Assembly: GCF_944324745.1 (NCBI RefSeq)
Contig: NZ_CALUXO010000085.1
Span: forward strand, 1 to 64,000
Reading direction: 5' to 3'
Length of the DNA: 64,000 bases
Origin: an uncultured Thomasclavelia sp.
GTDB taxonomy: Bacteria > Bacillota_I > Bacilli_A > Erysipelotrichales > Coprobacillaceae
Made by a program: the position numbers and the translations under genes. Shown piece by piece: positions 1-64,000 of the stretch; the stretch's first letter is position 1, and every line of letters starts with the position of its first letter. The notes under the pieces are model-generated. The model had not been told where the DNA came from. It worked only from the letters and a program-made list of their open reading frames with translations, and made no database searches.

Positions 1-1596
1 ATAAAAAATTTTTTTAAATATGGTATGACGAATTGGAACTTTTACAAGCAAGATATGTCTAAAATAATTACAACATTTCAGGCAATGTTTTATTCTACAA
101 AGCAAATAGAATTAACTACAGCAATTGGAAATCTTAGAACATATTTAAATACTGTTAATGAGGATTTATTAACGGATTTATGTAATGATTCAATGATTAT
201 TTTAAAGGATAAATTAGCAAGAAAATATGGAATAAACCAAAGACGTAAAATATTTAATCAAAATGATTTATGGAAAAGTCCGTTTGAAGTTTTGAAAGAA
301 TACCCAGTCATTTTAAGTACAACTTTTTCATCAAAAAATTCTTTGAATCCTGATATAGTGTATGATTATTTGATTATGGATGAAGCTTCACAGGTGGATA
401 TTGCAACCGGGGCACTAGCACTTTCTTGTGCAAAAAATGTTGTAATTGTAGGAGATACAAAGCAATTGCCAAATGTTGTTACTGATGACATAAAAGAAAA
501 GGCACAAAGCATATTAAAAAATTTTAATATTAGTGAAGGATATAAATATACAAATAGCTTTTTACAATCAATTTTAGATGTTATGCCAAATGTTGCACAA
601 ATAATGTTAAGGGAGCATTATAGATGTCATCCAAAAATAATTAATTTTTGTAATCAAAAATTTTATCATGGTGAGTTAATTATTATGACAACAGATAAAG
701 GGGAAGATGATGTGTTGTCAGTATTTAAAACGGTAAAAGGAAATCATGAACGAGATCATTATAGTCAACGTCAAATTGACATCATTAAAAATGAAATAAT
801 TCCAAAATATTCTTTAAATAATGATGAAACAGGAATTATAACACCGTATAAAAATCAAGTAAAAGGTCTAGGTAAAGAAATCAGTGATATTGATGTAGCG
901 ACAGTACATAAATTTCAGGGTAAAGAAAAAGATAATATCATAATATCTACTGTAGATGATGTAATATCTGATTTTGCAGATGATCCTTATTTAATTAATG
1001 TTGCTGTATCAAGAGCAAAAAAAAGATTAATCTTAGTTGTAACTGGAAATGAACAATCTAAAGAACGCAATATAACAGATTTAGTGGAATATATTCAATA
1101 CAATAATTTTGAAGTTGTTGATAGTAAAATATATTCAATATTTGATTATCTTTATAAGCAGTATACAGAAGAAAGAAAAGCATATTTACAAAAACATAAA
1201 AAAATCTCTGAGTATGATTCAGAAAATCTAATGCACTCGCTACTTGAAGAAGCCTTAATTGATAATAAATATTCCAGTATGGATGTTGTTTGTCATTTTC
1301 CACTAAATATGTTGATAAAAAATCCTAAACTGTTAGATGAAAGAGAGTGTCAATATGCTATGAATCCTGCTACACACATTGATTTTTTGATATACAATAC
1401 TGTTAGTAAAAAACCGGTACTGGCAATTGAAGTAGATGGATATGATTATCATAAGGAAAATACCGTACAAGCTTCACGTGATTTAATGAAAGATGATATT
1501 TTAAAATTATATGAGATACCGTTATTAAGATTAAAGACAAATGGAAGTTGTGAAAAATCAAAAATCATTCAAGAATTAGATAAATACGTTATATAA
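1..1596 (+). CDS. SF1 DNA2/UPF1-like helicase with C-terminal nuclease-like domain (5' partial)
   Basis: The reading frame is open from base 1, so the gene starts upstream of the window; the ATG at 25 is probably internal. About 531 codons are present. Superfamily I helicase motifs run in order: DEASQ (motif II, codon ~127), GDTKQLP (motif III, ~151), HYRCHP (~206), VHKFQGK (motif V, ~302) and VAVSRAKKR (motif VI, ~334). The Walker A motif is missing and must lie upstream. After codon ~440 comes a DUF2726/PD-(D/E)XK-like segment with HIDFLI followed by AIEVDG, which places the acidic and E-x-D residues expected of a restriction-type fold. Such helicase-nuclease fusions are often defence or DNA-processing proteins; that role is inference here. 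An inverted-repeat terminator follows the stop codon. Confidence 0.8.
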   Translation: MKNFFKYGMTNWNFYKQDMSKIITTFQAMFYSTKQIELTTAIGNLRTYLNTVNEDLLTDLCNDSMIILKDKLARKYGINQRRKIFNQNDLWKSPFEVLKEYPVILSTTFSSKNSLNPDIVYDYLIMDEASQVDIATGALALSCAKNVVIVGDTKQLPNVVTDDIKEKAQSILKNFNISEGYKYTNSFLQSILDVMPNVAQIMLREHYRCHPKIINFCNQKFYHGELIIMTTDKGEDDVLSVFKTVKGNHERDHYSQRQIDIIKNEIIPKYSLNNDETGIITPYKNQVKGLGKEISDIDVATVHKFQGKEKDNIIISTVDDVISDFADDPYLINVAVSRAKKRLILVVTGNEQSKERNITDLVEYIQYNNFEVVDSKIYSIFDYLYKQYTEERKAYLQKHKKISEYDSENLMHSLLEEALIDNKYSSMDVVCHFPLNMLIKNPKLLDERECQYAMNPATHIDFLIYNTVSKKPVLAIEVDGYDYHKENTVQASRDLMKDDILKLYEIPLLRLKTNGSCEKSKIIQELDKYVI

Positions 1597-1640
1597 AGTT
1601 GGTATTAAACAAATGTTTATACAATTTAGATGCTGTAGGT

Positions 1641-1688
1641 AACAGAAGTGAAAAGCTGTTATTTTATTTAGCTGACACTTCTGTTTTT
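1641..1688 (+). terminator. Intrinsic terminator after the helicase gene
   Basis: Arms AACAGAAGTG (1641-1650) and CACTTCTGTT (1676-1685) pair perfectly. A nested AGCT/AGCT pair lies in the loop, and T residues follow. It lies 45 bases after the helicase stop. Confidence 0.7.
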
Positions 1689-2004
1689 GCATTGTTCTAG
1701 AACTTATTATTAAGCATTTATAATACTTAACTTTTGAATCTGTTTAATTTATCTACAATATTTAACTTATCATTCTACATTGTGGAGTGTGGTTACTTTT
1801 GACTATGTAATAAAGTAAGGATAATAGAAATATTTGCTAATAATTTTGAAGAATTGATAGAATAAAAATCAATGTGTGTAAAAGAAATTTTAAAATATAG
1901 TAAGTTTGTTTGATTAATTTAAAAATGTCAATTAATAACCAAAAGTTAGATAGAGAATTATTTAAAGAGTATCATATGTTTTATTTTTTTATAAACCAAT
2001 TTTC
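1689..2004. other. Intergenic region without a recognisable gene
   Basis: AT-rich convergent gap between the helicase (+) and the peptidase E-like gene (-). Only tiny ORFs occur, such as a 27-codon ATG ORF near 1926 without a good SD. No repeat or RNA motif was recognised. Confidence 0.5.
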
Positions 2005-2757
2005 TTAGCTGTAATTTTTTAATCTATCTAGATCTAATGTTTCATTTTCATGACAGATTAATCTAATCTGACCATTTTCAATTAAATAACATTCACCATA
2101 AATTATTTCATGACCATTATCTACTAGTAAATAACTTCCATCAACCAATGCCAGAAATTGATGATCGATACTATCTAGATAGGTGATATCTTCAAATAGT
2201 TTTTTGCCATCTAAAATATTATTTTTAGTCATTTGATAATGAGGAAGAATATTCCACTTCGTTAAATTTAATCCGGTAATCCAGCGCTGGAAATTGGGAT
2301 CAACAGCTTCTCCGGCTTCTTCTGGTTGACAATAGACAATATCAGCACTATTCATGCTCCCAGCACTTATGCCAATAATAATTCCATCAAAGTTTTTTAT
2401 TTTATCTTTTAAATTAATTTCTTGAAAAAATTTATTTTGCGTTGGGACGTGACCACCACTTAAAAGAATTACATCATAATTTCTCAAATCATCACGTGAA
2501 ATATTTTTATTTCGATTATCAATAACACTAAATGAAGCGACTGAAAGCTGTTCATTTACAAAAACACTTTTAAAAAAATTAATCATTTCATCGTTACGTT
2601 GATAGCTATTAGGATCAGAAGCAATAATGCAACATTTGCTATTACTTTTCCAATTCTTTCTTAATTCATCAATAAAATGATTTTTAGGATCTAAACCATC
2701 AACTTTTCTACTATTATCTAATGGTCCAGTAGGACTACTGGTTAAAAATATTGTCAT
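2005..2757 (-). CDS. Peptidase E-like serine peptidase (family S51)
   Basis: A 250-residue cytoplasmic protein of the peptidase E / cyanophycinase (S51) superfamily, usually a dipeptidase that releases N-terminal Asp or a related alpha/beta hydrolase-like enzyme. The nucleophile motif GISAGS puts the catalytic Ser at about residue 131. ILLSGGHV (residues ~97-104) is the typical glycine-rich strand before it, and a conserved-looking HYQ (~174) could supply the His. The start is fixed by AGGAGG 8 bases upstream of the ATG. It is monocistronic with no partner gene. Substrate specificity cannot be read from the sequence. Confidence 0.8.
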   Translation of the reverse strand: MTIFLTSSPTGPLDNSRKVDGLDPKNHFIDELRKNWKSNSKCCIIASDPNSYQRNDEMINFFKSVFVNEQLSVASFSVIDNRNKNISRDDLRNYDVILLSGGHVPTQNKFFQEINLKDKIKNFDGIIIGISAGSMNSADIVYCQPEEAGEAVDPNFQRWITGLNLTKWNILPHYQMTKNNILDGKKLFEDITYLDSIDHQFLALVDGSYLLVDNGHEIIYGECYLIENGQIRLICHENETLDLDRLKNYS

Positions 2758-3158
2758 ATTAAAATCCTCCTTATGTTTGATAAAATTAAAATCTTAAAAA
2801 GATTATAAAAAAAGTAAAATTTAATTGCAATCTAAAAATAAAGCATATTTAATTTATAGTTATTTTTATATCTATGGAAAAAACTATTATTTTAAAGTAA
2901 CCATTAATTTAAATTCTTACCTTAAAATAATGAAATAACATAACCATCAACAAATAGACTATGTATTTTGTAATGCAATATGTCTTTATTTAATATTTTT
3001 TTATTATTGTAAACGAATAAATGTTATAATAATCAAAGATAGAAGATGTATTTTGCATTTTTTTAAGAAATGATACTAATTAATGATAAAAAGTTTTCAT
3101 TATTTAATACAAAGTGTTTAAAAGTATTTATCAAAGATAGATGAAAGGAGTAAAAAAC
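2758..3158. other. AT-rich divergent intergenic region
   Basis: It separates the peptidase gene (-) from the split gene (+) and must carry both promoters. Several TATAAT-like hexamers are present (for example near 3023), but base composition makes them weak evidence. No RNA motif or repeat was recognised. Confidence 0.4.
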
Positions 3159-3956
3159 ATGAGCGATAGAGATTATTTGAGACAAAATTTTGTTTTTGGA
3201 ATCGAAGAACATTTAGAAAATTCACTAGAGCCTAATACTATCAAGATGTATCAAAAAATTCTTGATCATGGTATTGATAAAGAAAGAGCAGTTGAATTAC
3301 TAGCTTTTCATTTGTAAATATATATTAAAAAGAATTATTTTGACGAAGAGTTTGATCATAAAAAATGGGGAAAATATCTAAATGAACTAACACCCGTCTA
3401 TCATCTTCCTGGCGAGTATCAATTCGACGTCCAAGAAGAACGTAATAATTTACGTAATATTAAAAGAAATTATGGAAAGATTAAAGATGATGATATTGAA
3501 AAGTGGTTCAATGAACTGTATGCAGTTGAATCAAGTTTATTATTTTATAATAAGTTGTATCAAATTAATAGTTATGAAGCTAAAAAGATTATTCACATCG
3601 TTATTAATCGTTTATTTGATTTAAAAAATGGCCATACCAGTGATTATACAAGCTATGGCCATGAGGATATATTATCATTGGCTGATGGCTTGGAACAAAT
3701 CTGTAATCCTTATGTAAATCCTGATTTATACGATTATTTAGCGAAATTTGTTGATTTAGAAAACCAGGCAAACTTTTCTTATATTTTTAAAAATGTGTTC
3801 ATAGTATTGGCAAGAATATTAGATAGTATTGATTATCATGAAAAAAGGTCAGGTAAAGACGGATATTTTAACTATATTAGTCAGTTTATTATTTTGGAAA
3901 AATATATCGATGATGGACCAGGATATTTTTTTAATGATGATACTTTAGAAAAATAA
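3159..3956 (+). pseudogene. Unknown gene interrupted by one in-frame TAA
   Basis: An ATG at 3159 with a good SD (AAAGGAG) opens a 52-codon ORF ending in TAA at 3315-3317. The same frame then stays open for another 213 codons to 3956, with no ATG and no SD at its head; the first usual start is a TTG at 3555. The two parts read as one acidic helical protein of about 265 residues broken by a substitution-type nonsense codon. The N-terminal part (HGIDKERAVELL) resembles the short motif of DUF1841-like proteins, but that is a weak likeness. It leads into the genes at 4010 and 5019 and may have been co-transcribed with them. Readthrough, or a real 52-residue protein, are the alternatives. Confidence 0.65.
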
Positions 3957-4009
3957 TATGATTAGATTAATTGGAAATTTGCTAAAAAATTGAAAGATGA
4001 GAATAGAAA

Positions 4010-4978
4010 ATGAAAGTTAAAGAATTGAGAGATTTATTAAAGGATAAAGATATCAAAGATATTAATGATGCTTTTGTTGAAGTTTATAAAGCTTTACCAA
4101 AAGCTAAAAAAGAAGAAATAGATCCATATATTACTGGTATTATTAATGGTGAAGGTAAAAAGAAACCAAAACCGGAAGAACTATCATTGCCAGAATTATT
4201 TGATCAGATTTCTTTTTTGATCAATAATGCTTATTTAGGAAATTATATTGGACCTAATCGAATAATACCCAAAAGGGATAGATTTAAGTGGCGTTTTCAG
4301 GTTAAAAGATACCTTAAAGTATTATTGGCTGTCAGCGCTGAAGATGAAAATTTTGCCACTGCTGTTAATTTTATCGAAGAAATTTATCGAATGTTAGCAT
4401 ATGGCTGTGGTATTTATATTTTTTCAAGCGACGATCCATTTGCATCAGTAGGCATTAGTCAAGTAGATTTATATGAGCAATATGTAAGTCGTCAAATGCA
4501 ATTAGAAATAAATGAAGAAGTGATTCAAAAGATGGTTAATCATGCTGTTGATTGTTATTTAAGTAGGACATGTTTACATATTGAGCTGTATTCGGTCTTA
4601 AATTATTATGTTTGTCAAAATGAATATCGTACGATGATACTTGCCTATGGAAAACAGTTGATTAAATCGCAGCATGAAAAATTATCACAGTTAAAGAAAT
4701 ATGATGATCATCGCTATATTTTAATTAGATCAATTGAGGAAATGAATGATTTGATTTTTATTTTTGAAGATAATTTTACCATAAAAACATTGAGTTATTA
4801 CTTTAAAAACAGATTTGAAACTAAAGATACTACGTTTGAAAAAGCAATAAAATTAGTAGAATTATTTAAAACCGATAAAGACTGGCTGATAACATATAAA
4901 TATGGAATTAAACGTAAAATTCAGTTTAGTGATAAACAAAATGCTAAATATCAAAAGCTTTTAAATGAAATAAATTAA
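4010..4978 (+). CDS. Uncharacterised 322-residue protein beside a SWIM-domain gene
   Basis: A soluble, charged, mainly helical protein with no signal peptide or membrane segment. The N-terminus is rich in Lys and Asp, a short linker with lysine-proline pairs lies near residue 50, and a helical body follows. No catalytic motif was recognised. It lies 53 bases after the interrupted gene and 40 bases before the SWIM-domain gene on the same strand, so the three probably form one transcript. The SD is weak (GATGAG region), and the start is the first ATG of the frame. Function unknown. Confidence 0.7.
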   Translation: MKVKELRDLLKDKDIKDINDAFVEVYKALPKAKKEEIDPYITGIINGEGKKKPKPEELSLPELFDQISFLINNAYLGNYIGPNRIIPKRDRFKWRFQVKRYLKVLLAVSAEDENFATAVNFIEEIYRMLAYGCGIYIFSSDDPFASVGISQVDLYEQYVSRQMQLEINEEVIQKMVNHAVDCYLSRTCLHIELYSVLNYYVCQNEYRTMILAYGKQLIKSQHEKLSQLKKYDDHRYILIRSIEEMNDLIFIFEDNFTIKTLSYYFKNRFETKDTTFEKAIKLVELFKTDKDWLITYKYGIKRKIQFSDKQNAKYQKLLNEIN

Positions 4979-5018
4979 GATAAATCTATATATTAAAAAT
5001 ATAAAAGGTGGTGAAATA

Positions 5019-6674
5019 ATGGATTGGGAAGATTTATTTAGAGAAGTAATCTTAGATCGTGGTTATGAATATTATATTGAAGATGCAGTAGAATTACAAA
5101 ATGTGACTGATGATCATATTGAAGCAATAGTCAGTGGTAGTGAAGAATATGAAGTCGAAATTGATATTTATGATGATAACATAATCGATATGTATTGTTC
5201 CTGTCCTTACGCCAAAAAAGGTTACAACTGTAAACATATGGCAGCAGTTTTATACAAATGGCAAGAAAATAAGCAAAATCTACTTAAACAATCTAATTCT
5301 AATTATTCATCAAATTCAAATGATAATATGGATAATTTAATCAAAGAAGCTAAGCAAGGAGAAGTAAATGAATTTCTAGGTGATGTTTTAAAAAATGATC
5401 CTGATTTATCAATGAAATTTAGAAAATTTATCAATCACTATGATATGAATATCAATGAATATCAAAAAGAAATTGATCAAATCGTTAGATCATATTTAGG
5501 ACGTGATTATTTTATTTCATATTATCAAGCTAACGATTTTATAAGTACCATGGAAAATTATATCTATCAAGATGTAACTACAATGATTGATAATGGTGAT
5601 TATTTAAGGGCTTTTGAGTTAACTTGTTATTTATTTTTAAAAGTAGGAAACGTCGATATTGATGATTCTGATGGTGGTACTGGGTCCTTTGCTGATTTAT
5701 GCTTTGAAACATGGAATCAAATCTTAGATGAAGTTGATGAAAAAATTGAAGAAAAGATGTATAACTGGTTTATCCGCCACTTAAATGGCTCAGTTGTTGA
5801 TTATATGGAAGATTATCTGGAAAGTATCTTAATGCAACGATTTAAAAGCGAAAAGTTTTTAAAAGATAAATTAAAGTATACCGAAAATAGAATAAATATT
5901 TTAAAAAAGCAGCCAGAAGATTGGTATACAGATTATAAAATCGAAAATTGGGTACTAAATCATCTGGATATAATGGACGAATTGCAATATTCTTTAGATG
6001 ATATATATAATTATTGTCAAAAATATTGGCAATACTCGCGAATTCGTAATTATTATATTTCAATTTGTATCAGTCAAAAAAATTATAATTATGCTATTGA
6101 ACTTTTAAATCAGTCCTTGCAAATAGATGTTAATAAGCCAAGCTTTATTGTTGAATATCGAACAAAATTAAAGGAATTATATAAACAAACAAATAATGAT
6201 GAGGCCTATCGTCAACAGTTATGGCAATTGGTTACTAAAGACAAGCCTGGGAATCTAGATAATTTTAATGAGTTAAAATCATTATACTCCAATAAAGAGT
6301 GGATTGATATACGAGAAAAAATCTTTGCTGCTCTTGGCAACAGTGATCGTATTGATATTTTGTATGAACAAGAAAAGCTATATGATAAATTGCTGGAATA
6401 TGTGATAGAAAAACCTGGTTTAAGTTATTTGTTTAAATATGAAAAAGTTTTAAAAGAGCAATATCCACAAGAATTATTACAAAAATATACTACAGAGCTA
6501 AACATTGAAGCCAGGTACACTGCCAATCGAAGAACATATCAGGAGTGGGTAAGAATTTTAAAAAGAATGACTAAAATTACAGGTGGTAAAGAAGCAGTAC
6601 AGAGTATTGTGACTGAATGGAAAATATTGTATAAAAATAGAAGAGCGATGATGGAAGAACTGAATCGATTGTAG
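5019..6674 (+). CDS. SWIM zinc-finger family protein
   Basis: A 551-residue protein with an N-terminal SWIM zinc finger: C60-x-C62 then C71-x-H73, the CxCx(n)CxH pattern that binds zinc and is thought to contact DNA or protein. The rest is acidic and helical with tetratricopeptide-like character (Tyr/Leu-rich helices from ~150 to 540). A good SD (AAAGGTGGTG) precedes the ATG. In bacteria such SWIM proteins often sit beside uncharacterised partners or SNF2 helicases; here the partner is the gene at 4010. Function is not known, and regulation or DNA repair is only a guess. Confidence 0.8.
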   Translation: MDWEDLFREVILDRGYEYYIEDAVELQNVTDDHIEAIVSGSEEYEVEIDIYDDNIIDMYCSCPYAKKGYNCKHMAAVLYKWQENKQNLLKQSNSNYSSNSNDNMDNLIKEAKQGEVNEFLGDVLKNDPDLSMKFRKFINHYDMNINEYQKEIDQIVRSYLGRDYFISYYQANDFISTMENYIYQDVTTMIDNGDYLRAFELTCYLFLKVGNVDIDDSDGGTGSFADLCFETWNQILDEVDEKIEEKMYNWFIRHLNGSVVDYMEDYLESILMQRFKSEKFLKDKLKYTENRINILKKQPEDWYTDYKIENWVLNHLDIMDELQYSLDDIYNYCQKYWQYSRIRNYYISICISQKNYNYAIELLNQSLQIDVNKPSFIVEYRTKLKELYKQTNNDEAYRQQLWQLVTKDKPGNLDNFNELKSLYSNKEWIDIREKIFAALGNSDRIDILYEQEKLYDKLLEYVIEKPGLSYLFKYEKVLKEQYPQELLQKYTTELNIEARYTANRRTYQEWVRILKRMTKITGGKEAVQSIVTEWKILYKNRRAMMEELNRL

Positions 6675-6685
6675 GAGATAGAATA

Positions 6686-6847
6686 ATGAAAAGAACAGAT
6701 GCTAAACAAGCAATGGAAGAATTAACAATGATATTGATGTATTTATCAAGGATCTCGTCCATCAAGGTCAAAAAGTGTTTATATTTCTAAAGAGGGCGAA
6801 GAATATGCTAAAAAATGATGGAGAAATATGGAATATCTGATTGGTAA
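6686..6847 (+). pseudogene. Decayed DUF6429-like gene
   Basis: An ATG with an SD (TAGGAG) 12 bases after the SWIM gene begins MKRTDAKQAMEELTMILMYL and soon stops. The rest of the family pattern continues in other frames: GSRPSRSKSVYISKEGEEYA (starting near 6752), then MEKYGISDW ending in TAA at 6845-6847. The middle section expected of DUF6429-type proteins (WKGYDFD region) is missing. One internal deletion plus two frame changes explain this. The family assignment is from memory of its conserved ends. Confidence 0.6.
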
Positions 6848-6937
6848 ATTATGATCAATAATATTTATCAATGATGATAAATATTTGATATTAGCTTAAT
6901 TAAAACTAATAGTCGCAAGTTTTTTTAGCTACACAAA

Positions 6938-6968
6938 AAGTCAGTCCAATCAGACTGGCTTTATTTTT
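6938..6968 (+). terminator. Intrinsic terminator
   Basis: Stem AAGTCAGTC / GACTGGCTT (one T-G wobble) around a CAATCA loop, followed by TATTTTT. It would end the transcript of the 3159-6847 cluster. Confidence 0.75.
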
Positions 6969-7209
6969 AAGACACTTCACAATAACGTGGGGGGGTCTGA
7001 CTTATGCTATGTAGAATAACTTGTAGTAAGAGTAACGATATATTCTGTAAAGAATAGAATTGACAGCTGATTTTATTTTGTAGTGACTCCAAACTCACGG
7101 TTATTTTATATAGCCAATATTAAAATGTATTACTTAAAATTTATTTACTATAAAGTACCAGATAATGTTTTTATTGGATACAAAGAAATATTGAAATAGA
7201 TGATATTGC
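6969..7209. other. Non-coding remainder of the 6848-7209 gap
   Basis: With the terminator before it, this makes a 362-base gap between a plus-strand pseudogene and a convergent minus-strand gene. It contains a run of seven G (near 6990) and no ORF with an SD. Nothing else was recognised. Confidence 0.4.
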
Positions 7210-7716
7210 TTAACCTCTAATGAATCGATATTTTTGTTTCAAATAATTTTTCAAATCATGTTTTTGGGCAACATCTTTATTGAAAATAATATATTGTCTT
7301 GCCTTAGTCATAACTAAAACGTAATTTTCCGTTTCAATATACTTGTTAAAATCATCATAATAAATTTCTACCTGACCTTCATTGACCTTATTAGTTACTA
7401 AAATATAGTCATCATTAAACTGATAATGATAAATGATTTCATCATTGATCTTATTAGCCTCTTTAAATCTGCTTTCAATGATTTCCTTAAATTTATCTTG
7501 CTGCTTTGATAAAAATAATTGTAGAAGAATTATCCCAACTATGGCAATTACAATTATAATTAAAGAAGTGGCCAGGTTGTTTTGAAAACAATTAAATATA
7601 GCATAAAAGATGATTAATAAAGAACAACCACGAATAATAAAAGTATACGTTTTAGGATATAAAGCTTTGGCAATTTCATCAGAATAGTTAATACTAAAAG
7701 TACATGTTATTTCCAT
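7210..7716 (-). CDS. YcxB-like membrane protein
   Basis: A 168-residue protein with two adjacent membrane segments (about residues 26-43 and 49-69) followed by a cytoplasmic beta-rich domain. The order of a short N-terminal beta hairpin, two TM helices and a domain ending in YYDDFNKYIETENYVLVM and a Phe-Asn-Lys strand is typical of the YcxB family, whose function is unknown. A good SD (GGAG) lies upstream of the ATG. It lies 32 bases downstream of the TetR gene on the same strand, so the two likely share a transcript. Confidence 0.65.
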   Translation of the reverse strand: MEITCTFSINYSDEIAKALYPKTYTFIIRGCSLLIIFYAIFNCFQNNLATSLIIIVIAIVGIILLQLFLSKQQDKFKEIIESRFKEANKINDEIIYHYQFNDDYILVTNKVNEGQVEIYYDDFNKYIETENYVLVMTKARQYIIFNKDVAQKHDLKNYLKQKYRFIRG

Positions 7717-7748
7717 TTTTATTTTTCTCCTCTATTAAATTTATTATG

Positions 7749-8321
7749 TTAGACCGATTTTATTTTTTCATCAACTAATAAAGCTAAAGAAATGCTTTTA
7801 ATAAATTCTGTGCGGACATCATCAATCAAATTTAAACACCACTTGATTCCACAACCAAAACAAATCTGGGAGCACAAATCATAAAGCTCTTCAGGGTTTG
7901 ATTGATTATGAATTTGATTATTTTCCTGGGCCTTTTTTATCAAAATACAAACGACTGATTTAACCATGTCAATTTCATTAAAAGTGCCATGATTGTTTTT
8001 TAGATTTGTTATAAAAAGCTGAGCATATAACTCTTTGGTAAATACTTGCATCCGATCAATAATTAAATCAAAAACATAAATAATTTGTTGCCAATAGTTA
8101 TCGGCTGAAGCTATATTAATAACTAAATCATATAATTCATCGTTAATCTGATTAAAAAAATAAGTTAATATATCTTCTTTAGAAGAAATATAACGATAAA
8201 AGGTTGTCTTTGTTATATTACAGGCATTACAGATATCATTAATAGTTACATTATCATAGCCTTTTGTTTGAAATAAATTATATGAAGTATTAATTATTTT
8301 ATTTTTAACATCTTTACTCAT
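7749..8321 (-). CDS. TetR/AcrR-family transcriptional regulator
   Basis: The N-terminal helix-turn-helix is clear (VTINDICNACNITKTTFYRY, about residues 24-43 from the chosen start), followed by a helical ligand-binding domain. The frame is open to an ATG at 8354, but the ATG at 8321 has GGTGA at the right spacing and gives the usual TetR N-terminus, so it is preferred (190 residues). The gene is divergent from the OYE oxidoreductase. The shared region holds a perfect 7-bp inverted repeat over the oxidoreductase -10 box, so the regulator probably represses that gene and perhaps itself. The ligand is unknown. Confidence 0.85.
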   Translation of the reverse strand: MSKDVKNKIINTSYNLFQTKGYDNVTINDICNACNITKTTFYRYISSKEDILTYFFNQINDELYDLVINIASADNYWQQIIYVFDLIIDRMQVFTKELYAQLFITNLKNNHGTFNEIDMVKSVVCILIKKAQENNQIHNQSNPEELYDLCSQICFGCGIKWCLNLIDDVRTEFIKSISLALLVDEKIKSV

Positions 8322-8371
8322 TTTATCACCATATCTACTATAACAAATATTCAAACTTCATGCAAAAGATA

Positions 8372-8400
8372 TTGATGTAAACGCTTTTAAGGTGTAAAAT
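8372..8400 (+). promoter_or_regulatory. Promoter of the OYE oxidoreductase gene
   Basis: TTGATG (8372-8377), 17-base spacer, TAAAAT (8395-8400). It lies 48 bases before the start codon. Confidence 0.65.
8376..8389 (+). promoter_or_regulatory. CcpA (cre)-like box over the OYE promoter
   Basis: TGTAAACGCTTTTA matches the cre consensus TGWAANCGNTNWCA at all fixed positions but one. It overlaps the -35 end and the spacer, where CcpA would repress under good carbon supply. Prediction only. Confidence 0.45.
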
Positions 8401-8416
8401 GTTACTTGGGTAACAT
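8399..8416. promoter_or_regulatory. Inverted-repeat operator, probably for the TetR regulator
   Basis: ATGTTAC-TTGG-GTAACAT is a perfect 7-bp dyad. It begins within the -10 box and covers the expected start of transcription of the oxidoreductase gene, a classical repressor position. Confidence 0.6.
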
Positions 8417-8448
8417 AAAATATTACTTTGTTATAGGAGGAAAAGAAA

Positions 8449-10389
8449 ATGAATTATGAAAAATTATTTACACCAATGAAAATTGGAAAAATGGAAGTCA
8501 AAAATCGATTATCTTTTTCACCGATGGGAACCAACTCAGCTTTTACTAATGGTCGAAAAGATGATCAGGAAATTGATTATTTCATTCGTCGAGCTAAAGG
8601 TGGCGTTGGAATGATTGTCAATGGCTGTCAGATGCTAAATGAAGCGATTGCTCAAGGATCAATGGAAGGATACTTAGATAGTTATTCAGTTTTACCAGCA
8701 CTGACAAGTATGGTTGATGGCGTACATCGTTATGGTGCGAGAATTATTTGTCAAATTTCTCCAGGTACTGGTAGAAATGCTTTTCCTGACACTAATGGTA
8801 ATCCACCAATGTCAGCTTCAGCAATTCCAAGTGCTTTTGACCCTAATGTTATTTGTCACGCATTAACTAAAGAAGAAATAGCTAATATCATGAAAATGAC
8901 TGAATTTGCAGCTGGGGTAGCCAGAGATGCTGGATATGATGGGATTGAAATCCACGCTCATGCTGGATATTTAATCGATCAGTTTATGTCACCATGCTGG
9001 AACCAAAGAACTGATGAATATGGTGGTTCTTTTGAAAACAGAGCTAGATTTCCTCGAGAAATGGTCGCAGCGATTAGAAGAGCTGTAGGACCAGATATGC
9101 CAATTATCTTTAGAATTTCATTAGATCATCGTTTTGAAGGAGGACGTACTCTCGATGAATCAATGAAGCTATTAGAAGCATTAGATGATGGTAACATTGA
9201 TGCTTTTGACATTGATGCTGGAAGTTATGAAACATTAGATTATATTTTCCCACCAGCATATTTAGGAACAGCTTGTATGGATTATGTTTGTAAAGAAGCT
9301 AGAAAACATACTGATAAACCACTTTTAAATGCAGGAAATCATGATCCTGAATCTGCTTTAAGATTAATCGAATCAGGTGAAGCTGATTTTGCTTCATTAG
9401 GTCGACCACTAATTGCCGATCCTGATTTACCAAAAAAATTAATGAAAGGATTAAGAAAAGAAGTTAGACCATGTATTCGTTGTAATGAATTTTGTATTGG
9501 ACGGATTTGGAACAATCACACTAAACTTGGTTGTGCGGTTAATACAGAAGCAATGGAAGAAGTTAGATTCCATCTTGAAAAAACTGATGATCCTAAAAAT
9601 GTCGTTATTGTTGGAGCAGGACCTGCTGGCTTAGAAGCAGCAAGAGTAGCCGCAATTGAAGGACATCATGTTTCAATTTATGATAAAGGTAGCCGTTTAG
9701 GTGGTACTATGCGAACAATTGCTACAGCTAAATTTAAAACTAAAATAAAGGAATTAGCTGATTATTTTGAATATCAATTAGAAAAATTAGGCGTTGATAT
9801 TCATCTAAACACTGAAGTTACAGGAAATGAAGAATTTTTAGAAAGAGCTGACGTAATTTTTGTTGGAACGGGAACTGTACCAATAACACCAAACATTCCA
9901 GGAATTGATAATAACAAAGTAATTGATATTATGGCAGCTCATAGTGATGAAAGTCTTGTTAAAGGTGATAACATTGTTATTTGTGGTGGCGGACTTTCTG
10001 GATGCGATGCAGCTTTAGAATTTGCCAGCGAAAAAGGAAAGAAAGTTACTGTTGTAGAAATGATGGATGAATGTGCTAAAGATGCGATGTTTATCAATAA
10101 AATTTCATTATTTAATCAATTAGCTGAAAACAAAGTAACTTTAATGACTAATACAAAAGTTATTTCAATTGATGATCAAGGTGTTCATGTAGAAACCAAA
10201 GATGGTGAAAAGGTTATTGAAGCTGATACAATTATTTCAGCATTTGGTATGAAACCATTAACAGACATTGCTGATATCATTGATAGTAAGTATCATAATA
10301 AAACACGTAAGATTGGTGATTTATATAAATTAGGAAAGATTGGTAATGCTATTCGTGAAGGATATTATGCCGCTTCTGCAATTGATTAA
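8449..10389 (+). CDS. NADH:flavin oxidoreductase / 2,4-dienoyl-CoA reductase-type (OYE + FAD) enzyme
   Basis: A 646-residue, three-part redox enzyme of the FadH/BaiCD/BaiH type. Residues ~1-330 form an old-yellow-enzyme TIM barrel that binds FMN (HAHAGYLIDQFMSP at ~170 carries the substrate-binding His pair and tyrosine). A cysteine cluster CIRCNEFC plus a later GC (~340-362) would bind a 4Fe-4S cluster. An FAD site VVIVGAGPAG starts at ~385 and an NAD(P) site NIVICGGGLSG at ~507. These enzymes reduce alpha,beta-unsaturated carbonyls; close relatives act on fatty acyl-CoA, bile acids or aromatic substrates, and the substrate here is not readable. SD AGGAGGAAAAG. Likely controlled by the divergent TetR and by CcpA. 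A strong terminator follows. Confidence 0.85.
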   Translation: MNYEKLFTPMKIGKMEVKNRLSFSPMGTNSAFTNGRKDDQEIDYFIRRAKGGVGMIVNGCQMLNEAIAQGSMEGYLDSYSVLPALTSMVDGVHRYGARIICQISPGTGRNAFPDTNGNPPMSASAIPSAFDPNVICHALTKEEIANIMKMTEFAAGVARDAGYDGIEIHAHAGYLIDQFMSPCWNQRTDEYGGSFENRARFPREMVAAIRRAVGPDMPIIFRISLDHRFEGGRTLDESMKLLEALDDGNIDAFDIDAGSYETLDYIFPPAYLGTACMDYVCKEARKHTDKPLLNAGNHDPESALRLIESGEADFASLGRPLIADPDLPKKLMKGLRKEVRPCIRCNEFCIGRIWNNHTKLGCAVNTEAMEEVRFHLEKTDDPKNVVIVGAGPAGLEAARVAAIEGHHVSIYDKGSRLGGTMRTIATAKFKTKIKELADYFEYQLEKLGVDIHLNTEVTGNEEFLERADVIFVGTGTVPITPNIPGIDNNKVIDIMAAHSDESLVKGDNIVICGGGLSGCDAALEFASEKGKKVTVVEMMDECAKDAMFINKISLFNQLAENKVTLMTNTKVISIDDQGVHVETKDGEKVIEADTIISAFGMKPLTDIADIIDSKYHNKTRKIGDLYKLGKIGNAIREGYYAASAID

Positions 10390-10395
10390 TAATTT

Positions 10396-10425
10396 AGCTA
10401 TGCTTTATAAAGCATAGCTTTTTCT
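10396..10425. terminator. Bidirectional-type intrinsic terminator after the oxidoreductase gene
   Basis: Perfect 11-bp stem AGCTATGCTTT / AAAGCATAGCT with a 2-base loop (AT) as written, effectively larger after fraying, then TTTTCTTTT. On the minus strand it is also followed by several T, so it could back up termination of the small RNA predicted at 10441-10525. Confidence 0.85.
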
Positions 10426-10440
10426 TTTAATTAAATTCGT

Positions 10441-10525
10441 TATAAAATATCCATCAAATGGAAGATTATGATTAAATGATAAAAAATAAAATACAATTTA
10501 CATTTCATTAAATGATTTTAATTAC
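10441..10525 (-). ncRNA. Predicted crRNA-like RNA (CreR-like) guiding Cascade to the cas promoter
   Basis: Read on the minus strand, 10525-10496 is a degenerate copy of the array repeat: 27 of 30 aligned bases are identical, with one 3-base gap. It includes the last 13 bases except a swapped TA, and the complete 8-nt handle ATGTAAAT. The following guide begins TGTATTTTATTTTTTAT (10495-10479) and matches plus-strand 10611-10627 beside the cas -35 box at 16 of 17 positions; the mismatch is at position 6. A hairpin TCCAT-TTG-ATGGA with TATTTTAT (10462-10442) could end the RNA at about 80 nt. crRNA-like RNAs with partial guides that repress cas promoters or toxin genes are known in type I-B and other systems. 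Their presence here is inferred from sequence alone. Confidence 0.7.
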
Positions 10526-10531
10526 AGTATC

Positions 10532-10561
10532 ATTATAGCATATCGCATAAAATAAAGTAAA
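10532..10561 (-). promoter_or_regulatory. Promoter of the crRNA-like RNA
   Basis: On the minus strand: TTTACT (10561-10556), 18 bases, then TGC-TATAAT with TATAAT at 10537-10532. This is a consensus extended -10. The expected start of transcription, 6-7 bases on, falls at the first base of the degenerate repeat. Confidence 0.65.
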
Positions 10562-10610
10562 AAATTTACATTATTTTAACTACGATAAAATTATGGGATA
10601 TTTTAATTTG

Positions 10611-10627
10611 TGTATATTATTTTTTAT
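10611..10627 (+). promoter_or_regulatory. Protospacer-like target of the crRNA-like guide in the cas promoter
   Basis: TGTATATTATTTTTTAT equals the first 17 guide bases except at position 6. It ends one base before the -35 box of the cas promoter. The 5' flank is TTTG, so any PAM would be TTG. A bound Cascade would cover the -35 region. Match quality beyond base 17 is poor, which would favour binding without Cas3 cleavage. Confidence 0.6.
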
Positions 10628-10628
10628 T

Positions 10629-10657
10629 TTGACTGGTATAAATGAAAGCGCTATACT
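10629..10657 (+). promoter_or_regulatory. cas operon promoter
   Basis: TTGACT (10629-10634), exactly 17 bases, TATACT (10652-10657). The expected start near 10664 gives a leader of about 25 bases to the cas6 GTG, with GAGGTG as SD at 10676. Confidence 0.75.
10643..10656 (+). promoter_or_regulatory. CcpA (cre)-like box inside the cas promoter
   Basis: TGAAAGCGCTATAC carries the left half and core of the cre consensus (TGWAANCGNT) perfectly and fails at the last two fixed positions. It lies between the -35 and -10 boxes, where a bound regulator would repress. Confidence 0.4.
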
Positions 10658-10688
10658 TGAATTAAAGATAAAAAAGAGGTGAATTAAA

Positions 10689-11402
10689 GTGCATAAGCTA
10701 AAATTAGATTTCGAATTAGAAAATAATATCGTTGATAATAATTTAAATATTGCTTTTGCCAGTTTTTTAAAGCAATCATTGGAGATTTATGATAATGATT
10801 TATATCAAAATATGTTTGTACAAAAATGTAAACATATAAAAAAATATTGTTATTGTTTGAAGATGAATCCAGTAAAACGAGAAAATGGAAAAACTTTTTT
10901 AGAGGATAATAGATTCATAGTAGAGTTGACTAGTCTGGATTTCAATGAATTAATTATTTTTTATAATATGTTTTTACTTAAACAAAAAGGTCATGAGAGT
11001 TTTTCATTAAATCAAAATTCGATGAAGCTAAAAAGAGTCTGGCTACTACCATATAAACCTAAAATTAGTAATCATGTAATTATCAAAATGCAAAGTCCTT
11101 TAGTTGTAAGAGATTATACCGATGAAGGTCAACAGTATTTAAGTGTTGAAGACGATAATTTTGAAAATGCTCTTAATAAAAACGTTAATCGGTTTTTAAA
11201 TGATGTTTCAATAAATGATGAAGTAAATATAAGATTAATCAAAGGCAAAAAAACAGTTATGAGCTTATTCCGTTTTAAAGCTAATGCTTCGTTAGGCTTT
11301 TTGGAGATTAAAGGTAGCGAAGAGGCTATCAAAGCTTTATCTTTATCAGGTCTTGGTAGTTATCGTGGTGCCGGGGCCGGTATGTTTAAAATAATTGATT
11401 AG
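10689..11402 (+). CDS. cas6: Cas6 crRNA-processing endoribonuclease
   Basis: 237 residues, first gene of the cas operon. Cas6 cleaves the pre-crRNA within each repeat and leaves an 8-nt 5' handle (here ATGTAAAT). The family's C-terminal glycine-rich loop is visible as LSGLGSYRGAGAGMF (residues ~220-234). The two-domain ferredoxin-like fold is inferred from family and length. The start is GTG at 10689 with GAGGTG 7 bases upstream. It is followed after 15 bases by cas8b1. It should also process the crRNA-like transcript upstream if that RNA keeps a recognised repeat. Confidence 0.85.
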   Translation: MHKLKLDFELENNIVDNNLNIAFASFLKQSLEIYDNDLYQNMFVQKCKHIKKYCYCLKMNPVKRENGKTFLEDNRFIVELTSLDFNELIIFYNMFLLKQKGHESFSLNQNSMKLKRVWLLPYKPKISNHVIIKMQSPLVVRDYTDEGQQYLSVEDDNFENALNKNVNRFLNDVSINDEVNIRLIKGKKTVMSLFRFKANASLGFLEIKGSEEAIKALSLSGLGSYRGAGAGMFKIID

Positions 11403-11417
11403 AAAGGAGGCTTTGGC

Positions 11418-13062
11418 GTGGATGATTACATTGAAATTTTAACTGGTGATTTTTTAAAAAATGCGGGAATCGTGGCTTTTATCTATTTATTAAAAGAAGA
11501 TCATGCGAAAGAAAATGATGATTATATTATTACTGGTAATAAATTACAAGTCAAAAAAGAATATTTAAAAAATGCCAATCTTATAGATTTATATTTTCAT
11601 TGTATGGTTAAACGATATCAAAATGAAACACCAATACCAAGGATAATCGAGGAAATTGAAATTATTTTAAGAAAATTAGATTTTGATAATATAGACGAAA
11701 AAGATATTCAAAATCGACTGGCCTTTATTTCTGATAAATTAAGTGCTGCTAGTTTTAAAACCGGTATTAATAGTATAAAAGATGAAATCGATGATACGGA
11801 TATTTATTTTACGGCTATTAATAAGAGTTTTAAAAATTCAACGATCAATGAAAACTTAAAACAATCTCTATTAGATTTAAAACACTTTCTAACAACCGAT
11901 ATTGTTTATGAAACACTTTGTTTTAAAAGTATATGTTATAATATTATTAATAAATTTTGGGAAAAAAGTTTTTTATTAAGAAATAATGCTAAAAAGAAGA
12001 TGAAAGAATGCTATGAAGTGGATTTTATAAGACCACTAATGGATTATTTAGAAGCTGATTCCAGTAAGATGAAAGATCAGTGTATCGATTGTGGTAATGC
12101 TATAAATAATAAATTTAGCACTCCGATTTCTTTCATGAATGATTTTGCTGACGATTTGGTCAGAAAAAAATCATCTTTGTTTAATTTTAATATGGATATG
12201 AATTTATGTCCTATTTGTACCTTTTTATATTCATTAGTGCCACTTGGTTTTATAAAATATAATCGTGATTATATTTTTGTTAATCAAAATGGTAGTATTG
12301 AAGAATTATGTCGAGTAAATGCTTATAACATTGAACATACTAAAGAAAAGTTACAGGAAGATTATCAATTAAAAGATAAATTCCAAAAAATTTATCAAAT
12401 AATCGAAGGATATGCTTTAAATACTCAAAAGTTGACAAATAATAATATTCAAATAATTACTCGAAGTGTTAAAGATAATGATCAAGTAAAATATGAATTT
12501 GATATATTGGATAACTATTTAATTAAAACAGTTACTGAGCCAGTTATTTTAAAAGCATTAGAATATTTTAAAAAGAAAAATGTTGTTAAAATTAATGATC
12601 AATATCTTAGTATTTTTAGAGAAGTTTTATACCGTATTTTAAATCGATTGAATATGTATGACTTAATTAATTTATTACTAAGACAAAGTATTGAAACAAG
12701 TGAATCAAATTATTTAGCCTATTATATAAAACGAATTGTAGATATTCAATATGTATTAAAAGGAGGAAAAAGTATGTGGGAACTATACCATGCACGAAAA
12801 GATGGCTGGAATTTACGAACTAAATTAGAAAATGTAGATGAAAATTATCGTGGCACAATTTATCAACTTACTAATGCTTTAAAAGTTGATGATCGTGATA
12901 AATTTGTTGATATAATATTACGAATTTATACTTCAAGAGGGTTACCGATACCATTTTCAATTTCAAGAGTATTAGAATCAGATTATGGAATAGAAATTGG
13001 TTATCAGTTTTTAACTGGATTAAAAGGGGCTTACGAAGGTTTTGAAGAAAAGGAGAAAAAAG

Positions 13063-13073
<11 letters not shown>
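11418..13073 (+). CDS. cas8b1: Type I-B large Cascade subunit Cas8b1/Cst1 (CXXC-CXXC type)
   Basis: 551 residues, in the position of the Cascade large subunit that recognises the PAM and recruits Cas3. It shows the defining paired zinc-binding motifs of the Cst1 family: C222-x-x-C225 (CIDCGN) and C264-x-x-C267 (CPIC), separated by about 40 residues. The rest is lysine- and asparagine-rich and poorly conserved, as usual for this family. GTG start at 11418, with AAAGGAGG 8 bases upstream. The 3' end overlaps the start of cas7 by 11 bases, which implies translational coupling. Two ATG codons near the end, inside GGAGGAAAAAGT-ATG (12774), could in principle give a small internal product, as seen for Cas11-like subunits of some I-B systems. 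Confidence 0.85.
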
Positions 13074-14645
<1,572 letters not shown>

Positions 14646-14647
<2 letters not shown>

Positions 14648-14677
14648 ACTTCAGCCAAAGCTGAAGTCTATTTTCTT
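14646..14677 (+). terminator. Intra-operon terminator-like hairpin between cas5 and cas3
   Basis: Perfect 10-bp stem AGACTTCAGC / GCTGAAGTCT with a CAAA loop, followed by ATTTTCTT. It starts at the cas5 stop codon. No promoter is obvious before cas3 (SD AGGAGG at 14683), so it may work as a partial terminator or mRNA stabiliser that sets Cascade above Cas3 and adaptation proteins. Confidence 0.65.
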
Positions 14678-14692
14678 AATTAGGAGGCCATT

Positions 14693-16873
14693 ATGGATAA
14701 AAAATATGATAGTTATTATGCCAAATCTATAAATGAAAATATATCTATTAAAGAACACACACAAATGGTATTAGACTCATATCATGAATTATTAAAGCTA
14801 AAAAATAAATATTTTAATGATGAATTAAATAAAATAATTGAAACGTCTATAAAATACCACGACATTGGAAAGGTAAATGATATTTTTCAAGAAAAAATGC
14901 GAAGACATTATAATAATGATGATGAAATTCCACATGGTTATTTAAGTGCACTAACAATTAGGTTGAAGGATTTAGATCCCTCTATAAAAGAATTTAAACA
15001 CTTTAAAACTATAATAAATGCAGTATATTACCATCATCGCCGTAATATTTATAATGAAAAAGAAATTGAAGATTTTGCTAAGAATCATTTTGAAAAACAG
15101 CTTGAATATTATTTAGGAAATCGTTATCAAGGTGTTAGATATGATAACTTAAATCGCATTTATACTAGGGACTTATCTAGTCCGATTACTAAATTAGAAG
15201 AATGGATAGAATTTGTGACGGTTAAAGGAATATTAAACCGTTGTGATTGGTCTGCTAGTGGTAATTTAGCCATTGAAATTGAACCAGAACAGTCACTAAA
15301 GGAAAATATCCTGAAACGTTTTAATCCCAATGATATTCAAAAATTTATGTTAGATAATAGTAATGAAAATATAGCTATTATTGCAAGTACAGGAGCTGGT
15401 AAAACAGAAGCAGCCTTATTATGGCTTAATGATGAAAAGGGATTTTTTACCCTACCAATGAAAGTTTCTGCTAACGCCATTTATCAAAGAATCAAAGAGC
15501 ATTATTTATTACCAGTTAATAATCAGGAAAAAGTTGCTATATTACATGGAGATTGTTATAAACTATATGATAAAAATGGTGATAATGATTTATCTAATTA
15601 TCATAATGCTAGAAATTTAGCCTATCCACTAACTGTTTGTACAATTGATCAAATATTTAAATTTGCTTATAAAGCTTTAGGTACTGAACATTTATTAGCT
15701 ACTTTAAAATATAGCAAAGTAATTATTGATGAGCTGCAAGCTTATTCACCAGATATGCTTGCTACAATCATTACAGCATTAAAGTATATTCATAAAATTG
15801 GTGGAAAATTTGCTATTATTACAGCTACATTGCCACAGTTTATTTTAGATGAATTATCAACGTGTAATATTAAATATAAAAGATTTATTGGTGATATTGA
15901 TAACCGGCATAAGATAATGATTCATGAAGAAGATATCTTAAATGATTTGAATAATATTCTTAATGATGCTAAAACCAAAAAAGTACTTGTTATATGCAAT
16001 ACAGTTAACTCAGCACAAAAAATATATACTAAGCTTTTAGATTTTGATAATGATATAGAAATTCATTTATTGCATAGTAGATATACTAAAAAGCATCGCC
16101 AAATACTTGAAAATGATGTAATAGAATTTTCAAGAAGTAATCGTACTGGAATCTGTATTTCGACTCAAATTGTAGAAGCAAGTCTAGATATTGACTTTGA
16201 TATTTTGTATACTTATCTTTCATCAATTGACAGTCTTATTCAACGTATGGGAAGAGTTTATCGAAAAAGAGTGAATACTAAGCAAATAAATAATGTTCAT
16301 ATTTATACTTTTAAAGATGGAATAGGTTGTGTATATGATAAAACTATTTATGAAAGGTCATTAGATGTTTTAAAAGATTATCATAATAAGATGTTTTTAG
16401 AAGCGGAAAAAATTAGTTGTATGGATATAGTTTATGATCGAAAAGAATTAGAAAAAACAAAATATATGAAAGTATATAATGAGAAAATTCAGTATTTAAA
16501 CAACCTTGTAGCATTACAGGTTGAAAAAAATGAAGTGGATAGTAAATTTAGAAATATTAATGGCATCCATATATTGCCAGAACGTTTTTATAATTTAAAA
16601 GAAGTTCAGGGTTTAATTGAATGTCTTATTAATGATGAAAATAAAACGATAAGAAAATATGAATTATTGAATAATGTCTTGGAATATTGTATCCCATATA
16701 CAGTTTATAAACCTTTGCATAGTAATGGCTATATTGATGTAAAAAGTTGTATTAAGGGAGAAGCAATCCATCGAGCACGATGTAAGTATGATTTTGATGA
16801 TAAGACACATAAAGGCATTGGCTTAGTTATTAATGAAATTGATGATAATGAATTAAATGAACAATATATTTAA
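14693..16873 (+). CDS. cas3: Cas3 HD nuclease-helicase
   Basis: 726 residues, the target-degrading enzyme recruited by Cascade. The N-terminal HD nuclease carries YHDIGK (H56-D57) and VYYHHRR (~108). The SF2 helicase part follows: Walker A STGAGKTE (~231-238), DELQ as DExx box (~346), ITATLPQ (motif III, ~378) and LIQRMGRVYRKR (motif VI, ~513). HD plus helicase in one chain is the usual arrangement. The start has AGGAGG 6 bases upstream. All key motifs look intact, so interference should be functional. It lies downstream of the intra-operon hairpin, and cas4 follows after 15 bases. Confidence 0.9.
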   Translation: MDKKYDSYYAKSINENISIKEHTQMVLDSYHELLKLKNKYFNDELNKIIETSIKYHDIGKVNDIFQEKMRRHYNNDDEIPHGYLSALTIRLKDLDPSIKEFKHFKTIINAVYYHHRRNIYNEKEIEDFAKNHFEKQLEYYLGNRYQGVRYDNLNRIYTRDLSSPITKLEEWIEFVTVKGILNRCDWSASGNLAIEIEPEQSLKENILKRFNPNDIQKFMLDNSNENIAIIASTGAGKTEAALLWLNDEKGFFTLPMKVSANAIYQRIKEHYLLPVNNQEKVAILHGDCYKLYDKNGDNDLSNYHNARNLAYPLTVCTIDQIFKFAYKALGTEHLLATLKYSKVIIDELQAYSPDMLATIITALKYIHKIGGKFAIITATLPQFILDELSTCNIKYKRFIGDIDNRHKIMIHEEDILNDLNNILNDAKTKKVLVICNTVNSAQKIYTKLLDFDNDIEIHLLHSRYTKKHRQILENDVIEFSRSNRTGICISTQIVEASLDIDFDILYTYLSSIDSLIQRMGRVYRKRVNTKQINNVHIYTFKDGIGCVYDKTIYERSLDVLKDYHNKMFLEAEKISCMDIVYDRKELEKTKYMKVYNEKIQYLNNLVALQVEKNEVDSKFRNINGIHILPERFYNLKEVQGLIECLINDENKTIRKYELLNNVLEYCIPYTVYKPLHSNGYIDVKSCIKGEAIHRARCKYDFDDKTHKGIGLVINEIDDNELNEQYI

Positions 16874-16888
16874 AAGCAGGTGAGGATA

Positions 16889-17374
16889 ATGAAACAAATA
16901 ACCGGAACTATGTATGCTTATAGTTATTTATGTTGGCGAAAGTTATGGCTTTTTACTAAAGATATTGTGATGGAACAAGAAAATGAAAATGTAATAATTG
17001 GAAAACTAATTGATCAGGAAAGTTATCGTCGAGAAAAGAAACACTTGTATTTAGACGATATTGTTTGTATAGATATTGTCAAAGATAATGTTATCTGTGA
17101 AATAAAGAAAAGCTCATCACAACGTGAAATGGCGGTTCAACAACTAAAATACTATTTGTATTTATTAAATAAAAAAGGTATAAAAGTTACTGGAGAGTTA
17201 CTAGTACCTAAAGAAAATCATAAAGAAATAATAGCGCTAGATGAAAAAGATATAACTAATATTGAAAAATAATTACAGAAAATCAAAACTATTTGTAGCG
17301 AAGTTACACCACCAGAAATTATTAACAATAAAATATGCAAAAAATGTGCATATTTTGAATTGTGTTATATATAG
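16889..17374 (+). pseudogene. cas4: cas4 with an in-frame nonsense codon
   Basis: Cas4 is a RecB-like exonuclease with an Fe-S cluster that trims and orients new spacers by their PAM. The start at ATG 16889 has AGGTGAGG just upstream; a GTG at 16880 is less likely. Present are C15 (YLCWRKLW) and a nuclease core with an ED-like strand and CEIKKSS. TAA at 17270-17272 stops the protein after 127 residues. The same frame continues without shift for 33 codons to TAG 17374 and contains KICKKCAYFELCYI, the three C-terminal cysteines that complete the cluster. A single substitution therefore removes the Fe-S site. cas1 starts 3 bases after the old end and has no clear SD, so it may have depended on coupling to cas4. 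Confidence 0.8.
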
Positions 17375-17377
17375 ATT

Positions 17378-18370
17378 ATGGAACAATCATATTATATTTT
17401 TTCAAGTGGAGAACTTCGTAGAAAAGACGATTCATTAGTTCTGATAAATGAAAAAGGCAAAAAAGATATTCCAATAGAGCGAGTATATGATTTATACATA
17501 TTTGGTACTGTAAGTGTTAATTCAGTTTTATTATCATTTTTAGCTAAAAAAGGAATTTGCGTACATTTTTATAACTATTATGATTTTTATATAGGGTCAT
17601 TTTATCCTAAAGAGACATTAGTATCAGGTAGTTTATTAGTAAAACAAGTAGAAAAATATCAAGAATACGAATCAAGACTCTTGATAGCTCAACAAATTAT
17701 AGAAGCGGCATCATATAATATTTTGAGAAATTTAAAATATTATAATTCTAGAGATAAAGATTTGAATCAATATATTGCGCAGATAAAGGAGTTTAGAAAA
17801 GAAATATATAGGACTAGAAATATTTCATCATTAATGGGTGTAGAGGGAAATATTCGTAAAGTCTATTATGATTCATGGAAAAGAATAATAGATCAAAATA
17901 TTGATTTTGAAAAAAGAGTAAAAAGACCACCAGACAATATGGTAAACACATTAATTTCATTCATGAATTCAGTTATTTATACAAAAACACTATCTGAAAT
18001 ATACAAAACTCAATTAAATCCAACGATTAGTTATTTACATGAACCTTCAGATAAACGCTTTTCATTATGTTTGGATTTATCAGAAGTATTTAAACCATTG
18101 CTTGTTGATAGAACGATATTTTCTTTGTTAAATAAAAATATGATAACTGAAGATGATTTCTATATGGATGATGGAAATTATTATCGTATGAAAGATCGAA
18201 CAATGCAAGTAGTAGTAAAAGCATTAGAAGATACATTATCCAGATCTATTAAACATAAAGATTTGAATAGAAATGTATCATACAAACATTTGATAAGACT
18301 AGAAGCTTATAAATTGATAAAGCATATTCTAGATGAGAAAGTTTATCAAGGATTTAAAATTTGGTGGTAA
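17378..18370 (+). CDS. cas1: Cas1 integrase of the adaptation complex
   Basis: 330 residues. With Cas2 it integrates new spacers at the leader end of the array. The catalytic residues are visible: E156 in MGVEGN, H221 in SYLHEPS and D233/E236 in LCLDLSEVF, so the enzyme looks intact. Length is usual for type I-B Cas1. ATG 17378 lies 3 bases after the original cas4 stop; no SD can be seen in the last 20 bases. The end overlaps the open frame before cas2, whose own start is 24 bases downstream. Confidence 0.9.
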   Translation: MEQSYYIFSSGELRRKDDSLVLINEKGKKDIPIERVYDLYIFGTVSVNSVLLSFLAKKGICVHFYNYYDFYIGSFYPKETLVSGSLLVKQVEKYQEYESRLLIAQQIIEAASYNILRNLKYYNSRDKDLNQYIAQIKEFRKEIYRTRNISSLMGVEGNIRKVYYDSWKRIIDQNIDFEKRVKRPPDNMVNTLISFMNSVIYTKTLSEIYKTQLNPTISYLHEPSDKRFSLCLDLSEVFKPLLVDRTIFSLLNKNMITEDDFYMDDGNYYRMKDRTMQVVVKALEDTLSRSIKHKDLNRNVSYKHLIRLEAYKLIKHILDEKVYQGFKIWW

Positions 18371-18393
18371 TTAATTTTAGAAGGGAAATAATT

Positions 18394-18672
18394 ATGTATC
18401 TGATTTTAATTTATGATATAAAGCAAGAAAAAAATTATGAAAGAAGACAAAGAATGGTTTTTAAAACATGCAAAAAATATTTGAAACATATTCAAAAATC
18501 AGTGTTTGAAGGTGAGTTGGATAAATCTCAATATATAAAGTTAAGTATTGAACTAAAAAAATACTTGAATCAAAATTTAGATTCTTGTATCATATTTTCT
18601 GGAAGAAATGATATATGGATGAAAAAGGAATTTATCACAAAACCAATTGAAGAAGATGATCAATTTATCTAA
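18394..18672 (+). CDS. cas2: Cas2 adaptation protein
   Basis: 92 residues, ferredoxin-like fold typical of Cas2 (VapD-related), partner of Cas1. The first strand YLILIYDIKQE carries the conserved Asp (D8). A helix rich in Arg and Lys and the closing strand SCIIFSG follow. ATG 18394 is preferred over an upstream TTG (18361) because AGAAGGGA lies at the right distance and the family begins at this strand. The array leader starts directly after the stop. Confidence 0.85.
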   Translation: MYLILIYDIKQEKNYERRQRMVFKTCKKYLKHIQKSVFEGELDKSQYIKLSIELKKYLNQNLDSCIIFSGRNDIWMKKEFITKPIEEDDQFI

Positions 18673-18835
18673 TTATTTCAGTCGACCATCATTATGTAAA
18701 AAATATAGGGTATCGACTGAGTTAATTTAAAAATAGAACAAAAACATTTTCTTTTATTCCTAATTTCCTACTAAACATATCACCTCAAGTAGCAATCATA
18801 TAGGAGTTCAATGCATAAAACCTTTATGTGCACGG
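18673..18835 (+). promoter_or_regulatory. Leader of CRISPR array 1
   Basis: 163 bases between cas2 and repeat 1. The terminal repeat at the far end is degenerate, so the leader is on this side. It holds the dyad CAGTCGA (18679-18685) / TCGACTG (18713-18719). The same geometry recurs in the leader of array 2 (29042-29082). The rest is AT-rich with no shared sequence. Confidence 0.7.
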
Positions 18836-20048
18836 GTTATTAATCTAATCATTATATGAAATGTAAATAGATTAACAGGAGCAATAGCACGAGGAGCTGT
18901 ATTCGTTATTAATCTAATCATTATATGAAATGTAAATGTATTATTGGCGAAAAACCCTCTGGAACTGGCGATTTCTGTTATTAATCTAATCATTATATGA
19001 AATGTAAATTACTAAATTGAATCGGTAGAGTAGGAGTTTGGTTATAGTTATTAATCTAATCATTATATGAAATGTAAATCACTCTAGTTATGTTGTCCCT
19101 GAAACTGGTGAGATTGTTATTAATCTAATCATTATATGAAATGTAAATGATGAAAGAAAAACTAAAAAGCATATTTGATTTTGTGTTATTAATCTAATCA
19201 TTATATGAAATGTAAATAGTCAATCGATTAGGAACAAAGAAATAATAAAAATCGTTATTAATCTAATCATTATATGAAATGTAAATTCAATATCGGCTTT
19301 TTTACGATTGACGCCATATAAACGTTATTAATCTAATCATTATATGAAATGTAAATAAGGTGTAACTTTAAAAGGTTTAACTATCAAAGACAGTTATTAA
19401 TCTAATCATTATATGAAATGTAAATAACAATGTTAGTGATACTATATATCCTAATAATTTAGTTATTAATCTAATCATTATATGAAATGTAAATTTTTTT
19501 AAGGTATTTCTTAATTAATACTTCTTGTGTAGTTATTAATCTAATCATTATATGAAATGTAAATTGTTGATAAGAGTGTTTGTATCTAGCAGCAACAAGG
19601 CGTTATTAATCTAATCATTATATGAAATGTAAATTAAAGGGTATAGAATAGCGTGTGCGGCTATGTATGCGTTATTAATCTAATCATTATATGAAATGTA
19701 AATGTTCTTGTTGCGACCGGTGGCGGTGCTGCTGGAGCTGTTATTAATCTAATCATTATATGAAATGTAAATAGAGCAGTTGAATCTGTAGTACTTGACT
19801 GTTGGACAGTTATTAATCTAATCATTATATGAAATGTAAATTTGCGACTTCTATACTTCTAAATCTCTTTGTAAATTGTTATTAATCTAATCATTATATG
19901 AAATGTAAATTTATTCATCGTCAACTCCTTCAACTTCCACGTCACCGTTATTAATCTAATCATTATATGAAATGTAAATGTGGCAGGTAATTTGCTACCA
20001 ACTTTATTCACAACTATTATTAATCTAATCATTATATGAAATATTTTT
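18836..20048 (+). CRISPR. CRISPR array 1: 18 repeats, 17 spacers
   Basis: The 33-base repeat begins GTTATTAATCTAATC and ends ATGAAATGTAAAT. Repeat starts: 18836, 18905, 18977, 19047, 19116, 19185, 19254, 19324, 19393, 19462, 19532, 19602, 19671, 19740, 19809, 19878, 19947 and 20016. Repeats 1-17 are identical. The last (20016-20048) has G1 changed to A and a lost 3' end (ATTTTT), marking the trailer. Spacers are 36-39 bases, mostly 36. Several are GC-richer than the host and read as open protein frames, as expected for phage DNA. The 8-nt handle made by Cas6 would be ATGTAAAT. Confidence 0.98.
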
Positions 20049-20120
20049 ATTCAAATCGTCGTAATTATATATTTTCAACAAATAGTTATGACGTATATGT
20101 GATTATTTTTTTGCGATTTA

Positions 20121-20150
20121 TTGAATTTTGCTTGTTTCATATGCTATAAT
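20121..20150 (+). promoter_or_regulatory. Promoter before the leader ORF and GGDEF gene
   Basis: TTGAAT (20121-20126), 18 bases, TATAAT (20145-20150) preceded by TGC, giving an extended -10. It lies just beyond the end of array 1. Confidence 0.65.
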
Positions 20151-20216
20151 TTTTATGTGATTTAATACATTTATATTTGACTGGTCAAAAGATGACTAAT
20201 CGGAGAGGTATAGTAT

Positions 20217-20363
20217 ATGCTAGATAAGCTTACAAAAATATTATTTTTTATTCAAAGATGTTTGTATTTTGTATTAAACAAAATCATAAGAAACATCTTT
20301 TTTATTTTGTTGTGTATTTTAGTTAACGTTTCAGTGCAAAATAAGAGAGGTTTTATGATATGA
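20217..20363 (+). CDS. 48-residue leader ORF coupled to the GGDEF gene
   Basis: ATG 20217 with SD GGAGAGG 8 bases upstream opens a 48-codon frame ending in TGA 20361-20363. It overlaps the next start in an ATGA arrangement. The peptide is hydrophobic in its centre (about residues 24-40: IIRNIFFILLCILVNVSV), so it could be a small membrane peptide. Its codons span a strong terminator hairpin (20254-20300). It may be a true small protein or a leader whose translation controls that hairpin. No homologue was recognised. Confidence 0.55.
   Translation: MLDKLTKILFFIQRCLYFVLNKIIRNIFFILLCILVNVSVQNKRGFMI
20254..20309 (+). terminator. Terminator-like hairpin inside the leader ORF (possible attenuator)
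   Basis: Outer stem AAAGATGTTT (20254-20263) / AAACATCTTT (20291-20300), inner ATTTTGT / ACAAAAT, then TTTATTTTG. It lies between the promoter and the GGDEF gene, so transcription must pass it. Confidence 0.6.
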
Positions 20364-21787
20364 AAAACGGTTTGATAAAACAATGGGTAAAATCATTAAT
20401 CAATGCAGGGATAGTTATATGTTTAATGACAGCATGTTCTTTTATTATGATTAGATGGGTTAATAACTATGAAGAAGAAAAAGCTTATGAAAAACTTTAT
20501 AGTGAAGCAAAACAATGGGAAAATACTATTGAAAGATACATCAAATGGGATCATGAAACATTAGAAATAATTGCAATAATGATTAGTGAATATGATGATT
20601 TTCAATCATCTGAGCTATGGGATATCTTAGATTCTTATAATATGGTCGGTTTAATGTCATCGTTAGAGATATTGATGCCAGATGATTCTGTAATTAAAAG
20701 TGGTGGTGAAAGAATTTATGATGATGGACAAAGTTTTGCTAGCGAATCTGAAAAAGGGAATCATATAACAGATCGTTTAGAATCGCCAGAGAAAAAAGGC
20801 GTTTATATTGTTCGACACTATGTTCCAATTCAAAAAAACGGAATTACGGTTGCAATGTTATATGGAATAGTTGATTTAAATAATTTAATTGAAAAAAGTG
20901 AGGCTAAACCATATGATGGAAAAGCTTCGTTATGTATAGTAGATGGCAATACTGGAGATTATTTAGTTGATCCCTGGCACGATACATTGGGTAATATTTG
21001 GGAACTTGGTGAGCGTGAATTAAAGGAAGGATATACAACCGAGGATTTTGTTGCTGGTATTACTAATGGCAATAGGGGCTATGTTGTTTTCATTTCACAA
21101 ACTACTGGAGAATATTTATACTTATATTGTACCCCAATGACAATTAATGAATGGCGATTAATAATCCATGTGCCAGAAGAAGTTGTCTTTCAAGATGCTA
21201 AGGCAATTCAAAAATCATTGTATTTATTTTTACTCTTTGAAATTATTTGTTTGGTTTTATATTTCATTTGGATTTGTTTGCAGGGAATTCATTCTTATCG
21301 TAAACTTCGAGCAAGGGGTGAACAAGATCTTTTATTAGGTATTTATAATAGAAACCGTTATGAAATTGATATTAAACAAATAAATCAGGATTTTAAAAAT
21401 TATTTTGCTTGTATTTATATTGATGTAAATGGATTGCATGAATTAAATAATCAAAGTGGTCATGAGGCAGGTGACCAGATGTTAAAAAGAGTGGCGACTG
21501 AATTGAAAATATTGTTTGGAAACAAACATACTTATCGTATTGGTGGCGATGAATTTATAGTTTTTATTACTGATGTTGATGAAGCTCAAGTAGCTAAAAA
21601 ATGTAATATGCTTGAAGAAAATTTAAAAAAAGAAAATATTTATGTATCTATTGGTTTTAAATGGGTAGAGAAATTAACATCAATAAATAAAATAATTAAA
21701 GAGGCAGAACAAAAGATGTATGAAGCAAAAAAGAAATTTTATCAACAAGATCAGTTTGATCGACGCCGAAATAATTTTAATGATTAA
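20360..21787 (+). CDS. Membrane-bound sensor diguanylate cyclase (GGDEF)
   Basis: 475 residues. A membrane segment at ~13-30, an extracytoplasmic sensor region (~31-290, Cache-like by order and length), a second membrane segment (~288-308) and a C-terminal GGDEF domain. RIGGDEF has G395-G396-D397-E398-F399 intact, and the metal-site Asp lies in YIDVNGL, so cyclic di-GMP synthesis from GTP is expected. The allosteric RxxD site before GGDEF is not obvious. The start overlaps the stop of the 48-codon leader ORF. Regulation may involve the hairpin in that leader. No EAL domain is present. Confidence 0.8.
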   Translation: MKNGLIKQWVKSLINAGIVICLMTACSFIMIRWVNNYEEEKAYEKLYSEAKQWENTIERYIKWDHETLEIIAIMISEYDDFQSSELWDILDSYNMVGLMSSLEILMPDDSVIKSGGERIYDDGQSFASESEKGNHITDRLESPEKKGVYIVRHYVPIQKNGITVAMLYGIVDLNNLIEKSEAKPYDGKASLCIVDGNTGDYLVDPWHDTLGNIWELGERELKEGYTTEDFVAGITNGNRGYVVFISQTTGEYLYLYCTPMTINEWRLIIHVPEEVVFQDAKAIQKSLYLFLLFEIICLVLYFIWICLQGIHSYRKLRARGEQDLLLGIYNRNRYEIDIKQINQDFKNYFACIYIDVNGLHELNNQSGHEAGDQMLKRVATELKILFGNKHTYRIGGDEFIVFITDVDEAQVAKKCNMLEENLKKENIYVSIGFKWVEKLTSINKIIKEAEQKMYEAKKKFYQQDQFDRRRNNFND

Positions 21788-21825
21788 TATTGTAAAATAA
21801 GTTTTTAATAGTTATCTTAAATATT

Positions 21826-21886
21826 AAAAAGGTAGTAATTAATAGTTACTTTAATGAATAATTTTTAACTTTACTACCTTTTTATT
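21826..21886. terminator. Terminator shared by convergent genes
   Basis: 13-bp stem AAAAAGGTAGTAA / TTACTACCTTTTT with a 32-base loop, between the GGDEF gene (+) and the membrane protein gene (-). Runs of A and T flank it on either side, so it can serve both directions. Confidence 0.7.
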
Positions 21887-21909
21887 AATCTTATTTCATC
21901 TCAAATAAA

Positions 21910-22554
21910 TTATTTGTTCATTCCCTTTTTTATCATTTTTTGACTAGTTATAAAAGCAATAACCATAATTAAAAATGAGATATCAAAAGGACTACTTAAA
22001 GTCATTAAGACTACAAATATTGAAATAATAACACCAATCAATTGAATTGAAAATGCTTGTATTTTTAATTGATAACGTTTAATAATTTTATACTGTCTGA
22101 TAAATTGATAAATCGTAATATAAAATGCAAAAACAGCAACTAAAAAATCAATTGAAATATGAATTAAATAATGATCTGTTAAAAACTCTTTGAGAAACAT
22201 TAAAACTATGTAACCACACATGGTAATCCATAATCCAGAAATTGTATAGCGCTGAGTGTCGCTATTTTTCATTTCTTTGATTTTATCTTTAAACTTTATA
22301 CGTTTTTCTATCTGTTGAACATATGCTTTAATCGATTGATGCGAAAACTTCGAAATATCATTGACATCATTTTGGTGCTTTATCAGCTGATTCAATACTT
22401 CTGTTAAAATAATATTGGCTTTTAAAGACTGACTTTGATGTTTAAAAACATAAGTTTCTATTTTTTGATATAAATCAAAATATTGTTCATTTAATGATTT
22501 AGTTAAAGCAACATTATCATCATATAAGTCATATTTATTCTTATTTTTTTTCAT
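21910..22554 (-). CDS. Uncharacterised integral membrane protein
   Basis: 214 residues: a charged, coiled-coil-like N-terminal half (~1-105), then four predicted membrane helices (~108-125, 132-152, 168-187 and 190-206). The order resembles small DUF1048/DUF1129-like proteins, but no motif supports a name. Its ATG overlaps the stop codon of the M18 aminopeptidase by one base (TAATG), so the two are translated together. Function unknown. Confidence 0.65.
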   Translation of the reverse strand: MKKNKNKYDLYDDNVALTKSLNEQYFDLYQKIETYVFKHQSQSLKANIILTEVLNQLIKHQNDVNDISKFSHQSIKAYVQQIEKRIKFKDKIKEMKNSDTQRYTISGLWITMCGYIVLMFLKEFLTDHYLIHISIDFLVAVFAFYITIYQFIRQYKIIKRYQLKIQAFSIQLIGVIISIFVVLMTLSSPFDISFLIMVIAFITSQKMIKKGMNK

Positions 22555-23870
22555 TATTGAACCTTTAAAATCTTATGACTTACTTCACTAATATGACTAT
22601 TAAAGAATGTTTTCATTAATTGAATCATATAATAAGTATCTTTGACACCAGCAGTTTCATAAGTTGAATGCATAGCAAGTTGTGGTAAGCCAATATCAAC
22701 ACTATTCATTGAAACTTGTGACATCGCAATATTTCCTAGAGTACTTCCACCTAGTTCATCAGAACGATTAGCAAAGAACTGTAATGGAACATTTGCTTTT
22801 TGGCATAAGTCACGTAAAATAGCAATGCTGACACCATCACTAGTATATTTTTGTCCCGCATGTGATTTAACAACTACACCTTCATTCATGTAAACACAAT
22901 TGGCAACATCAGTTTTACCAGGATGATTTGGATGAACAGCATGAGCGTTATCAGCACTTAACATAAAGCTGCAAGCTAAAGCCCGATAATAGTCTTCTTC
23001 ACTTTTTCCAAGAGCATTGTTGATTCGTTTTAAAACATCATATAAGAAAGTAGATCCAGCTCCTTGTTTTGATTGAGAACCAACTTCCTCATTATCAAAG
23101 CAAGCTAAAACATTAACTGATTCATCGTTAGAACCACCTAAAAATCCTTTTAGAGAAGTAAAACCACATTGTAAATCATCTAAGTGAGGTGATGAGATAA
23201 ATTCTTCATTTGCTCCCCAGATAGAAGGTGAAGTACGGTTATATAAATATAAATCACTGCCATAAATATCATTAACGTCAACATTTAATTCTTTAGCAAT
23301 TAGTTTTTTAAAATCACCAGGTTTTGTATCACTACCACCAAAAAGCGGTAACATATCAACTTGTTTATTATATGCGTAGCCATCGTTTACTGCTCGATTC
23401 ATGTGAATAGCCAAATTAGGAATTAAGACCAAATCGCGATCAATATTTAATAATTTAGTTACTATTTGATTTCCTTCTTTAACTAAGACTCTACCAGCAA
23501 TAGATAGAGGACGATCAAACCATGTAGCACAAAGCATACCACCGTATCCTTCAGTATTTAATTGGGTATATTTTCCTTTTACTTCAATTTCAGCATTTTC
23601 TTTAATTTTGAAAGTCGGATAATCAGTATGTGATGCTGCTACATTAAATCCATAGTTATCTAAATTAGTACCAATATTGAAAGCAATAATACTTGAGTTG
23701 TTTCTAGTTACAAAATATTTACCGCCAGGGACAAGTTTCCAATGTTGGCTTTCTAATACCTCATTATATCCATTTTCTAATAATTGTTTTCTAATATTTT
23801 CTACTGCATGAAAGGCTGTTGGGCTTTTTTGTAGAAAATCTAATAATTCTTGAGAAATTTCTTTATCCAT
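22554..23870 (-). CDS. M18-family aminopeptidase
   Basis: 438 residues, cytoplasmic zinc aminopeptidase that removes N-terminal acidic or neutral residues (aspartyl aminopeptidase family). Metal and catalytic motifs are in place: AASHTDYPTFK (first metal His, ~80), FDNEEVGSQSKQGA (Glu pair, ~258), SADNAHAVHPNHPGK (~303) and the C-terminal LAMHSTYETAG (last His, ~411). SD AGGAGG precedes the ATG. It is followed, with a one-base overlap, by the membrane protein gene. Together with the upstream permease it suggests peptide or amino acid use. Confidence 0.9.
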   Translation of the reverse strand: MDKEISQELLDFLQKSPTAFHAVENIRKQLLENGYNEVLESQHWKLVPGGKYFVTRNNSSIIAFNIGTNLDNYGFNVAASHTDYPTFKIKENAEIEVKGKYTQLNTEGYGGMLCATWFDRPLSIAGRVLVKEGNQIVTKLLNIDRDLVLIPNLAIHMNRAVNDGYAYNKQVDMLPLFGGSDTKPGDFKKLIAKELNVDVNDIYGSDLYLYNRTSPSIWGANEEFISSPHLDDLQCGFTSLKGFLGGSNDESVNVLACFDNEEVGSQSKQGAGSTFLYDVLKRINNALGKSEEDYYRALACSFMLSADNAHAVHPNHPGKTDVANCVYMNEGVVVKSHAGQKYTSDGVSIAILRDLCQKANVPLQFFANRSDELGGSTLGNIAMSQVSMNSVDIGLPQLAMHSTYETAGVKDTYYMIQLMKTFFNSHISEVSHKILKVQ

Positions 23871-23897
23871 ATAAAAACCTCCTACTTGGATAAGTAT

Positions 23898-23935
23898 AAC
23901 ATATCCTTTTGGAATACCAAAAGGATATGTTTTTT
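23898..23935. terminator. 15-bp hairpin between the permease and aminopeptidase genes
   Basis: AACATATCCTTTTGG / CCAAAAGGATATGTT with loop AATA. The T run lies on the plus-strand side (TTTTATTC). On the minus strand, in the direction of both genes, the tail is TTATACTTAT, a poor terminator. It may be a leaky terminator or a processing/stabilising structure. Confidence 0.55.
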
Positions 23936-25361
23936 ATTCAGTTACTTTTTCACGTTTTTTAATTGCTGGCATAATTAATCCAAGTGCAGTTAAAACAATT
24001 GGTGTAATTACATTTAAAATCATTGTAAAAGTATCAGTTGAATACATACCCATTAAACAGCAAGCTGCAGTTACGATAAAACACCACCAACCAAAAATTT
24101 TAGCAATGGCCTGATTTTTGACAAAGCGATATTCAGCAGGGAATTTATCAAGCGCTCGACGAAGTGCTATGTAAGCTACAAATACCCACAAATATCTAAG
24201 TGGCATACAGACAGAGTTTAATTTGTTTAATTGAGCTAAAACAGCTGCTGCTCCAGGAACAACTGATTGAATTAAAATAATAGCCCCAGATAAAATACCA
24301 ACCATCTTAATACCATTGATATAGGCACCATATTTATTTTTCTTCAATAATTTGGTTGGAATGAAAGTACGAGCATCTTCATTATCTAATAACATTCTTA
24401 AAGGGGCATCAATACTTAATACTAAAGTTGAGAATTGTCCAATCATATTACATAATGCATAAATTATTAACAAAGCATCACCAACATGATAATACTCACC
24501 TAAAGATTGGAAAGCCCAATAAGCACCGTTAGAAACATAAGAATTGAATGATTCTTCTGTTGCATTGATAACAGTTGGATCAAACATCATTCCCATTGCA
24601 ATTGTTCCTAAAATAGCACATACAACAACCATGATAGCTAAAGTAATCATTCCTTTAGGGAAACCTTTTGATGGATTTTCAACTTTATTAACATATGGAG
24701 ATATTTTTTCACAACCTCCAACTGCAAAGACTAAAATTGAAAGGGATGTAAAGTAATTTACATTAAATTGGGGTATAATTTTATCCCAGCTAAAATCTAA
24801 AGAAACAAAGCCACCGTTAGGATTGATAACTGGTGCTGCAAACATCATTAGAATATATAAAATTGACATGACGAACATACTTGTACCAGCAATTGTAGCT
24901 AGTTTCTTTAATGGATTTAAACCACGACTGGCAACCCAACAAAAGAAAATAAAGACAACTAGTGTAGCTAATTGAATCCATAAAGTAGGGAAAGTATCAT
25001 AAGTTTCAGCGTTTCTAAAAATAGCCCAACTTAATGCTTTTAAACCACCACTACCTTTACTTGCAATGTAAGTAATATGACATGCCCAATAAGTCCATCC
25101 AGCATAGTATGCTAGTTTTGGACCCATTGTTTCATGAATCCAGGAACTGACACCACCACCAGAATTTTTAAAAGCTGATCCCAATTCTCCAACCATAAGA
25201 GCGTATGGAACAAAATATAGGGCAAACATCAAGATCCAGCTAAAAATTACTTGAATTCCATTGAAATAAACAAAGCCATTAACAACATTTCCAAAACCCC
25301 AGACAGTAGAAAATGCCATAAAGGCTAAGTTATACCATGTAATCTTTTTAGATTTTTCCAT
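23934..25361 (-). CDS. APC-superfamily amino acid permease
   Basis: 475 residues with about 12 membrane helices; imports or exchanges amino acids with protons or another amino acid. The N-terminal helix pair contains TVWGFGNVVNG, the broken-helix motif of APC transporters, and VGELGSAFKNSGGGVSSWIH is the conserved segment after helix 2. It is closest in style to YjeM/GadC-type permeases; the substrate is not readable. SD AGGAGG lies 8 bases upstream of the ATG. The promoter and a cre-like box are upstream. The M18 peptidase gene follows, so a peptide-amino acid utilisation unit is plausible. Confidence 0.85.
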   Translation of the reverse strand: MEKSKKITWYNLAFMAFSTVWGFGNVVNGFVYFNGIQVIFSWILMFALYFVPYALMVGELGSAFKNSGGGVSSWIHETMGPKLAYYAGWTYWACHITYIASKGSGGLKALSWAIFRNAETYDTFPTLWIQLATLVVFIFFCWVASRGLNPLKKLATIAGTSMFVMSILYILMMFAAPVINPNGGFVSLDFSWDKIIPQFNVNYFTSLSILVFAVGGCEKISPYVNKVENPSKGFPKGMITLAIMVVVCAILGTIAMGMMFDPTVINATEESFNSYVSNGAYWAFQSLGEYYHVGDALLIIYALCNMIGQFSTLVLSIDAPLRMLLDNEDARTFIPTKLLKKNKYGAYINGIKMVGILSGAIILIQSVVPGAAAVLAQLNKLNSVCMPLRYLWVFVAYIALRRALDKFPAEYRFVKNQAIAKIFGWWCFIVTAACCLMGMYSTDTFTMILNVITPIVLTALGLIMPAIKKREKVTE

Positions 25362-25438
25362 ATTTTTCCTCCTTTTTTCAATAAATCAAGTATTAAAATT
25401 GTTCTAATGTTTAAACATCAATACAATTTAACTAGTTC

Positions 25439-25467
25439 ATTATAACACTAAACATCTAGAAGTGTAA
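25439..25467 (-). promoter_or_regulatory. Promoter of the amino acid permease gene
   Basis: Minus strand: TTACAC (25467-25462), 17 bases, TATAAT (25444-25439). Confidence 0.6.
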
Positions 25468-25488
25468 AATTTTTAATATGTTTTATTA

Positions 25489-25502
25489 TGGAAACGTTTA
25501 GA
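25489..25502. promoter_or_regulatory. CcpA (cre)-like box upstream of the permease promoter
   Basis: TGGAAACGTTTAGA fits the looser form of the consensus, TGNAANCGNTNNCA, at all fixed positions but one; its third base is not the W of the stricter consensus. It lies about 22 bases upstream of the permease -35 box, a position compatible with activation or weak repression. Confidence 0.35.
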
Positions 25503-25712
25503 TTACTATGTTGTTTTGTTTTAAAAACCCATATTTTACTTCTATAGTTGCCTAATACTAAAGCAAAAATTTCAAGAAATAGTTTTTAAACAATTATAAA
25601 AAATATTGTCGTGAACTATTTTATGCAATATAATGATAATATCAGTTTAATGCAAAGAAAATTTTCAAAATAAGCAATATTAAAATAAAAAAGTAGATAC
25701 GGGGAAATCATT

Positions 25713-27344
25713 ATGGAATACAAAGATTACATTAATAGTGTTATAAGTTTACTTGATGACATGGATGAATACGACAAAACGGTTTGGATTTATGAATATG
25801 CTAGAAGACAAAATAAAGAAAATCGTAAAGCTTTTTTAGATTCTTTAACACCGCCAATAAAGAAAGTAATTAATTTTGATGAAAATGAATTTCATGAATT
25901 TATTGAAGATGTAAAAAATCAGGCGCTATTTATTGAAACTAGAGAAGAAGAGTACTATGATGAAAGTATTCATAATGTAGAAACAAAAACAATTTATTTG
26001 CAAAATTGTGAACTATTGACTAGGTTGAACTACTATATAAATATTGGAATTGATTTAATTGCTAATGAGGACAATGAAATTGGGTTCGATGTTTTAGATC
26101 AAATATCACAATTAGTAATTACAACTAATAATGAATATGGTTATATTGAAGAACTTTCATTAAGAGATCTATTTGGTCGCAATTTAATTAAAACATCCAG
26201 ATATAATTATTACCTTAATTTATTGTATGCAGCATTTACTCTACATAAAAGTATTACCGAGATTTATTTAATTTTTAAACAATACGATCATCATGATATT
26301 CTTTTTAGCGATTTATTAGCATTTGGAAAACATGAACTTAATTTTGATCATCAATTTTATCAAGAATGGATCGACTTTCTTGAAAATGAACCAGGTAATT
26401 TATCAGCATATTTAATTAAAGATGCTTGTTATTTGGATGGTGGTATTATTAAATTGTTGGCCACTATTGATACAATTGGAGAAATTCATCCATTACTTTA
26501 TCAAGAAGCTCTCAGTTATTATTTAAACCGAAATGATTATCAACAAATGGTCCAAATTGGATTACAGGCTTTAAAACGAATTCCTGAACAATTCAAGATT
26601 CGTGCTAAAATTGCTGCAAGTATCAAACCTTATTATGATAATACATGTTATTTAAATGAAGTTATCTTTTTATCAGAACCAACTCCATATAATTGTTTAA
26701 AATTATATAATGAAAATGTGGATTTTGATTATATAATTGAAACTTTTAAACAAATTAACTATCAAAATGATATCAGTTTAGTTTTAAATGATGATGAATA
26801 TGCTATTTGTCATATAGATGATAAACAACGGCTTCTATTAGAATTTTTATTAGGAAATATTGAAAAAGCAATTCAGTTATATGATGAATCTAGAGGGTAT
26901 CCACATTTAAGAGATACAGTGATTTTATTAGTTTTAATGCTTTTAAAATCAGATGATTATAAATATGTAGCTAATAGAGATATAATGAATGATATTAAAA
27001 AACTTTTAAATATTCCTGAAGATAAGAATAATAGTTTTCAAATGTACTTTAAACTATGGAAACAATCATTAGTTATTTCACCTATACAAAAAGAAAAATT
27101 ATTAAACTGGATCATTAAAGTTGTAACAACTATTGTTGAAAGAAAGTTAGAAAATAATGCGCTTGAAACTTATAAACAACTAGCAGATATTATTGTGATT
27201 TTAGCACAAATCCTAGCTGAAAATAATATCATCGATGACGAACAGTCATACATAAAAAAATATTTACAAGAATATAATCATAAATATACATTTAAAGAAC
27301 GATTAATTAATGCCAGTAAAATTATTACCCAAATAGAATATTAA
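25713..27344 (+). CDS. Uncharacterised helical-repeat-like protein
   Basis: 543 residues, acidic, soluble, almost entirely helical, rich in Tyr, Asp and Asn. Regular helix pairs suggest TPR- or HEAT-like repeats. No catalytic motif, signal peptide or membrane segment is seen. Its general character resembles the C-terminal part of the SWIM protein at 5019, without the zinc finger. It is monocistronic between a divergent permease and a perfect terminator. Function unknown. Confidence 0.65.
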   Translation: MEYKDYINSVISLLDDMDEYDKTVWIYEYARRQNKENRKAFLDSLTPPIKKVINFDENEFHEFIEDVKNQALFIETREEEYYDESIHNVETKTIYLQNCELLTRLNYYINIGIDLIANEDNEIGFDVLDQISQLVITTNNEYGYIEELSLRDLFGRNLIKTSRYNYYLNLLYAAFTLHKSITEIYLIFKQYDHHDILFSDLLAFGKHELNFDHQFYQEWIDFLENEPGNLSAYLIKDACYLDGGIIKLLATIDTIGEIHPLLYQEALSYYLNRNDYQQMVQIGLQALKRIPEQFKIRAKIAASIKPYYDNTCYLNEVIFLSEPTPYNCLKLYNENVDFDYIIETFKQINYQNDISLVLNDDEYAICHIDDKQRLLLEFLLGNIEKAIQLYDESRGYPHLRDTVILLVLMLLKSDDYKYVANRDIMNDIKKLLNIPEDKNNSFQMYFKLWKQSLVISPIQKEKLLNWIIKVVTTIVERKLENNALETYKQLADIIVILAQILAENNIIDDEQSYIKKYLQEYNHKYTFKERLINASKIITQIEY

Positions 27345-27365
27345 TTAATAATAAATATTGAATTT

Positions 27366-27400
27366 AAATAGTATTACATCAGTAATACTATTTAGTTTTT
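27366..27400 (+). terminator. Intrinsic terminator after the 25713 gene
   Basis: Perfect stem AAATAGTATTAC / GTAATACTATTT with a short ATCA loop, then AGTTTTT. Confidence 0.85.
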
Positions 27401-27513
27401 AGCAGAGTAATTCTCAATTAATTGATAAAGATTTAAATATTATAAGTAGTCTGAATTTAAATTATCGGCTATAATATAGTCAACTAGATATCAATTAGGA
27501 AAGGAGGTTTCTA

Positions 27514-28260
27514 ATGATTTATGTATGTAGCGATATTCATGGTTGCATGGCTCGCTATCAGGAAGTATTAAATGTTATAAATGAAGACGATTATTTATAT
27601 ATATTAGGCGATGTAATCGATCGAGGGGAAAATGGCATTGAAATTTTAATAGATATTTTAAATCGAGATAACATTACTGTTTTAATGGGAAATCATGAGT
27701 TTATGATGTATCAGGCGTTAGTAGCTAAAAAGCGCCTAGAATTATTTAATTGGATTCATCCACAAAATGGTGGAAAAACAACTTTGAAAAAATATCAACA
27801 ATTAGATGATCAAACTAAAGAAAGATTATTAGATTTGCTTAAAAATATGCCTTTATATATAACCATTAATTTCAATAATAAAAATTATTATCTATCTCAT
27901 GGGACTTATTTGCCGATTGAAAATATCGAAAATCCTATTATCGAAAATATTAATATCCAATCAGCTTTTAAAATAGTTTGGGATTCACCATTTACTAATC
28001 AAGCATTGATCAAAGATTATTGTCATTTCGATGTATATTTGCATGGACATAAATTTGTTCAACGTTTTACAGGTTTAGATAATTATCAAGCAATGATTTG
28101 GAATACAGTAGATAAAGATGGTCGTGCTATAGATATAATTGATTTAGATGGTGGTTGTGCCTGCATTGGAAATCCTCATGTAAAGACAACTTCTTTGATA
28201 TTATATAATTTAAGTACCGATAGTTATCAATATTTCTTTAGTTTAGATAGCGAAAAATAA
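27514..28260 (+). CDS. Metallophosphoesterase (serine/threonine protein phosphatase-like)
   Basis: 248 residues with the calcineurin-like phosphoesterase signature at the N-terminus: SDIHG (residues 6-10), GDVIDRG (~33-39), GNHE (~61-64), later HGT (~129) and LHGH (~185-188). These bind two metal ions and catalyse phosphate ester hydrolysis, typical of PPP-type protein phosphatases and ApaH-like enzymes. The start is supported by AAAGGAGG at 7 bases. A degenerate ArgB homologue follows after 48 bases and is probably co-transcribed. Confidence 0.85.
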   Translation: MIYVCSDIHGCMARYQEVLNVINEDDYLYILGDVIDRGENGIEILIDILNRDNITVLMGNHEFMMYQALVAKKRLELFNWIHPQNGGKTTLKKYQQLDDQTKERLLDLLKNMPLYITINFNNKNYYLSHGTYLPIENIENPIIENINIQSAFKIVWDSPFTNQALIKDYCHFDVYLHGHKFVQRFTGLDNYQAMIWNTVDKDGRAIDIIDLDGGCACIGNPHVKTTSLILYNLSTDSYQYFFSLDSEK

Positions 28261-28308
28261 ATATGTAATAAGATATATGAATATTAATATAGAGGGGAGA
28301 TAAATATT

Positions 28309-29025
28309 ATGAATGATTCATATAAATTAAAAGCTGATTTATTAACAGATGCTTTACCATATATGCAGGATTTTGAAGGAAAAACGATGGTAATTCAATA
28401 TAGTTGTAATAACATCGCAACTCCTGAAGAAGAAAAGAGGATCATGCAAGATATTGCGTTATTGCATTTTGTCGGAGTTCATCCAATAGTGGTTCATTCA
28501 AGTAAAAAAGGAACTGATATTTTTAGAGAAAATAAACGAATTGCTGCTTTATTAGAAACAAACAATTTAAAAGCAATTGGTATCTGTGGTATTGATTTGC
28601 AGACAATTAATATCTTAATTGATAATCAGTATATCCCAGTCATTATGCCAAATGATATTCAAACGGAAGATGAAAATATTTTAGCTGAAGATGTTGCAAG
28701 AAAAATAGCAGTAGAATTAAAAGCTGATAAGTTGATTTTTATGTCTAAAGATAAAGGTTTATTAGACGATGATGGTAACTTGATACCTATTATGTCTTTA
28801 GATAATCTTATCGAATATAACAAAAATCATGAGCAAAAAGGTTTTCTTGATTTAAAAGTACAAAATGCAATCAAAGCTATTAACGGTGGAGTACATCGAG
28901 TACATATTATTGATGGCTTAGCTGAACATAGTATTTTAGTTGAATTATTTAGTGTTAAAGGTATAGGAACAGCAATACTTGATAGTTTAGATAATTTATA
29001 TAAGCATGAGATAGATAATTCCTAA
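28309..29025 (+). CDS. Degenerate acetylglutamate kinase (ArgB) homologue
   Basis: 238 residues; true ArgB has about 280-300. The frame follows ArgB well (KADLLTDALPYMQDFEGKTMV at the N-terminus is one residue run typical of the family; ending INGGVHRVHIIDG and VKGIGTAIL). The nucleotide- and substrate-binding motifs are lost, however: the usual KYGGNAM is QYSCNN (~31-36), HGGGPEI is HSSKKGT (~63-69), and a stretch with the acetylglutamate-binding segment is missing. Kinase activity is therefore doubtful. It may be a regulatory or moonlighting relative. No other arginine gene is nearby. SD AGGGGAG, good. The leader of CRISPR array 2 starts 15 bases after its stop. Confidence 0.7.
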   Translation: MNDSYKLKADLLTDALPYMQDFEGKTMVIQYSCNNIATPEEEKRIMQDIALLHFVGVHPIVVHSSKKGTDIFRENKRIAALLETNNLKAIGICGIDLQTINILIDNQYIPVIMPNDIQTEDENILAEDVARKIAVELKADKLIFMSKDKGLLDDDGNLIPIMSLDNLIEYNKNHEQKGFLDLKVQNAIKAINGGVHRVHIIDGLAEHSILVELFSVKGIGTAILDSLDNLYKHEIDNS

Positions 29026-29196
29026 AGATATATTATAATATCTGTCGATGTTTATTTGGTAAAAATAGCCGAGGTTCGACAGATTTATTTCTAAATAGTA
29101 TAAATTATTTTATCGATAATAACAAATAATATGTAAAATATTATAAAACTTAAATATTTCAATGATTATTATAGCTATCTATTCAAAAAATAACGG
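29026..29196 (+). promoter_or_regulatory. Leader of CRISPR array 2
   Basis: 171 bases between the ArgB-like gene and repeat 1. It holds the dyad ATCTGTCGA (29040-29048) / TCGACAGAT (29076-29084). The core span is 41 bases and it ends 114 bases before repeat 1. In array 1 the same 41-base span ends 116 bases before repeat 1. Otherwise it is AT-rich. Confidence 0.65.
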
Positions 29197-29785
29197 GTTA
29201 TTAATCTAATCATTATATGAAATGTAAATGTTCGTGCTTATTGTTTGATTTGGAATGAGTGGTTTGTTATTAATCTAATCATTATATGAAATGTAAATAG
29301 ATGAGCGAAAACAGGCCAATAATAATCAAATCGCGGTTATTAATCTAATCATTATATGAAATGTAAATTTATTCATCACCACTTAAAAAATCATCTACTT
29401 GTACGTTATTAATCTAATCATTATATGAAATGTAAATAAGGGGAATGAGGTCAAAAGTTTTATCGACTATTGGGTTATTAATCTAATCATTATATGAAAT
29501 GTAAATAAGTCTTGGAACAACAACAATAAGAAAGGGGCGTTAGTTATTAATCTAATCATTATATGAAATGTAAATTTTAAAGCATATTTTCTAGCATAAG
29601 AACTACTAGCGCCGTTATTAATCTAATCATTATATGAAATGTAAATGGCCTACAACATCAAACAGGAACGGGCCAACGAAAAGCGTTATTAATCTAATCA
29701 TTATATGAAATGTAAATGAGACATCTGTCTTTGTGAATGTTACTTGTTTATCGTTATTGATCTAATCATTGTATGAAACAAAAAT
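29197..29785 (+). CRISPR. CRISPR array 2: 9 repeats, 8 spacers, no adjacent cas genes
   Basis: Same 33-base repeat and orientation as array 1. Repeat starts: 29197, 29266, 29336, 29405, 29474, 29543, 29614, 29685 and 29753. The first eight are identical. The last (29753-29785) has two A-to-G changes and CAA for TGT in the handle region, marking the trailer. Spacers are 35-38 bases. It is expected to be served by the cas operon about 10 kb away. Confidence 0.97.
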
Positions 29786-29926
29786 AATCAATATGCCATT
29801 GGATTAACAATTCAATGACAATTAATCAATTATATTATATAATTTTACATATATGTTAGGTTTTAGTTTGTTAATAAATATAAATTTTAGAAAGGAGAGC
29901 CTCATTATAAAGAGCGGACGTGTATT

Positions 29927-30211
29927 ATGAATCCATCAATCGATCCAATTAAAACAGGTTTAAAAATTAAAACACTTATGATTCAAAACGGTATTACAGC
30001 TCGCGATATTCAAGAAGAATTATCATTAGGTTGTGTTCAAAGTGTTTATCGCTGGTTAAATGGTAAATCTTTGCCAAGCGTTGATAATTTATATGCTTTA
30101 AGTTATATTTTTAATGTTACTGTCGATGAACTAATTTGTGGAAATCGAGAGCAATTTAAGAAACCATATATAGTAAAAGAAATTATATTTTCTTATCAAT
30201 TATACAATTAA
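29927..30211 (+). CDS. Small XRE-family (Cro/CI-type HTH) regulator
   Basis: 94 residues. The HTH covers residues ~14-68: GLKIKTLMIQNGITARDIQ, then VQSVYRWLNGKSLPSVDNLY and LSYIFNVTVDELI, the canonical XRE pattern. About 25 further residues follow. It is unusual that the SD directly before the ATG is poor (GCGGA), while a good AAAGGAGAG sits 30 bases upstream. It begins 141 bases after array 2. The target is unknown. Confidence 0.8.
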   Translation: MNPSIDPIKTGLKIKTLMIQNGITARDIQEELSLGCVQSVYRWLNGKSLPSVDNLYALSYIFNVTVDELICGNREQFKKPYIVKEIIFSYQLYN

Positions 30212-30474
30212 TACAAATATTTTAATAACTTCCATAAATAACATTTCTAGTTTTACAAAACAACATAATTTACTTTCCCAAATGTTCATCCAAGGCATTT
30301 TTTATTATTTCTGTTTGATAGATTTTTAAATTTTATGATTAACCTTATTTTTATAATAATAAAATTTAGATAAGGATGTTTTTTATATTAGCTGAACGTG
30401 TTTATTTAAAAAATATTCTTTTACATCTATTAAATTTTGTTTATAATTTAGTGTGTGAAAAAGGAGAATTATGG

Positions 30475-31413
30475 ATGATAAAGATTGATTTAATTACTGG
30501 TTTTTTAGGAGCAGGGAAAACAACATTTATTATTAATTATGCGAAATATTTAGTAGAGCAGGGACAAAAAATTGGTATTATAGAAAATGATTTTGGAGCT
30601 GTTAATGTTGACATGATGCTATTGCAAGATAGCCTAGGGGATAAGTGTGATTTAGAAATGATATCAGGTGGTAGTGATATCGAGACTCATCGTCGACGTT
30701 TTAAAACTAAATTAATTGCAATGGGAATGTTAGGCTATGATCGTGTATTAATAGAACCTTCTGGAATATTTGATGTTGATGAATTTTTTGATTTGTTATA
30801 TGAAGAGCCTATAAATAATTGGTATGAAATCGGTAGTGTAATTGCCATTGTTGATGCAAAATTAGAAACAGAATTATCAAAAGAATCTAATTTTCTATTA
30901 GCATCACAAATTGCTAAAGCTGGAAAAGTTATACTAAGTCGCAGTCAAGATGCAAGTAAGACTGATATTGATCAAACCATTGCTCATTTGAACCAAGCAT
31001 TAAAGCAAGTTCAGTGTAATCGTAAAATTGACAATGATGTAATCATAAAAAATTGGTCTGATTTTAAAGACCAGGATTATCAAGAAATCGTCAATTCTGG
31101 ATATATCAATGAAGATTATCAAAAGATGCATTTTAAACAAGAGGAAGCTTATAGTTCATTATATTTTATGAATATTAAAACTACTGCATCACAATTAAGT
31201 AAACAGGTTGCTAAAATCTTCAAGGATCAAAATTGTGGCAATGTATTTAGAATTAAAGGATTCATTAATGATGATAACTGGCTGGAATTAAATGCCACCA
31301 GACATGAAATAACAATCAATTCTATAAAACAAGGACAAGAAATAATTATTGTAATTGGTGAAAATCTTAATCATGATTTAATCGAAAAATATTTATTAAA
31401 TAAAGTCGTCTAG
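30475..31413 (+). CDS. CobW/G3E-family P-loop GTPase-like protein
   Basis: About 312 residues from the preferred ATG 30475 (GGAG 9 bases upstream). An ATG at 30376 in the same frame adds a hydrophobic, poorly supported extension. The P-loop is intact: GFLGAGKTTF (9-18). IENDFGAVNVD (~39) and RVLIEPSGIFD (Walker B region, ~92) are also present. Two hallmarks are missing: the metal-binding CxCC of COG0523 proteins (here a SGGSDIETHRR stretch) and the guanine-specifying NKxD (here SRSQ). Family members insert or handle metal ions; this diverged member may have another role. The C-terminal CobW-C-like domain appears present. Confidence 0.75.
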   Translation: MIKIDLITGFLGAGKTTFIINYAKYLVEQGQKIGIIENDFGAVNVDMMLLQDSLGDKCDLEMISGGSDIETHRRRFKTKLIAMGMLGYDRVLIEPSGIFDVDEFFDLLYEEPINNWYEIGSVIAIVDAKLETELSKESNFLLASQIAKAGKVILSRSQDASKTDIDQTIAHLNQALKQVQCNRKIDNDVIIKNWSDFKDQDYQEIVNSGYINEDYQKMHFKQEEAYSSLYFMNIKTTASQLSKQVAKIFKDQNCGNVFRIKGFINDDNWLELNATRHEITINSIKQGQEIIIVIGENLNHDLIEKYLLNKVV

Positions 31414-31485
31414 TCATGGCAGCTATTTACTAAAATCCATAATTAATGTTATATTGTTAGTACATTGCATAAAAGGGGGGATATT

Positions 31486-31968
31486 ATGGATAATCAATTA
31501 ACATTTAGATTTGCAACTGAAGAAGATGTTGCTTTAGTTTTAAAATTTATTAAAGGAATAGCTGAATATGAAAAAATGCTCGATCAGGTAGAGACAAATG
31601 AAGAATTATTACATGAATATTTATTTGAAAAAAAACGAGCTGAAGTAATATTTGCTGTGGTTGATAATGTTGAAGTAGGATTTGCACTATTTTTTCACAA
31701 CTATTCAACTTTTGTTGGAAAATCCGGATTATATTTAGAAGATATTTTCGTTTGGCCAGAATATCGAGGAAAAGGATATGGAAAAGCAATTTTTAAACAG
31801 TTAGTTAAAATTGCTCATGATCGTGATTGTGGTCGAATGGAATGGGTATGTTTAAACTGGAATCAGCCAAGTATTGATTTCTATTTATCATTGAATGCCA
31901 AACCAATGGATGAATGGACTACATATCGTCTAGATAAAAAAGCAATTGAAGATTTATTAGACAAGTAA
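31486..31968 (+). CDS. GNAT-family N-acetyltransferase
   Basis: 160 residues from ATG 31486 (SD AAGGGGGG; the TTG at 31465 is rejected). Single GNAT domain. The acetyl-CoA-binding motif A is YLEDIFVWPEYRGKGYGKAI (with RGKGYG, ~98-103), and the following WVCLNWNQPSIDFYLSLNA is typical of spermidine/diamine and SAT-like acetyltransferases. The substrate is not determined. Its stop codon is buried in a hairpin that is repeated in related form before the 32934 gene. Confidence 0.85.
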   Translation: MDNQLTFRFATEEDVALVLKFIKGIAEYEKMLDQVETNEELLHEYLFEKKRAEVIFAVVDNVEVGFALFFHNYSTFVGKSGLYLEDIFVWPEYRGKGYGKAIFKQLVKIAHDRDCGRMEWVCLNWNQPSIDFYLSLNAKPMDEWTTYRLDKKAIEDLLDK

Positions 31969-31999
31969 TTCACAATTGTGAATTAAATGTGAATTACTT
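31963..31999 (+). promoter_or_regulatory. Intercistronic hairpin A (TTCACA/TGTGAA type)
   Basis: AAGTAATTCACA / TGTGAATTACTT, 12 perfect pairs around a 13-base loop. It includes the GNAT stop codon and ends 22 bases before the DUF89 gene. It shares its core with hairpin B at 32877. No T run, so not a standard terminator. Confidence 0.6.
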
Positions 32000-32020
32000 T
32001 AAAACAGGATGTGATTATAA

Positions 32021-32872
32021 ATGCAGATGAATGAAAAATGTTTACCTTGTTTAATTAATCAAGTTATTAAAGTTGCTAATATTACAAATTGTAATAATCG
32101 GGATTTACTTTATCAAAAAGTATTTAAACAGTTAGGTGAGATGGAGTTTAAAAAATCTAACCCCGAAATAATAGGAATAATTTTTGAATTAGTGAAAAAA
32201 CATTTAGATAATTCTGATCCGTATCATGATATTCGAAAATATTATAATGATATGTTCCTAAATCATTATAAACAATTTGAAACCAAGATAACTGATCTGA
32301 AAACAGCTGTAAAATATGCTATTATTGGCAATATTATTGATTTTAGTCCGATTGAAAATCAAGAGATTAATAATATTGATGATTGGTTTGCAAATATCGA
32401 TGATTTAACATTAACGATTGATGATGTTAATAAAATGATTGATGATATCCAAAAAGCTAATCAAATACTATATTTAGGTGATAACTGTGGTGAAATCTGT
32501 TTAGATAAATTATTACTTAAACAGATTAAATTGATTAATCCTAAAGTTAATTTGTATTTTGGCGTAAGAGGAAAACCAGTTGTTAATGATTCGATTGAGG
32601 CTGATGCATATTATGTCGGTATTGATCAATATGCTAATATTATTAGTAATGGTGACAGTTCACTTGGAACAGTAATATCACGTACTAGTGAATCATTTAG
32701 ACAGATTTTTGAAGATAGTGATTTTGTCATTGCAAAAGGACAGGCAAATTTTGAAAGTTTATCTGAGGAAAATAAAAAAATCTACTTTTTATTAATGGTA
32801 AAATGTGCTGTAATTGCCAACTATATAAAAGTGCCACAGAAATCATTGATTTGTTATTATAAGGGAGATTAA
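32021..32872 (+). CDS. DUF89/ARMT1-like damage-control phosphatase
   Basis: 283 residues. An N-terminal CLPC motif (residues 7-10), a helical region, then the DUF89 core: YLGDNCGEICLDKLLL (~155-170, with the metal-binding D and N) and FGVRGKPVVNDS (~190), then SDFVIAKGQANFESLSE (~244-260). These are hallmarks of subfamily I damage-control phosphatases, which hydrolyse unwanted phosphometabolites with Mn or Ni. ATG 32021 has an AGGATGTGA SD. An in-frame ATG two codons on is possible. It is flanked on both sides by related hairpins. Confidence 0.8.
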   Translation: MQMNEKCLPCLINQVIKVANITNCNNRDLLYQKVFKQLGEMEFKKSNPEIIGIIFELVKKHLDNSDPYHDIRKYYNDMFLNHYKQFETKITDLKTAVKYAIIGNIIDFSPIENQEINNIDDWFANIDDLTLTIDDVNKMIDDIQKANQILYLGDNCGEICLDKLLLKQIKLINPKVNLYFGVRGKPVVNDSIEADAYYVGIDQYANIISNGDSSLGTVISRTSESFRQIFEDSDFVIAKGQANFESLSEENKKIYFLLMVKCAVIANYIKVPQKSLICYYKGD

Positions 32873-32876
32873 AAGC

Positions 32877-32917
32877 CACAGTTTATTCACATTAGTCACA
32901 ATTGTGAATAAACTGTG
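32877..32917 (+). promoter_or_regulatory. Intercistronic hairpin B (TTCACA/TGTGAA type)
   Basis: CACAGTTTATTCAC / GTGAATAAACTGTG, 14 perfect pairs around a 13-base loop that itself contains CACAATT. It has the same core, loop size and place (between stop and next SD) as hairpin A. Confidence 0.6.
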
Positions 32918-32933
32918 AATTAGGTGAATAAAA

Positions 32934-33722
32934 ATGGTAAAAAAGGAACAGATGTCTGGTGGTAATGTCCATCAGACATATAAATTAGACGATAAAGTCT
33001 ATCGTAATACTTCAGGAAATCCTAATATTCATCTTTTGCTACAACATTTGCAACATAAAAATTTTAGTTATACTCCAAAATTTTTTGGAGTAGTAAATAA
33101 TCAGGAAGTATTATCTTATATTCCTGGTTATGTTCCAGGAGATAAATATCCATCATGTCCTAATTATATCTGGTCAACAGATAATCTGATTGAAGCGGCT
33201 AAAATATTACGACAATTTCATGACTTGACAGTTGATTTTTTAAAGAATAATTTGAATTCTAATTGGGAATTGAATATTTTTTCTGAAGATGAGCAACAAG
33301 TCATCTGTCATAATGATTTTGCACCATATAATTTTGTTTACATGGATACTAGAATAATCGGATTAATTGATTTTGATATGGTCAGTCCAGGACCTAGAAT
33401 TTTTGATATAGCTTATGCTTTATATACAATTGTACCATTATCGAGTTTTCAATTTGATGATAGAGGTAACATCAGGAAATATCAATCATTTGATGCTTTG
33501 ATTAGAAGACAACGAATTTATTTATTTTTCGAAGCTTATCAGATGCCACGACCTGATAATTTAAAACAATGGATAATCAGGCGATTAATTGTTTTATGTG
33601 ATTATATTGATAAGCGAGCTAAATTAGGTAATAAAGCATTTGAAAAGATGAAAAAAGAAGGAACGATTGAATATTATCGTCAAGAAATAAATTTTATTGA
33701 ACAGAATTTTGATGATTGGTAA
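32934..33722 (+). CDS. Aminoglycoside phosphotransferase (APH)-family small-molecule kinase
   Basis: 262 residues. The protein-kinase-like C-lobe is clear: VICHNDFAPYNFV (catalytic HxDxxxxN, ~123-135) and LIDFDMVSPGPRIFDIAYAL (metal Asp, ~146-165). The N-lobe has VHQTYKLDDKVYRN with a weak lysine site. Family members phosphorylate aminoglycosides, choline, homoserine, fructosamine or other alcohols; resistance should not be assumed. The start follows AGGTGAAT. A strong terminator follows directly. Confidence 0.8.
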   Translation: MVKKEQMSGGNVHQTYKLDDKVYRNTSGNPNIHLLLQHLQHKNFSYTPKFFGVVNNQEVLSYIPGYVPGDKYPSCPNYIWSTDNLIEAAKILRQFHDLTVDFLKNNLNSNWELNIFSEDEQQVICHNDFAPYNFVYMDTRIIGLIDFDMVSPGPRIFDIAYALYTIVPLSSFQFDDRGNIRKYQSFDALIRRQRIYLFFEAYQMPRPDNLKQWIIRRLIVLCDYIDKRAKLGNKAFEKMKKEGTIEYYRQEINFIEQNFDDW

Positions 33723-33750
33723 AAGCATGTTTACATGCTTTTTATCTTTT
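33721..33750 (+). terminator. Intrinsic terminator
   Basis: AAAAGCATGT-TT-ACATGCTTTT, then TATCTTTTT, starting at the stop codon of the APH-like gene. Confidence 0.85.
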
Positions 33751-33765
33751 TATTAAAATAACTTA

Positions 33766-33793
33766 TTGTAATTATGATGATATCTATTATAAT
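33766..33793 (+). promoter_or_regulatory. Promoter of the TetM/EF-G-like fusion gene
   Basis: TTGTAA, 16 bases, TATAAT (33788-33793), 33 bases before the start codon. Confidence 0.5.
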
Positions 33794-33826
33794 TTAATTA
33801 TTATTATGAAATTAGGATGATTTTAG

Positions 33827-36385
33827 ATGAAAAATATAGTTTTTGGAATATTAGCTCATGTTGATGCTGGAAAGACAACATTGACTGAAAGTCTGCTTTA
33901 TTTAAGTGGGGCAATTAGAAAATATGGCCGTGTTGATCATGGAGATGCCTTTTTTGATTATGATTTACAAGAGCGAAACCGGGGAATTACAATTTTTTCA
34001 AAGCAAGTCGTTTTTGATTATCAAGATTGTAAATATACTTTAATTGATACACCAGGTCATGTTGATTTTTCTTCCGAAATGGAAAGAACTCTGCAAGTAT
34101 TAGATTATGCTATTTTAGTCATTAGTGGTTTAGATGGGATTCAACCACACAGCGAAACTATTTGGAAGTTATTAGAATACTATCAAATACCTACATTTAT
34201 TTTCGTTAATAAAATGGATACAACGACTAAAACTAGAGAAGAACTGATAACCAGTTTTAAAGAAAATTTCAGTGATAACTGTTTTGATTTTGATTATCGT
34301 GATGCTAATTTTTATGAAAACATTGCTTTAAATGATGAAAAATTGCTAGATTATTATTTGGAAAATCAGATATTAAGTGATGAATTATTGAGTGAAGAAA
34401 TTGCTCATCGTCAAATTTTTCCTGTGTACTTTGGATCAGCATTAAAAAATGAAGGAATTGAACACTTTTTTAATGAATTTACTCACTTTGTTCAAGAAAA
34501 AAAATATCCCGATGATTTTGGCGCTCGAGTTTTTAAAATTACTCATGATAAGCAAGGAAATCGTTTAACGCATTTAAAAGTTACTGGTGGCAAATTAAAA
34601 GTTAAAGAAAGTGTCAATGATGAAAAAATTGATCAAATTAGAATTTACTCAGGCGATAAGTATCAGATGGTTGATGAATTAACTGCTGGTAGTGTTGGAA
34701 CGATAAAGGGTTTTAAGAATATTCAAGCTGGCGATGGATTGGGATTTGAAAAATCTGATGTACAACCAATCTTAGCATCATATATGGATTATCAAATAAT
34801 TCTACCTGATGATTGTGATCAACATCAGATGATCCAGAATTTAATGTCTTTAGCGCAAGAAGATCCCCAGTTACATTTATCATATGACGCTGCGTCTAAA
34901 GAGATTCATTTACAGTTAATGGGACCAATTCAAATTGAAATCTTACAGAATATTATATTTGAAAGATTTAAAACTAAAGTGACGATTGGATTTGGGAAGA
35001 TTTTATATAAAGAAACTATTGCAGCTCCAATTGAAGGAGTAGGCCATTATGAGCCATTGAGACATTATAGTGAAGTTCATTTATTACTAGAACCACTGCC
35101 GGCAGGAAGTGGCTTGCAGTTTGCACTTAATTGTCAAGAGGAAATGCTGCCATTAAATTATCAGCATTTAGTTTTAACTCATTTACAAGAAAAAGAGCAT
35201 CTCGGTGTCTTAACTGGATCACCGATTACTGATATGAAGATTACCTTAATTGCCGGTCGAGCTCATCAAAAACATACCGAAGGTGGTGATTTTCGTGAGG
35301 CTACTTATCGGGCAGTTCGTCATGGGCTTAAACGGGCACAATCAATTTTATTAGAACCATATTTTGATTTTACTTTAAAATTACCAGTTGAGTTTTTAAG
35401 TCGAGCTATCTATGATATTGAAGCCAAAAATGGGAAATTTTCAATTGATGATCAAAATGAAAAAACTGTAACGATAACTGGTCAGGCGCCTGTTAGAAAA
35501 ATGCAGGATTATCAAAATGAAGTTATTAGTTATACTAAAGGTCAAGGTCAATTAATTTGTCATTTAGCAGGCTATCAACCTTGCTTAGATCAAGATAAAA
35601 TTGTCAGTGAGATAGGTTACGATAGCGAAAGTGATTTAAATAATCTTACTGGATCAATTTTTTGTAGTCACGGAGCTGGTTTTAATGTTAAATGGGATGA
35701 GGTAGCAAATTATATGCATATACCTTATCAAACTAAAATTAAAGAAAGTAATAATTATAAAAATGAACAAGTGCAATACCATGATGAAGATGAGGAATTA
35801 GAGGCTATCTTTTTAAAAACCTATGGGGTTTCTAAGCGTAATCTCAATAATAATCAAAAACCTAAGCCATTAATAAAACAAACTACATATATTCATAAAC
35901 CCGAATGTATTTTAGTTGATGGTTATAATTTGATTTATACTTGGCCAGAGTTAAAAGAATTGGCACGAGATAATCTTGATGCTGCCCGGATGCGGTTGAT
36001 TGATTTGATGTGTAATTATCAGGGCTATAAAAAGTGTATTTTAATTTTGGTTTTTGATGCTTATAAAGTTAAAGGTAATTTAGGAACATCAGAAAAATAC
36101 CATAATATTTATCTTGTTTACACCAAAGAAGCCCAAACTGCAGATATGTATATTGAACGAACAACTCATGAATTAGCTAGTAAATATGATATTACAGTTG
36201 TAACTTCTGATGCGCTTGAACAATTGATCGTTTTAGGGCAAGGTGGAAAGCGGATTTCTTCAAGAGAACTTTATCTAGAGGCCACTCGTTTAGATCAAGA
36301 AAAATTAACAGAATATCAGCAACGACAACCTCAAGGACATAATTATTTGTTGGCTGATTTAAAAGATTTTAATTCAAAGGAGTGA
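33827..36385 (+). CDS. TetM/EF-G-like translation GTPase fused to a YacP/Rae1-type NYN nuclease domain
   Basis: 852 residues. The N-terminal ~650 residues follow ribosomal protection proteins of the TetM/TetO type: P-loop AHVDAGKTT (10-18), RGITIFSKQ (switch I), DTPGHVDF (switch II), VNKMD (guanine specificity), then EF-G-like domains II-V. The last ~160 residues (from ~694) form a NYN/PIN-like domain: ILVDGYNLIY, LVFDAY, TADMYIERT and VVTSDALEQ, the acidic pattern of YacP. YacP (Rae1) in Bacillus is a ribosome-dependent mRNA endonuclease acting in the A site. The fusion would deliver a nuclease to the ribosomal A site by an EF-G-like module. Tetracycline resistance is possible but not implied. 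Similar fusions occur in other Firmicutes, to my knowledge. Confidence 0.85.
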   Translation: MKNIVFGILAHVDAGKTTLTESLLYLSGAIRKYGRVDHGDAFFDYDLQERNRGITIFSKQVVFDYQDCKYTLIDTPGHVDFSSEMERTLQVLDYAILVISGLDGIQPHSETIWKLLEYYQIPTFIFVNKMDTTTKTREELITSFKENFSDNCFDFDYRDANFYENIALNDEKLLDYYLENQILSDELLSEEIAHRQIFPVYFGSALKNEGIEHFFNEFTHFVQEKKYPDDFGARVFKITHDKQGNRLTHLKVTGGKLKVKESVNDEKIDQIRIYSGDKYQMVDELTAGSVGTIKGFKNIQAGDGLGFEKSDVQPILASYMDYQIILPDDCDQHQMIQNLMSLAQEDPQLHLSYDAASKEIHLQLMGPIQIEILQNIIFERFKTKVTIGFGKILYKETIAAPIEGVGHYEPLRHYSEVHLLLEPLPAGSGLQFALNCQEEMLPLNYQHLVLTHLQEKEHLGVLTGSPITDMKITLIAGRAHQKHTEGGDFREATYRAVRHGLKRAQSILLEPYFDFTLKLPVEFLSRAIYDIEAKNGKFSIDDQNEKTVTITGQAPVRKMQDYQNEVISYTKGQGQLICHLAGYQPCLDQDKIVSEIGYDSESDLNNLTGSIFCSHGAGFNVKWDEVANYMHIPYQTKIKESNNYKNEQVQYHDEDEELEAIFLKTYGVSKRNLNNNQKPKPLIKQTTYIHKPECILVDGYNLIYTWPELKELARDNLDAARMRLIDLMCNYQGYKKCILILVFDAYKVKGNLGTSEKYHNIYLVYTKEAQTADMYIERTTHELASKYDITVVTSDALEQLIVLGQGGKRISSRELYLEATRLDQEKLTEYQQRQPQGHNYLLADLKDFNSKE

Positions 36386-36393
36386 TTTTAGCA

Positions 36394-36774
36394 GTGTCAT
36401 ATAAATATAATTTAAATTATATCGGTGGTATTGAAGCATATCGTAAAAGAGCAATGTATACATTAAATATCAAAGATGATAGTTTTTCGGTAGATGGGCT
36501 TTTTAAAAGTCAACATTTTTCCTATGACGATATAGTTGATATTAAATATGGAGAAATTGATTTATTAAAAGAAAATACTGAAATTGTTAGATTGATGTTA
36601 TTTGATCAAGTTTCATTATTAAATTGGAAAAATAACAAACGGATTAATTATTGTTTAGTTATTGTTTTAAAAGATCAGACTATTTTATTTGCTGAAGAAT
36701 ATGAAGTATCTATAGCTAAAGCGTATCAAAGACTATTAGATTCAGTTAATAAAACAAGAAAAGTGAGATCTTAG
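36394..36774 (+). CDS. Uncharacterised small beta-rich protein
   Basis: About 126 residues; beta strands and a C-terminal helix (AKAYQRLLDSVNKT) give it PH-like character. No motif was recognised. The preferred start is GTG 36394, with AAGGAGTG lying 10 bases upstream at the end of the fusion gene. GTG 36382 overlaps the SD and is unlikely. It probably shares the transcript of the fusion gene. Confidence 0.6.
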   Translation: MSYKYNLNYIGGIEAYRKRAMYTLNIKDDSFSVDGLFKSQHFSYDDIVDIKYGEIDLLKENTEIVRLMLFDQVSLLNWKNNKRINYCLVIVLKDQTILFAEEYEVSIAKAYQRLLDSVNKTRKVRS

Positions 36775-36797
36775 CTTAGGCTAATTTCTCACTTTTT
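36760..36797. terminator. Bidirectional terminator between convergent genes
   Basis: AAAGTGAGA / TCTCACTTT with nested TTAGC / GCTAA. A and T runs flank it on both sides. It ends both the 36394 gene and the P-type ATPase gene. Confidence 0.8.
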
Positions 36798-39117
36798 CAT
36801 CTTCATTTTTTTGATCAAGATAACGACCAACCTTTTTAGTAATCAAGACTAAAATTGGAATACAAATAATTATAGTTATTAAAATTATGATAATTAATTT
36901 AGTGTTTAAAGGATGCATTTCCAATAATGGCCAGAAAATTGGTGTAGATAAAATAAATCCAATAATATCAATAACCAGAACAACTCCACGATACCAGTTT
37001 AATGGTTTGTAGATCCGATAAATCATATGAATAGAAATAAACGCTGTAGTAAAATACAATATCGTAAATGTTTCTGGTAAAGAAATATTAAGTACACTAT
37101 CTAATAGACGAATTGTAGCTACTGATAAAACAATAACAAGGGCATTTGGTAAAGAAAAGCGCATAGCATGATTGCCAATTGATTCTTTAGGTTTTTCAAT
37201 ATTTCGTTCAAATAAAATCATAAAAGAAGGGAAACCTTCGATAAACATATCCAACAATGTCATTTGGAATGGAATAAATGGATATGGTATATTTAATAAA
37301 ATCGATAATATTGATAATAAAATAGTGTAAATTGTTTTAAGATAATACATTGAAGCCGAACGGGTAACGTTATTAATTACTAAGCGTCCTTCTCTAACTA
37401 CTTCAACTAAAGTATCAAGTTTACCATCAATGATAACAAATTGTGAAATCTGTCTGGCAATATCCGAACCATTTCCCATCGCAATTGATACATCGGCATC
37501 TTTTAACGCCAGTACATCATTAACACCATCGCCAGTCATCGCTACTTTAAGCTGATGCTTTTGTAAAGTTAAAATCATTTGATGCTTTTGAAACGGACTA
37601 GCTCTACCAATAACATTATAATTTAAAATGGCATCTTCTAATTCCTCATCAGTTGTTAAAGTTGAAGCATCAATATAATTTTGAGCATTAGCAACACCAG
37701 CCTGCATTGCAATGGCACTAACTGTCGCTGGATTATCGCCAGAGATAACTTTAACAGTAACTTCGTTATCGCTAAAAAATTTTAAAGCTGAGTGAGCATC
37801 TTTGCGAATTGGATCTCTAATAACGATTAGTCCAAGTGGAATTGTTTCATTTAATGTATCAGCAATAGTGCTTAGATCTGGATGATGACCAACTAGTAAG
37901 ATTCTAGCACCGCTTTCTTGCATTTTGACAATTTCAGCATCTAATTGCAAAGTAGGCTTAATAATTTCTGGAGCACCGACAATAACAGTTCCAATTTCCT
38001 CTAAAGTTGCTGCAGACCATTTTCTAGCTGATGAAAAGGCAATTCGATCTAGCGTTTGATACTTACATTCACCTGTAAAATATTTTTTGAGAGTTTTAAA
38101 GGTTACATTGTTGTCCAGTGAGCCAGCAACAAATGAGCTCATGACTTGATGAAAATCAAGCTTTAAGGGATTGTCTAATTCAATTACTTGTTCAATCTCC
38201 ATTTTCCCTTCCGTTAATGTTCCAGTTTTATCCAGACATAAAACATCAATTCGCGAAAGCGTTTCGATGCTAAACATTTCTTGTACTAATGTATTTGATT
38301 TTCCTAATTTAACCACACTGGCCGCTAAGGAAACACTCGTAAGCAAAACTAATCCTTTAGGAAGCATTCCTAAAAGGGCTGTGGCTGTATTAACAATAGT
38401 ACTGGTAATATCCTGATTTCGAATTACATAGGCTTGATAGAGCATTAAAATACTTAGTGGCAAAACTAAGTAACTAGTATATCTAGTTACTTTATTAAAT
38501 GTATTTAATAGAACTGAATCAACAGGTTTTCTAGTTCGAGCCTGATCAGTTATCTTATTGGCATAATTATCTTTACCAACATGTTCTACTTGACAATAAC
38601 AGGCTCCACTTAAAATAAAACTTCCAGATAACAAGTGATCACCAGGTTGTTTATAAATTGGATCAGCTTCACCAGTTAATAAAGATTCATCAACTTCAAC
38701 ACAATCTTCAATAATAATTGAATCCGCACTAATTTGATTTCCCGTTTCAAAACGGACAATATCATCAAGAACCAATTCTTCATTATCAAGCATTATCTCT
38801 TGACTATCACGAATAGCTTTGGTTTTAGGGGAGACAATTAAATTTAACTTGGCAACCATGTTTTTCGATCTTATTTCTTGTCGTGCACGAATAAACGTAT
38901 TAGATACAACTACTACAACAAAAAACAAACTTGAATATGCTTTAACAGCAATTAAAGCAACTGCAATAACAAAATTATATGCATTGAATAAATTAAAAAC
39001 ATGACCGATAATAATTTGAAAATTACTTTTTACTTTAGGTTTAATCGCAGTATTTACTTTTCCCTCAGCAATTCTTTGTTGCACTTGTTGTGCATTCAAA
39101 CCGTTTATTTTTTTCAT
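36781..39117 (-). CDS. P-type cation ATPase (CtpE-like), paralogue 1
   Basis: 778 residues. All catalytic hallmarks are present: SLLTGEADP (actuator TGE), LCLDKTGTLTEGK (phosphorylated Asp), VISGDNPATV, and AMTGDGVNDVLALKDADV (hinge). About 8-10 membrane helices. The arrangement is that of the CtpE-like family of cation pumps (calcium or other divalent ions). Unusually, the helix-4 motif normally reading PEGL is PKGL here (K at residue ~254, plus-strand codon 38356-38358), so the expected ion-coordinating glutamate is a lysine. A second paralogue with PEGL lies at 43593. SD: GAGGTAAC just upstream. Confidence 0.85.
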   Translation of the reverse strand: MKKINGLNAQQVQQRIAEGKVNTAIKPKVKSNFQIIIGHVFNLFNAYNFVIAVALIAVKAYSSLFFVVVVVSNTFIRARQEIRSKNMVAKLNLIVSPKTKAIRDSQEIMLDNEELVLDDIVRFETGNQISADSIIIEDCVEVDESLLTGEADPIYKQPGDHLLSGSFILSGACYCQVEHVGKDNYANKITDQARTRKPVDSVLLNTFNKVTRYTSYLVLPLSILMLYQAYVIRNQDITSTIVNTATALLGMLPKGLVLLTSVSLAASVVKLGKSNTLVQEMFSIETLSRIDVLCLDKTGTLTEGKMEIEQVIELDNPLKLDFHQVMSSFVAGSLDNNVTFKTLKKYFTGECKYQTLDRIAFSSARKWSAATLEEIGTVIVGAPEIIKPTLQLDAEIVKMQESGARILLVGHHPDLSTIADTLNETIPLGLIVIRDPIRKDAHSALKFFSDNEVTVKVISGDNPATVSAIAMQAGVANAQNYIDASTLTTDEELEDAILNYNVIGRASPFQKHQMILTLQKHQLKVAMTGDGVNDVLALKDADVSIAMGNGSDIARQISQFVIIDGKLDTLVEVVREGRLVINNVTRSASMYYLKTIYTILLSILSILLNIPYPFIPFQMTLLDMFIEGFPSFMILFERNIEKPKESIGNHAMRFSLPNALVIVLSVATIRLLDSVLNISLPETFTILYFTTAFISIHMIYRIYKPLNWYRGVVLVIDIIGFILSTPIFWPLLEMHPLNTKLIIIILITIIICIPILVLITKKVGRYLDQKNEDEKVRN

Positions 39118-39370
39118 AAGTTACCTCATAATCAATTTATTTTAATTTATTATAACAATTTTTAACATACTATATCATACCATTGAAATATTAATATGTT
39201 ATCATAATAAATCTAAATAAAAACAAAATATTTCTTAAAGCATTTTTAGCCTTAATAACTAATAATATACCTTATCACCTATTTAAATGCAAGTAATCAT
39301 AGATAAATATCTAAAGTTATACATCTTTGTAACTTACTATGGTATACTTTTTTTGGTAGGGGGAATTAAT

Positions 39371-40564
39371 ATGCCTAATGTTTATGACTATTTAAAATGG
39401 CGTGGAGATTTATCTTTTCAAGTAGATCCCTTTAATGAAATTGATGCTTTGATTTTATCAGAAATTGCTTATGTTGAATTTAATCAAGTTTTATCTTCAA
39501 ATAATTTGATTACGCTAAAAGATGTGGCTGAGTCTTTTCTATCAAATAGTGATGAACAACGTTTTTCATTTATTAAAGACTCACTTATTTTATTAAAAGA
39601 ATGTGCTAAATATTCCCGGTTTAGTAAGATAAAATTAGCTAATTATGTTAATGAACTAGATTATCAAAATGACAAGCAGTTTGCAGCAATAACATTTTAT
39701 TTAAATGATCACGATCAATTTGTTGCCTTTCGTGGAACTGATGATACTATTCTTGGATGGAAAGAGGATTTTCAAATGACATATCTCTATCCAGTCGAAT
39801 CACAAATTAGAGCAACAAACTATTTAAAAGATATTCTTGAAAGTAACAAATTGTCTAAACTAGGATCATCTTTAAAAGTGGCTGACATTAAAAAATATCC
39901 TGAAATAATTTTAAGATGGATCAAAAATATTATTACTAAATCTCATGTTTATGTTGGAGGTCATTCCAAAGGTGGTAATTTAGCTGTTTATGCTGTTAGT
40001 AATCTAAGTAATCAATTAACTAAAAAAATTACTACTGTTTATAATTTTGACGGTCCTGGATTTAATCAGACAATGATTAAACAAACTAATTATCAATCAG
40101 TAACTCATAAAATAAGAAAGTATATACCTGAAAATTCAGTATTTGGTATCATGCTTGAAAGCTTAGAACCAATTACTATTGTTAAAAGTGATGCCCGGGG
40201 TATCATGCAACATAGCGGGCTTACATGGCAAATTATTGGAACAAAATTTGAGGTATTAGATAGTATGAGTTTCGATAGTAAAGTTTTAAGTGCAGCGTTT
40301 GATAGCTGGTTAGATAAAGTTGATTTAAAAACACGAGAAAATGCCATTAAAACAATTTTTACGACTTTAGATTCTTTAGGAATAAAAACAATAGATGATC
40401 TTACTAAAATATCATTTAGTGATTTATTTTCATTAATTAAACAACTTACTAACTTAGATGATGAAAGTCGTAATGCTGTAATCTTTTTTTTTAAAACATT
40501 AATAACTGAAAGTACCAACTTTTATAAATTATATCATCTTCATAATCCTGAAGATAATTCATAG
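39371..40564 (+). CDS. Mbeg1-like (DUF2974) alpha/beta hydrolase
   Basis: About 397 residues from ATG 39371 (AGGGGGAAT 7 bases upstream). The longer frame to 39287 would add a hydrophobic stretch without an SD. A lipase-like core: AFRGTDDTILGWKEDFQMTY (oxyanion region, ~120-140) and VGGHSKGGNLAVYA (nucleophile Ser in GHSKG, ~198-211), then NFDGPGFNQ. The DUF2974 family is common in gut Firmicutes; its substrate is unknown. An extended -10 (TGG-TATACT near 39340) may be its promoter. Confidence 0.8.
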   Translation: MPNVYDYLKWRGDLSFQVDPFNEIDALILSEIAYVEFNQVLSSNNLITLKDVAESFLSNSDEQRFSFIKDSLILLKECAKYSRFSKIKLANYVNELDYQNDKQFAAITFYLNDHDQFVAFRGTDDTILGWKEDFQMTYLYPVESQIRATNYLKDILESNKLSKLGSSLKVADIKKYPEIILRWIKNIITKSHVYVGGHSKGGNLAVYAVSNLSNQLTKKITTVYNFDGPGFNQTMIKQTNYQSVTHKIRKYIPENSVFGIMLESLEPITIVKSDARGIMQHSGLTWQIIGTKFEVLDSMSFDSKVLSAAFDSWLDKVDLKTRENAIKTIFTTLDSLGIKTIDDLTKISFSDLFSLIKQLTNLDDESRNAVIFFFKTLITESTNFYKLYHLHNPEDNS

Positions 40565-40618
40565 AATGTTAATATTTTATTATTATACTATAGCTTATAG
40601 TTTGAAAAGAGGGTTAAA

Positions 40619-41023
40619 ATGAGAAAAATACAAGATGCTTTATATCGGTTTATGGCTGGGCGTTATGGTTCCGATCAATTAAATATGTTTATCTTGATTG
40701 TTGCGATTATTTTAATATTCATTAATATCTTTTTAGTTAATAGTCAAATTATTGCCTGGCTAGTTTGGGTATTATTAATATTTGAAATTTTTAGAACTTA
40801 TTCAAGAAATATTTATCAACGTCGCAAGGAAAATGAAAAGTTTTTGGCAATAACTAGTCCAATAAAAAAACGCTATTTAATTTTGAAAAATAATCATCAT
40901 GATAAACAACACAAATATTTTCTTTGTCCTAATTGCAAGCAGATGGTTAGGGTACCTAGAGGTCGTGGTAAAATTACAATTACGTGTCCTAAATGCTCAC
41001 AAAAATTTGATAAAAAATGTTAA
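40619..41023 (+). CDS. Small membrane protein with C-terminal zinc ribbon
   Basis: 134 residues. Two closely spaced membrane helices (~22-40 and 43-60), a basic linker, then a zinc ribbon: FLCPNCKQMVRVPRG and ITCPKCSQKF, with two CxxC knuckles (~100-103 and ~121-124). Function unknown; such proteins are widespread in low-GC Firmicutes. SD AGAGGG. A bidirectional terminator lies at its end. Confidence 0.7.
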   Translation: MRKIQDALYRFMAGRYGSDQLNMFILIVAIILIFINIFLVNSQIIAWLVWVLLIFEIFRTYSRNIYQRRKENEKFLAITSPIKKRYLILKNNHHDKQHKYFLCPNCKQMVRVPRGRGKITITCPKCSQKFDKKC

Positions 41024-41050
41024 AAAATGATGCCAGGGCATCATTTTTTT
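41022..41050. terminator. Bidirectional terminator between convergent genes
   Basis: AAAAAATGATGC-CAGG-GCATCATTTTTTT. It serves the zinc-ribbon gene (+) and the GAF-domain gene (-), overlapping the stop of the latter. Confidence 0.9.
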
Positions 41051-41487
41051 AGTCTTTTTAGATGTTTAATAATTATATCAGTTAATTTTCCTAGTAATTT
41101 TTCATCAGCTTCATCAAAACGATCTAAACTAGTAGAATCGATATCAAGTACTCCAAATAACTGATTATCAATGATCATTGGTAAAACAATCTCACTATTA
41201 CTAGCACTATCGCAAGCAATATGACCAGGGAATTCATGAACATTACTTACACGATAAACTTTTTGATTAGTAGCACAAGCACCACAAACCCCACGATCAT
41301 AAGGAATAATCGTACATGCAGTTTTACCTTGAAACGGTCCTAAGATTAGATGATCATCTTGGTTTAGATAAAATCCAGCCCATGAAATATCATCAAATGT
41401 TTCAAAGATAAAAGCTGCTGCGTTTGATAAAAGAGAAATTTCATATTTAATATCTTCTAATAAACTATCTAATTGTTGTTCTATCAT
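41041..41487 (-). CDS. Free methionine-(R)-sulfoxide reductase (GAF domain)
   Basis: About 148 residues forming one GAF domain. The fRMsr signature is clear: WAGFYL, then GKTACTIIPYDRGVCGACA (two of the catalytic cysteines), HIACDSASNSEIVLPM (third Cys and the substrate Asp/Glu), and FGVLDIDS near the end. It reduces free Met-R-sulfoxide with thioredoxin and so protects against oxidation. GTG/ATG codons at 41496, 41493 and 41487 compete; ATG 41487 has GGTGA at 6 bases and is preferred. Confidence 0.85.
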   Translation of the reverse strand: MIEQQLDSLLEDIKYEISLLSNAAAFIFETFDDISWAGFYLNQDDHLILGPFQGKTACTIIPYDRGVCGACATNQKVYRVSNVHEFPGHIACDSASNSEIVLPMIIDNQLFGVLDIDSTSLDRFDEADEKLLGKLTDIIIKHLKRLKK

Positions 41488-41586
41488 TTTCATCACCGTC
41501 TTTATTATACATTATTTTACCTATTTAAGGTTAAAAAATTAAGAATTGGTTAAAATAATAATAGATTGATAAAAAGGAGATTTTCA

Positions 41587-42099
41587 ATGAAACAATTTAT
41601 TAAACTATTATTTACATTAACTTTGATTTCAACTTTAAGCTTTGGTTTAAGTGGTTGTACAAGTAATAATACAGATGATAATAACACTGATGATCAAGAA
41701 AATAGTTCAATGGAAACAACTGACGATTTAAGTACTGTTGATGATAGAATTGACCAACAGTTTAACAATGATTATACTGTTAGCCAAGAAGATGTTAGTG
41801 AAGCAATCAGTTATATTAATGAAAATATTGATAATGTAAAAGATAAAGACACTGCAATCAATATTTACGAACGAGCTAGCTTTTTACAGCGAGCTGCTGA
41901 AACTGGAAATGTTGATGATTCTAACCGAATCAAAGAGCTGGCAACTACAACAAAAGAGTATGCTGCAAATATTTATCGAGCAAATGATGATGAAGTTGAC
42001 AATATTATTGATGAAAGCAAAGCAAAATTTGATGAGTTTAAAAATGATTTCAAAGATGGAATTGATTCATTTGTAGATGATTTTATGAAATTCTTTTAA
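41587..42099 (+). CDS. Putative lipoprotein
   Basis: 170 residues from ATG 41587 (AAGGAG 7 bases upstream). A signal peptide with LSTLSFGLSGC gives a lipobox ending in Cys at ~24. A low-complexity Asn/Asp/Thr linker and a helical acidic domain (~60-170) follow. It is exported and membrane-anchored. No function was recognised. Confidence 0.8.
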   Translation: MKQFIKLLFTLTLISTLSFGLSGCTSNNTDDNNTDDQENSSMETTDDLSTVDDRIDQQFNNDYTVSQEDVSEAISYINENIDNVKDKDTAINIYERASFLQRAAETGNVDDSNRIKELATTTKEYAANIYRANDDEVDNIIDESKAKFDEFKNDFKDGIDSFVDDFMKFF

Positions 42100-42109
42100 A
42101 TAAAGTAGT

Positions 42110-42138
42110 AAAAGGGTAGAAAAACTACCCTTTTAGTA
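42110..42138 (+). terminator. Terminator after the lipoprotein gene
   Basis: AAAAGGGTAG-AAAAA-CTACCCTTTT. It lies between convergent genes and may also serve the hydrolase gene on the minus strand. Confidence 0.8.
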
Positions 42139-42150
42139 TATTGCAAAAAA

Positions 42151-43482
42151 TTAATTATTATTACTTAGTAAATAATAGGCAACACTGCTATAAATAATTG
42201 GACCTTTTAATAAAACTTCTTCATTAAAATCGTAAGTTGGATTATGTGGTGCAGCTGCTAGATCAGTTGTAAGTTTCATATATGTTCCAATTCCACCATG
42301 AGCTTGAACTGTTGCCAGCATATAGGAAAAATCATCGCTACCATCTAAAGGACTCAAATCTTTTTTAGCAACTCGTATATCTTTTAAATGATCTTGACAG
42401 ACATGGCGGATGATATCCATCATTTTTTGATCACATTCAAGTGAATAAGCTTTACCCATTTCCTTGACCTCAACAATGGTATCATGCATTAAGGCGGCTC
42501 CTCTGATAACATCACGAGCGTAAAGTTCCATATAAGTATTTAATTCGGTTGTTTCACCACGGACTTCGATTTCTAATTTAGCTGTTTCCGGAACAACATT
42601 TCTACCAGTTCCAGCATGAATCGTTCCGACGTTGATTCTAGTGCATCCATCACTGTTTCGCGGAATTGAGTGTAGATTTAAAATACATGATGCGGCTGAT
42701 AGCAGGGCATTTTTACCAAATTGAGGCATTCCTGCAGCATGTGAGGAAACCCCATGATAAATAACGTCTAATTTAGTCGTTGCAAAAGTTTCGTTCATTC
42801 CTAGAAAAATATCGGTATCATGATTATCATGATCATAATCCCAAATATGCCCAGCAAAAATATAATCAACATCGTTTAAAATGCCACTTTCACATACACT
42901 TTTAGCGCCACGAACACCTTCTTCAGCTGGCTGGAATATTAATTTAATTGTTCCATGTAAATGCTCTTTTATCTGCATTAAAATTTTAGCAACGGTTAAT
43001 CCCATTGAAGCATGACCGTCATGACCGCAAGCATGCATAGCACCTGGATTACAAGAATTATAATGTTCTTTAGTTGGGATATGCTCTTGAGAATCATCTT
43101 CATCAATGCTTAAAGCATCAATGTCAAACCTAATTGCCACAACCGGTCCCGGACCATTTTGATATATTCCGGCAACCGCTGTAAAGCCATCTTTAACTTC
43201 TTCTAGATAGTAGGGATCAGCTCCCTGGGATAAAGCCCGTTTATAGTTGATAGTAAAAATCCGTTTACTCGGCAATCCCATGCGCCCCTCATCTCGCATG
43301 ATTTCTTTACCTACTAATACCTGATAGCCTAGATCATCAAGTTTACGGGCGATAATTGAAGCAGTACGTAATTCTAGCCACCCTCTTTCAGCATATTTAT
43401 GAAAATCACGTCTGGTTTCAATAGTTTCTAAATGATATTCTTTAGCTAATTGTTTTATTTTTTCATACATACTATTAATCAC
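42151..43482 (-). CDS. M20 amidohydrolase, AbgA-like (p-aminobenzoyl-glutamate hydrolase type)
   Basis: 443 residues, longer than ordinary M20D enzymes and matching AbgA in layout: RRDFHKYAERGWLELRTA (25-42), GLPSKRIF in the AbgA-type insertion, MHACGHDGHASMGL (metal His/Asp, ~155-168), QPAEEGVRGA (catalytic Glu, ~195) and LDGSDDFSYML near the end. AbgA-type enzymes cleave aminobenzoyl-glutamate or related acyl amino acids. The start is uncertain: GTG 43482 or ATG 43470, while the only strong SD (GGAGAGG, 43520-43514) sits about 31 bases away on the far side of a hairpin. No abgB partner is adjacent. Confidence 0.8.
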   Translation of the reverse strand: MINSMYEKIKQLAKEYHLETIETRRDFHKYAERGWLELRTASIIARKLDDLGYQVLVGKEIMRDEGRMGLPSKRIFTINYKRALSQGADPYYLEEVKDGFTAVAGIYQNGPGPVVAIRFDIDALSIDEDDSQEHIPTKEHYNSCNPGAMHACGHDGHASMGLTVAKILMQIKEHLHGTIKLIFQPAEEGVRGAKSVCESGILNDVDYIFAGHIWDYDHDNHDTDIFLGMNETFATTKLDVIYHGVSSHAAGMPQFGKNALLSAASCILNLHSIPRNSDGCTRINVGTIHAGTGRNVVPETAKLEIEVRGETTELNTYMELYARDVIRGAALMHDTIVEVKEMGKAYSLECDQKMMDIIRHVCQDHLKDIRVAKKDLSPLDGSDDFSYMLATVQAHGGIGTYMKLTTDLAAAPHNPTYDFNEEVLLKGPIIYSSVAYYLLSNNN

Positions 43483-43513
43483 AATTAATCGTATTATTAA
43501 CGATGATTAATTG
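43482..43513 (-). promoter_or_regulatory. Hairpin between SD and start codon of the AbgA-like gene
   Basis: Arms CAATTAATC and GATTAATTG (9 perfect pairs, 14-base loop) lie exactly between GGAGAGG and the GTG start, whose first base is the last stem base. Folding would bring the SD close to the start. Confidence 0.45.
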
Positions 43514-43592
43514 CCTCTCCTTTCATATATATTTATCCACATTTATTTATCTAAATTCATTTTAACATTTTACAAAAAAAAGGTTAAGAAAT

Positions 43593-45962
43593 TTAACTCT
43601 TAACCTTAAATAATTTATGATGATAGCGTTTTGATAAATATCGATAAACTTTCTTTAGCAGTGCCAATAAATATCGAGCGATATCAACAGTAATTGAAGA
43701 AAATGCAATTAACGCTAATAATACTACCATCCAGTTGAAACTGATATTGGTTAGTTCTAAAATATTTTGACCTATTATTAAAGCAACAAAATAACAGAAT
43801 TGAGTGGCATAGATAATGATTTTACGATATAGCGTTAAAGGTCGATAAATAGTTAATAAAGCAAGGGTATAATTCCAGCCTGTAAATAAAATACAAATCG
43901 TTGACAACATCTCAGAATTATAATTTAGGGCTAATCCAATGTTAGTTATCAAAGTAGAGCCTATTGCAATAGTAAAAGCAAATGGAAAGGCATTATTTAA
44001 AACTTTCTCTAAAAAATTGCCTGAAACTCGATTAAAATTAGATTCATATGTTAAAAAGAAAGCGGGAATCCCAACACCACAGGCACTGATTACTGAAAGC
44101 TGTGCCGGTTCAAATGGGTAGGCCTGGCCAAAAATAATCGTTGATATTGCTAGTAAGGTTGAAAAGATGGTTTTGATTAAAAACATCGAAGCAGACATCG
44201 AAATATTATTAATAACCCGCCGTCCTTCATCAACAATGTGCGGCATAGCATCAAAATTATTATCAAGCAAGACTAAATTAGCTACATTTTTAGCTGCTTC
44301 ACTTCCAGAAGCCATAGCAATGGAACAATCGGCTTCTTTAAACGCTAGAACATCATTAACTCCATCTCCAGTCATAGCAACTGTATGGCCTAATTTTTTT
44401 AAAGCAATGACCATCTGTCTTTTTTGCTGTGGCGTAACGCGACCAAAAACTGAGTAATTTTTTACAGCTTCCTCTAATTCTTCTGGTGATTTAAGCATAC
44501 TTGTGTCAATAAACTGATCGGCTTTTTTTAAACCCGCCCGTTTAGCTATGGCTGAGACAGTTATCGGATCATCACCAGAAATTATTTTTAAATCAACTTC
44601 CTGATCATAAAAGTAGGCTAAAGTTTCTTTGGCATCTTCTCTAATTACATCACTTAAAATAATGATACCACAGGGATTTAAATCATCAGGTAGGAAAGTA
44701 TCATACATAATTTCATTACTGTGAGCTACTACTAATACCCGATATCCTTGATTGGCATAATCTTTACAGCGATTATCTAATAAGACATGACCATCAGGAA
44801 ATAAAAATTGATAAGCACCAAGATAATAAGTACCCTGATTATAAAAAGAAGTACCACTATATTTTCGATCAGAACTAAATGGAATTACAAAACAAGGATC
44901 AAATGTTGTTTTGATAGGATAATGTTCTTTTAATGCTTTTGAGGTAACATTATCATCATCTAACGAATACATTAAATTTCCAACTATTTCATCTAATTCA
45001 ACATCACTAACTTTAATATCAAATTCTACTTTGATAGTTCCTTCAGTAAGTGTACCAGTTTTATCTAAACATAAAACATCAACACGGGCTAATGTTTCAA
45101 TACAAAACAATTCTTGAACTAGGGTTTTTTTCTTAGCAAGTCGTAAAATACTGATAGTTAAAGCAACACTAGTTAAAAGAACTAAACCTTCAGGAATCAT
45201 TCCTAAAATAGCCGCTACGGTACTGACGACCGCACTTTCAAAAGTTTGATGCGCATAGAAAAATTGTTTTAAAAATAAAAGAACACCAATTGGTAAAATA
45301 ACAATACTAATACATTTTAAAATCTTATCAAGACAGCGATTTAATTCAGAATTATGTTTCTTTAATCTTTTAGCTTCTTTAGTGATTTGATTCATATAGC
45401 TATCTTCACCAACATGAGTTACTTGACAGATTCCGCGCCCTGAAGTAACAAAACTTCCTGAATATAGTTTATCACCATTAAGTTTTAAAACAGCATCTGA
45501 TTCACCAGTAAGTAATGATTCATTTGCTTCTATATGACCATCAATCAAAGTACAGTCAGCTGGAATTTGCATACCCGTTGATAAAACGATATAATCATCA
45601 ATTACGATTTGATCAATTTCAATTTCATGCATTTCACCATTACGAATTACATCGATGTGGGTAGCTGTTAAAATTGATAGGCGATCTAAGGTTCGTTTTG
45701 CTTTAATTTCTTGATAAATACCGGCAATAGTATTAATAATGATAATAAAAATAAATAGGGTGTCTTTATAAGAACCAACAAAAACAATTAAAGCAAATAA
45801 ACTAATGTTCAATAAATTGAAGAAAGTAATGGTGTTATTCAAAAAAATTTGTTTATATGATTTAGTGATTTTATTATCTATTTTATTATATTTTCCTTCA
45901 TTAATTCGTTGATTAACTTCATCAGTAGTTAATCCGCTATATTCATGACCATTTATTTCCAT
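43593..45962 (-). CDS. P-type cation ATPase (CtpE-like), paralogue 2
   Basis: About 789 residues from ATG 45962, which has GGAG 6 bases upstream; the longer frame to 46034 has no SD. Motifs: SLLTGESDA, LCLDKTGTLTEG, IISGDDPITV and AMTGDGVNDVLAFKEADC. Helix 4 carries the normal GMIPEGLVLLTS, with the ion-site glutamate. Family and layout match the pump at 36781, so the genome keeps two copies separated by about 7 kb, one of which (paralogue 1) has a charge reversal at this site. The ion is not known; calcium or another divalent cation is likely from the family. Confidence 0.85.
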   Translation of the reverse strand: MEINGHEYSGLTTDEVNQRINEGKYNKIDNKITKSYKQIFLNNTITFFNLLNISLFALIVFVGSYKDTLFIFIIIINTIAGIYQEIKAKRTLDRLSILTATHIDVIRNGEMHEIEIDQIVIDDYIVLSTGMQIPADCTLIDGHIEANESLLTGESDAVLKLNGDKLYSGSFVTSGRGICQVTHVGEDSYMNQITKEAKRLKKHNSELNRCLDKILKCISIVILPIGVLLFLKQFFYAHQTFESAVVSTVAAILGMIPEGLVLLTSVALTISILRLAKKKTLVQELFCIETLARVDVLCLDKTGTLTEGTIKVEFDIKVSDVELDEIVGNLMYSLDDDNVTSKALKEHYPIKTTFDPCFVIPFSSDRKYSGTSFYNQGTYYLGAYQFLFPDGHVLLDNRCKDYANQGYRVLVVAHSNEIMYDTFLPDDLNPCGIIILSDVIREDAKETLAYFYDQEVDLKIISGDDPITVSAIAKRAGLKKADQFIDTSMLKSPEELEEAVKNYSVFGRVTPQQKRQMVIALKKLGHTVAMTGDGVNDVLAFKEADCSIAMASGSEAAKNVANLVLLDNNFDAMPHIVDEGRRVINNISMSASMFLIKTIFSTLLAISTIIFGQAYPFEPAQLSVISACGVGIPAFFLTYESNFNRVSGNFLEKVLNNAFPFAFTIAIGSTLITNIGLALNYNSEMLSTICILFTGWNYTLALLTIYRPLTLYRKIIIYATQFCYFVALIIGQNILELTNISFNWMVVLLALIAFSSITVDIARYLLALLKKVYRYLSKRYHHKLFKVKS

Positions 45963-46084
45963 AATATTCTCCTTTAATAATATTATTTTATCGTAAATGT
46001 TTTGATTTAACAATAAATTCATAAGTTTATTCATAATTATTCAAAAATATTTATTATAAATAAGAAAATTTTAAAAGATAAAGA

Positions 46085-46135
46085 TTGTATACAAAACAAT
46101 AAATTGTATACAATCACTATAATAAGTGCTATAAT
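46085..46135 (+). promoter_or_regulatory. Citrate synthase promoter with tandem TTGTATACAA palindromes
   Basis: TTGTATACAA occurs at 46085-46094 and again at 46104-46113, 19 bases apart. An extended -10 TGC-TATAAT ends at 46135. The second palindrome covers the -35 position, so a dimeric regulator (GntR-type operators look similar) would repress. The regulator is not in the window. Confidence 0.55.
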
Positions 46136-46166
46136 GTTTTTACCCACATTTTTAGGAGGTGTAGAT

Positions 46167-47504
46167 ATGAGTGAATTTATTGATAAATTCATTGAAAAGG
46201 CCAAAGATGGTCATAATCGAATTGATAATGAATTATATTTTAAATATGATGTAAAAAAGGGATTACGAAATGAAGATGGAACAGGTGTTTTAGTTGCCTT
46301 AACTAAAATTGCTGATGTTGTTGGGTATAAATGGGAAAATGGCAACAAAGTAGATTGTCGTGGTGAATTGTTTTATCGGGGAATTGCGGTATCAGATATC
46401 ATTAACAAACGAGAGCCTCATCAAAGATTTTTGTTTGAAGAAACTTGTTTTTTAATTATATTTGGATACTTACCTAATAAAGAAGAATTGGCTAAATTTA
46501 AAGAAGAAATTTCTCAAAGATATGAATTACCACCACATTATCTCGAATCAAAAATATTAGGTTTTCCTTCCCAAAATTTAATGAATAAATTACAGCAGGA
46601 AGTTTTAATGCTCTATTCGTACGATGATGATCCTGATAATACGACTCCAGCGGAAACAATGTATAAAGGATTAAATCTAATAGCGAAGATTCCATCAATT
46701 GTCTGTTATGCTTATCGAAGCAAAGTGCATTATTTTGATAAACAGAGTCTCTATATTCATCAAATTAGACATGATTTGTCTATTGCTGAAAATATCTTAT
46801 ATTTATTACGTGACGATAAAAAGTTCACTCCAAAAGAAGCTGAAGTATTAGATATGTGTTTAGTGCTTCATGCTGATCATGGTGGTGGAAATAACTCAAC
46901 ATTTACTAATGTAGTTATCAGTTCAACTGGAACCGATATTTATTCAAGTTTTGCAGGAGCGATTGGCTCATTAAAAGGGCCACGACACGGTGGTGCTAAT
47001 CTAGCGGTAATGAATCAGATGTCTCTAGTCATTGATGAAATTGGTTTAGATGCTAGTGATGAACAGATTGACATGATTATTGAAAGAATTTTAAATAAGG
47101 ATTTTAATGATCAAAGTGGTTTAATTTATGGAATTGGTCATGCTGTCTATACTATTAGTGATCCACGTTGTGAAATTTTACGTAAACAATGTCAAGAATT
47201 AGCGATTGAAAAGGGAAGAACTGCCGAATTTGAATTCTATCATCGTTTTGAAAAAGCAGCAATTAAAGCAATTGAAACACATAAAAAGATTCATGTATGT
47301 GCTAATGTCGATTTTTATAGTGGATTAATTTATGATATGTTATCAATTCCAAGAGAGTTATATACCTTAATGTTTGTTGTTGGTAGAACAGTAGGATGGC
47401 TGGCTCATAATATTGAAAATAAATTATATGCTGATAAGATTATTCGTCCGGCAGCTAAATATGTTGGCGAAACTTATGAGTATGTTCCAATTAATAAGCG
47501 TTAA
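46167..47504 (+). CDS. gltA: Citrate synthase
   Basis: 445 residues from ATG 46167 (TAGGAGGTG 6 bases upstream). Joins acetyl-CoA and oxaloacetate to citrate. Active-site motifs: CLVLHADHGGGNNSTF (first His, ~232-247), LKGPRHGGANLAV (~272) and GIGHAVYTISDPR (second His and the Asp/Arg, ~317-329). Long N-terminal part as in clostridial-type synthases. No other citric-acid-cycle gene is nearby, so citrate probably serves glutamate or lipid precursor synthesis. A tandem palindrome in its promoter suggests specific regulation. Confidence 0.9.
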   Translation: MSEFIDKFIEKAKDGHNRIDNELYFKYDVKKGLRNEDGTGVLVALTKIADVVGYKWENGNKVDCRGELFYRGIAVSDIINKREPHQRFLFEETCFLIIFGYLPNKEELAKFKEEISQRYELPPHYLESKILGFPSQNLMNKLQQEVLMLYSYDDDPDNTTPAETMYKGLNLIAKIPSIVCYAYRSKVHYFDKQSLYIHQIRHDLSIAENILYLLRDDKKFTPKEAEVLDMCLVLHADHGGGNNSTFTNVVISSTGTDIYSSFAGAIGSLKGPRHGGANLAVMNQMSLVIDEIGLDASDEQIDMIIERILNKDFNDQSGLIYGIGHAVYTISDPRCEILRKQCQELAIEKGRTAEFEFYHRFEKAAIKAIETHKKIHVCANVDFYSGLIYDMLSIPRELYTLMFVVGRTVGWLAHNIENKLYADKIIRPAAKYVGETYEYVPINKR

Positions 47505-47530
47505 AAAAAGAAGCGAGCGCTTCTTTTTTT
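47503..47530. terminator. Bidirectional terminator between citrate synthase and ilvE
   Basis: AAAAAAAGAAGC-GAGC-GCTTCTTTTTTT between convergent genes. Confidence 0.9.
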
Positions 47531-47542
47531 ATTTAATCTATT

Positions 47543-48607
47543 TTATTTAATGTGACGAACCCAACCGTATTTATCTTCTAAACGACCCCATTGAATTCCT
47601 GTTAATGTGTCGTATAATTTTTGAGTTAAATCACCAGTTTTAAAATCATTAATTACTACTTCTTCACCTTTATAATAAAGTTGTCCAACAGGAGAAATTA
47701 CTGCAGCTGTACCAGTACCAAATGCTTCAGTTAATGTACCTTTACGACCAGCTTCCATCAATTCATCAATACTTAATTCACGTTCTTCAACTGTATATCC
47801 CCAATCTTTTAAGATATGAATGATAGAATCACGAGTAACACCAGGTAATACTGATCCTTCAAGAGGTGCCGTAACAACTTTTCCATCAATTACGAACATA
47901 ACGTTCATAGTACCAACTTCTTCAACATATTTACGATGAACACCATCTAACCAAAGAACTTGAGTATATCCATGAGATTCAGCTTTAACTTGAGCAGCAA
48001 TACTTGCAGCGTAGTTACCACCACATTTAGTAAATCCAGTACCACCTTTTACTGCACGTACATATTCATCTTCAACCCAAATCTTAACTGGATTAACACC
48101 TTCAGGATAATAATTTCCTACTGGTGATAAAATAATTACAAATGTATATGTTTTTGCAGGATGAACTCCAACACCTGCTTCACTGGCAAACATAAATGGA
48201 CGAATATATAATGAAGTATCTTTTGCAGTAGGAATCCAATCTTGTTCATATTTAACGATTGCTTCAACTGCTTCAACAAACATGTCTTCTGGTAATTCAG
48301 CCATACAAATACGTTTGTTTGAGTTGATCATTCTTCGTGCATTCATTTCTGGTCTAAATAGTGTAATATTACCATCAGGATCACGATATGCTTTTAACCC
48401 TTCAAATGTTTCTTGTGCATAGTGTAAAACCATTGTTGCAGGATCCATTGGAATAGGTGCATAAGGGACGATACGAGCATCATGCCATCCAACTCCTTCA
48501 GTATAATCCATCATAAACATATGATCGGTAAAATAGTTACCAAACCCTAGAGCATTTTGATCTGGTTTTTCTTTTAGAGTTTTTGCTCTTTCAATTTTAA
48601 TTTCCAT
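47543..48607 (-). CDS. ilvE: Branched-chain amino acid aminotransferase
   Basis: 354 residues, class IV PLP aminotransferase that interconverts Leu, Ile, Val and their 2-oxo acids. QETFEGLKAYRDPDG (~65), the PLP lysine region GGTGFTKCGGNYAAS (~190) and EAFGTGTAAVISPV (~300) are typical of the ~350-residue IlvE/BCAT group. SD AAGGGGGTT. Codon use is less AT-biased than in its neighbours, as for a well-expressed gene. No leader peptide or T-box was recognised upstream. Confidence 0.92.
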   Translation of the reverse strand: MEIKIERAKTLKEKPDQNALGFGNYFTDHMFMMDYTEGVGWHDARIVPYAPIPMDPATMVLHYAQETFEGLKAYRDPDGNITLFRPEMNARRMINSNKRICMAELPEDMFVEAVEAIVKYEQDWIPTAKDTSLYIRPFMFASEAGVGVHPAKTYTFVIILSPVGNYYPEGVNPVKIWVEDEYVRAVKGGTGFTKCGGNYAASIAAQVKAESHGYTQVLWLDGVHRKYVEEVGTMNVMFVIDGKVVTAPLEGSVLPGVTRDSIIHILKDWGYTVEERELSIDELMEAGRKGTLTEAFGTGTAAVISPVGQLYYKGEEVVINDFKTGDLTQKLYDTLTGIQWGRLEDKYGWVRHIK

Positions 48608-48795
48608 TATCTAATAACCCCCTTAGTTTATTCTAAGTATACTCTTATTTCCAATAGGTGACAAGATAGAATTTTGATAAATATGGTGCAAAACAATTAA
48701 AATAATGCAAAATAAAAATTTTTTATAGAAATAATTATCTTTATGTTGTCATTAGTAATAAAATTTTTTAAAATTGTAAAAAAGGAGTCTGATTT

Positions 48796-49233
48796 ATGCT
48801 AAAAATATTAATTTGTTGTGGAGGCGGGTTTTCATCTAGTTATGTGACGGAAAGAATGAAAAAAGAGGTTATTGAAAAAAATTTACAAGATCAGGTAATG
48901 GTTGAATTTTATCCATTTGCAATCATCGATGAAATCAAAGATAACTTTGATATAATAATGTGCTGTCCACATTTAAAAATCTATGTTGAACAATATCTTA
49001 AAACCGCTGATATCCATATACCAATCTATTTGTTGCCACCTAAAATGTATGGATTAATGAGATTAGAAGAGATAATCTGCGATGGTCAAGATATTATAAA
49101 TTTATATCAACTTAATCCAGCTAACCCAGTTTGTTTTCCTGGTGAAGAAAATCTCTTACGTATTAAACGAAGCCTAGCTTATCGTCATCATTACCATATT
49201 ACTGGTAAAATCATTGAGCCTAAATTAAAATGA
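48796..49233 (+). CDS. Orphan PTS EIIB (lactose/cellobiose type) protein
   Basis: 145 residues. The N-terminus ILICCGGGFSSSYVTERM (residues 3-20) is the phosphocysteine loop of EIIB of the Lac/cellobiose family, with Cys at 7/8. DIIMCCPHLKIYVE follows. The C-terminal ~45 residues extend past the usual ~100-residue domain and contain several His and Arg. No EIIA or EIIC gene is adjacent, so it may pair with distant subunits or be regulatory. SD AAAGGAG. Confidence 0.75.
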   Translation: MLKILICCGGGFSSSYVTERMKKEVIEKNLQDQVMVEFYPFAIIDEIKDNFDIIMCCPHLKIYVEQYLKTADIHIPIYLLPPKMYGLMRLEEIICDGQDIINLYQLNPANPVCFPGEENLLRIKRSLAYRHHYHITGKIIEPKLK

Positions 49234-49275
49234 ACCTCCATTATTTGAATAGCCAAATAATGGGGTTCACTTTTA
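49232..49275. terminator. Terminator between EIIB and nicotinamidase genes
   Basis: GAACC-T-CCATTATTTG / CAAATAATGG-GGTTC around an AATAGC-type loop, then ACTTTT. Between convergent genes. Confidence 0.8.
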
Positions 49276-49809
49276 AAAAGGCTCTTTTTCATTTATTATT
49301 TCCATTTGTAAGTTTTTCATAATATCAATAGCTTTTTGTTGTAACGACAAATCATTACTAGCTATTCCTTTAAAATCAATGATGATCTTGGCTTCTGGTA
49401 GAGCAGCTTTAATAATGATAGCATTTGATATGACACAAATATTAGAAACTACGCCAGTAATAGTTATTTCTTGATAATCTTTATCTTGTAAATAATTACC
49501 TAAGGCTAAAGAGCCAAAAGTTTCTTTTTTGATTTGATAATCATTTTTAGCCAAATCCTTTATTTTACCATATAACATCCAGCCCTCACTGTTTTCAATG
49601 CAATGAGTTATTGGTAAATTTTTACCTTCTTGACTATTTAAGTAATCAGTTTGGTGGGTATCAAGAGTAAAAATTACATCATCATTATTTTGATGATATT
49701 TTTCAATCAGATCAGCTAAATAATCTTCAATTGATAAAGCATCTTTAAATCCTAAACTTCCAGATACAAAATCATTTTGATAATCAACAACTACTAATAA
49801 TTTTTTCAT
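49273..49809 (-). CDS. pncA: Nicotinamidase / isochorismatase-family hydrolase
   Basis: 178 residues from ATG 49809 (AGGAGGTTAAA at 8 bases; the TTG at 49836 is rejected). VVDYQNDFVSGSLG holds the catalytic Asp (~8), TLDTHQTDYLNSQEGKNLP the metal region (~50-68), KETFGSL the catalytic Lys (~100), and GVVSNICVISNA the nucleophile Cys (~129). The D-K-C triad and length fit PncA, which converts nicotinamide to nicotinate for NAD salvage. Confidence 0.8.
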   Translation of the reverse strand: MKKLLVVVDYQNDFVSGSLGFKDALSIEDYLADLIEKYHQNNDDVIFTLDTHQTDYLNSQEGKNLPITHCIENSEGWMLYGKIKDLAKNDYQIKKETFGSLALGNYLQDKDYQEITITGVVSNICVISNAIIIKAALPEAKIIIDFKGIASNDLSLQQKAIDIMKNLQMEIINEKEPF

Positions 49810-49967
49810 TTTAACCTCCTTAATTAATTTTAACATCCTAATATTTTAATGTAAATCTAAATAAGTTTAGAAATATGATGAAATGTCTGTCGTCAAAACT
49901 TAACTTTATTGATTTTAAGCTTTTTTAATAATATAATAAATATCAAAAGATAGAAAGGAAATTTATC

Positions 49968-50609
49968 ATGGATAAGAACTTACAAAGTATTATTAAGATC
50001 AAACAAGATGAGATGATCAAAGCATTTGAACGTCACAATATGCAATTAACATTTGTCGATAATCTTGAACAATTGCATAATTATCTTGAAAGATATTTAT
50101 GTAATCAAAAGACAGTCACTTTAGGTGGTTCTATGACATTGTTTGATACCGGGGTAATCGATCAGATTCACCAAAGTGATGTTGTTCTTTATGATCGTTA
50201 TCAAGAAGGGCTAACTAGAGATCAAATGCAGGAGATATTTAGAAAAGCCTTTACCAGTGATTTATTTATTACTAGTACTAATGCTTTAACGACTGATGGA
50301 TGTTTATATAATATTGATGGAAATGGAAATCGTGTAGCTGCAATGATTTATGGACCAAAAGAAGTAATCGTAATTGCGGGTAAAAATAAGGTATTTGAAA
50401 ATGAAGCTGAAGCTATTAATCATATTAGAAAAGTTAGCGCTCCAGCTAATGCAGTCAGACTGAATAAGAAGACACCATGCACCAAAAAAGGAGAATGCAT
50501 GGATTGTTTGTCACCTGATAGAATCTGTAGCAGTTATGTAAAACTTGGATATCAAGGAAATGTCGGAAGAATCAAGATCGTAATTGTTGATCAGGATTTA
50601 GGATATTAA
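49968..50609 (+). CDS. LUD-domain (LutC/YkgG-type) protein
   Basis: 213 residues. LUD domain motifs: TVTLGGSMTLFDTGVIDQI (~45-63), SDLFITSTNALTTDGCLYNIDG (with NALTxDG, ~95-114), VIVIAGKNKVF (~128) and the C-terminal APANAVRL with cysteines (CTKKGECMDC), a possible metal or Fe-S site. Relatives take part in lactate oxidation (LutC), but no LutA/LutB is adjacent. SD AAAGGAAATT. MalQ follows after one base. Confidence 0.8.
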   Translation: MDKNLQSIIKIKQDEMIKAFERHNMQLTFVDNLEQLHNYLERYLCNQKTVTLGGSMTLFDTGVIDQIHQSDVVLYDRYQEGLTRDQMQEIFRKAFTSDLFITSTNALTTDGCLYNIDGNGNRVAAMIYGPKEVIVIAGKNKVFENEAEAINHIRKVSAPANAVRLNKKTPCTKKGECMDCLSPDRICSSYVKLGYQGNVGRIKIVIVDQDLGY

Positions 50610-50610
50610 G

Positions 50611-52023
50611 ATGAATACAGGTATTTTATTTCCCTTATCTAGTTTTCCATCTAATCATGGAGTAGGGGATTTAGGTCAAACTACATATAATATTATAGAT
50701 TCTTTGGTTTCTAGTGGTGCAAATTATTTACAAATACTGCCATTTCATCCATCGACTCAAGCTAATTCGCCATATCGGGCTGTTAGTACTTACGCTGGTG
50801 ATGAGATATACATTAATTTAGATTTTTTAGTTTCCAATGGGCTATTGGAATCAGTACCGAAGTTTCATCAAGAAAGTAAAAAAGTACCCTATGATGAAGT
50901 ACGGAAATTTAAACGAGAATATTTGAAAAAAGCTTATCGTAATTTTAAACCAGATAGCAATTATCATCAATTTTTAAAAGAATGTTCATGGGTATTTGAT
51001 TATGCTATTTTTTCGACATTTGCCTACATAAATGATACTTATGATTGGGCAAGCTGGCCAGAAGAATATAAAAATTACCCTCAAAGTCATCGAGTGAATT
51101 TGACTAAATATACTGATCAAATCGGTTATTATCAATTTGTCCAATTTATTTTTTATCAACAATGGTTCAAGCTAAAAGCTTATGCTAATGAAAAGGGCAT
51201 TAAAATCATTGGAGATATGCCTTTTTATGTTGACCATGGCTCAGTTGAAGTCTGGCTAGATAATAAATCCTTTTTATTAGATGAAGAAGGCTATCCAACC
51301 AGTATTGCGGGAGTACCACCTGATTATTTTAGCCCTACTGGTCAATACTGGGGCAATCCTTTATATGATTGGGATTATATGGAAACCCATCAATTTAGAT
51401 TCTGGATTGAACGAATTGGTTGGGCAAGTAAAATATTTGATATTACTAGAATCGACCATTTTAGGGCTTTTGACTCTTATTGGAAAATCCCGGCAACAGC
51501 TGAAACTGCCATTGAAGGTCACTGGTGTTATGCACCTGGTTATGCCTTGTTTGATACGATTTATGACTCATTAGGACAAATAGAATTAGTTGCTGAAGAT
51601 CTCGGTTATCTTCGTCCTGAAGTTATCGAATTAAAAGATCATTATCATCTAAAGGGGATGAAAGTTTTCCAATTTATGCTTGATGATGGTTATGATGATT
51701 TAGATAATTCATATTTTTATTCAGGAACTCATGATAATGAAACTATTTTGGGTTGGGTTAAAGGTTTAAATGAAGAAAATTATACTAAACTTTTAGAAAT
51801 AGTTGGTGATAGCTTACCAGCTAATCGAGCTGTTTTAAAATATTGTCTGCATTCAACGGCTAGTGATGTCATTATTCCAATTTGGGATTTATTAGAAGTT
51901 GATAATGACGAAAGATTCAATATACCAGGTACTGTTAACGATACAAATTGGGCTTATCGTGTAAGTGATATTGAACTCGTAAATAAAGGTTTGGCTTTAT
52001 TTACGGAATTAAAAAACAAATAA
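50611..52023 (+). CDS. malQ: 4-alpha-glucanotransferase
   Basis: 470 residues, GH77 amylomaltase that transfers malto-oligosaccharide units. Motifs: ILFPLSSFPSNHGVGDLG (N-terminus), IIGDMPFYVDHGSVEVW (~205), ITRIDHFRAFDSYW (catalytic Asp nucleophile, ~286), LVAEDLGYL (acid/base Glu, ~327) and YSGTHDNETILGW (~370). All catalytic residues are intact. The start lies one base after the LUD gene stop, so translation is coupled. No phosphorylase or glycogen genes are nearby. Confidence 0.92.
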   Translation: MNTGILFPLSSFPSNHGVGDLGQTTYNIIDSLVSSGANYLQILPFHPSTQANSPYRAVSTYAGDEIYINLDFLVSNGLLESVPKFHQESKKVPYDEVRKFKREYLKKAYRNFKPDSNYHQFLKECSWVFDYAIFSTFAYINDTYDWASWPEEYKNYPQSHRVNLTKYTDQIGYYQFVQFIFYQQWFKLKAYANEKGIKIIGDMPFYVDHGSVEVWLDNKSFLLDEEGYPTSIAGVPPDYFSPTGQYWGNPLYDWDYMETHQFRFWIERIGWASKIFDITRIDHFRAFDSYWKIPATAETAIEGHWCYAPGYALFDTIYDSLGQIELVAEDLGYLRPEVIELKDHYHLKGMKVFQFMLDDGYDDLDNSYFYSGTHDNETILGWVKGLNEENYTKLLEIVGDSLPANRAVLKYCLHSTASDVIIPIWDLLEVDNDERFNIPGTVNDTNWAYRVSDIELVNKGLALFTELKNK

Positions 52024-52036
52024 GGAGGTTTAGAAA

Positions 52037-52540
52037 ATGAGTTATCAAAAAATTGATCTTAGTGAAATAAAAATTAATCCATTTGAAATGATTGGTAAAG
52101 ATTGGTTATTGATATCAGCAAAAAATGGTGATCAGGTTAATACGATGACTGCTTCATGGGGTGGCGTTGGTGTTATTTGGAACAAAAATGTGGTTACAGT
52201 TTACATCAGACCTCAAAGATATACCCGTGAATTTATTGATAATTCTGATTATTTCACTATTACCTGTTTTAAAGGATATAAAAAAGAGCTGGGTCTTTTA
52301 GGATCAAAATCAGGCCGTGATGGGGATAAAATTGCTGAGGCTGGTTTTGAAGTAGAATATGTTGCTGATCAGCCAACTTTTAAACAAGGTACGATGTGTT
52401 TTATTTGTAAAAAATTATATCGTGGAAAGATTGAACCTGATGCATTTATCGATTCAAAGCTTGATAAGCAGAATTACCCACAACATGACTATCATTATTT
52501 ATATATTGGTGAGATTGTTGAAGCATATCAAAACACATAA
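52037..52540 (+). CDS. Flavin reductase-like FMN-binding protein
   Basis: 167 residues, flavin reductase-like (FMN-binding split barrel) domain: GKDWLLISAKNGDQVNTMTASWGG (~20) and RPQRYTREFIDNSDYFTI (~53-70), with C-terminal cysteines at ~123. Such proteins bind FMN and may act as small oxidoreductases. AAGGAGG 7 bases upstream. It follows malQ by 13 bases on the same strand. A terminator follows. Confidence 0.8.
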   Translation: MSYQKIDLSEIKINPFEMIGKDWLLISAKNGDQVNTMTASWGGVGVIWNKNVVTVYIRPQRYTREFIDNSDYFTITCFKGYKKELGLLGSKSGRDGDKIAEAGFEVEYVADQPTFKQGTMCFICKKLYRGKIEPDAFIDSKLDKQNYPQHDYHYLYIGEIVEAYQNT

Positions 52541-52556
52541 GATTAATAGTAAATTT

Positions 52557-52592
52557 AAACTCCTTTAGTATTATTAACTAGAGGAGTTTTTA
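52557..52592 (+). terminator. Terminator after the flavin reductase-like gene
   Basis: AAACTCCT / AGGAGTTT with a nested AGT/ACT pair, then TTTACTT. Confidence 0.75.
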
Positions 52593-52599
52593 CTTAAAT

Positions 52600-52634
52600 A
52601 AAAAAACGAAGAGATTAAAAGAATCACTCCGTTT
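52600..52634 (-). terminator. Terminator of the panT-coaBC-coaX operon
   Basis: Minus strand: AAACG and GATT pair with AATC and CGTTT across CTTTT, then TTTTATTT. It lies 18 bases after the coaX stop. Confidence 0.65.
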
Positions 52635-52652
52635 ATAAAACTTGAATAACAA

Positions 52653-53441
52653 TTACTTTTGATTTTTTATTTGACTTTGTTTATATTTATCATAAATAAT
52701 TTTCAAACCTTTAAAAGTTAGATCTGGATCATAAACATCAATTAAATCAGTTTCATTAAAGATAATTCGACCTAAACCACCAGTAGAAATAACTTTTAAA
52801 TTATCACCATATTCATCTTTTAAAGCACAGATAATGTTTTCAGTTAATCCAATATAACCATAAACAATACCAGCCTGCATACTTGTAACTGTATTTTTAC
52901 CAATAATACTTTTTGGTTTTTTTATTTCAATTTCCGGTAATTTGGCAGCTTGACTAGATAAAGCATTAATACTAATACCAATTCCAGGGGCAGTGGCTCC
53001 CCCAATAAAATCACCTTGATCATTAATGATATCAAAAGTAGTTGCAGTTCCAAAATCAATGACTAAACAAGGGCCACCATGAATATAATAAGCCCCAGCA
53101 GCATCAACAAGACGATCGGCTCCTAGTTCTTTAGGATTATCAATTTTGATTCTAATTCCAGTCTTAATTCCTGGTCCGACAATAATTGGTTCTTTGTGAA
53201 AATATTTTTTGATTGAATTATTAAAAGAGTACATAATTTTAGGAACTACTGATGCAATGATAACATCTTCTATTTGTTCTAATTGAATATTAGAAGCGTT
53301 TAAAAAGCTTAATAACATAAAGCCATATTCATCGGAAGTTCGTTCTGTTTTGGTAGTTAAACGATAGTTACCAACTATTTGATTATCATCACAAAGTCCC
53401 ATAGTAATGTTGGTATTACCGATATCAATTACTACTAGCAT
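52653..53441 (-). CDS. coaX: Type III pantothenate kinase
   Basis: 262 residues. First step of CoA synthesis, phosphorylating pantothenate with ATP. ASKHA-type motifs: VIDIGNTNITMGL (phosphate loop, 4-16), ADRLVDAAGAY (~104-114, catalytic Asp region), LVIDFGTATTFD (~124-135) and GGATAPGIGISINAL. The start overlaps the end of coaBC by 17 bases, with AGGAT inside coaBC as SD. Last gene of the pantothenate-to-CoA operon. Confidence 0.93.
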   Translation of the reverse strand: MLVVIDIGNTNITMGLCDDNQIVGNYRLTTKTERTSDEYGFMLLSFLNASNIQLEQIEDVIIASVVPKIMYSFNNSIKKYFHKEPIIVGPGIKTGIRIKIDNPKELGADRLVDAAGAYYIHGGPCLVIDFGTATTFDIINDQGDFIGGATAPGIGISINALSSQAAKLPEIEIKKPKSIIGKNTVTSMQAGIVYGYIGLTENIICALKDEYGDNLKVISTGGLGRIIFNETDLIDVYDPDLTFKGLKIIYDKYKQSQIKNQK

Positions 53442-54621
53442 TTTTATCCTCCTGTATTTTGATTAATTTTGTTAAGATGGTTTTAGCAACATCATCTTTA
53501 GACATCAATTCCAATTCTTCAATTTGGTCAGCACTTATCAAAGTAACTTTATTAGTATCCTTTTTAAAACCAGCACCTTGGTCAGTTAAATTATTGGCAA
53601 CTAGCAAGTCACAATTTTTCTTAATGAACTTTTCTTTAGCATGTTTGATCAATTCTTCAGTTTCCATTGCAAATCCACAAACTATCTGATGAGTTTTATT
53701 AGCTCCTAGAAAAGCTAAAATATCATCATTTTTAATCATTTCAATAACTAAAGATTCTTCTTTTTTCTTAATTTTATTTTCAGCAACTTCTTTAGCTCGA
53801 TAATCACCAACAGCTGCTGCTTTAATAATATAATCTTGTTTTTGATAATTTTCCTTAACTTTTTCAAACATATCATGAGCTGAAATAATATCAATTTTAT
53901 TAATTCCATAAGCTGCTTTTAAGTTTGTGGGACCACTAATAAGCGTAACTTTAGCTCCTAACAAGAAAGCCTGTTTTGCGATTGCATATCCCATTTTACC
54001 ACTAGAATGATTAGTAATAAATCTAACAGGATCGATGGCTTCTTGAGTTGGGCCAGCAGTTACTAAAACACGTTTGTTTTTCAGTGGTTTAGCGCTTAAA
54101 CAATATTCAATCATGGTAATAATATCATCCAAATCGGCTAATTTGCCACGCCCAAGATCTCCACAGGCTAGTAAACCGTAACCTGGTTCAACAAATTTGA
54201 TACCATAAGTTTTACAACGTTCAATATTGCGTTGCGTTGCGAGATTATCATACATATTAACATTCATTGCTGGAGCAATTAGTTTAGGACAGGTTGCAGC
54301 AATAAATGTCGATGTCAAAACATCATCACAAATTCCATTAGCAATTTTTCCAATAATATTTGCTGTTGCTGGTACCACTACAAATAAATCAGCCTGTTTT
54401 GCTAATTTAATATGTTTAATTTGATATCCTTCGTCATCAAAGTCATAAATTAAAACCGGCTTACTTACTAAAGCTCCAAGAGTTAGGGGGCTAATGAACT
54501 TAGTGGCATTTTCAGTCATAATGATTTCAACATTATAGTTCATTTTTTTTAATGTCCGCACGAGATCGCACGCCTTATAAGCAGCAATGCTGCCACTTAC
54601 TCCAACAATAATTGTTTTCAT
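53425..54621 (-). CDS. coaBC: Bifunctional CoaBC (phosphopantothenate-cysteine ligase / decarboxylase)
   Basis: 398 residues. N-terminal CoaC flavoprotein domain: GVSGSIAAYKACDLVR (7-22), PATANIIGKIANGICDDVL (catalytic Cys, ~90-108) and APAMNVNMYDN (PxMNxxMW-type motif, ~119). C-terminal CoaB: RVLVTAGPTQEAIDPVRFI (~185), NHSSGKMGYA and KAAAVGDYR (~290). It converts 4'-phosphopantothenate plus Cys to 4'-phosphopantetheine. It begins one base after panT and overlaps coaX. Confidence 0.95.
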   Translation of the reverse strand: MKTIIVGVSGSIAAYKACDLVRTLKKMNYNVEIIMTENATKFISPLTLGALVSKPVLIYDFDDEGYQIKHIKLAKQADLFVVVPATANIIGKIANGICDDVLTSTFIAATCPKLIAPAMNVNMYDNLATQRNIERCKTYGIKFVEPGYGLLACGDLGRGKLADLDDIITMIEYCLSAKPLKNKRVLVTAGPTQEAIDPVRFITNHSSGKMGYAIAKQAFLLGAKVTLISGPTNLKAAYGINKIDIISAHDMFEKVKENYQKQDYIIKAAAVGDYRAKEVAENKIKKKEESLVIEMIKNDDILAFLGANKTHQIVCGFAMETEELIKHAKEKFIKKNCDLLVANNLTDQGAGFKKDTNKVTLISADQIEELELMSKDDVAKTILTKLIKIQEDKNASSN

Positions 54622-54622
54622 T

Positions 54623-55231
54623 TTAATATCCTTTCTTAGTATATTTTAACAATGGCTGGCAGACAATAAAAGCAATAATCGTGCCAACAATTGCTTCGAT
54701 AATTCCATTTGTTGAAATAATACCAATTAAATATGTTAATAAAAGATTGAAATCTTGATTAATAGCTGTAGCATAGCTTTGACCAAAAATAAAATAGATA
54801 CCAGCTAAGACTAAAATAGTATTAACTAATGATCCGGCAATTCCAGCTAAAATAATTCCAATATTATCATTTAATTGGCCTTTTTGAAATTGTTCAAAAA
54901 TAATTCCAGCAATATAACCGATAAGTACTCGAGGAACGATGGCAATTAGGGCACTTAGTAAATTACCACTGATAAATGGTGAAAAAACAAATGAGGTAAT
55001 TGTTGGATTAATAGTATTATAAAAAAGACTTGATAATCCAAAAACTAGACCAATTAAAGCTCCACCTTTTTTTCCTAAGGTCACTCCGGCGATAATAACT
55101 GGAATGTGTAATGTTGTTGCACGCAATGGGCCAATAGGAATATAGCCTAAAAAGGGAATAAAGACTAATAACATTTCGATGGCAATAAACATCGCATACA
55201 AAACTAAATTCTTTATTTTTCTATTTTTCAT
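54623..55231 (-). CDS. panT: ECF transporter S component, probably for pantothenate
   Basis: 202 residues, about six membrane helices. ECF S-component pattern: basic N-terminus, LVLYAMFIAIEMLLVFIPFLGYIP and GPLRATTLHIPVIIAGVTLG (~30-50), which carry the small residues contacting the EcfT subunit. Substrate assignment rests on the operon: it is directly followed by coaBC and coaX, the first enzymes acting on pantothenate. The energising EcfA/EcfT genes are elsewhere. SD GGAGGT. The promoter carries a 16-base palindrome. Confidence 0.8.
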   Translation of the reverse strand: MKNRKIKNLVLYAMFIAIEMLLVFIPFLGYIPIGPLRATTLHIPVIIAGVTLGKKGGALIGLVFGLSSLFYNTINPTITSFVFSPFISGNLLSALIAIVPRVLIGYIAGIIFEQFQKGQLNDNIGIILAGIAGSLVNTILVLAGIYFIFGQSYATAINQDFNLLLTYLIGIISTNGIIEAIVGTIIAFIVCQPLLKYTKKGY

Positions 55232-55266
55232 GTAACCTCCACTACCGTTCGTTTAGATACGGTGTT

Positions 55267-55294
55267 AATATAGAATCTGTTCTATCTATGTCAA
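55267..55294 (-). promoter_or_regulatory. panT-coaBC-coaX promoter with a palindromic operator
   Basis: Minus strand: TTGACA (55294-55289), 16 bases, TATATT (55272-55267). The palindrome ATAGAA-TCTG-TTCTAT (55270-55285) fills the spacer and overlaps the -10. An ACCGT/ACGGT pair lies downstream in the leader. Confidence 0.6.
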
Positions 55295-55463
55295 ATAATT
55301 AGTGTCTTGTCACTATTAAGTCTCTAGATAAGAACAAAGATATTATATTACTATTTACTAAAGAATTCAATTAAATAACCAGCTATATCAGTAAATATCT
55401 AGTTAAATTAAATTGCCTCTAACTCATAGTTGGTGTTAAAATAAAAGCAGGAGGTTTGATAAA

Positions 55464-56018
55464 ATGAATAAAGTTGCAGTCTTATTTCATGATGGATTTG
55501 AAGAATTAGAAGCATTAAGTACAGTTGATGTAATGCGTCGAGCTAATGTTGAATGTACCATGGTTGGCATGGCTAAAGATGTAGTTACTAGTGCTCATCA
55601 AATTAAAATAACTATGGATCAAGTATATGACCATGATCTTGATGACTATGATATGATCGTTATTCCTGGTGGTTTGCCTGGAGCAACTAATCTTCGCGAT
55701 GATCCAAACGTCATTGAATTAGTTAAAAAATTTAATCAGGAAAATAAAATTATTGGTGCTATTTGCGCTGGACCAATTGTATTAGAAAAAGCCGGTGTTA
55801 TTTCTGGTAAAACTGTAACCTGTTATCCAGGTTTTGAACAACAATTGACAAGTGCCAATTATCAAGAAGCACTAGTTCAAGTTGATGGGAATATTGTTAC
55901 TGGTAAAGGACCAGCAGCAGCTTTGGCATTTGCATATACGTTATTACAAGAATTAGGATATGATAATAGTGAAATTAGAGATGGTATGCAATATAGCTAT
56001 CTAGAAAAAAATATTTAA
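55464..56018 (+). CDS. DJ-1/PfpI-family protein
   Basis: 184 residues, single DJ-1/ThiJ/PfpI domain. The nucleophile elbow GAICAGPIVLEKAG has Cys at ~102. The conserved Glu is in FHDGFEELEAL (~15-17), and PGGLPGATNLRDD (~65-77) is typical of YajL-like members. Proposed activities in the family include glyoxalase/deglycase and redox sensing; none can be chosen from sequence. SD GCAGGAGG. Confidence 0.85.
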   Translation: MNKVAVLFHDGFEELEALSTVDVMRRANVECTMVGMAKDVVTSAHQIKITMDQVYDHDLDDYDMIVIPGGLPGATNLRDDPNVIELVKKFNQENKIIGAICAGPIVLEKAGVISGKTVTCYPGFEQQLTSANYQEALVQVDGNIVTGKGPAAALAFAYTLLQELGYDNSEIRDGMQYSYLEKNI

Positions 56019-56082
56019 CTTTATCTCTTTTCATTAATTAGAATTTAGAGTATAATATCGTTTGCAAGGAATGATAATTATA

Positions 56083-56127
56083 ATGGCTAAATTTAAAATG
56101 AAATCTTTGCAAAAAAGTGTGAGCTAG
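56083..56127 (+). CDS. Possible 14-codon ORF on a short transcript
   Basis: ATG GCT AAA ... ending in TAG within the terminator palindrome. TATAAT at 56051-56056 with a weak TTTTCA 17 bases upstream, and AAGGA before the ATG. The whole unit (promoter to terminator) would give an RNA of about 85 nt. It may be a small RNA rather than a gene. Confidence 0.25.
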   Translation: MAKFKMKSLQKSVS

Positions 56128-56140
56128 CTCACACTTTTTT
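56111..56140. terminator. Perfect 30-base palindromic terminator
   Basis: AAAAAAGTGTGAGCT and its exact complement, between convergent genes. It also overlaps the 3' end of the membrane protein gene on the minus strand. Confidence 0.9.
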
Positions 56141-56648
56141 CTATTTTGGCAAGATCAAATAAAATTACTCCAATAACAAACAGTTCAATAATTGTATTTA
56201 TATTTCCAAACATTACTATAAACATCATAATGACGAATAACTGCCAGAAAAATAATGAGATCATTGTTTGAAATAATTGAAAATCAAAATAGTATATCTT
56301 TTTGATCAAAAAATAAATTATCAATAATAAACTAATGATAGCAGTTAGAGATAGTAAAACATGTAGATAGGAACTGATATTATTACTTTCAGGATAATAT
56401 GGAAGATATGATCCAATTAACATCGATAAAAAACTAAAACCAGTAAGTAATTTGATTTGATAGATATTGAAATTTATTTTCTTAAATAACTTAGTAACTT
56501 TAAATAATAGAAAAAAAGAAAGAATAGTAATCCAAATTAAATAATAAATTCGCAAATTTTCCTGGTATGAAAGATACGTAAAATTATTATAGGTCCAGGA
56601 TGTTTTCAATGATAATAATATTGTTATTAAAAAGATAATTAAATACAT
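56124..56648 (-). CDS. Uncharacterised membrane protein
   Basis: 174 residues, about five to six hydrophobic helices filling most of the chain, with short Lys- and Asn-rich loops. No family motif was recognised. Start ATG 56648 with TGGAGGCAGT upstream as SD. Function unknown. Confidence 0.6.
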   Translation of the reverse strand: MYLIIFLITILLSLKTSWTYNNFTYLSYQENLRIYYLIWITILSFFLLFKVTKLFKKINFNIYQIKLLTGFSFLSMLIGSYLPYYPESNNISSYLHVLLSLTAIISLLLIIYFLIKKIYYFDFQLFQTMISLFFWQLFVIMMFIVMFGNINTIIELFVIGVILFDLAKIEKSVS

Positions 56649-56790
56649 CGACTGCCTCCACCATCATTTATTAACTTTAATTATTTTAACATAACTTTTT
56701 AATTTATTAGTAGATAATTATTTATGAAAATGATGATAAAAAAAGAAAAGTTTAATTTATAGGTTTAAATGATATTAAGGAGGTGTTTTT

Positions 56791-57108
56791 ATGCGATTAA
56801 AACTAACCAAGATGCAAACACATTTAAACGATGAAAGGAGACTCGAAAATAAAACTAATATCAGTGCACGAATGAAATTAAATTATTGTCGTTTATCTAG
56901 GCAAAAAATGGAACTTAATTTATTAGTAATTGCTGAAGATGATTTTTTTCAAGAACTATTCAATGTTGAACTGACTTATTTATTAGAAGAAACAGCGTTG
57001 AATGACGAAAAAACTGTTATTGCTCAGGCAGTAACCCAGCTGGAGCCACGAATTGAATTAATACTATCAATGTTGACTGAGGAAATGGGTTTTGAATTAC
57101 TAAGTTGA
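56791..57108 (+). CDS. Uncharacterised 105-residue protein
   Basis: A strong AGGAGGTG 8 bases upstream supports translation. The N-terminal third is basic, the rest acidic and helical (LLVIAEDDFFQELFNVELTY; ending MLTEEMGFELLS). No motif was recognised. It ends in a long hairpin directly upstream of the sigma-K-like promoter of the dpa operon, so a sporulation role is possible but unsupported. Confidence 0.6.
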   Translation: MRLKLTKMQTHLNDERRLENKTNISARMKLNYCRLSRQKMELNLLVIAEDDFFQELFNVELTYLLEETALNDEKTVIAQAVTQLEPRIELILSMLTEEMGFELLS

Positions 57109-57131
57109 TGGATTTCCATCAACTTAGTAAC
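57099..57131 (+). terminator. Hairpin at the end of the 56791 gene
   Basis: ACTAAGTTGATGGA-TT-TCCATCAACTTAGT, including the stop codon. The tail is AACAAAC without a T run, so termination efficiency is doubtful; it may protect the 3' end. Confidence 0.5.
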
Positions 57132-57156
57132 AAACTAAGATAATTATCATATTTTA
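57130..57156 (+). promoter_or_regulatory. Sigma-K-like promoter of the dpa operon
   Basis: AC (57130-57131), 16 bases, CATATTTTA (57148-57156), which fits the mother-cell sigma-K pattern AC-N16-CATANNNTA. GAGGTGG follows at 57164 and the dpaA ATG at 57174. dpaAB (spoVF) is sigma-K-dependent in Bacillus. Confidence 0.6.
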
Positions 57157-57173
57157 TACTATAGAGGTGGAAT

Positions 57174-57923
57174 ATGATAGTTTATATTTATGGAAACGAT
57201 AGTCGGGTGCAGTGTTTAAAGACTATCTTCAAAAATGATGGGTATCAAATCATCGATGATATCCAGCAAGTTTCAAATTGTGATATCGTGTATTTAGGTA
57301 AAGATGGTCAAGGTTTTGAAGGCTGTGATTTTAAAAGAGGAGCTATAGTTTTAACATTGTTGAAAAATCAGCGACTTAATTATTTAAGTAATTTAAAAGA
57401 ATTCACGTATGATTACTTGTATCGAGATGAAAAATTTGTTTGCCAAAATACTTTAATTTGTGATGAAGCGTTGATAGCTTATATGATCATTGATAATAAT
57501 ATTTCGCTGGCAAATTCAAAAATATTAATTTTAGGCTATGGTCATTGTGGTAAAGACTTAGCTGGAAAATTAAGTAGTTTTGATGCTAAGATTACTATTG
57601 CCAATCGCGATAATCATCATTATGATGAAGTTATTAAAGAGGGGTATAGTTATCAAAGCTTAAAGCATTTAAATTTAAAAGGATATGATTTTATCATCAA
57701 TACTATTCCATATCCTGTTTTAACAAGAAAAATCTTAACAACCAAAAATCCTTCTTGTCAAATTTATGATCTAGCATCTAAACCTTATGGTGTAAAAAAG
57801 ATAGACCGGGATACTAATTATCATCTATTAACTAAGTTACCAACAAAATATGCTTATTTAAGTAGTGGCAAGATTTTATATGATGTAATTAAAAGGATGG
57901 TAAATAGTTATGCTGGAAAATAA
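57174..57923 (+). CDS. dpaA: Dipicolinate synthase subunit A
   Basis: 249 residues, shorter than the ~300 of Bacillus DpaA. The C-terminal Rossmann domain is clear: NSKILILGYGHCGKDLAGKL (~119-138), then FDAKITIANRD. With DpaB it oxidises a lysine-pathway intermediate to dipicolinate in the mother cell; dipicolinate is stored in the spore core. The N-terminal domain is diverged. Preceded by a sigma-K-like promoter; overlaps dpaB by 14 bases. Confidence 0.8.
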   Translation: MIVYIYGNDSRVQCLKTIFKNDGYQIIDDIQQVSNCDIVYLGKDGQGFEGCDFKRGAIVLTLLKNQRLNYLSNLKEFTYDYLYRDEKFVCQNTLICDEALIAYMIIDNNISLANSKILILGYGHCGKDLAGKLSSFDAKITIANRDNHHYDEVIKEGYSYQSLKHLNLKGYDFIINTIPYPVLTRKILTTKNPSCQIYDLASKPYGVKKIDRDTNYHLLTKLPTKYAYLSSGKILYDVIKRMVNSYAGK

Positions 57924-58500
57924 GAAAATTGGAATTGGAATCACCGGTTCATTTTGTACTTTAAAAAAGACCTTATCAGTTATTGAAACATTGGCAAAAT
58001 TAAATTGTGAATTATACATTTTTATTTCAGAAAAAATAGAAACATGTAATACTCGGTTTAATCAGGCTGATGAGCTGATTGAACGATTAGAACAACTTTC
58101 TAAACGACCAGTGATAAATAATGTAGTTAATAGTGAAATTTTTGGGCCAAAAATTCCTTTAGATATAATGCTGGTGATGCCTTGTAGTTCTAATACCTTA
58201 GCTAAATTGGCAACCGGAATCAATGATAATGCTGTAACAATGGCTTGTAAATCAACTTTAAGGAATAATCATAATGTTGTTTTGGCAATTTCAACAAATG
58301 ATGCTTTAAGTAATTCAGGAAAAAATATTATGCAAATGCTAAATACTAAGAATTTTTATTTAGTACCGTTATACCAAGATGATTGTATCAAAAAACCAAA
58401 CAGTATGATTTTTGATGAAACCTTAGTTATTCAAACCCTGATCAATGCTTTAAATCATAAGCAAATTCAACCCGTCTTTGAAGGGACAAAAAATGATTGA
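57910..58500 (+). CDS. dpaB: Dipicolinate synthase subunit B (flavoprotein)
   Basis: 196 residues of the flavoprotein (DFP/UbiX-like) fold. GIGITGSFCTLKKTLSVIE (6-24) is the typical N-terminus of DpaB, LVMPCSSNTLAKLATGINDNAV (~88-109) the FMN-binding loop, and the C-terminal region FYLVPLYQDDCIKKPNSM is also family-like. It partners DpaA. Overlaps dpaA by 14 bases and the aspartokinase-like gene by 8, so the operon is translationally coupled. Confidence 0.88.
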   Translation: MLENKKIGIGITGSFCTLKKTLSVIETLAKLNCELYIFISEKIETCNTRFNQADELIERLEQLSKRPVINNVVNSEIFGPKIPLDIMLVMPCSSNTLAKLATGINDNAVTMACKSTLRNNHNVVLAISTNDALSNSGKNIMQMLNTKNFYLVPLYQDDCIKKPNSMIFDETLVIQTLINALNHKQIQPVFEGTKND

Positions 58501-59545
58501 GGTCTTAAAATTTGGTGAAACTGCACTGCAAAATGACCTGACTATTGCTAAAGTAATTGAAATTATTAAAAAACATCAAGAAAATAAATTGATTGTCGTT
58601 GTCAGTGCTATGAAAAATGGTCCTTATGCTACTAAAACATTAAGTACTTTAGCTAATAACCTGACAATCGATGAGGCTAGTCGTATTGTTAGCTGTGGTG
58701 AAACTATCAGCAGTGTTATTTTGTCAAGCAGATTAAAAAATGCTAATTTAAAAGCAATCTCACTTTCTTGTCACCAAATTGGATTAAAAACAAGGAAAAA
58801 GCGATTAGTAGCAATTAATCAAGCACGTATAAAAAAACTATTTGAAACATATGATATTTTGATAATTCCAGGTTTTCAGGGAATTAATGAACAAGGGGAG
58901 ATAAGAATCCTGGATCCAGGTGATAGTGATTATACTGCTATCTATTTAGCTAAACGCTTAAAACTAGACCGGGTCTATCTATACAGTGAAGCTGGGGGTA
59001 TTTATACTGGTGATCCAGAATTTATTGATCATCCTAAATTATTGTCGCATATCAATTATTTTCAAGTTTTAGATCTTGTTAAGTACCAATCAGGAATCAT
59101 CGCATTTAAAGCATTAGCTGAAGCTAATAGAATTGATCAGTTTAAAATTATGCTTCGTAGTTATAGTAATGAAAAAATTGGTACTTTAATCAACCATGAT
59201 GATCTTAATGTTAGAACGATGGCAATCGATTTTGACTATCATCTAATTAGATTTGAAACGGTGATTGATAATCAAGATCGAAAGTATTTTCATGATCATT
59301 TTGGAAAAGATTATTTTATAAAAAAAGAGAATCTTTCAAAATTAAAGACTCCATATTTGATAATGGGAAATTATACTAAAATTCATTTTGTCGGCTGTGG
59401 GTTGAACAAAGATGAAATTTATCGTAATTTTCTCGACCGTTTTGCCATTGTTTCTCAAAACGAAACTGCCAGTTATTACATTAATGAAAGGACCCAGCAT
59501 CAAGACATCAATTTATTACATGATATCATTGTAAGGAGCGATTAA
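58493..59545 (+). CDS. Diverged aspartokinase-like protein (DapG position)
   Basis: 350 residues from ATG 58493, which overlaps the dpaB stop (GAAGGGA upstream). Amino acid kinase fold: VVVSAMKNG, VSCGETISSVILSSRL and YTAIYLAKRL. The nucleotide loop normally KFGGTSV is KFGETAL, with Glu at residue 9, and GRGGSDTTA is PGDSDYTA. A C-terminal ACT-like region is present. In Bacillus the spoVF operon continues with asd, dapG and dapA to supply dipicolinate; asd is absent here. Activity is uncertain because both phosphate-binding glycine motifs are changed. Confidence 0.75.
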   Translation: MIEVLKFGETALQNDLTIAKVIEIIKKHQENKLIVVVSAMKNGPYATKTLSTLANNLTIDEASRIVSCGETISSVILSSRLKNANLKAISLSCHQIGLKTRKKRLVAINQARIKKLFETYDILIIPGFQGINEQGEIRILDPGDSDYTAIYLAKRLKLDRVYLYSEAGGIYTGDPEFIDHPKLLSHINYFQVLDLVKYQSGIIAFKALAEANRIDQFKIMLRSYSNEKIGTLINHDDLNVRTMAIDFDYHLIRFETVIDNQDRKYFHDHFGKDYFIKKENLSKLKTPYLIMGNYTKIHFVGCGLNKDEIYRNFLDRFAIVSQNETASYYINERTQHQDINLLHDIIVRSD

Positions 59546-59546
59546 A

Positions 59547-60338
59547 ATTAAAATATTCACCAATTTAGTTACAATATTTAAAGAAGATGACAGCATTGAT
59601 TACCAACAAACCAAAGCCTTAGTTACCAGATTACAAAAACAAGGATGTCGTTACTTTATCATTGGAAGTTTTACTGGTGAAGGATATAGTTTGAATTTCA
59701 ATGAAACTAAACACTTGCTTAGATATTTATGTTTTCATTTCCCTAATCTGTCTTTTTATCTGGAAATTGATTTAGTCTATACTAAAAGTATTATTAGAAT
59801 TATGGCAAATATGGATTTTATCACTGGTTTTATTATTAATTTGCCCAAAATCATTCATTTTAATGCAGATCAATTGTCATTACATCTAAGTTTAATCAAA
59901 GCAGCAACTAATAAACAAATAATAGTATTTGATAATACTGACTTTTCTAATTTTGATGAATTAATCAAACCATTATCAATAAATGGTTTGATTATATCCG
60001 ATAAAAATAAACTCAATAATTATAATAAAAATGCACAATTAAATATTTATTGTTTAGAAGCACTGTATTTTAATGAATTTCCAGCCGTAGCTGGAATAAT
60101 CAGTGATGTTGCTAATATTGATTATCAGATAGTTGTCCAAACTTTAAAAAATTCTAAGAAGCAGTTAAAATTCTATCACACTTTGTTGCATCTTTTAAAT
60201 CAGACTAGTCTTAGTACTTCAATAAAATATTGTTTAAAGCAACAGCAAGGATTTTCAAACCAGACCAGGTTGCCGCTTACTAAAATTGACAACAAGCTTG
60301 AAAATAAATTAAATCAGGTGCTGGAAAAAACCAAATAA
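59547..60338 (+). CDS. Diverged dihydrodipicolinate synthase-like protein with ATT start
   Basis: 263 residues. AAGGAG at 59533 sits 8 bases before ATT 59547; a TAA closes the frame at 59532 and no ATG, GTG or TTG occurs until 59691. ATT is therefore the likely start. The N-terminus KIFTNLVTIFKEDDSIDY and GSFTGEGYSL (usual GTTGE) align with DapA. The Schiff-base lysine (GIKE region) appears replaced in AGIISDVAN, and the catalytic tyrosine (YYN) in VFDNTDF. The protein is also shorter than DapA (~290). It lies at the end of the dpa operon, right after the aspartokinase-like gene, but is probably not a normal DapA. Confidence 0.7.
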   Translation: MKIFTNLVTIFKEDDSIDYQQTKALVTRLQKQGCRYFIIGSFTGEGYSLNFNETKHLLRYLCFHFPNLSFYLEIDLVYTKSIIRIMANMDFITGFIINLPKIIHFNADQLSLHLSLIKAATNKQIIVFDNTDFSNFDELIKPLSINGLIISDKNKLNNYNKNAQLNIYCLEALYFNEFPAVAGIISDVANIDYQIVVQTLKNSKKQLKFYHTLLHLLNQTSLSTSIKYCLKQQQGFSNQTRLPLTKIDNKLENKLNQVLEKTK

Positions 60339-60525
60339 ACACTTATTTTGATAAAAAAATTAAAGTAGTTAATAATATAGAAGATAAATTAATTTAATTT
60401 TAAGAATTTTTTTGATACAATTATGTTAGATATATTAGTCAACTGGTCGTAAATATGATAATATATAAAAACATGACGCAAGATATATGAAATACTTATA
60501 ATAATATAATAATATGGAGGTACAA

Positions 60526-62220
60526 ATGAAGAAAGAAGTAGTAAGGATTTTACCGCTTGGTGGTCAAGCGGAAATGGGAAAAAGCATGTATTGTATTGAA
60601 ATCGATGAAAAAATCTTTATCATTGATGCTGGTTTTCGTTTTCCAGAAGTTAGTAAATTAGGTGTTGATATCATAATTCCTAGTTTCGATTATTTAAAAG
60701 AAAATGCTGAAAGAATCGTAGCGATAATTATTACCCATGGTCATGATGACGTTATGGGGGCATTGCCTTATTTATTAGAAGCAGTAAATGTGCCAATTTA
60801 TGCTCCGGCTTTAACGGCAGATTTAATGGAACAGATGCTAAAACGGTACAAAAAACACAATAATCCTAATTTGAATTATGAGATAAATCGAGTAAAACGT
60901 AATGATTCAATCAATATTGCAAATACACCAGTGGAATTTTTCCCTCTAACTCATTCTATTCCTGGTAGTGTTGGAATCGCAATCTGGTCATCAAGCGGTT
61001 ATATTGTTTATAGTGGCGAATTTATCATTGATTTTGGAGCTCCTGAGGGATTCCGTTGTGATATTCAAAAGATGATGGAAATTGGAAAAAAAGGAGTTTT
61101 AGCGTTATTATGTGAATCATCATATTCGATGAATTCAGGGTATACCTCACCACGGCATAAATTGACCGATAAAATTGATCATATATTCGAAGATAGTGAA
61201 GGACGAATTATTATTTCCAGTTATGCTCAAAATATTTTTAGAACCAAAGAAATCGTTGAGCTAACTAAAAAATATAATCGAAAAATTGTTTTCTATGGTC
61301 GAGATAAATATGATAGCACTAATAGTATTGTTCGTATCGGACAACAGCTAAAAAAAGCCGTTATTCAAATTCCTAAAGATATAATTGCTTTTTCAACTGA
61401 TATTGGAAAAAAGGGGATTGATGATAATTTAGTTATTTTACTAAGTGGTACACCTCAAAGAATCTATCATGACATTTTAGATATTATTGATGGTGGCGAT
61501 GAATACTTAAAATTAAATGAAAATGATACTTTCATTGTGGCTTCACCAGTAATTCCAGGAACTGAAAAGATTGCCAATAAAGCCATTAATGAACTATATA
61601 AAACCGATTCTAATATTCATGTTTTAAAAAATAAAGAATTAAGTTCAATGCATGCTTCGCAAGAAGATATTAAAGTTATTATCCAGATTTTCAATCCAAA
61701 ATATTTTGTTCCGATCAAAGGTGAATATCAGCACTTTATTTCTAACCTTGATATAGCTCAAAGTATGTCAATTCCAGCTGAAAATGTTGGTATTATTGAT
61801 AATGGTGAGATATTGACATTTATTGACGGTAAATTACAAGATTATCGTGATACAATTGAAGTTGAAGATGTTATGATTGATGGTAGTGGGGTTGGAGATG
61901 TCGGAGACAAAGTTATTGATGATCGAATTCAGCTATCAAATGATGGTGTGGTCGTTATTGGGGTAACTGTTGATGATCAAACAAAAGATATCATTGCGAC
62001 TACTGATGTTCAAACTCGTGGTTTTGTATATTTAAGAGATTCTGAATATATTATCAAAGGCATCATTGAAATTGCTGAAAAATGTGTTGAAGATATGAAA
62101 AAAAATTCTAAATTAGAAGCAGTAGAAGTCCGTCAGACCATTAAAGATAAAGTCAATAAATATATTACGAAGGAAACAGGTAAAAAACCAGTTATTTTAC
62201 CAATTATTATTGAAGTCTAA
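60526..62220 (+). CDS. RNase J-family protein with altered metal site (J2-like)
   Basis: 564 residues from ATG 60526 (ATGGAGGT 6 bases upstream; ATG 60514 lies in the SD). Metallo-beta-lactamase/beta-CASP layout of RNase J: LGGQAEMGKSMYCIE, DAGFRFPE, THGHDDVMGALPYL, and a C-terminal domain ending KKPVILPIIIEV. The metal motif HxHxDH reads H71-G-H73-D-D75-V76, so the last His is Val; GDF is GEF (E165), and PVHGEY is PIKGEY (K398). H376 in MHAS is kept. RNase J2 subunits show similar losses and support RNase J1 in mRNA decay; catalysis by this chain is doubtful. Confidence 0.8.
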   Translation: MKKEVVRILPLGGQAEMGKSMYCIEIDEKIFIIDAGFRFPEVSKLGVDIIIPSFDYLKENAERIVAIIITHGHDDVMGALPYLLEAVNVPIYAPALTADLMEQMLKRYKKHNNPNLNYEINRVKRNDSINIANTPVEFFPLTHSIPGSVGIAIWSSSGYIVYSGEFIIDFGAPEGFRCDIQKMMEIGKKGVLALLCESSYSMNSGYTSPRHKLTDKIDHIFEDSEGRIIISSYAQNIFRTKEIVELTKKYNRKIVFYGRDKYDSTNSIVRIGQQLKKAVIQIPKDIIAFSTDIGKKGIDDNLVILLSGTPQRIYHDILDIIDGGDEYLKLNENDTFIVASPVIPGTEKIANKAINELYKTDSNIHVLKNKELSSMHASQEDIKVIIQIFNPKYFVPIKGEYQHFISNLDIAQSMSIPAENVGIIDNGEILTFIDGKLQDYRDTIEVEDVMIDGSGVGDVGDKVIDDRIQLSNDGVVVIGVTVDDQTKDIIATTDVQTRGFVYLRDSEYIIKGIIEIAEKCVEDMKKNSKLEAVEVRQTIKDKVNKYITKETGKKPVILPIIIEV

Positions 62221-62303
62221 GCAAGTTTATCTTGCTTTTTCTTTTTCAAGATAATATCGTATGTTATAATAATAGAGCTAAGTTGGAGGTGTGAAAATAA
62301 TTC

Positions 62304-64000
62304 ATGGCAAAGACAAAACGTAAGAAAAAATCGAAACAAGAACAAATTAGTGAAGATTTAAAGATGCGGATCATAGCATTTGTTGGTTTGTTTATAATTG
62401 TTGTTAGCGCAATGCAGCTAGGACCAATAGGTCATCAACTAGATTATGTATGTACCTATCTAATTGGCAATTTTATTGGTATTGGCTATATCATGCTGAT
62501 TAGTTTATGTATATATGTGATTGCTAAAGCTCATCTACCAAAAATGAATAGCCCTAGAGCAATCGGTTTATACTTAATTATTGGTGCACTATTAACATTA
62601 ATGTCTTCATTTAATGATGATAATATTGTAGCTATTAAAGTTATTAACCAATATATCAGCCAAGCCCCTTGTAATCGTGGTGGTTTTATCGGAGCTTTGT
62701 TATATGGTATTTTAAGTGCCTTGTTTGATCGAATTGGTGCTATGATTGCTGCTGGATTTATTTTAATTATTGGTATTGTGTTACTTGGAAGTAAGTTTTA
62801 CGTTGATTACATAAAAAATAATTCCAAGAAAGAAAAGAAAAAAGATTATTTTAGTCAAAATACTGGAGGAAAATTTGTTGATTTCTTTTCTAGAAGCAAA
62901 GAAAAAGATAAAGTTTTTTTTCCTGATGAAGTTTTTGATGAACAACAAACCAAAAAAGATAAAAAGCCTGAAAAAGAAAAAGTTACAGCTAAAATTCATC
63001 TAGAAGAAGATGACAGTATTCCTTCAACTGTTGAATTCAATGAAGATTCATTAACTTTAGAAATCAAAGACAAAAAACCTAAAATCCATGATAATCAAAC
63101 TAAAAATAAACAGTCAGTCAATAAAAATTATCATTTACCGCCACTGACATTATTAAAAAATGTTCCTAGTAAAAAGGCTAATTCGAATCGTGATCACGCA
63201 TTGACTAAAGCCAAGACATTAACCAATGTTCTTCATGAATTTGGGGTAAATACAACTATCAGTGATATTTTTATTGGGCCTTCGGTTACTAAATATGAAT
63301 TAAAATTAGAAACTGGAACCCGAGTCAATAAAATCTTACAATTGCAAGATGATATAAAATTAGCATTGGCAGCTAAAGATATTCGAATCGAAGCGCCAAT
63401 TCCTGGTAAAGCAGCCGTAGGTGTCGAAATCCCTAATAACGTGGCTACAACAGTTAGTTTTAAAGAAGTAATTAAAGATGTACCAGCTGAATATGAAAAT
63501 GATAAATTATTAGTACCGTTAGGTAAAGATGTCAGTGGTAAAATTATTTATGCCCAATTAAATAAAATGCCACACTTATTAATTGCCGGTGCGACGGGAA
63601 GTGGAAAATCAGTTTGCGTCAATACGATTATTTGTTCAATTTTAATGCGAGTCCGACCTGATGAAGTTAAATTTATCTTGATTGATCCTAAAAAAGTTGA
63701 GTTAACTAACTATAATGGAATTCCTCATTTATTGGCGCCAGTAGTTACTGATCCAAAAAAAGCTGCCGGGGTTTTACAAGAAGTTGTTTCAGAAATGGAA
63801 CGTCGCTATGATTTATTCGCAAAGGCTAATGTTCGTAATATTGAAACTTATAATAATTATGTCAATAAGTCTAATCAAACACTATCAGATGATAAACAGC
63901 TTTCACTTTTACCATATCATGTAGTTATATTAGATGAAGTTGCTGATTTGATGATGGTTGCTAGTAAACAGGTAGAAGATTGTATTATGCGAATTGCCCA
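62304..64000 (+). CDS. ftsK: DNA translocase FtsK/SpoIIIE (3' partial)
   Basis: 565 codons are seen; the frame is open at the window end. SD TTGGAGGTG precedes ATG 62304. A basic N-terminus, about four membrane helices (~residues 25-190), a charged linker, then the motor: LLIAGATGSGKSVCVNTII (Walker A, ~426-444), FILIDPKKVELTNYNGIPHL (~463) and HVVILDEVADLMM (Walker B, ~544). It pumps chromosomal DNA at the division or sporulation septum. The gamma DNA-binding domain is outside the window. Confidence 0.9.
   Translation, partial: MAKTKRKKKSKQEQISEDLKMRIIAFVGLFIIVVSAMQLGPIGHQLDYVCTYLIGNFIGIGYIMLISLCIYVIAKAHLPKMNSPRAIGLYLIIGALLTLMSSFNDDNIVAIKVINQYISQAPCNRGGFIGALLYGILSALFDRIGAMIAAGFILIIGIVLLGSKFYVDYIKNNSKKEKKKDYFSQNTGGKFVDFFSRSKEKDKVFFPDEVFDEQQTKKDKKPEKEKVTAKIHLEEDDSIPSTVEFNEDSLTLEIKDKKPKIHDNQTKNKQSVNKNYHLPPLTLLKNVPSKKANSNRDHALTKAKTLTNVLHEFGVNTTISDIFIGPSVTKYELKLETGTRVNKILQLQDDIKLALAAKDIRIEAPIPGKAAVGVEIPNNVATTVSFKEVIKDVPAEYENDKLLVPLGKDVSGKIIYAQLNKMPHLLIAGATGSGKSVCVNTIICSILMRVRPDEVKFILIDPKKVELTNYNGIPHLLAPVVTDPKKAAGVLQEVVSEMERRYDLFAKANVRNIETYNNYVNKSNQTLSDDKQLSLLPYHVVILDEVADLMMVASKQVEDCIMRIA

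Follow-up and report, generated by a model that had tools for sequence, protein, structure and literature searches.

A translational GTPase fused to a YacP/Rae1-type NYN nuclease as a candidate replacement for free Rae1

The gene at positions 33,827-36,385 of the window, as we call the whole 64,000-nucleotide stretch analyzed here, encodes an EF-G-like translational GTPase joined through a linker to a YacP/Rae1-type NYN nuclease. Its occurrence across genomes suggests that this fusion is the Rae1 of the genomes that carry it, in place of the free protein. Rae1 is a ribosomal A-site endoribonuclease (PMC6613710; PMC12320835), and we lean toward reading the fusion as a GTPase-addressed A-site mRNA endonuclease of the Rae1 type, held on a flexible tether and replacing the free, operon-borne Rae1. 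The fusion architecture itself has been known since 2015, when Atkinson described a YacP-like NYN domain in Tet proteins from ten Clostridiales and suggested a resistance based on the RNase (PMC4342817). Added here are the either/or occurrence of fused and free forms, the vacated operon slot, the joint absence of both parts and the non-Tet tip of the GTPase. Neither this evidence for Rae1 replacement nor the tip was found in the literature searched, although a 2018 paper on Rae1 distribution may overlap with it.

The fusion gene is a single unbroken open reading frame on the forward strand, with an ATG start and 852 codons for amino acids. The GTPase domain (residues 4-223; 33,836-34,495; Pfam GTP_EFTU, E 5e-52) carries an unbroken P-loop (AHVDAGKT), DTPGH and NKMD, followed on the same strand by EF-G domains II (residues 231-305; 34,517-34,741; EF-G_D2), III (328-388; 34,808-34,990; EFG_III), IV (390-505; 34,994-35,341; EFG_IV) and V (508-587; 35,348-35,587; EFG_C). 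With domains G, II, III, IV and V and intact GTP-binding motifs, the protein belongs to the EF-G-type superfamily, and in the predicted model its GTPase part superposes on ribosome-bound EF-G with Z up to 35. A conserved tail (590-632; 35,594-35,722), delimited by alignment, reading GYDSESD...SIFCSHGAGFNVKWDEV and present also in unfused relatives, leads into a variable linker of low confidence (633-692; 35,723-35,902), as judged from conservation and the predicted model. The linker holds a fusion-specific helix motif, DEELExIFxxTYG (653-667; 35,783-35,827). The NYN_YacP nuclease domain then completes the protein (695-846; 35,909-36,364; Pfam E 3.5e-48), scoring 164.2 bits against a Pfam gathering cut-off of 24.6. 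The tail, linker and nuclease domain likewise lie on the forward strand. AlphaFold modeling returned two confident modules separated by the low-confidence linker (pLDDT mostly < 50; pTM 0.53). A docking pose of the NYN domain was sought in two such models and none was fixed, the linker being of low confidence in both. The base composition of the gene is near that of its neighbors (32% GC vs 25-30%). The fusion proposed in the initial annotation is thus real, with the coordinates, GTPase motifs and nuclease acids that it had named.

The nuclease part resembles Rae1 both in sequence and in predicted structure. By sequence it matches B. subtilis Rae1 with an E of 2e-24, and its predicted model superposes on the Rae1 structure 5mq9 with a Z of 20.1 and an rmsd of 1.8 Å over 135 residues, whereas the best structural match outside Rae1 reaches a Z of 9.1. 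The residues D698, N701, D744, D773 and D795 of the window protein correspond to D7, N10, D53, D81 and D104 of B. subtilis Rae1, and they are invariant in all 53 full-length fusions, down to an overall identity of 36% with the window protein. GTPase motifs are intact in nearly all of these fusions. The initial annotation had described an intact translational GTPase and a YacP/Rae1-type NYN domain with catalytic acids. Both descriptions are borne out, the former by the full Pfam series of EF-G domains together with the P-loop, DTPGH and NKMD, the latter by the NYN_YacP match and the predicted Rae1 fold; the loss of the NYN acids in an alignment with Rae1, which it had named as refuting, did not occur.

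The fusions depart from Rae1 at the C-terminal end of the nuclease. The motif L[ED]xxR occurs in 23 of the 24 free YacP proteins vs 9 of 53 fusions, and is absent from the window protein. Its absence from most fusions fits a transfer of targeting to the GTPase, and the simplest reading is that targeting would have passed from the C-terminal Leu-Glu-x-x-Arg helix of Rae1 to the GTPase part. In B. subtilis, the substitution R166P in the region of this motif behaved as loss of function (PMC6613710), an effect that may arise simply because a proline in the helix unfolds it. Like B. subtilis Rae1 (5mq8, 5mq9), the fusion thus combines the NYN fold, all active-site acids and one copy per genome, but its nuclease is fused to a GTPase, lies outside the rlmB operon and has, as in most fusions, lost the C-terminal motif.

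Judged from its sequence, the GTPase part is a translational GTPase subfamily of its own, as indicated by its separate clade outside Tet, its tip loop and its sub-cut-off scores. The best NCBIfam model for the window protein is the Tet protection equivalog NF012153, at 423.9 bits against a cut-off of 775; the second Tet model, NF033148, gives 306.9 bits against 1100, and the EF-G equivalog TIGR00484 295.3 bits against 659.4. Run against the whole genome, the Tet model found nothing above its cut-off, and its other matches there are as long as EF-G (693 aa) and as RF3-, TypA- and LepA-like proteins, names that were assigned from size and partial match. Conservation within the family is highest in domain IV (68% mean pairwise identity). 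When 53 fusions were aligned with 9 unfused relatives and with 5 Tet-type and 2 EF-G-type proteins, the tip loop of this domain, GRAHQKHTEGGDFR in the window protein (residues 477-490; 35,255-35,296, forward strand), had the form GRAHxKHTEGGDFR in almost every member, fused or unfused, whereas Tet proteins have GLYYSPVSTPADFR there. The Tet loop YYSPVSTPADFR is missing, the position of TetM P509 is a lysine (K482), and the EF-G tip histidine is retained as H480 (T. thermophilus H573, the numbering being read off the alignment). In two order-mates with small genomes (L070, L064), the nuclease acids and the P-loop are kept and the domain IV tip loop is degraded. In TetM, P509 is reported to contact C1054 (PMC8161019), and loop III of Tet domain IV is key for displacement (PMC4750697). 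The initial annotation's likening to TetM is accordingly narrowed, the GTPase being EF-G/Tet-like and not TetM.

The same distinctions appear when the fusion is set beside its better-known relatives as whole proteins. With TetM and TetO it shares domains G, II, III, IV and V and about 30% identity (with TetM, over residues 1-583), but it differs from them in tip loop, clade, the added nuclease and scores below the NCBI Tet cut-offs; in place of the Tet-type C-terminal extension with its C-terminal helix stand a different conserved tail, the linker and the NYN domain. With EF-G it shares the fold, the domain order and the tip histidine, but the stretch past NKMD is shorter, the score stays below the EF-G model's cut-off, and the genome carries a separate EF-G-sized relative of 693 aa (G000:C56). 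The Tet-NYN proteins of ten Clostridiales (PMC4342817) are, by their published description, apparently the same fusion, a translational GTPase followed by a YacP-like NYN domain. In contrast to the Tet class given to them, the tip loop, clade, operon context and copy number of the window fusion point to a replacement of Rae1.

Unfused relatives of the GTPase offer a view of how the fusion may have arisen. Proteins of the "translation factor GTPase" type without a nuclease (Clostridia L161-L169; Limosilactobacillus L122) share about 40% identity, the tip loop and the tail to about residue 632 with the fusion, but they end just past this tail, with neither linker helix nor NYN domain. In the tree, built by a quick method that leaves deep branches tentative, the GTPases of the fusions group in a single clade (support 91) whose sister is the clade of unfused copies of Clostridia (99), with Tet outside (100). 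This arrangement fits one fusion event. In the tree of NYN domains, fused and free forms are not cleanly split, requiring three changes where the least is two. The unfused GTPases of Clostridia occur both with free Rae1 and in genomes without any Rae1, which points to a job of the GTPase that is independent of the nuclease. Taken together with their end just past the tail, this occurrence indicates that the nuclease was probably appended behind a GTPase that already existed. Among fusions the linker measures between about 60 and more than 150 residues, with ~10% identity outside the helix motif, which is found in fusions and not in unfused forms.

Several individual loci depart from the common arrangement. 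In Limosilactobacillus fermentum, the unfused relative lies unannotated and broken into two frames between gpsB and a NUDIX gene (L122, 3034-4897). One genome, G595, has two unfused copies (C1:1255706-1257640, the locus L163, and C1:577258-579189) in addition to free Rae1. Another, G698, carries a standalone NYN domain of the fused type outside the rlmB operon and an unfused GTPase elsewhere (L201, 3287-3808; L205), a possible secondary fission. The G058 copy of the fusion is split, giving a GTPase of 684 aa and an NYN protein of 146 aa (L071, 5027-7081 and 7078-7518) whose frames share a GTGA start-stop overlap behind A-rich runs; the split is either genuine fission or the product of a frameshift error. 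In Lachnospiraceae and other Clostridia, versions of 1000-1148 aa (L088, L089, L096, L097, L098, L101, L105) carry additional inserts at several of the domain borders, and their Ala/Gly/Ser-rich linkers are very long.

The distribution of the fusion bears on its relation to free Rae1. The window comes from the Thomasclavelia/Erysipelatoclostridium group, in which the best named match to the fusion reaches 74%, and the fusion is the sole PF05991 match of its genome; within the family, most members hold a single copy of the NYN_YacP domain. Across the window's phylum, almost all strong matches in the sampled genomes fall in frames as long as a fusion, and those exceptions that were inspected are split copies; in G017 the fusion lies in two pieces on two contigs. 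Public records yielded 34 loci with the fusion architecture, a few of them clipped by contig ends, with many more genomes besides, and the fusion is widespread in Lachnospiraceae as well. Among 293 genomes sampled from the class of a Lachnospiraceae member, 192 have the domain. Within about 150 of these positives that were listed, 86 are fused and 59 free, with a single genome (G773) having both vs about 17 expected by independence. The corresponding Fisher p of 4e-9 overstates the exclusion, as related species were compared and ~150 of the 192 were listed. Second YacP copies initially considered in G609, G663 and G697 were rejected as matches below the cut-off. A mobile-element origin of the fusion was likewise discarded, a scan of viral contigs having found nothing. 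Two unannotated scaffolds from human feces labeled "UNVERIFIED Bacteriophage sp." (L267, 5421-7958; L268, 15276-17792) carry fusion relatives, with bacterial contamination possible, and in Monoglobus a 518-kb replicon from a plasmid collection record holds a fusion among ordinary genes.

The place that free yacP would occupy is vacant in genomes with the fusion. In the three Clostridia checked and in G773, free yacP lies between rlmB and the sigma gene in the order cysS-mrnC-rlmB-yacP-sigH. The same region without yacP is present in all 21 fusion-only genomes, including the window genome (G000:C46) and G058 with its split copy; rlmB is retained with no yacP after it, and the sigma gene is the next recognized gene in 20. 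In the window's order, all 14 informative genomes that lack the NYN domain also lack an ortholog of the GTPase, indicating that here both parts come and go together.

A promoter-like site shortly before the fusion gene, TTGTAA-16-TATAAT (33,766-33,793, forward strand), is a consensus match only, the count of such sites in the region being no higher than in shuffles; it comes after a terminator-like repeat of the upstream gene and is followed by a ribosome-binding site, AGGATGA (33,814-33,820, forward strand). Downstream, a 130-aa open reading frame of unassigned family (36,382-36,774, forward strand) overlaps the fusion by 4 nt. It has no Pfam match, and its position next to the fusion is restricted to close relatives (7 loci), outside which no conserved partner genes of the fusion were found. 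An inverted repeat with 17-nt arms, a 4-nt loop and a terminal T run (36,759-36,796) is a likely terminator between convergent genes. An Rfam search of the window gave no match, and hence no Rfam element or tet-type leader.

Against the reading of the fusion as a tethered, GTPase-addressed Rae1 speak the unfused GTPases in genomes with and without free Rae1, the genome G773 with both forms, the incomplete separation of fused and free forms in the NYN tree and the degraded tip loop of some small-genome order-mates. The reading also competes with other explanations. The two enzymes might be joined only for co-expression or ribosome proximity, with the GTPase performing an EF-G-like or protection job of its own, the NYN domain acting as an ordinary Rae1, and no gating by GTP. 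We give this a substantial minority share of the probability: the GTPase also occurs unfused, tip loop and tail included, by itself or beside free Rae1, the linker is long, variable and of low confidence, and the split copy L071 consists of two overlapping frames. On the other hand, the fusion is kept across orders and is missing in the window's order only as a whole unit, while the conserved linker helix is specific to fusions and the C-terminal motif of their nuclease is altered. A maturation factor, in which the GTPase delivers the nuclease to rRNA or tRNA precursors and not to mRNA, would agree with an older prediction for YacP-NYN (as cited in PMC4342817) and with the proximity of free yacP to rlmB and mrnC, which serve rRNA modification and processing. 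We regard it as improbable, as the characterized relative, Rae1, is an A-site mRNA endonuclease (PMC6613710, PMC12320835) and the complete lack of the gene in several order-mates would be odd for a maturation step.

Ribosomal protection against tetracycline or another A-site drug, with the RNase as a second resistance activity, is the published proposal (Atkinson 2015; PMC4342817), and the overall EF-G/Tet architecture and the rank of a Tet model as best, though sub-threshold, NCBIfam match agree with it. Its probability is nevertheless very low in our view, given 424 bits against a cut-off of 775, the missing Tet loop and the lysine at the P509 position, a GTPase clade outside Tet, the lack of a Tet-type C-terminal extension and the single copy in most family members; moreover, the promoter-like site lies too near the start to accommodate a tet(M)-type leader. 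The initial annotation had suggested that the gene may be wrongly labeled as tetracycline resistance. Current RefSeq does not support this, as the one annotated relative seen (H1) is a "translation factor GTPase family protein" and the NCBIfam Tet models stay below their cut-offs; the worry applies less there, the Tet class having been given in the 2015 paper (PMC4342817). A sequencing, assembly or annotation artefact, or a decaying gene, has a negligible chance of being the explanation. Nothing in the window gene speaks for it, although splits or frameshifts occur in a few relatives (L071; G017), and against it stand the unbroken frame, the invariant catalytic residues of 53 fusions and the same architecture in named public records.

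For the tethered Rae1-type nuclease, ribosome binding, cutting in the A site, GTP gating and the order of steps are what we infer. The EF-G-type GTPase would dock at the factor site of a ribosome whose A site is accessible. The GTP form would bind a paused 70S ribosome and probe the A site with domain IV, and GTP hydrolysis would then withdraw domain IV or free the GTPase body. In the A site, the positions of Tet-type proteins and of EF-G overlap (PMC8161019). Domain IV or the GTPase body would have to leave first, because both parts of the fusion cannot fill one A site at once. The tethered NYN domain would then swing in and cut the mRNA in or near the A site, which would start mRNA decay and make the ribosome a target for tmRNA-type rescue. 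In a variant of this scheme, cutting would take place on the neighboring ribosome of a collided pair. We put forward only tentatively, as a possibility against which the balance still lies, that GTP hydrolysis acts as the trigger or proofreading step for cutting, with domain IV sampling and the tethered NYN domain reaching mRNA only when ribosomes are in a particular paused state, either in the vacated A site or on the neighboring ribosome of a collided pair.

If this triggering by GTP is true, a bacterial translational GTPase would directly license mRNA cleavage, and the C-terminal helix of Rae1 would be redundant. If the broader reading as a Rae1 replacement holds, many gut Bacillota, among them Lachnospiraceae and Erysipelotrichales, would run Rae1-type mRNA surveillance via a translational GTPase, which would make it possible to test directly what gates an endonuclease that depends on the ribosome. 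The same reading suggests that a class filed as tetracycline resistance in 2015 is a housekeeping factor of mRNA decay or quality control, which resistome counts should omit.
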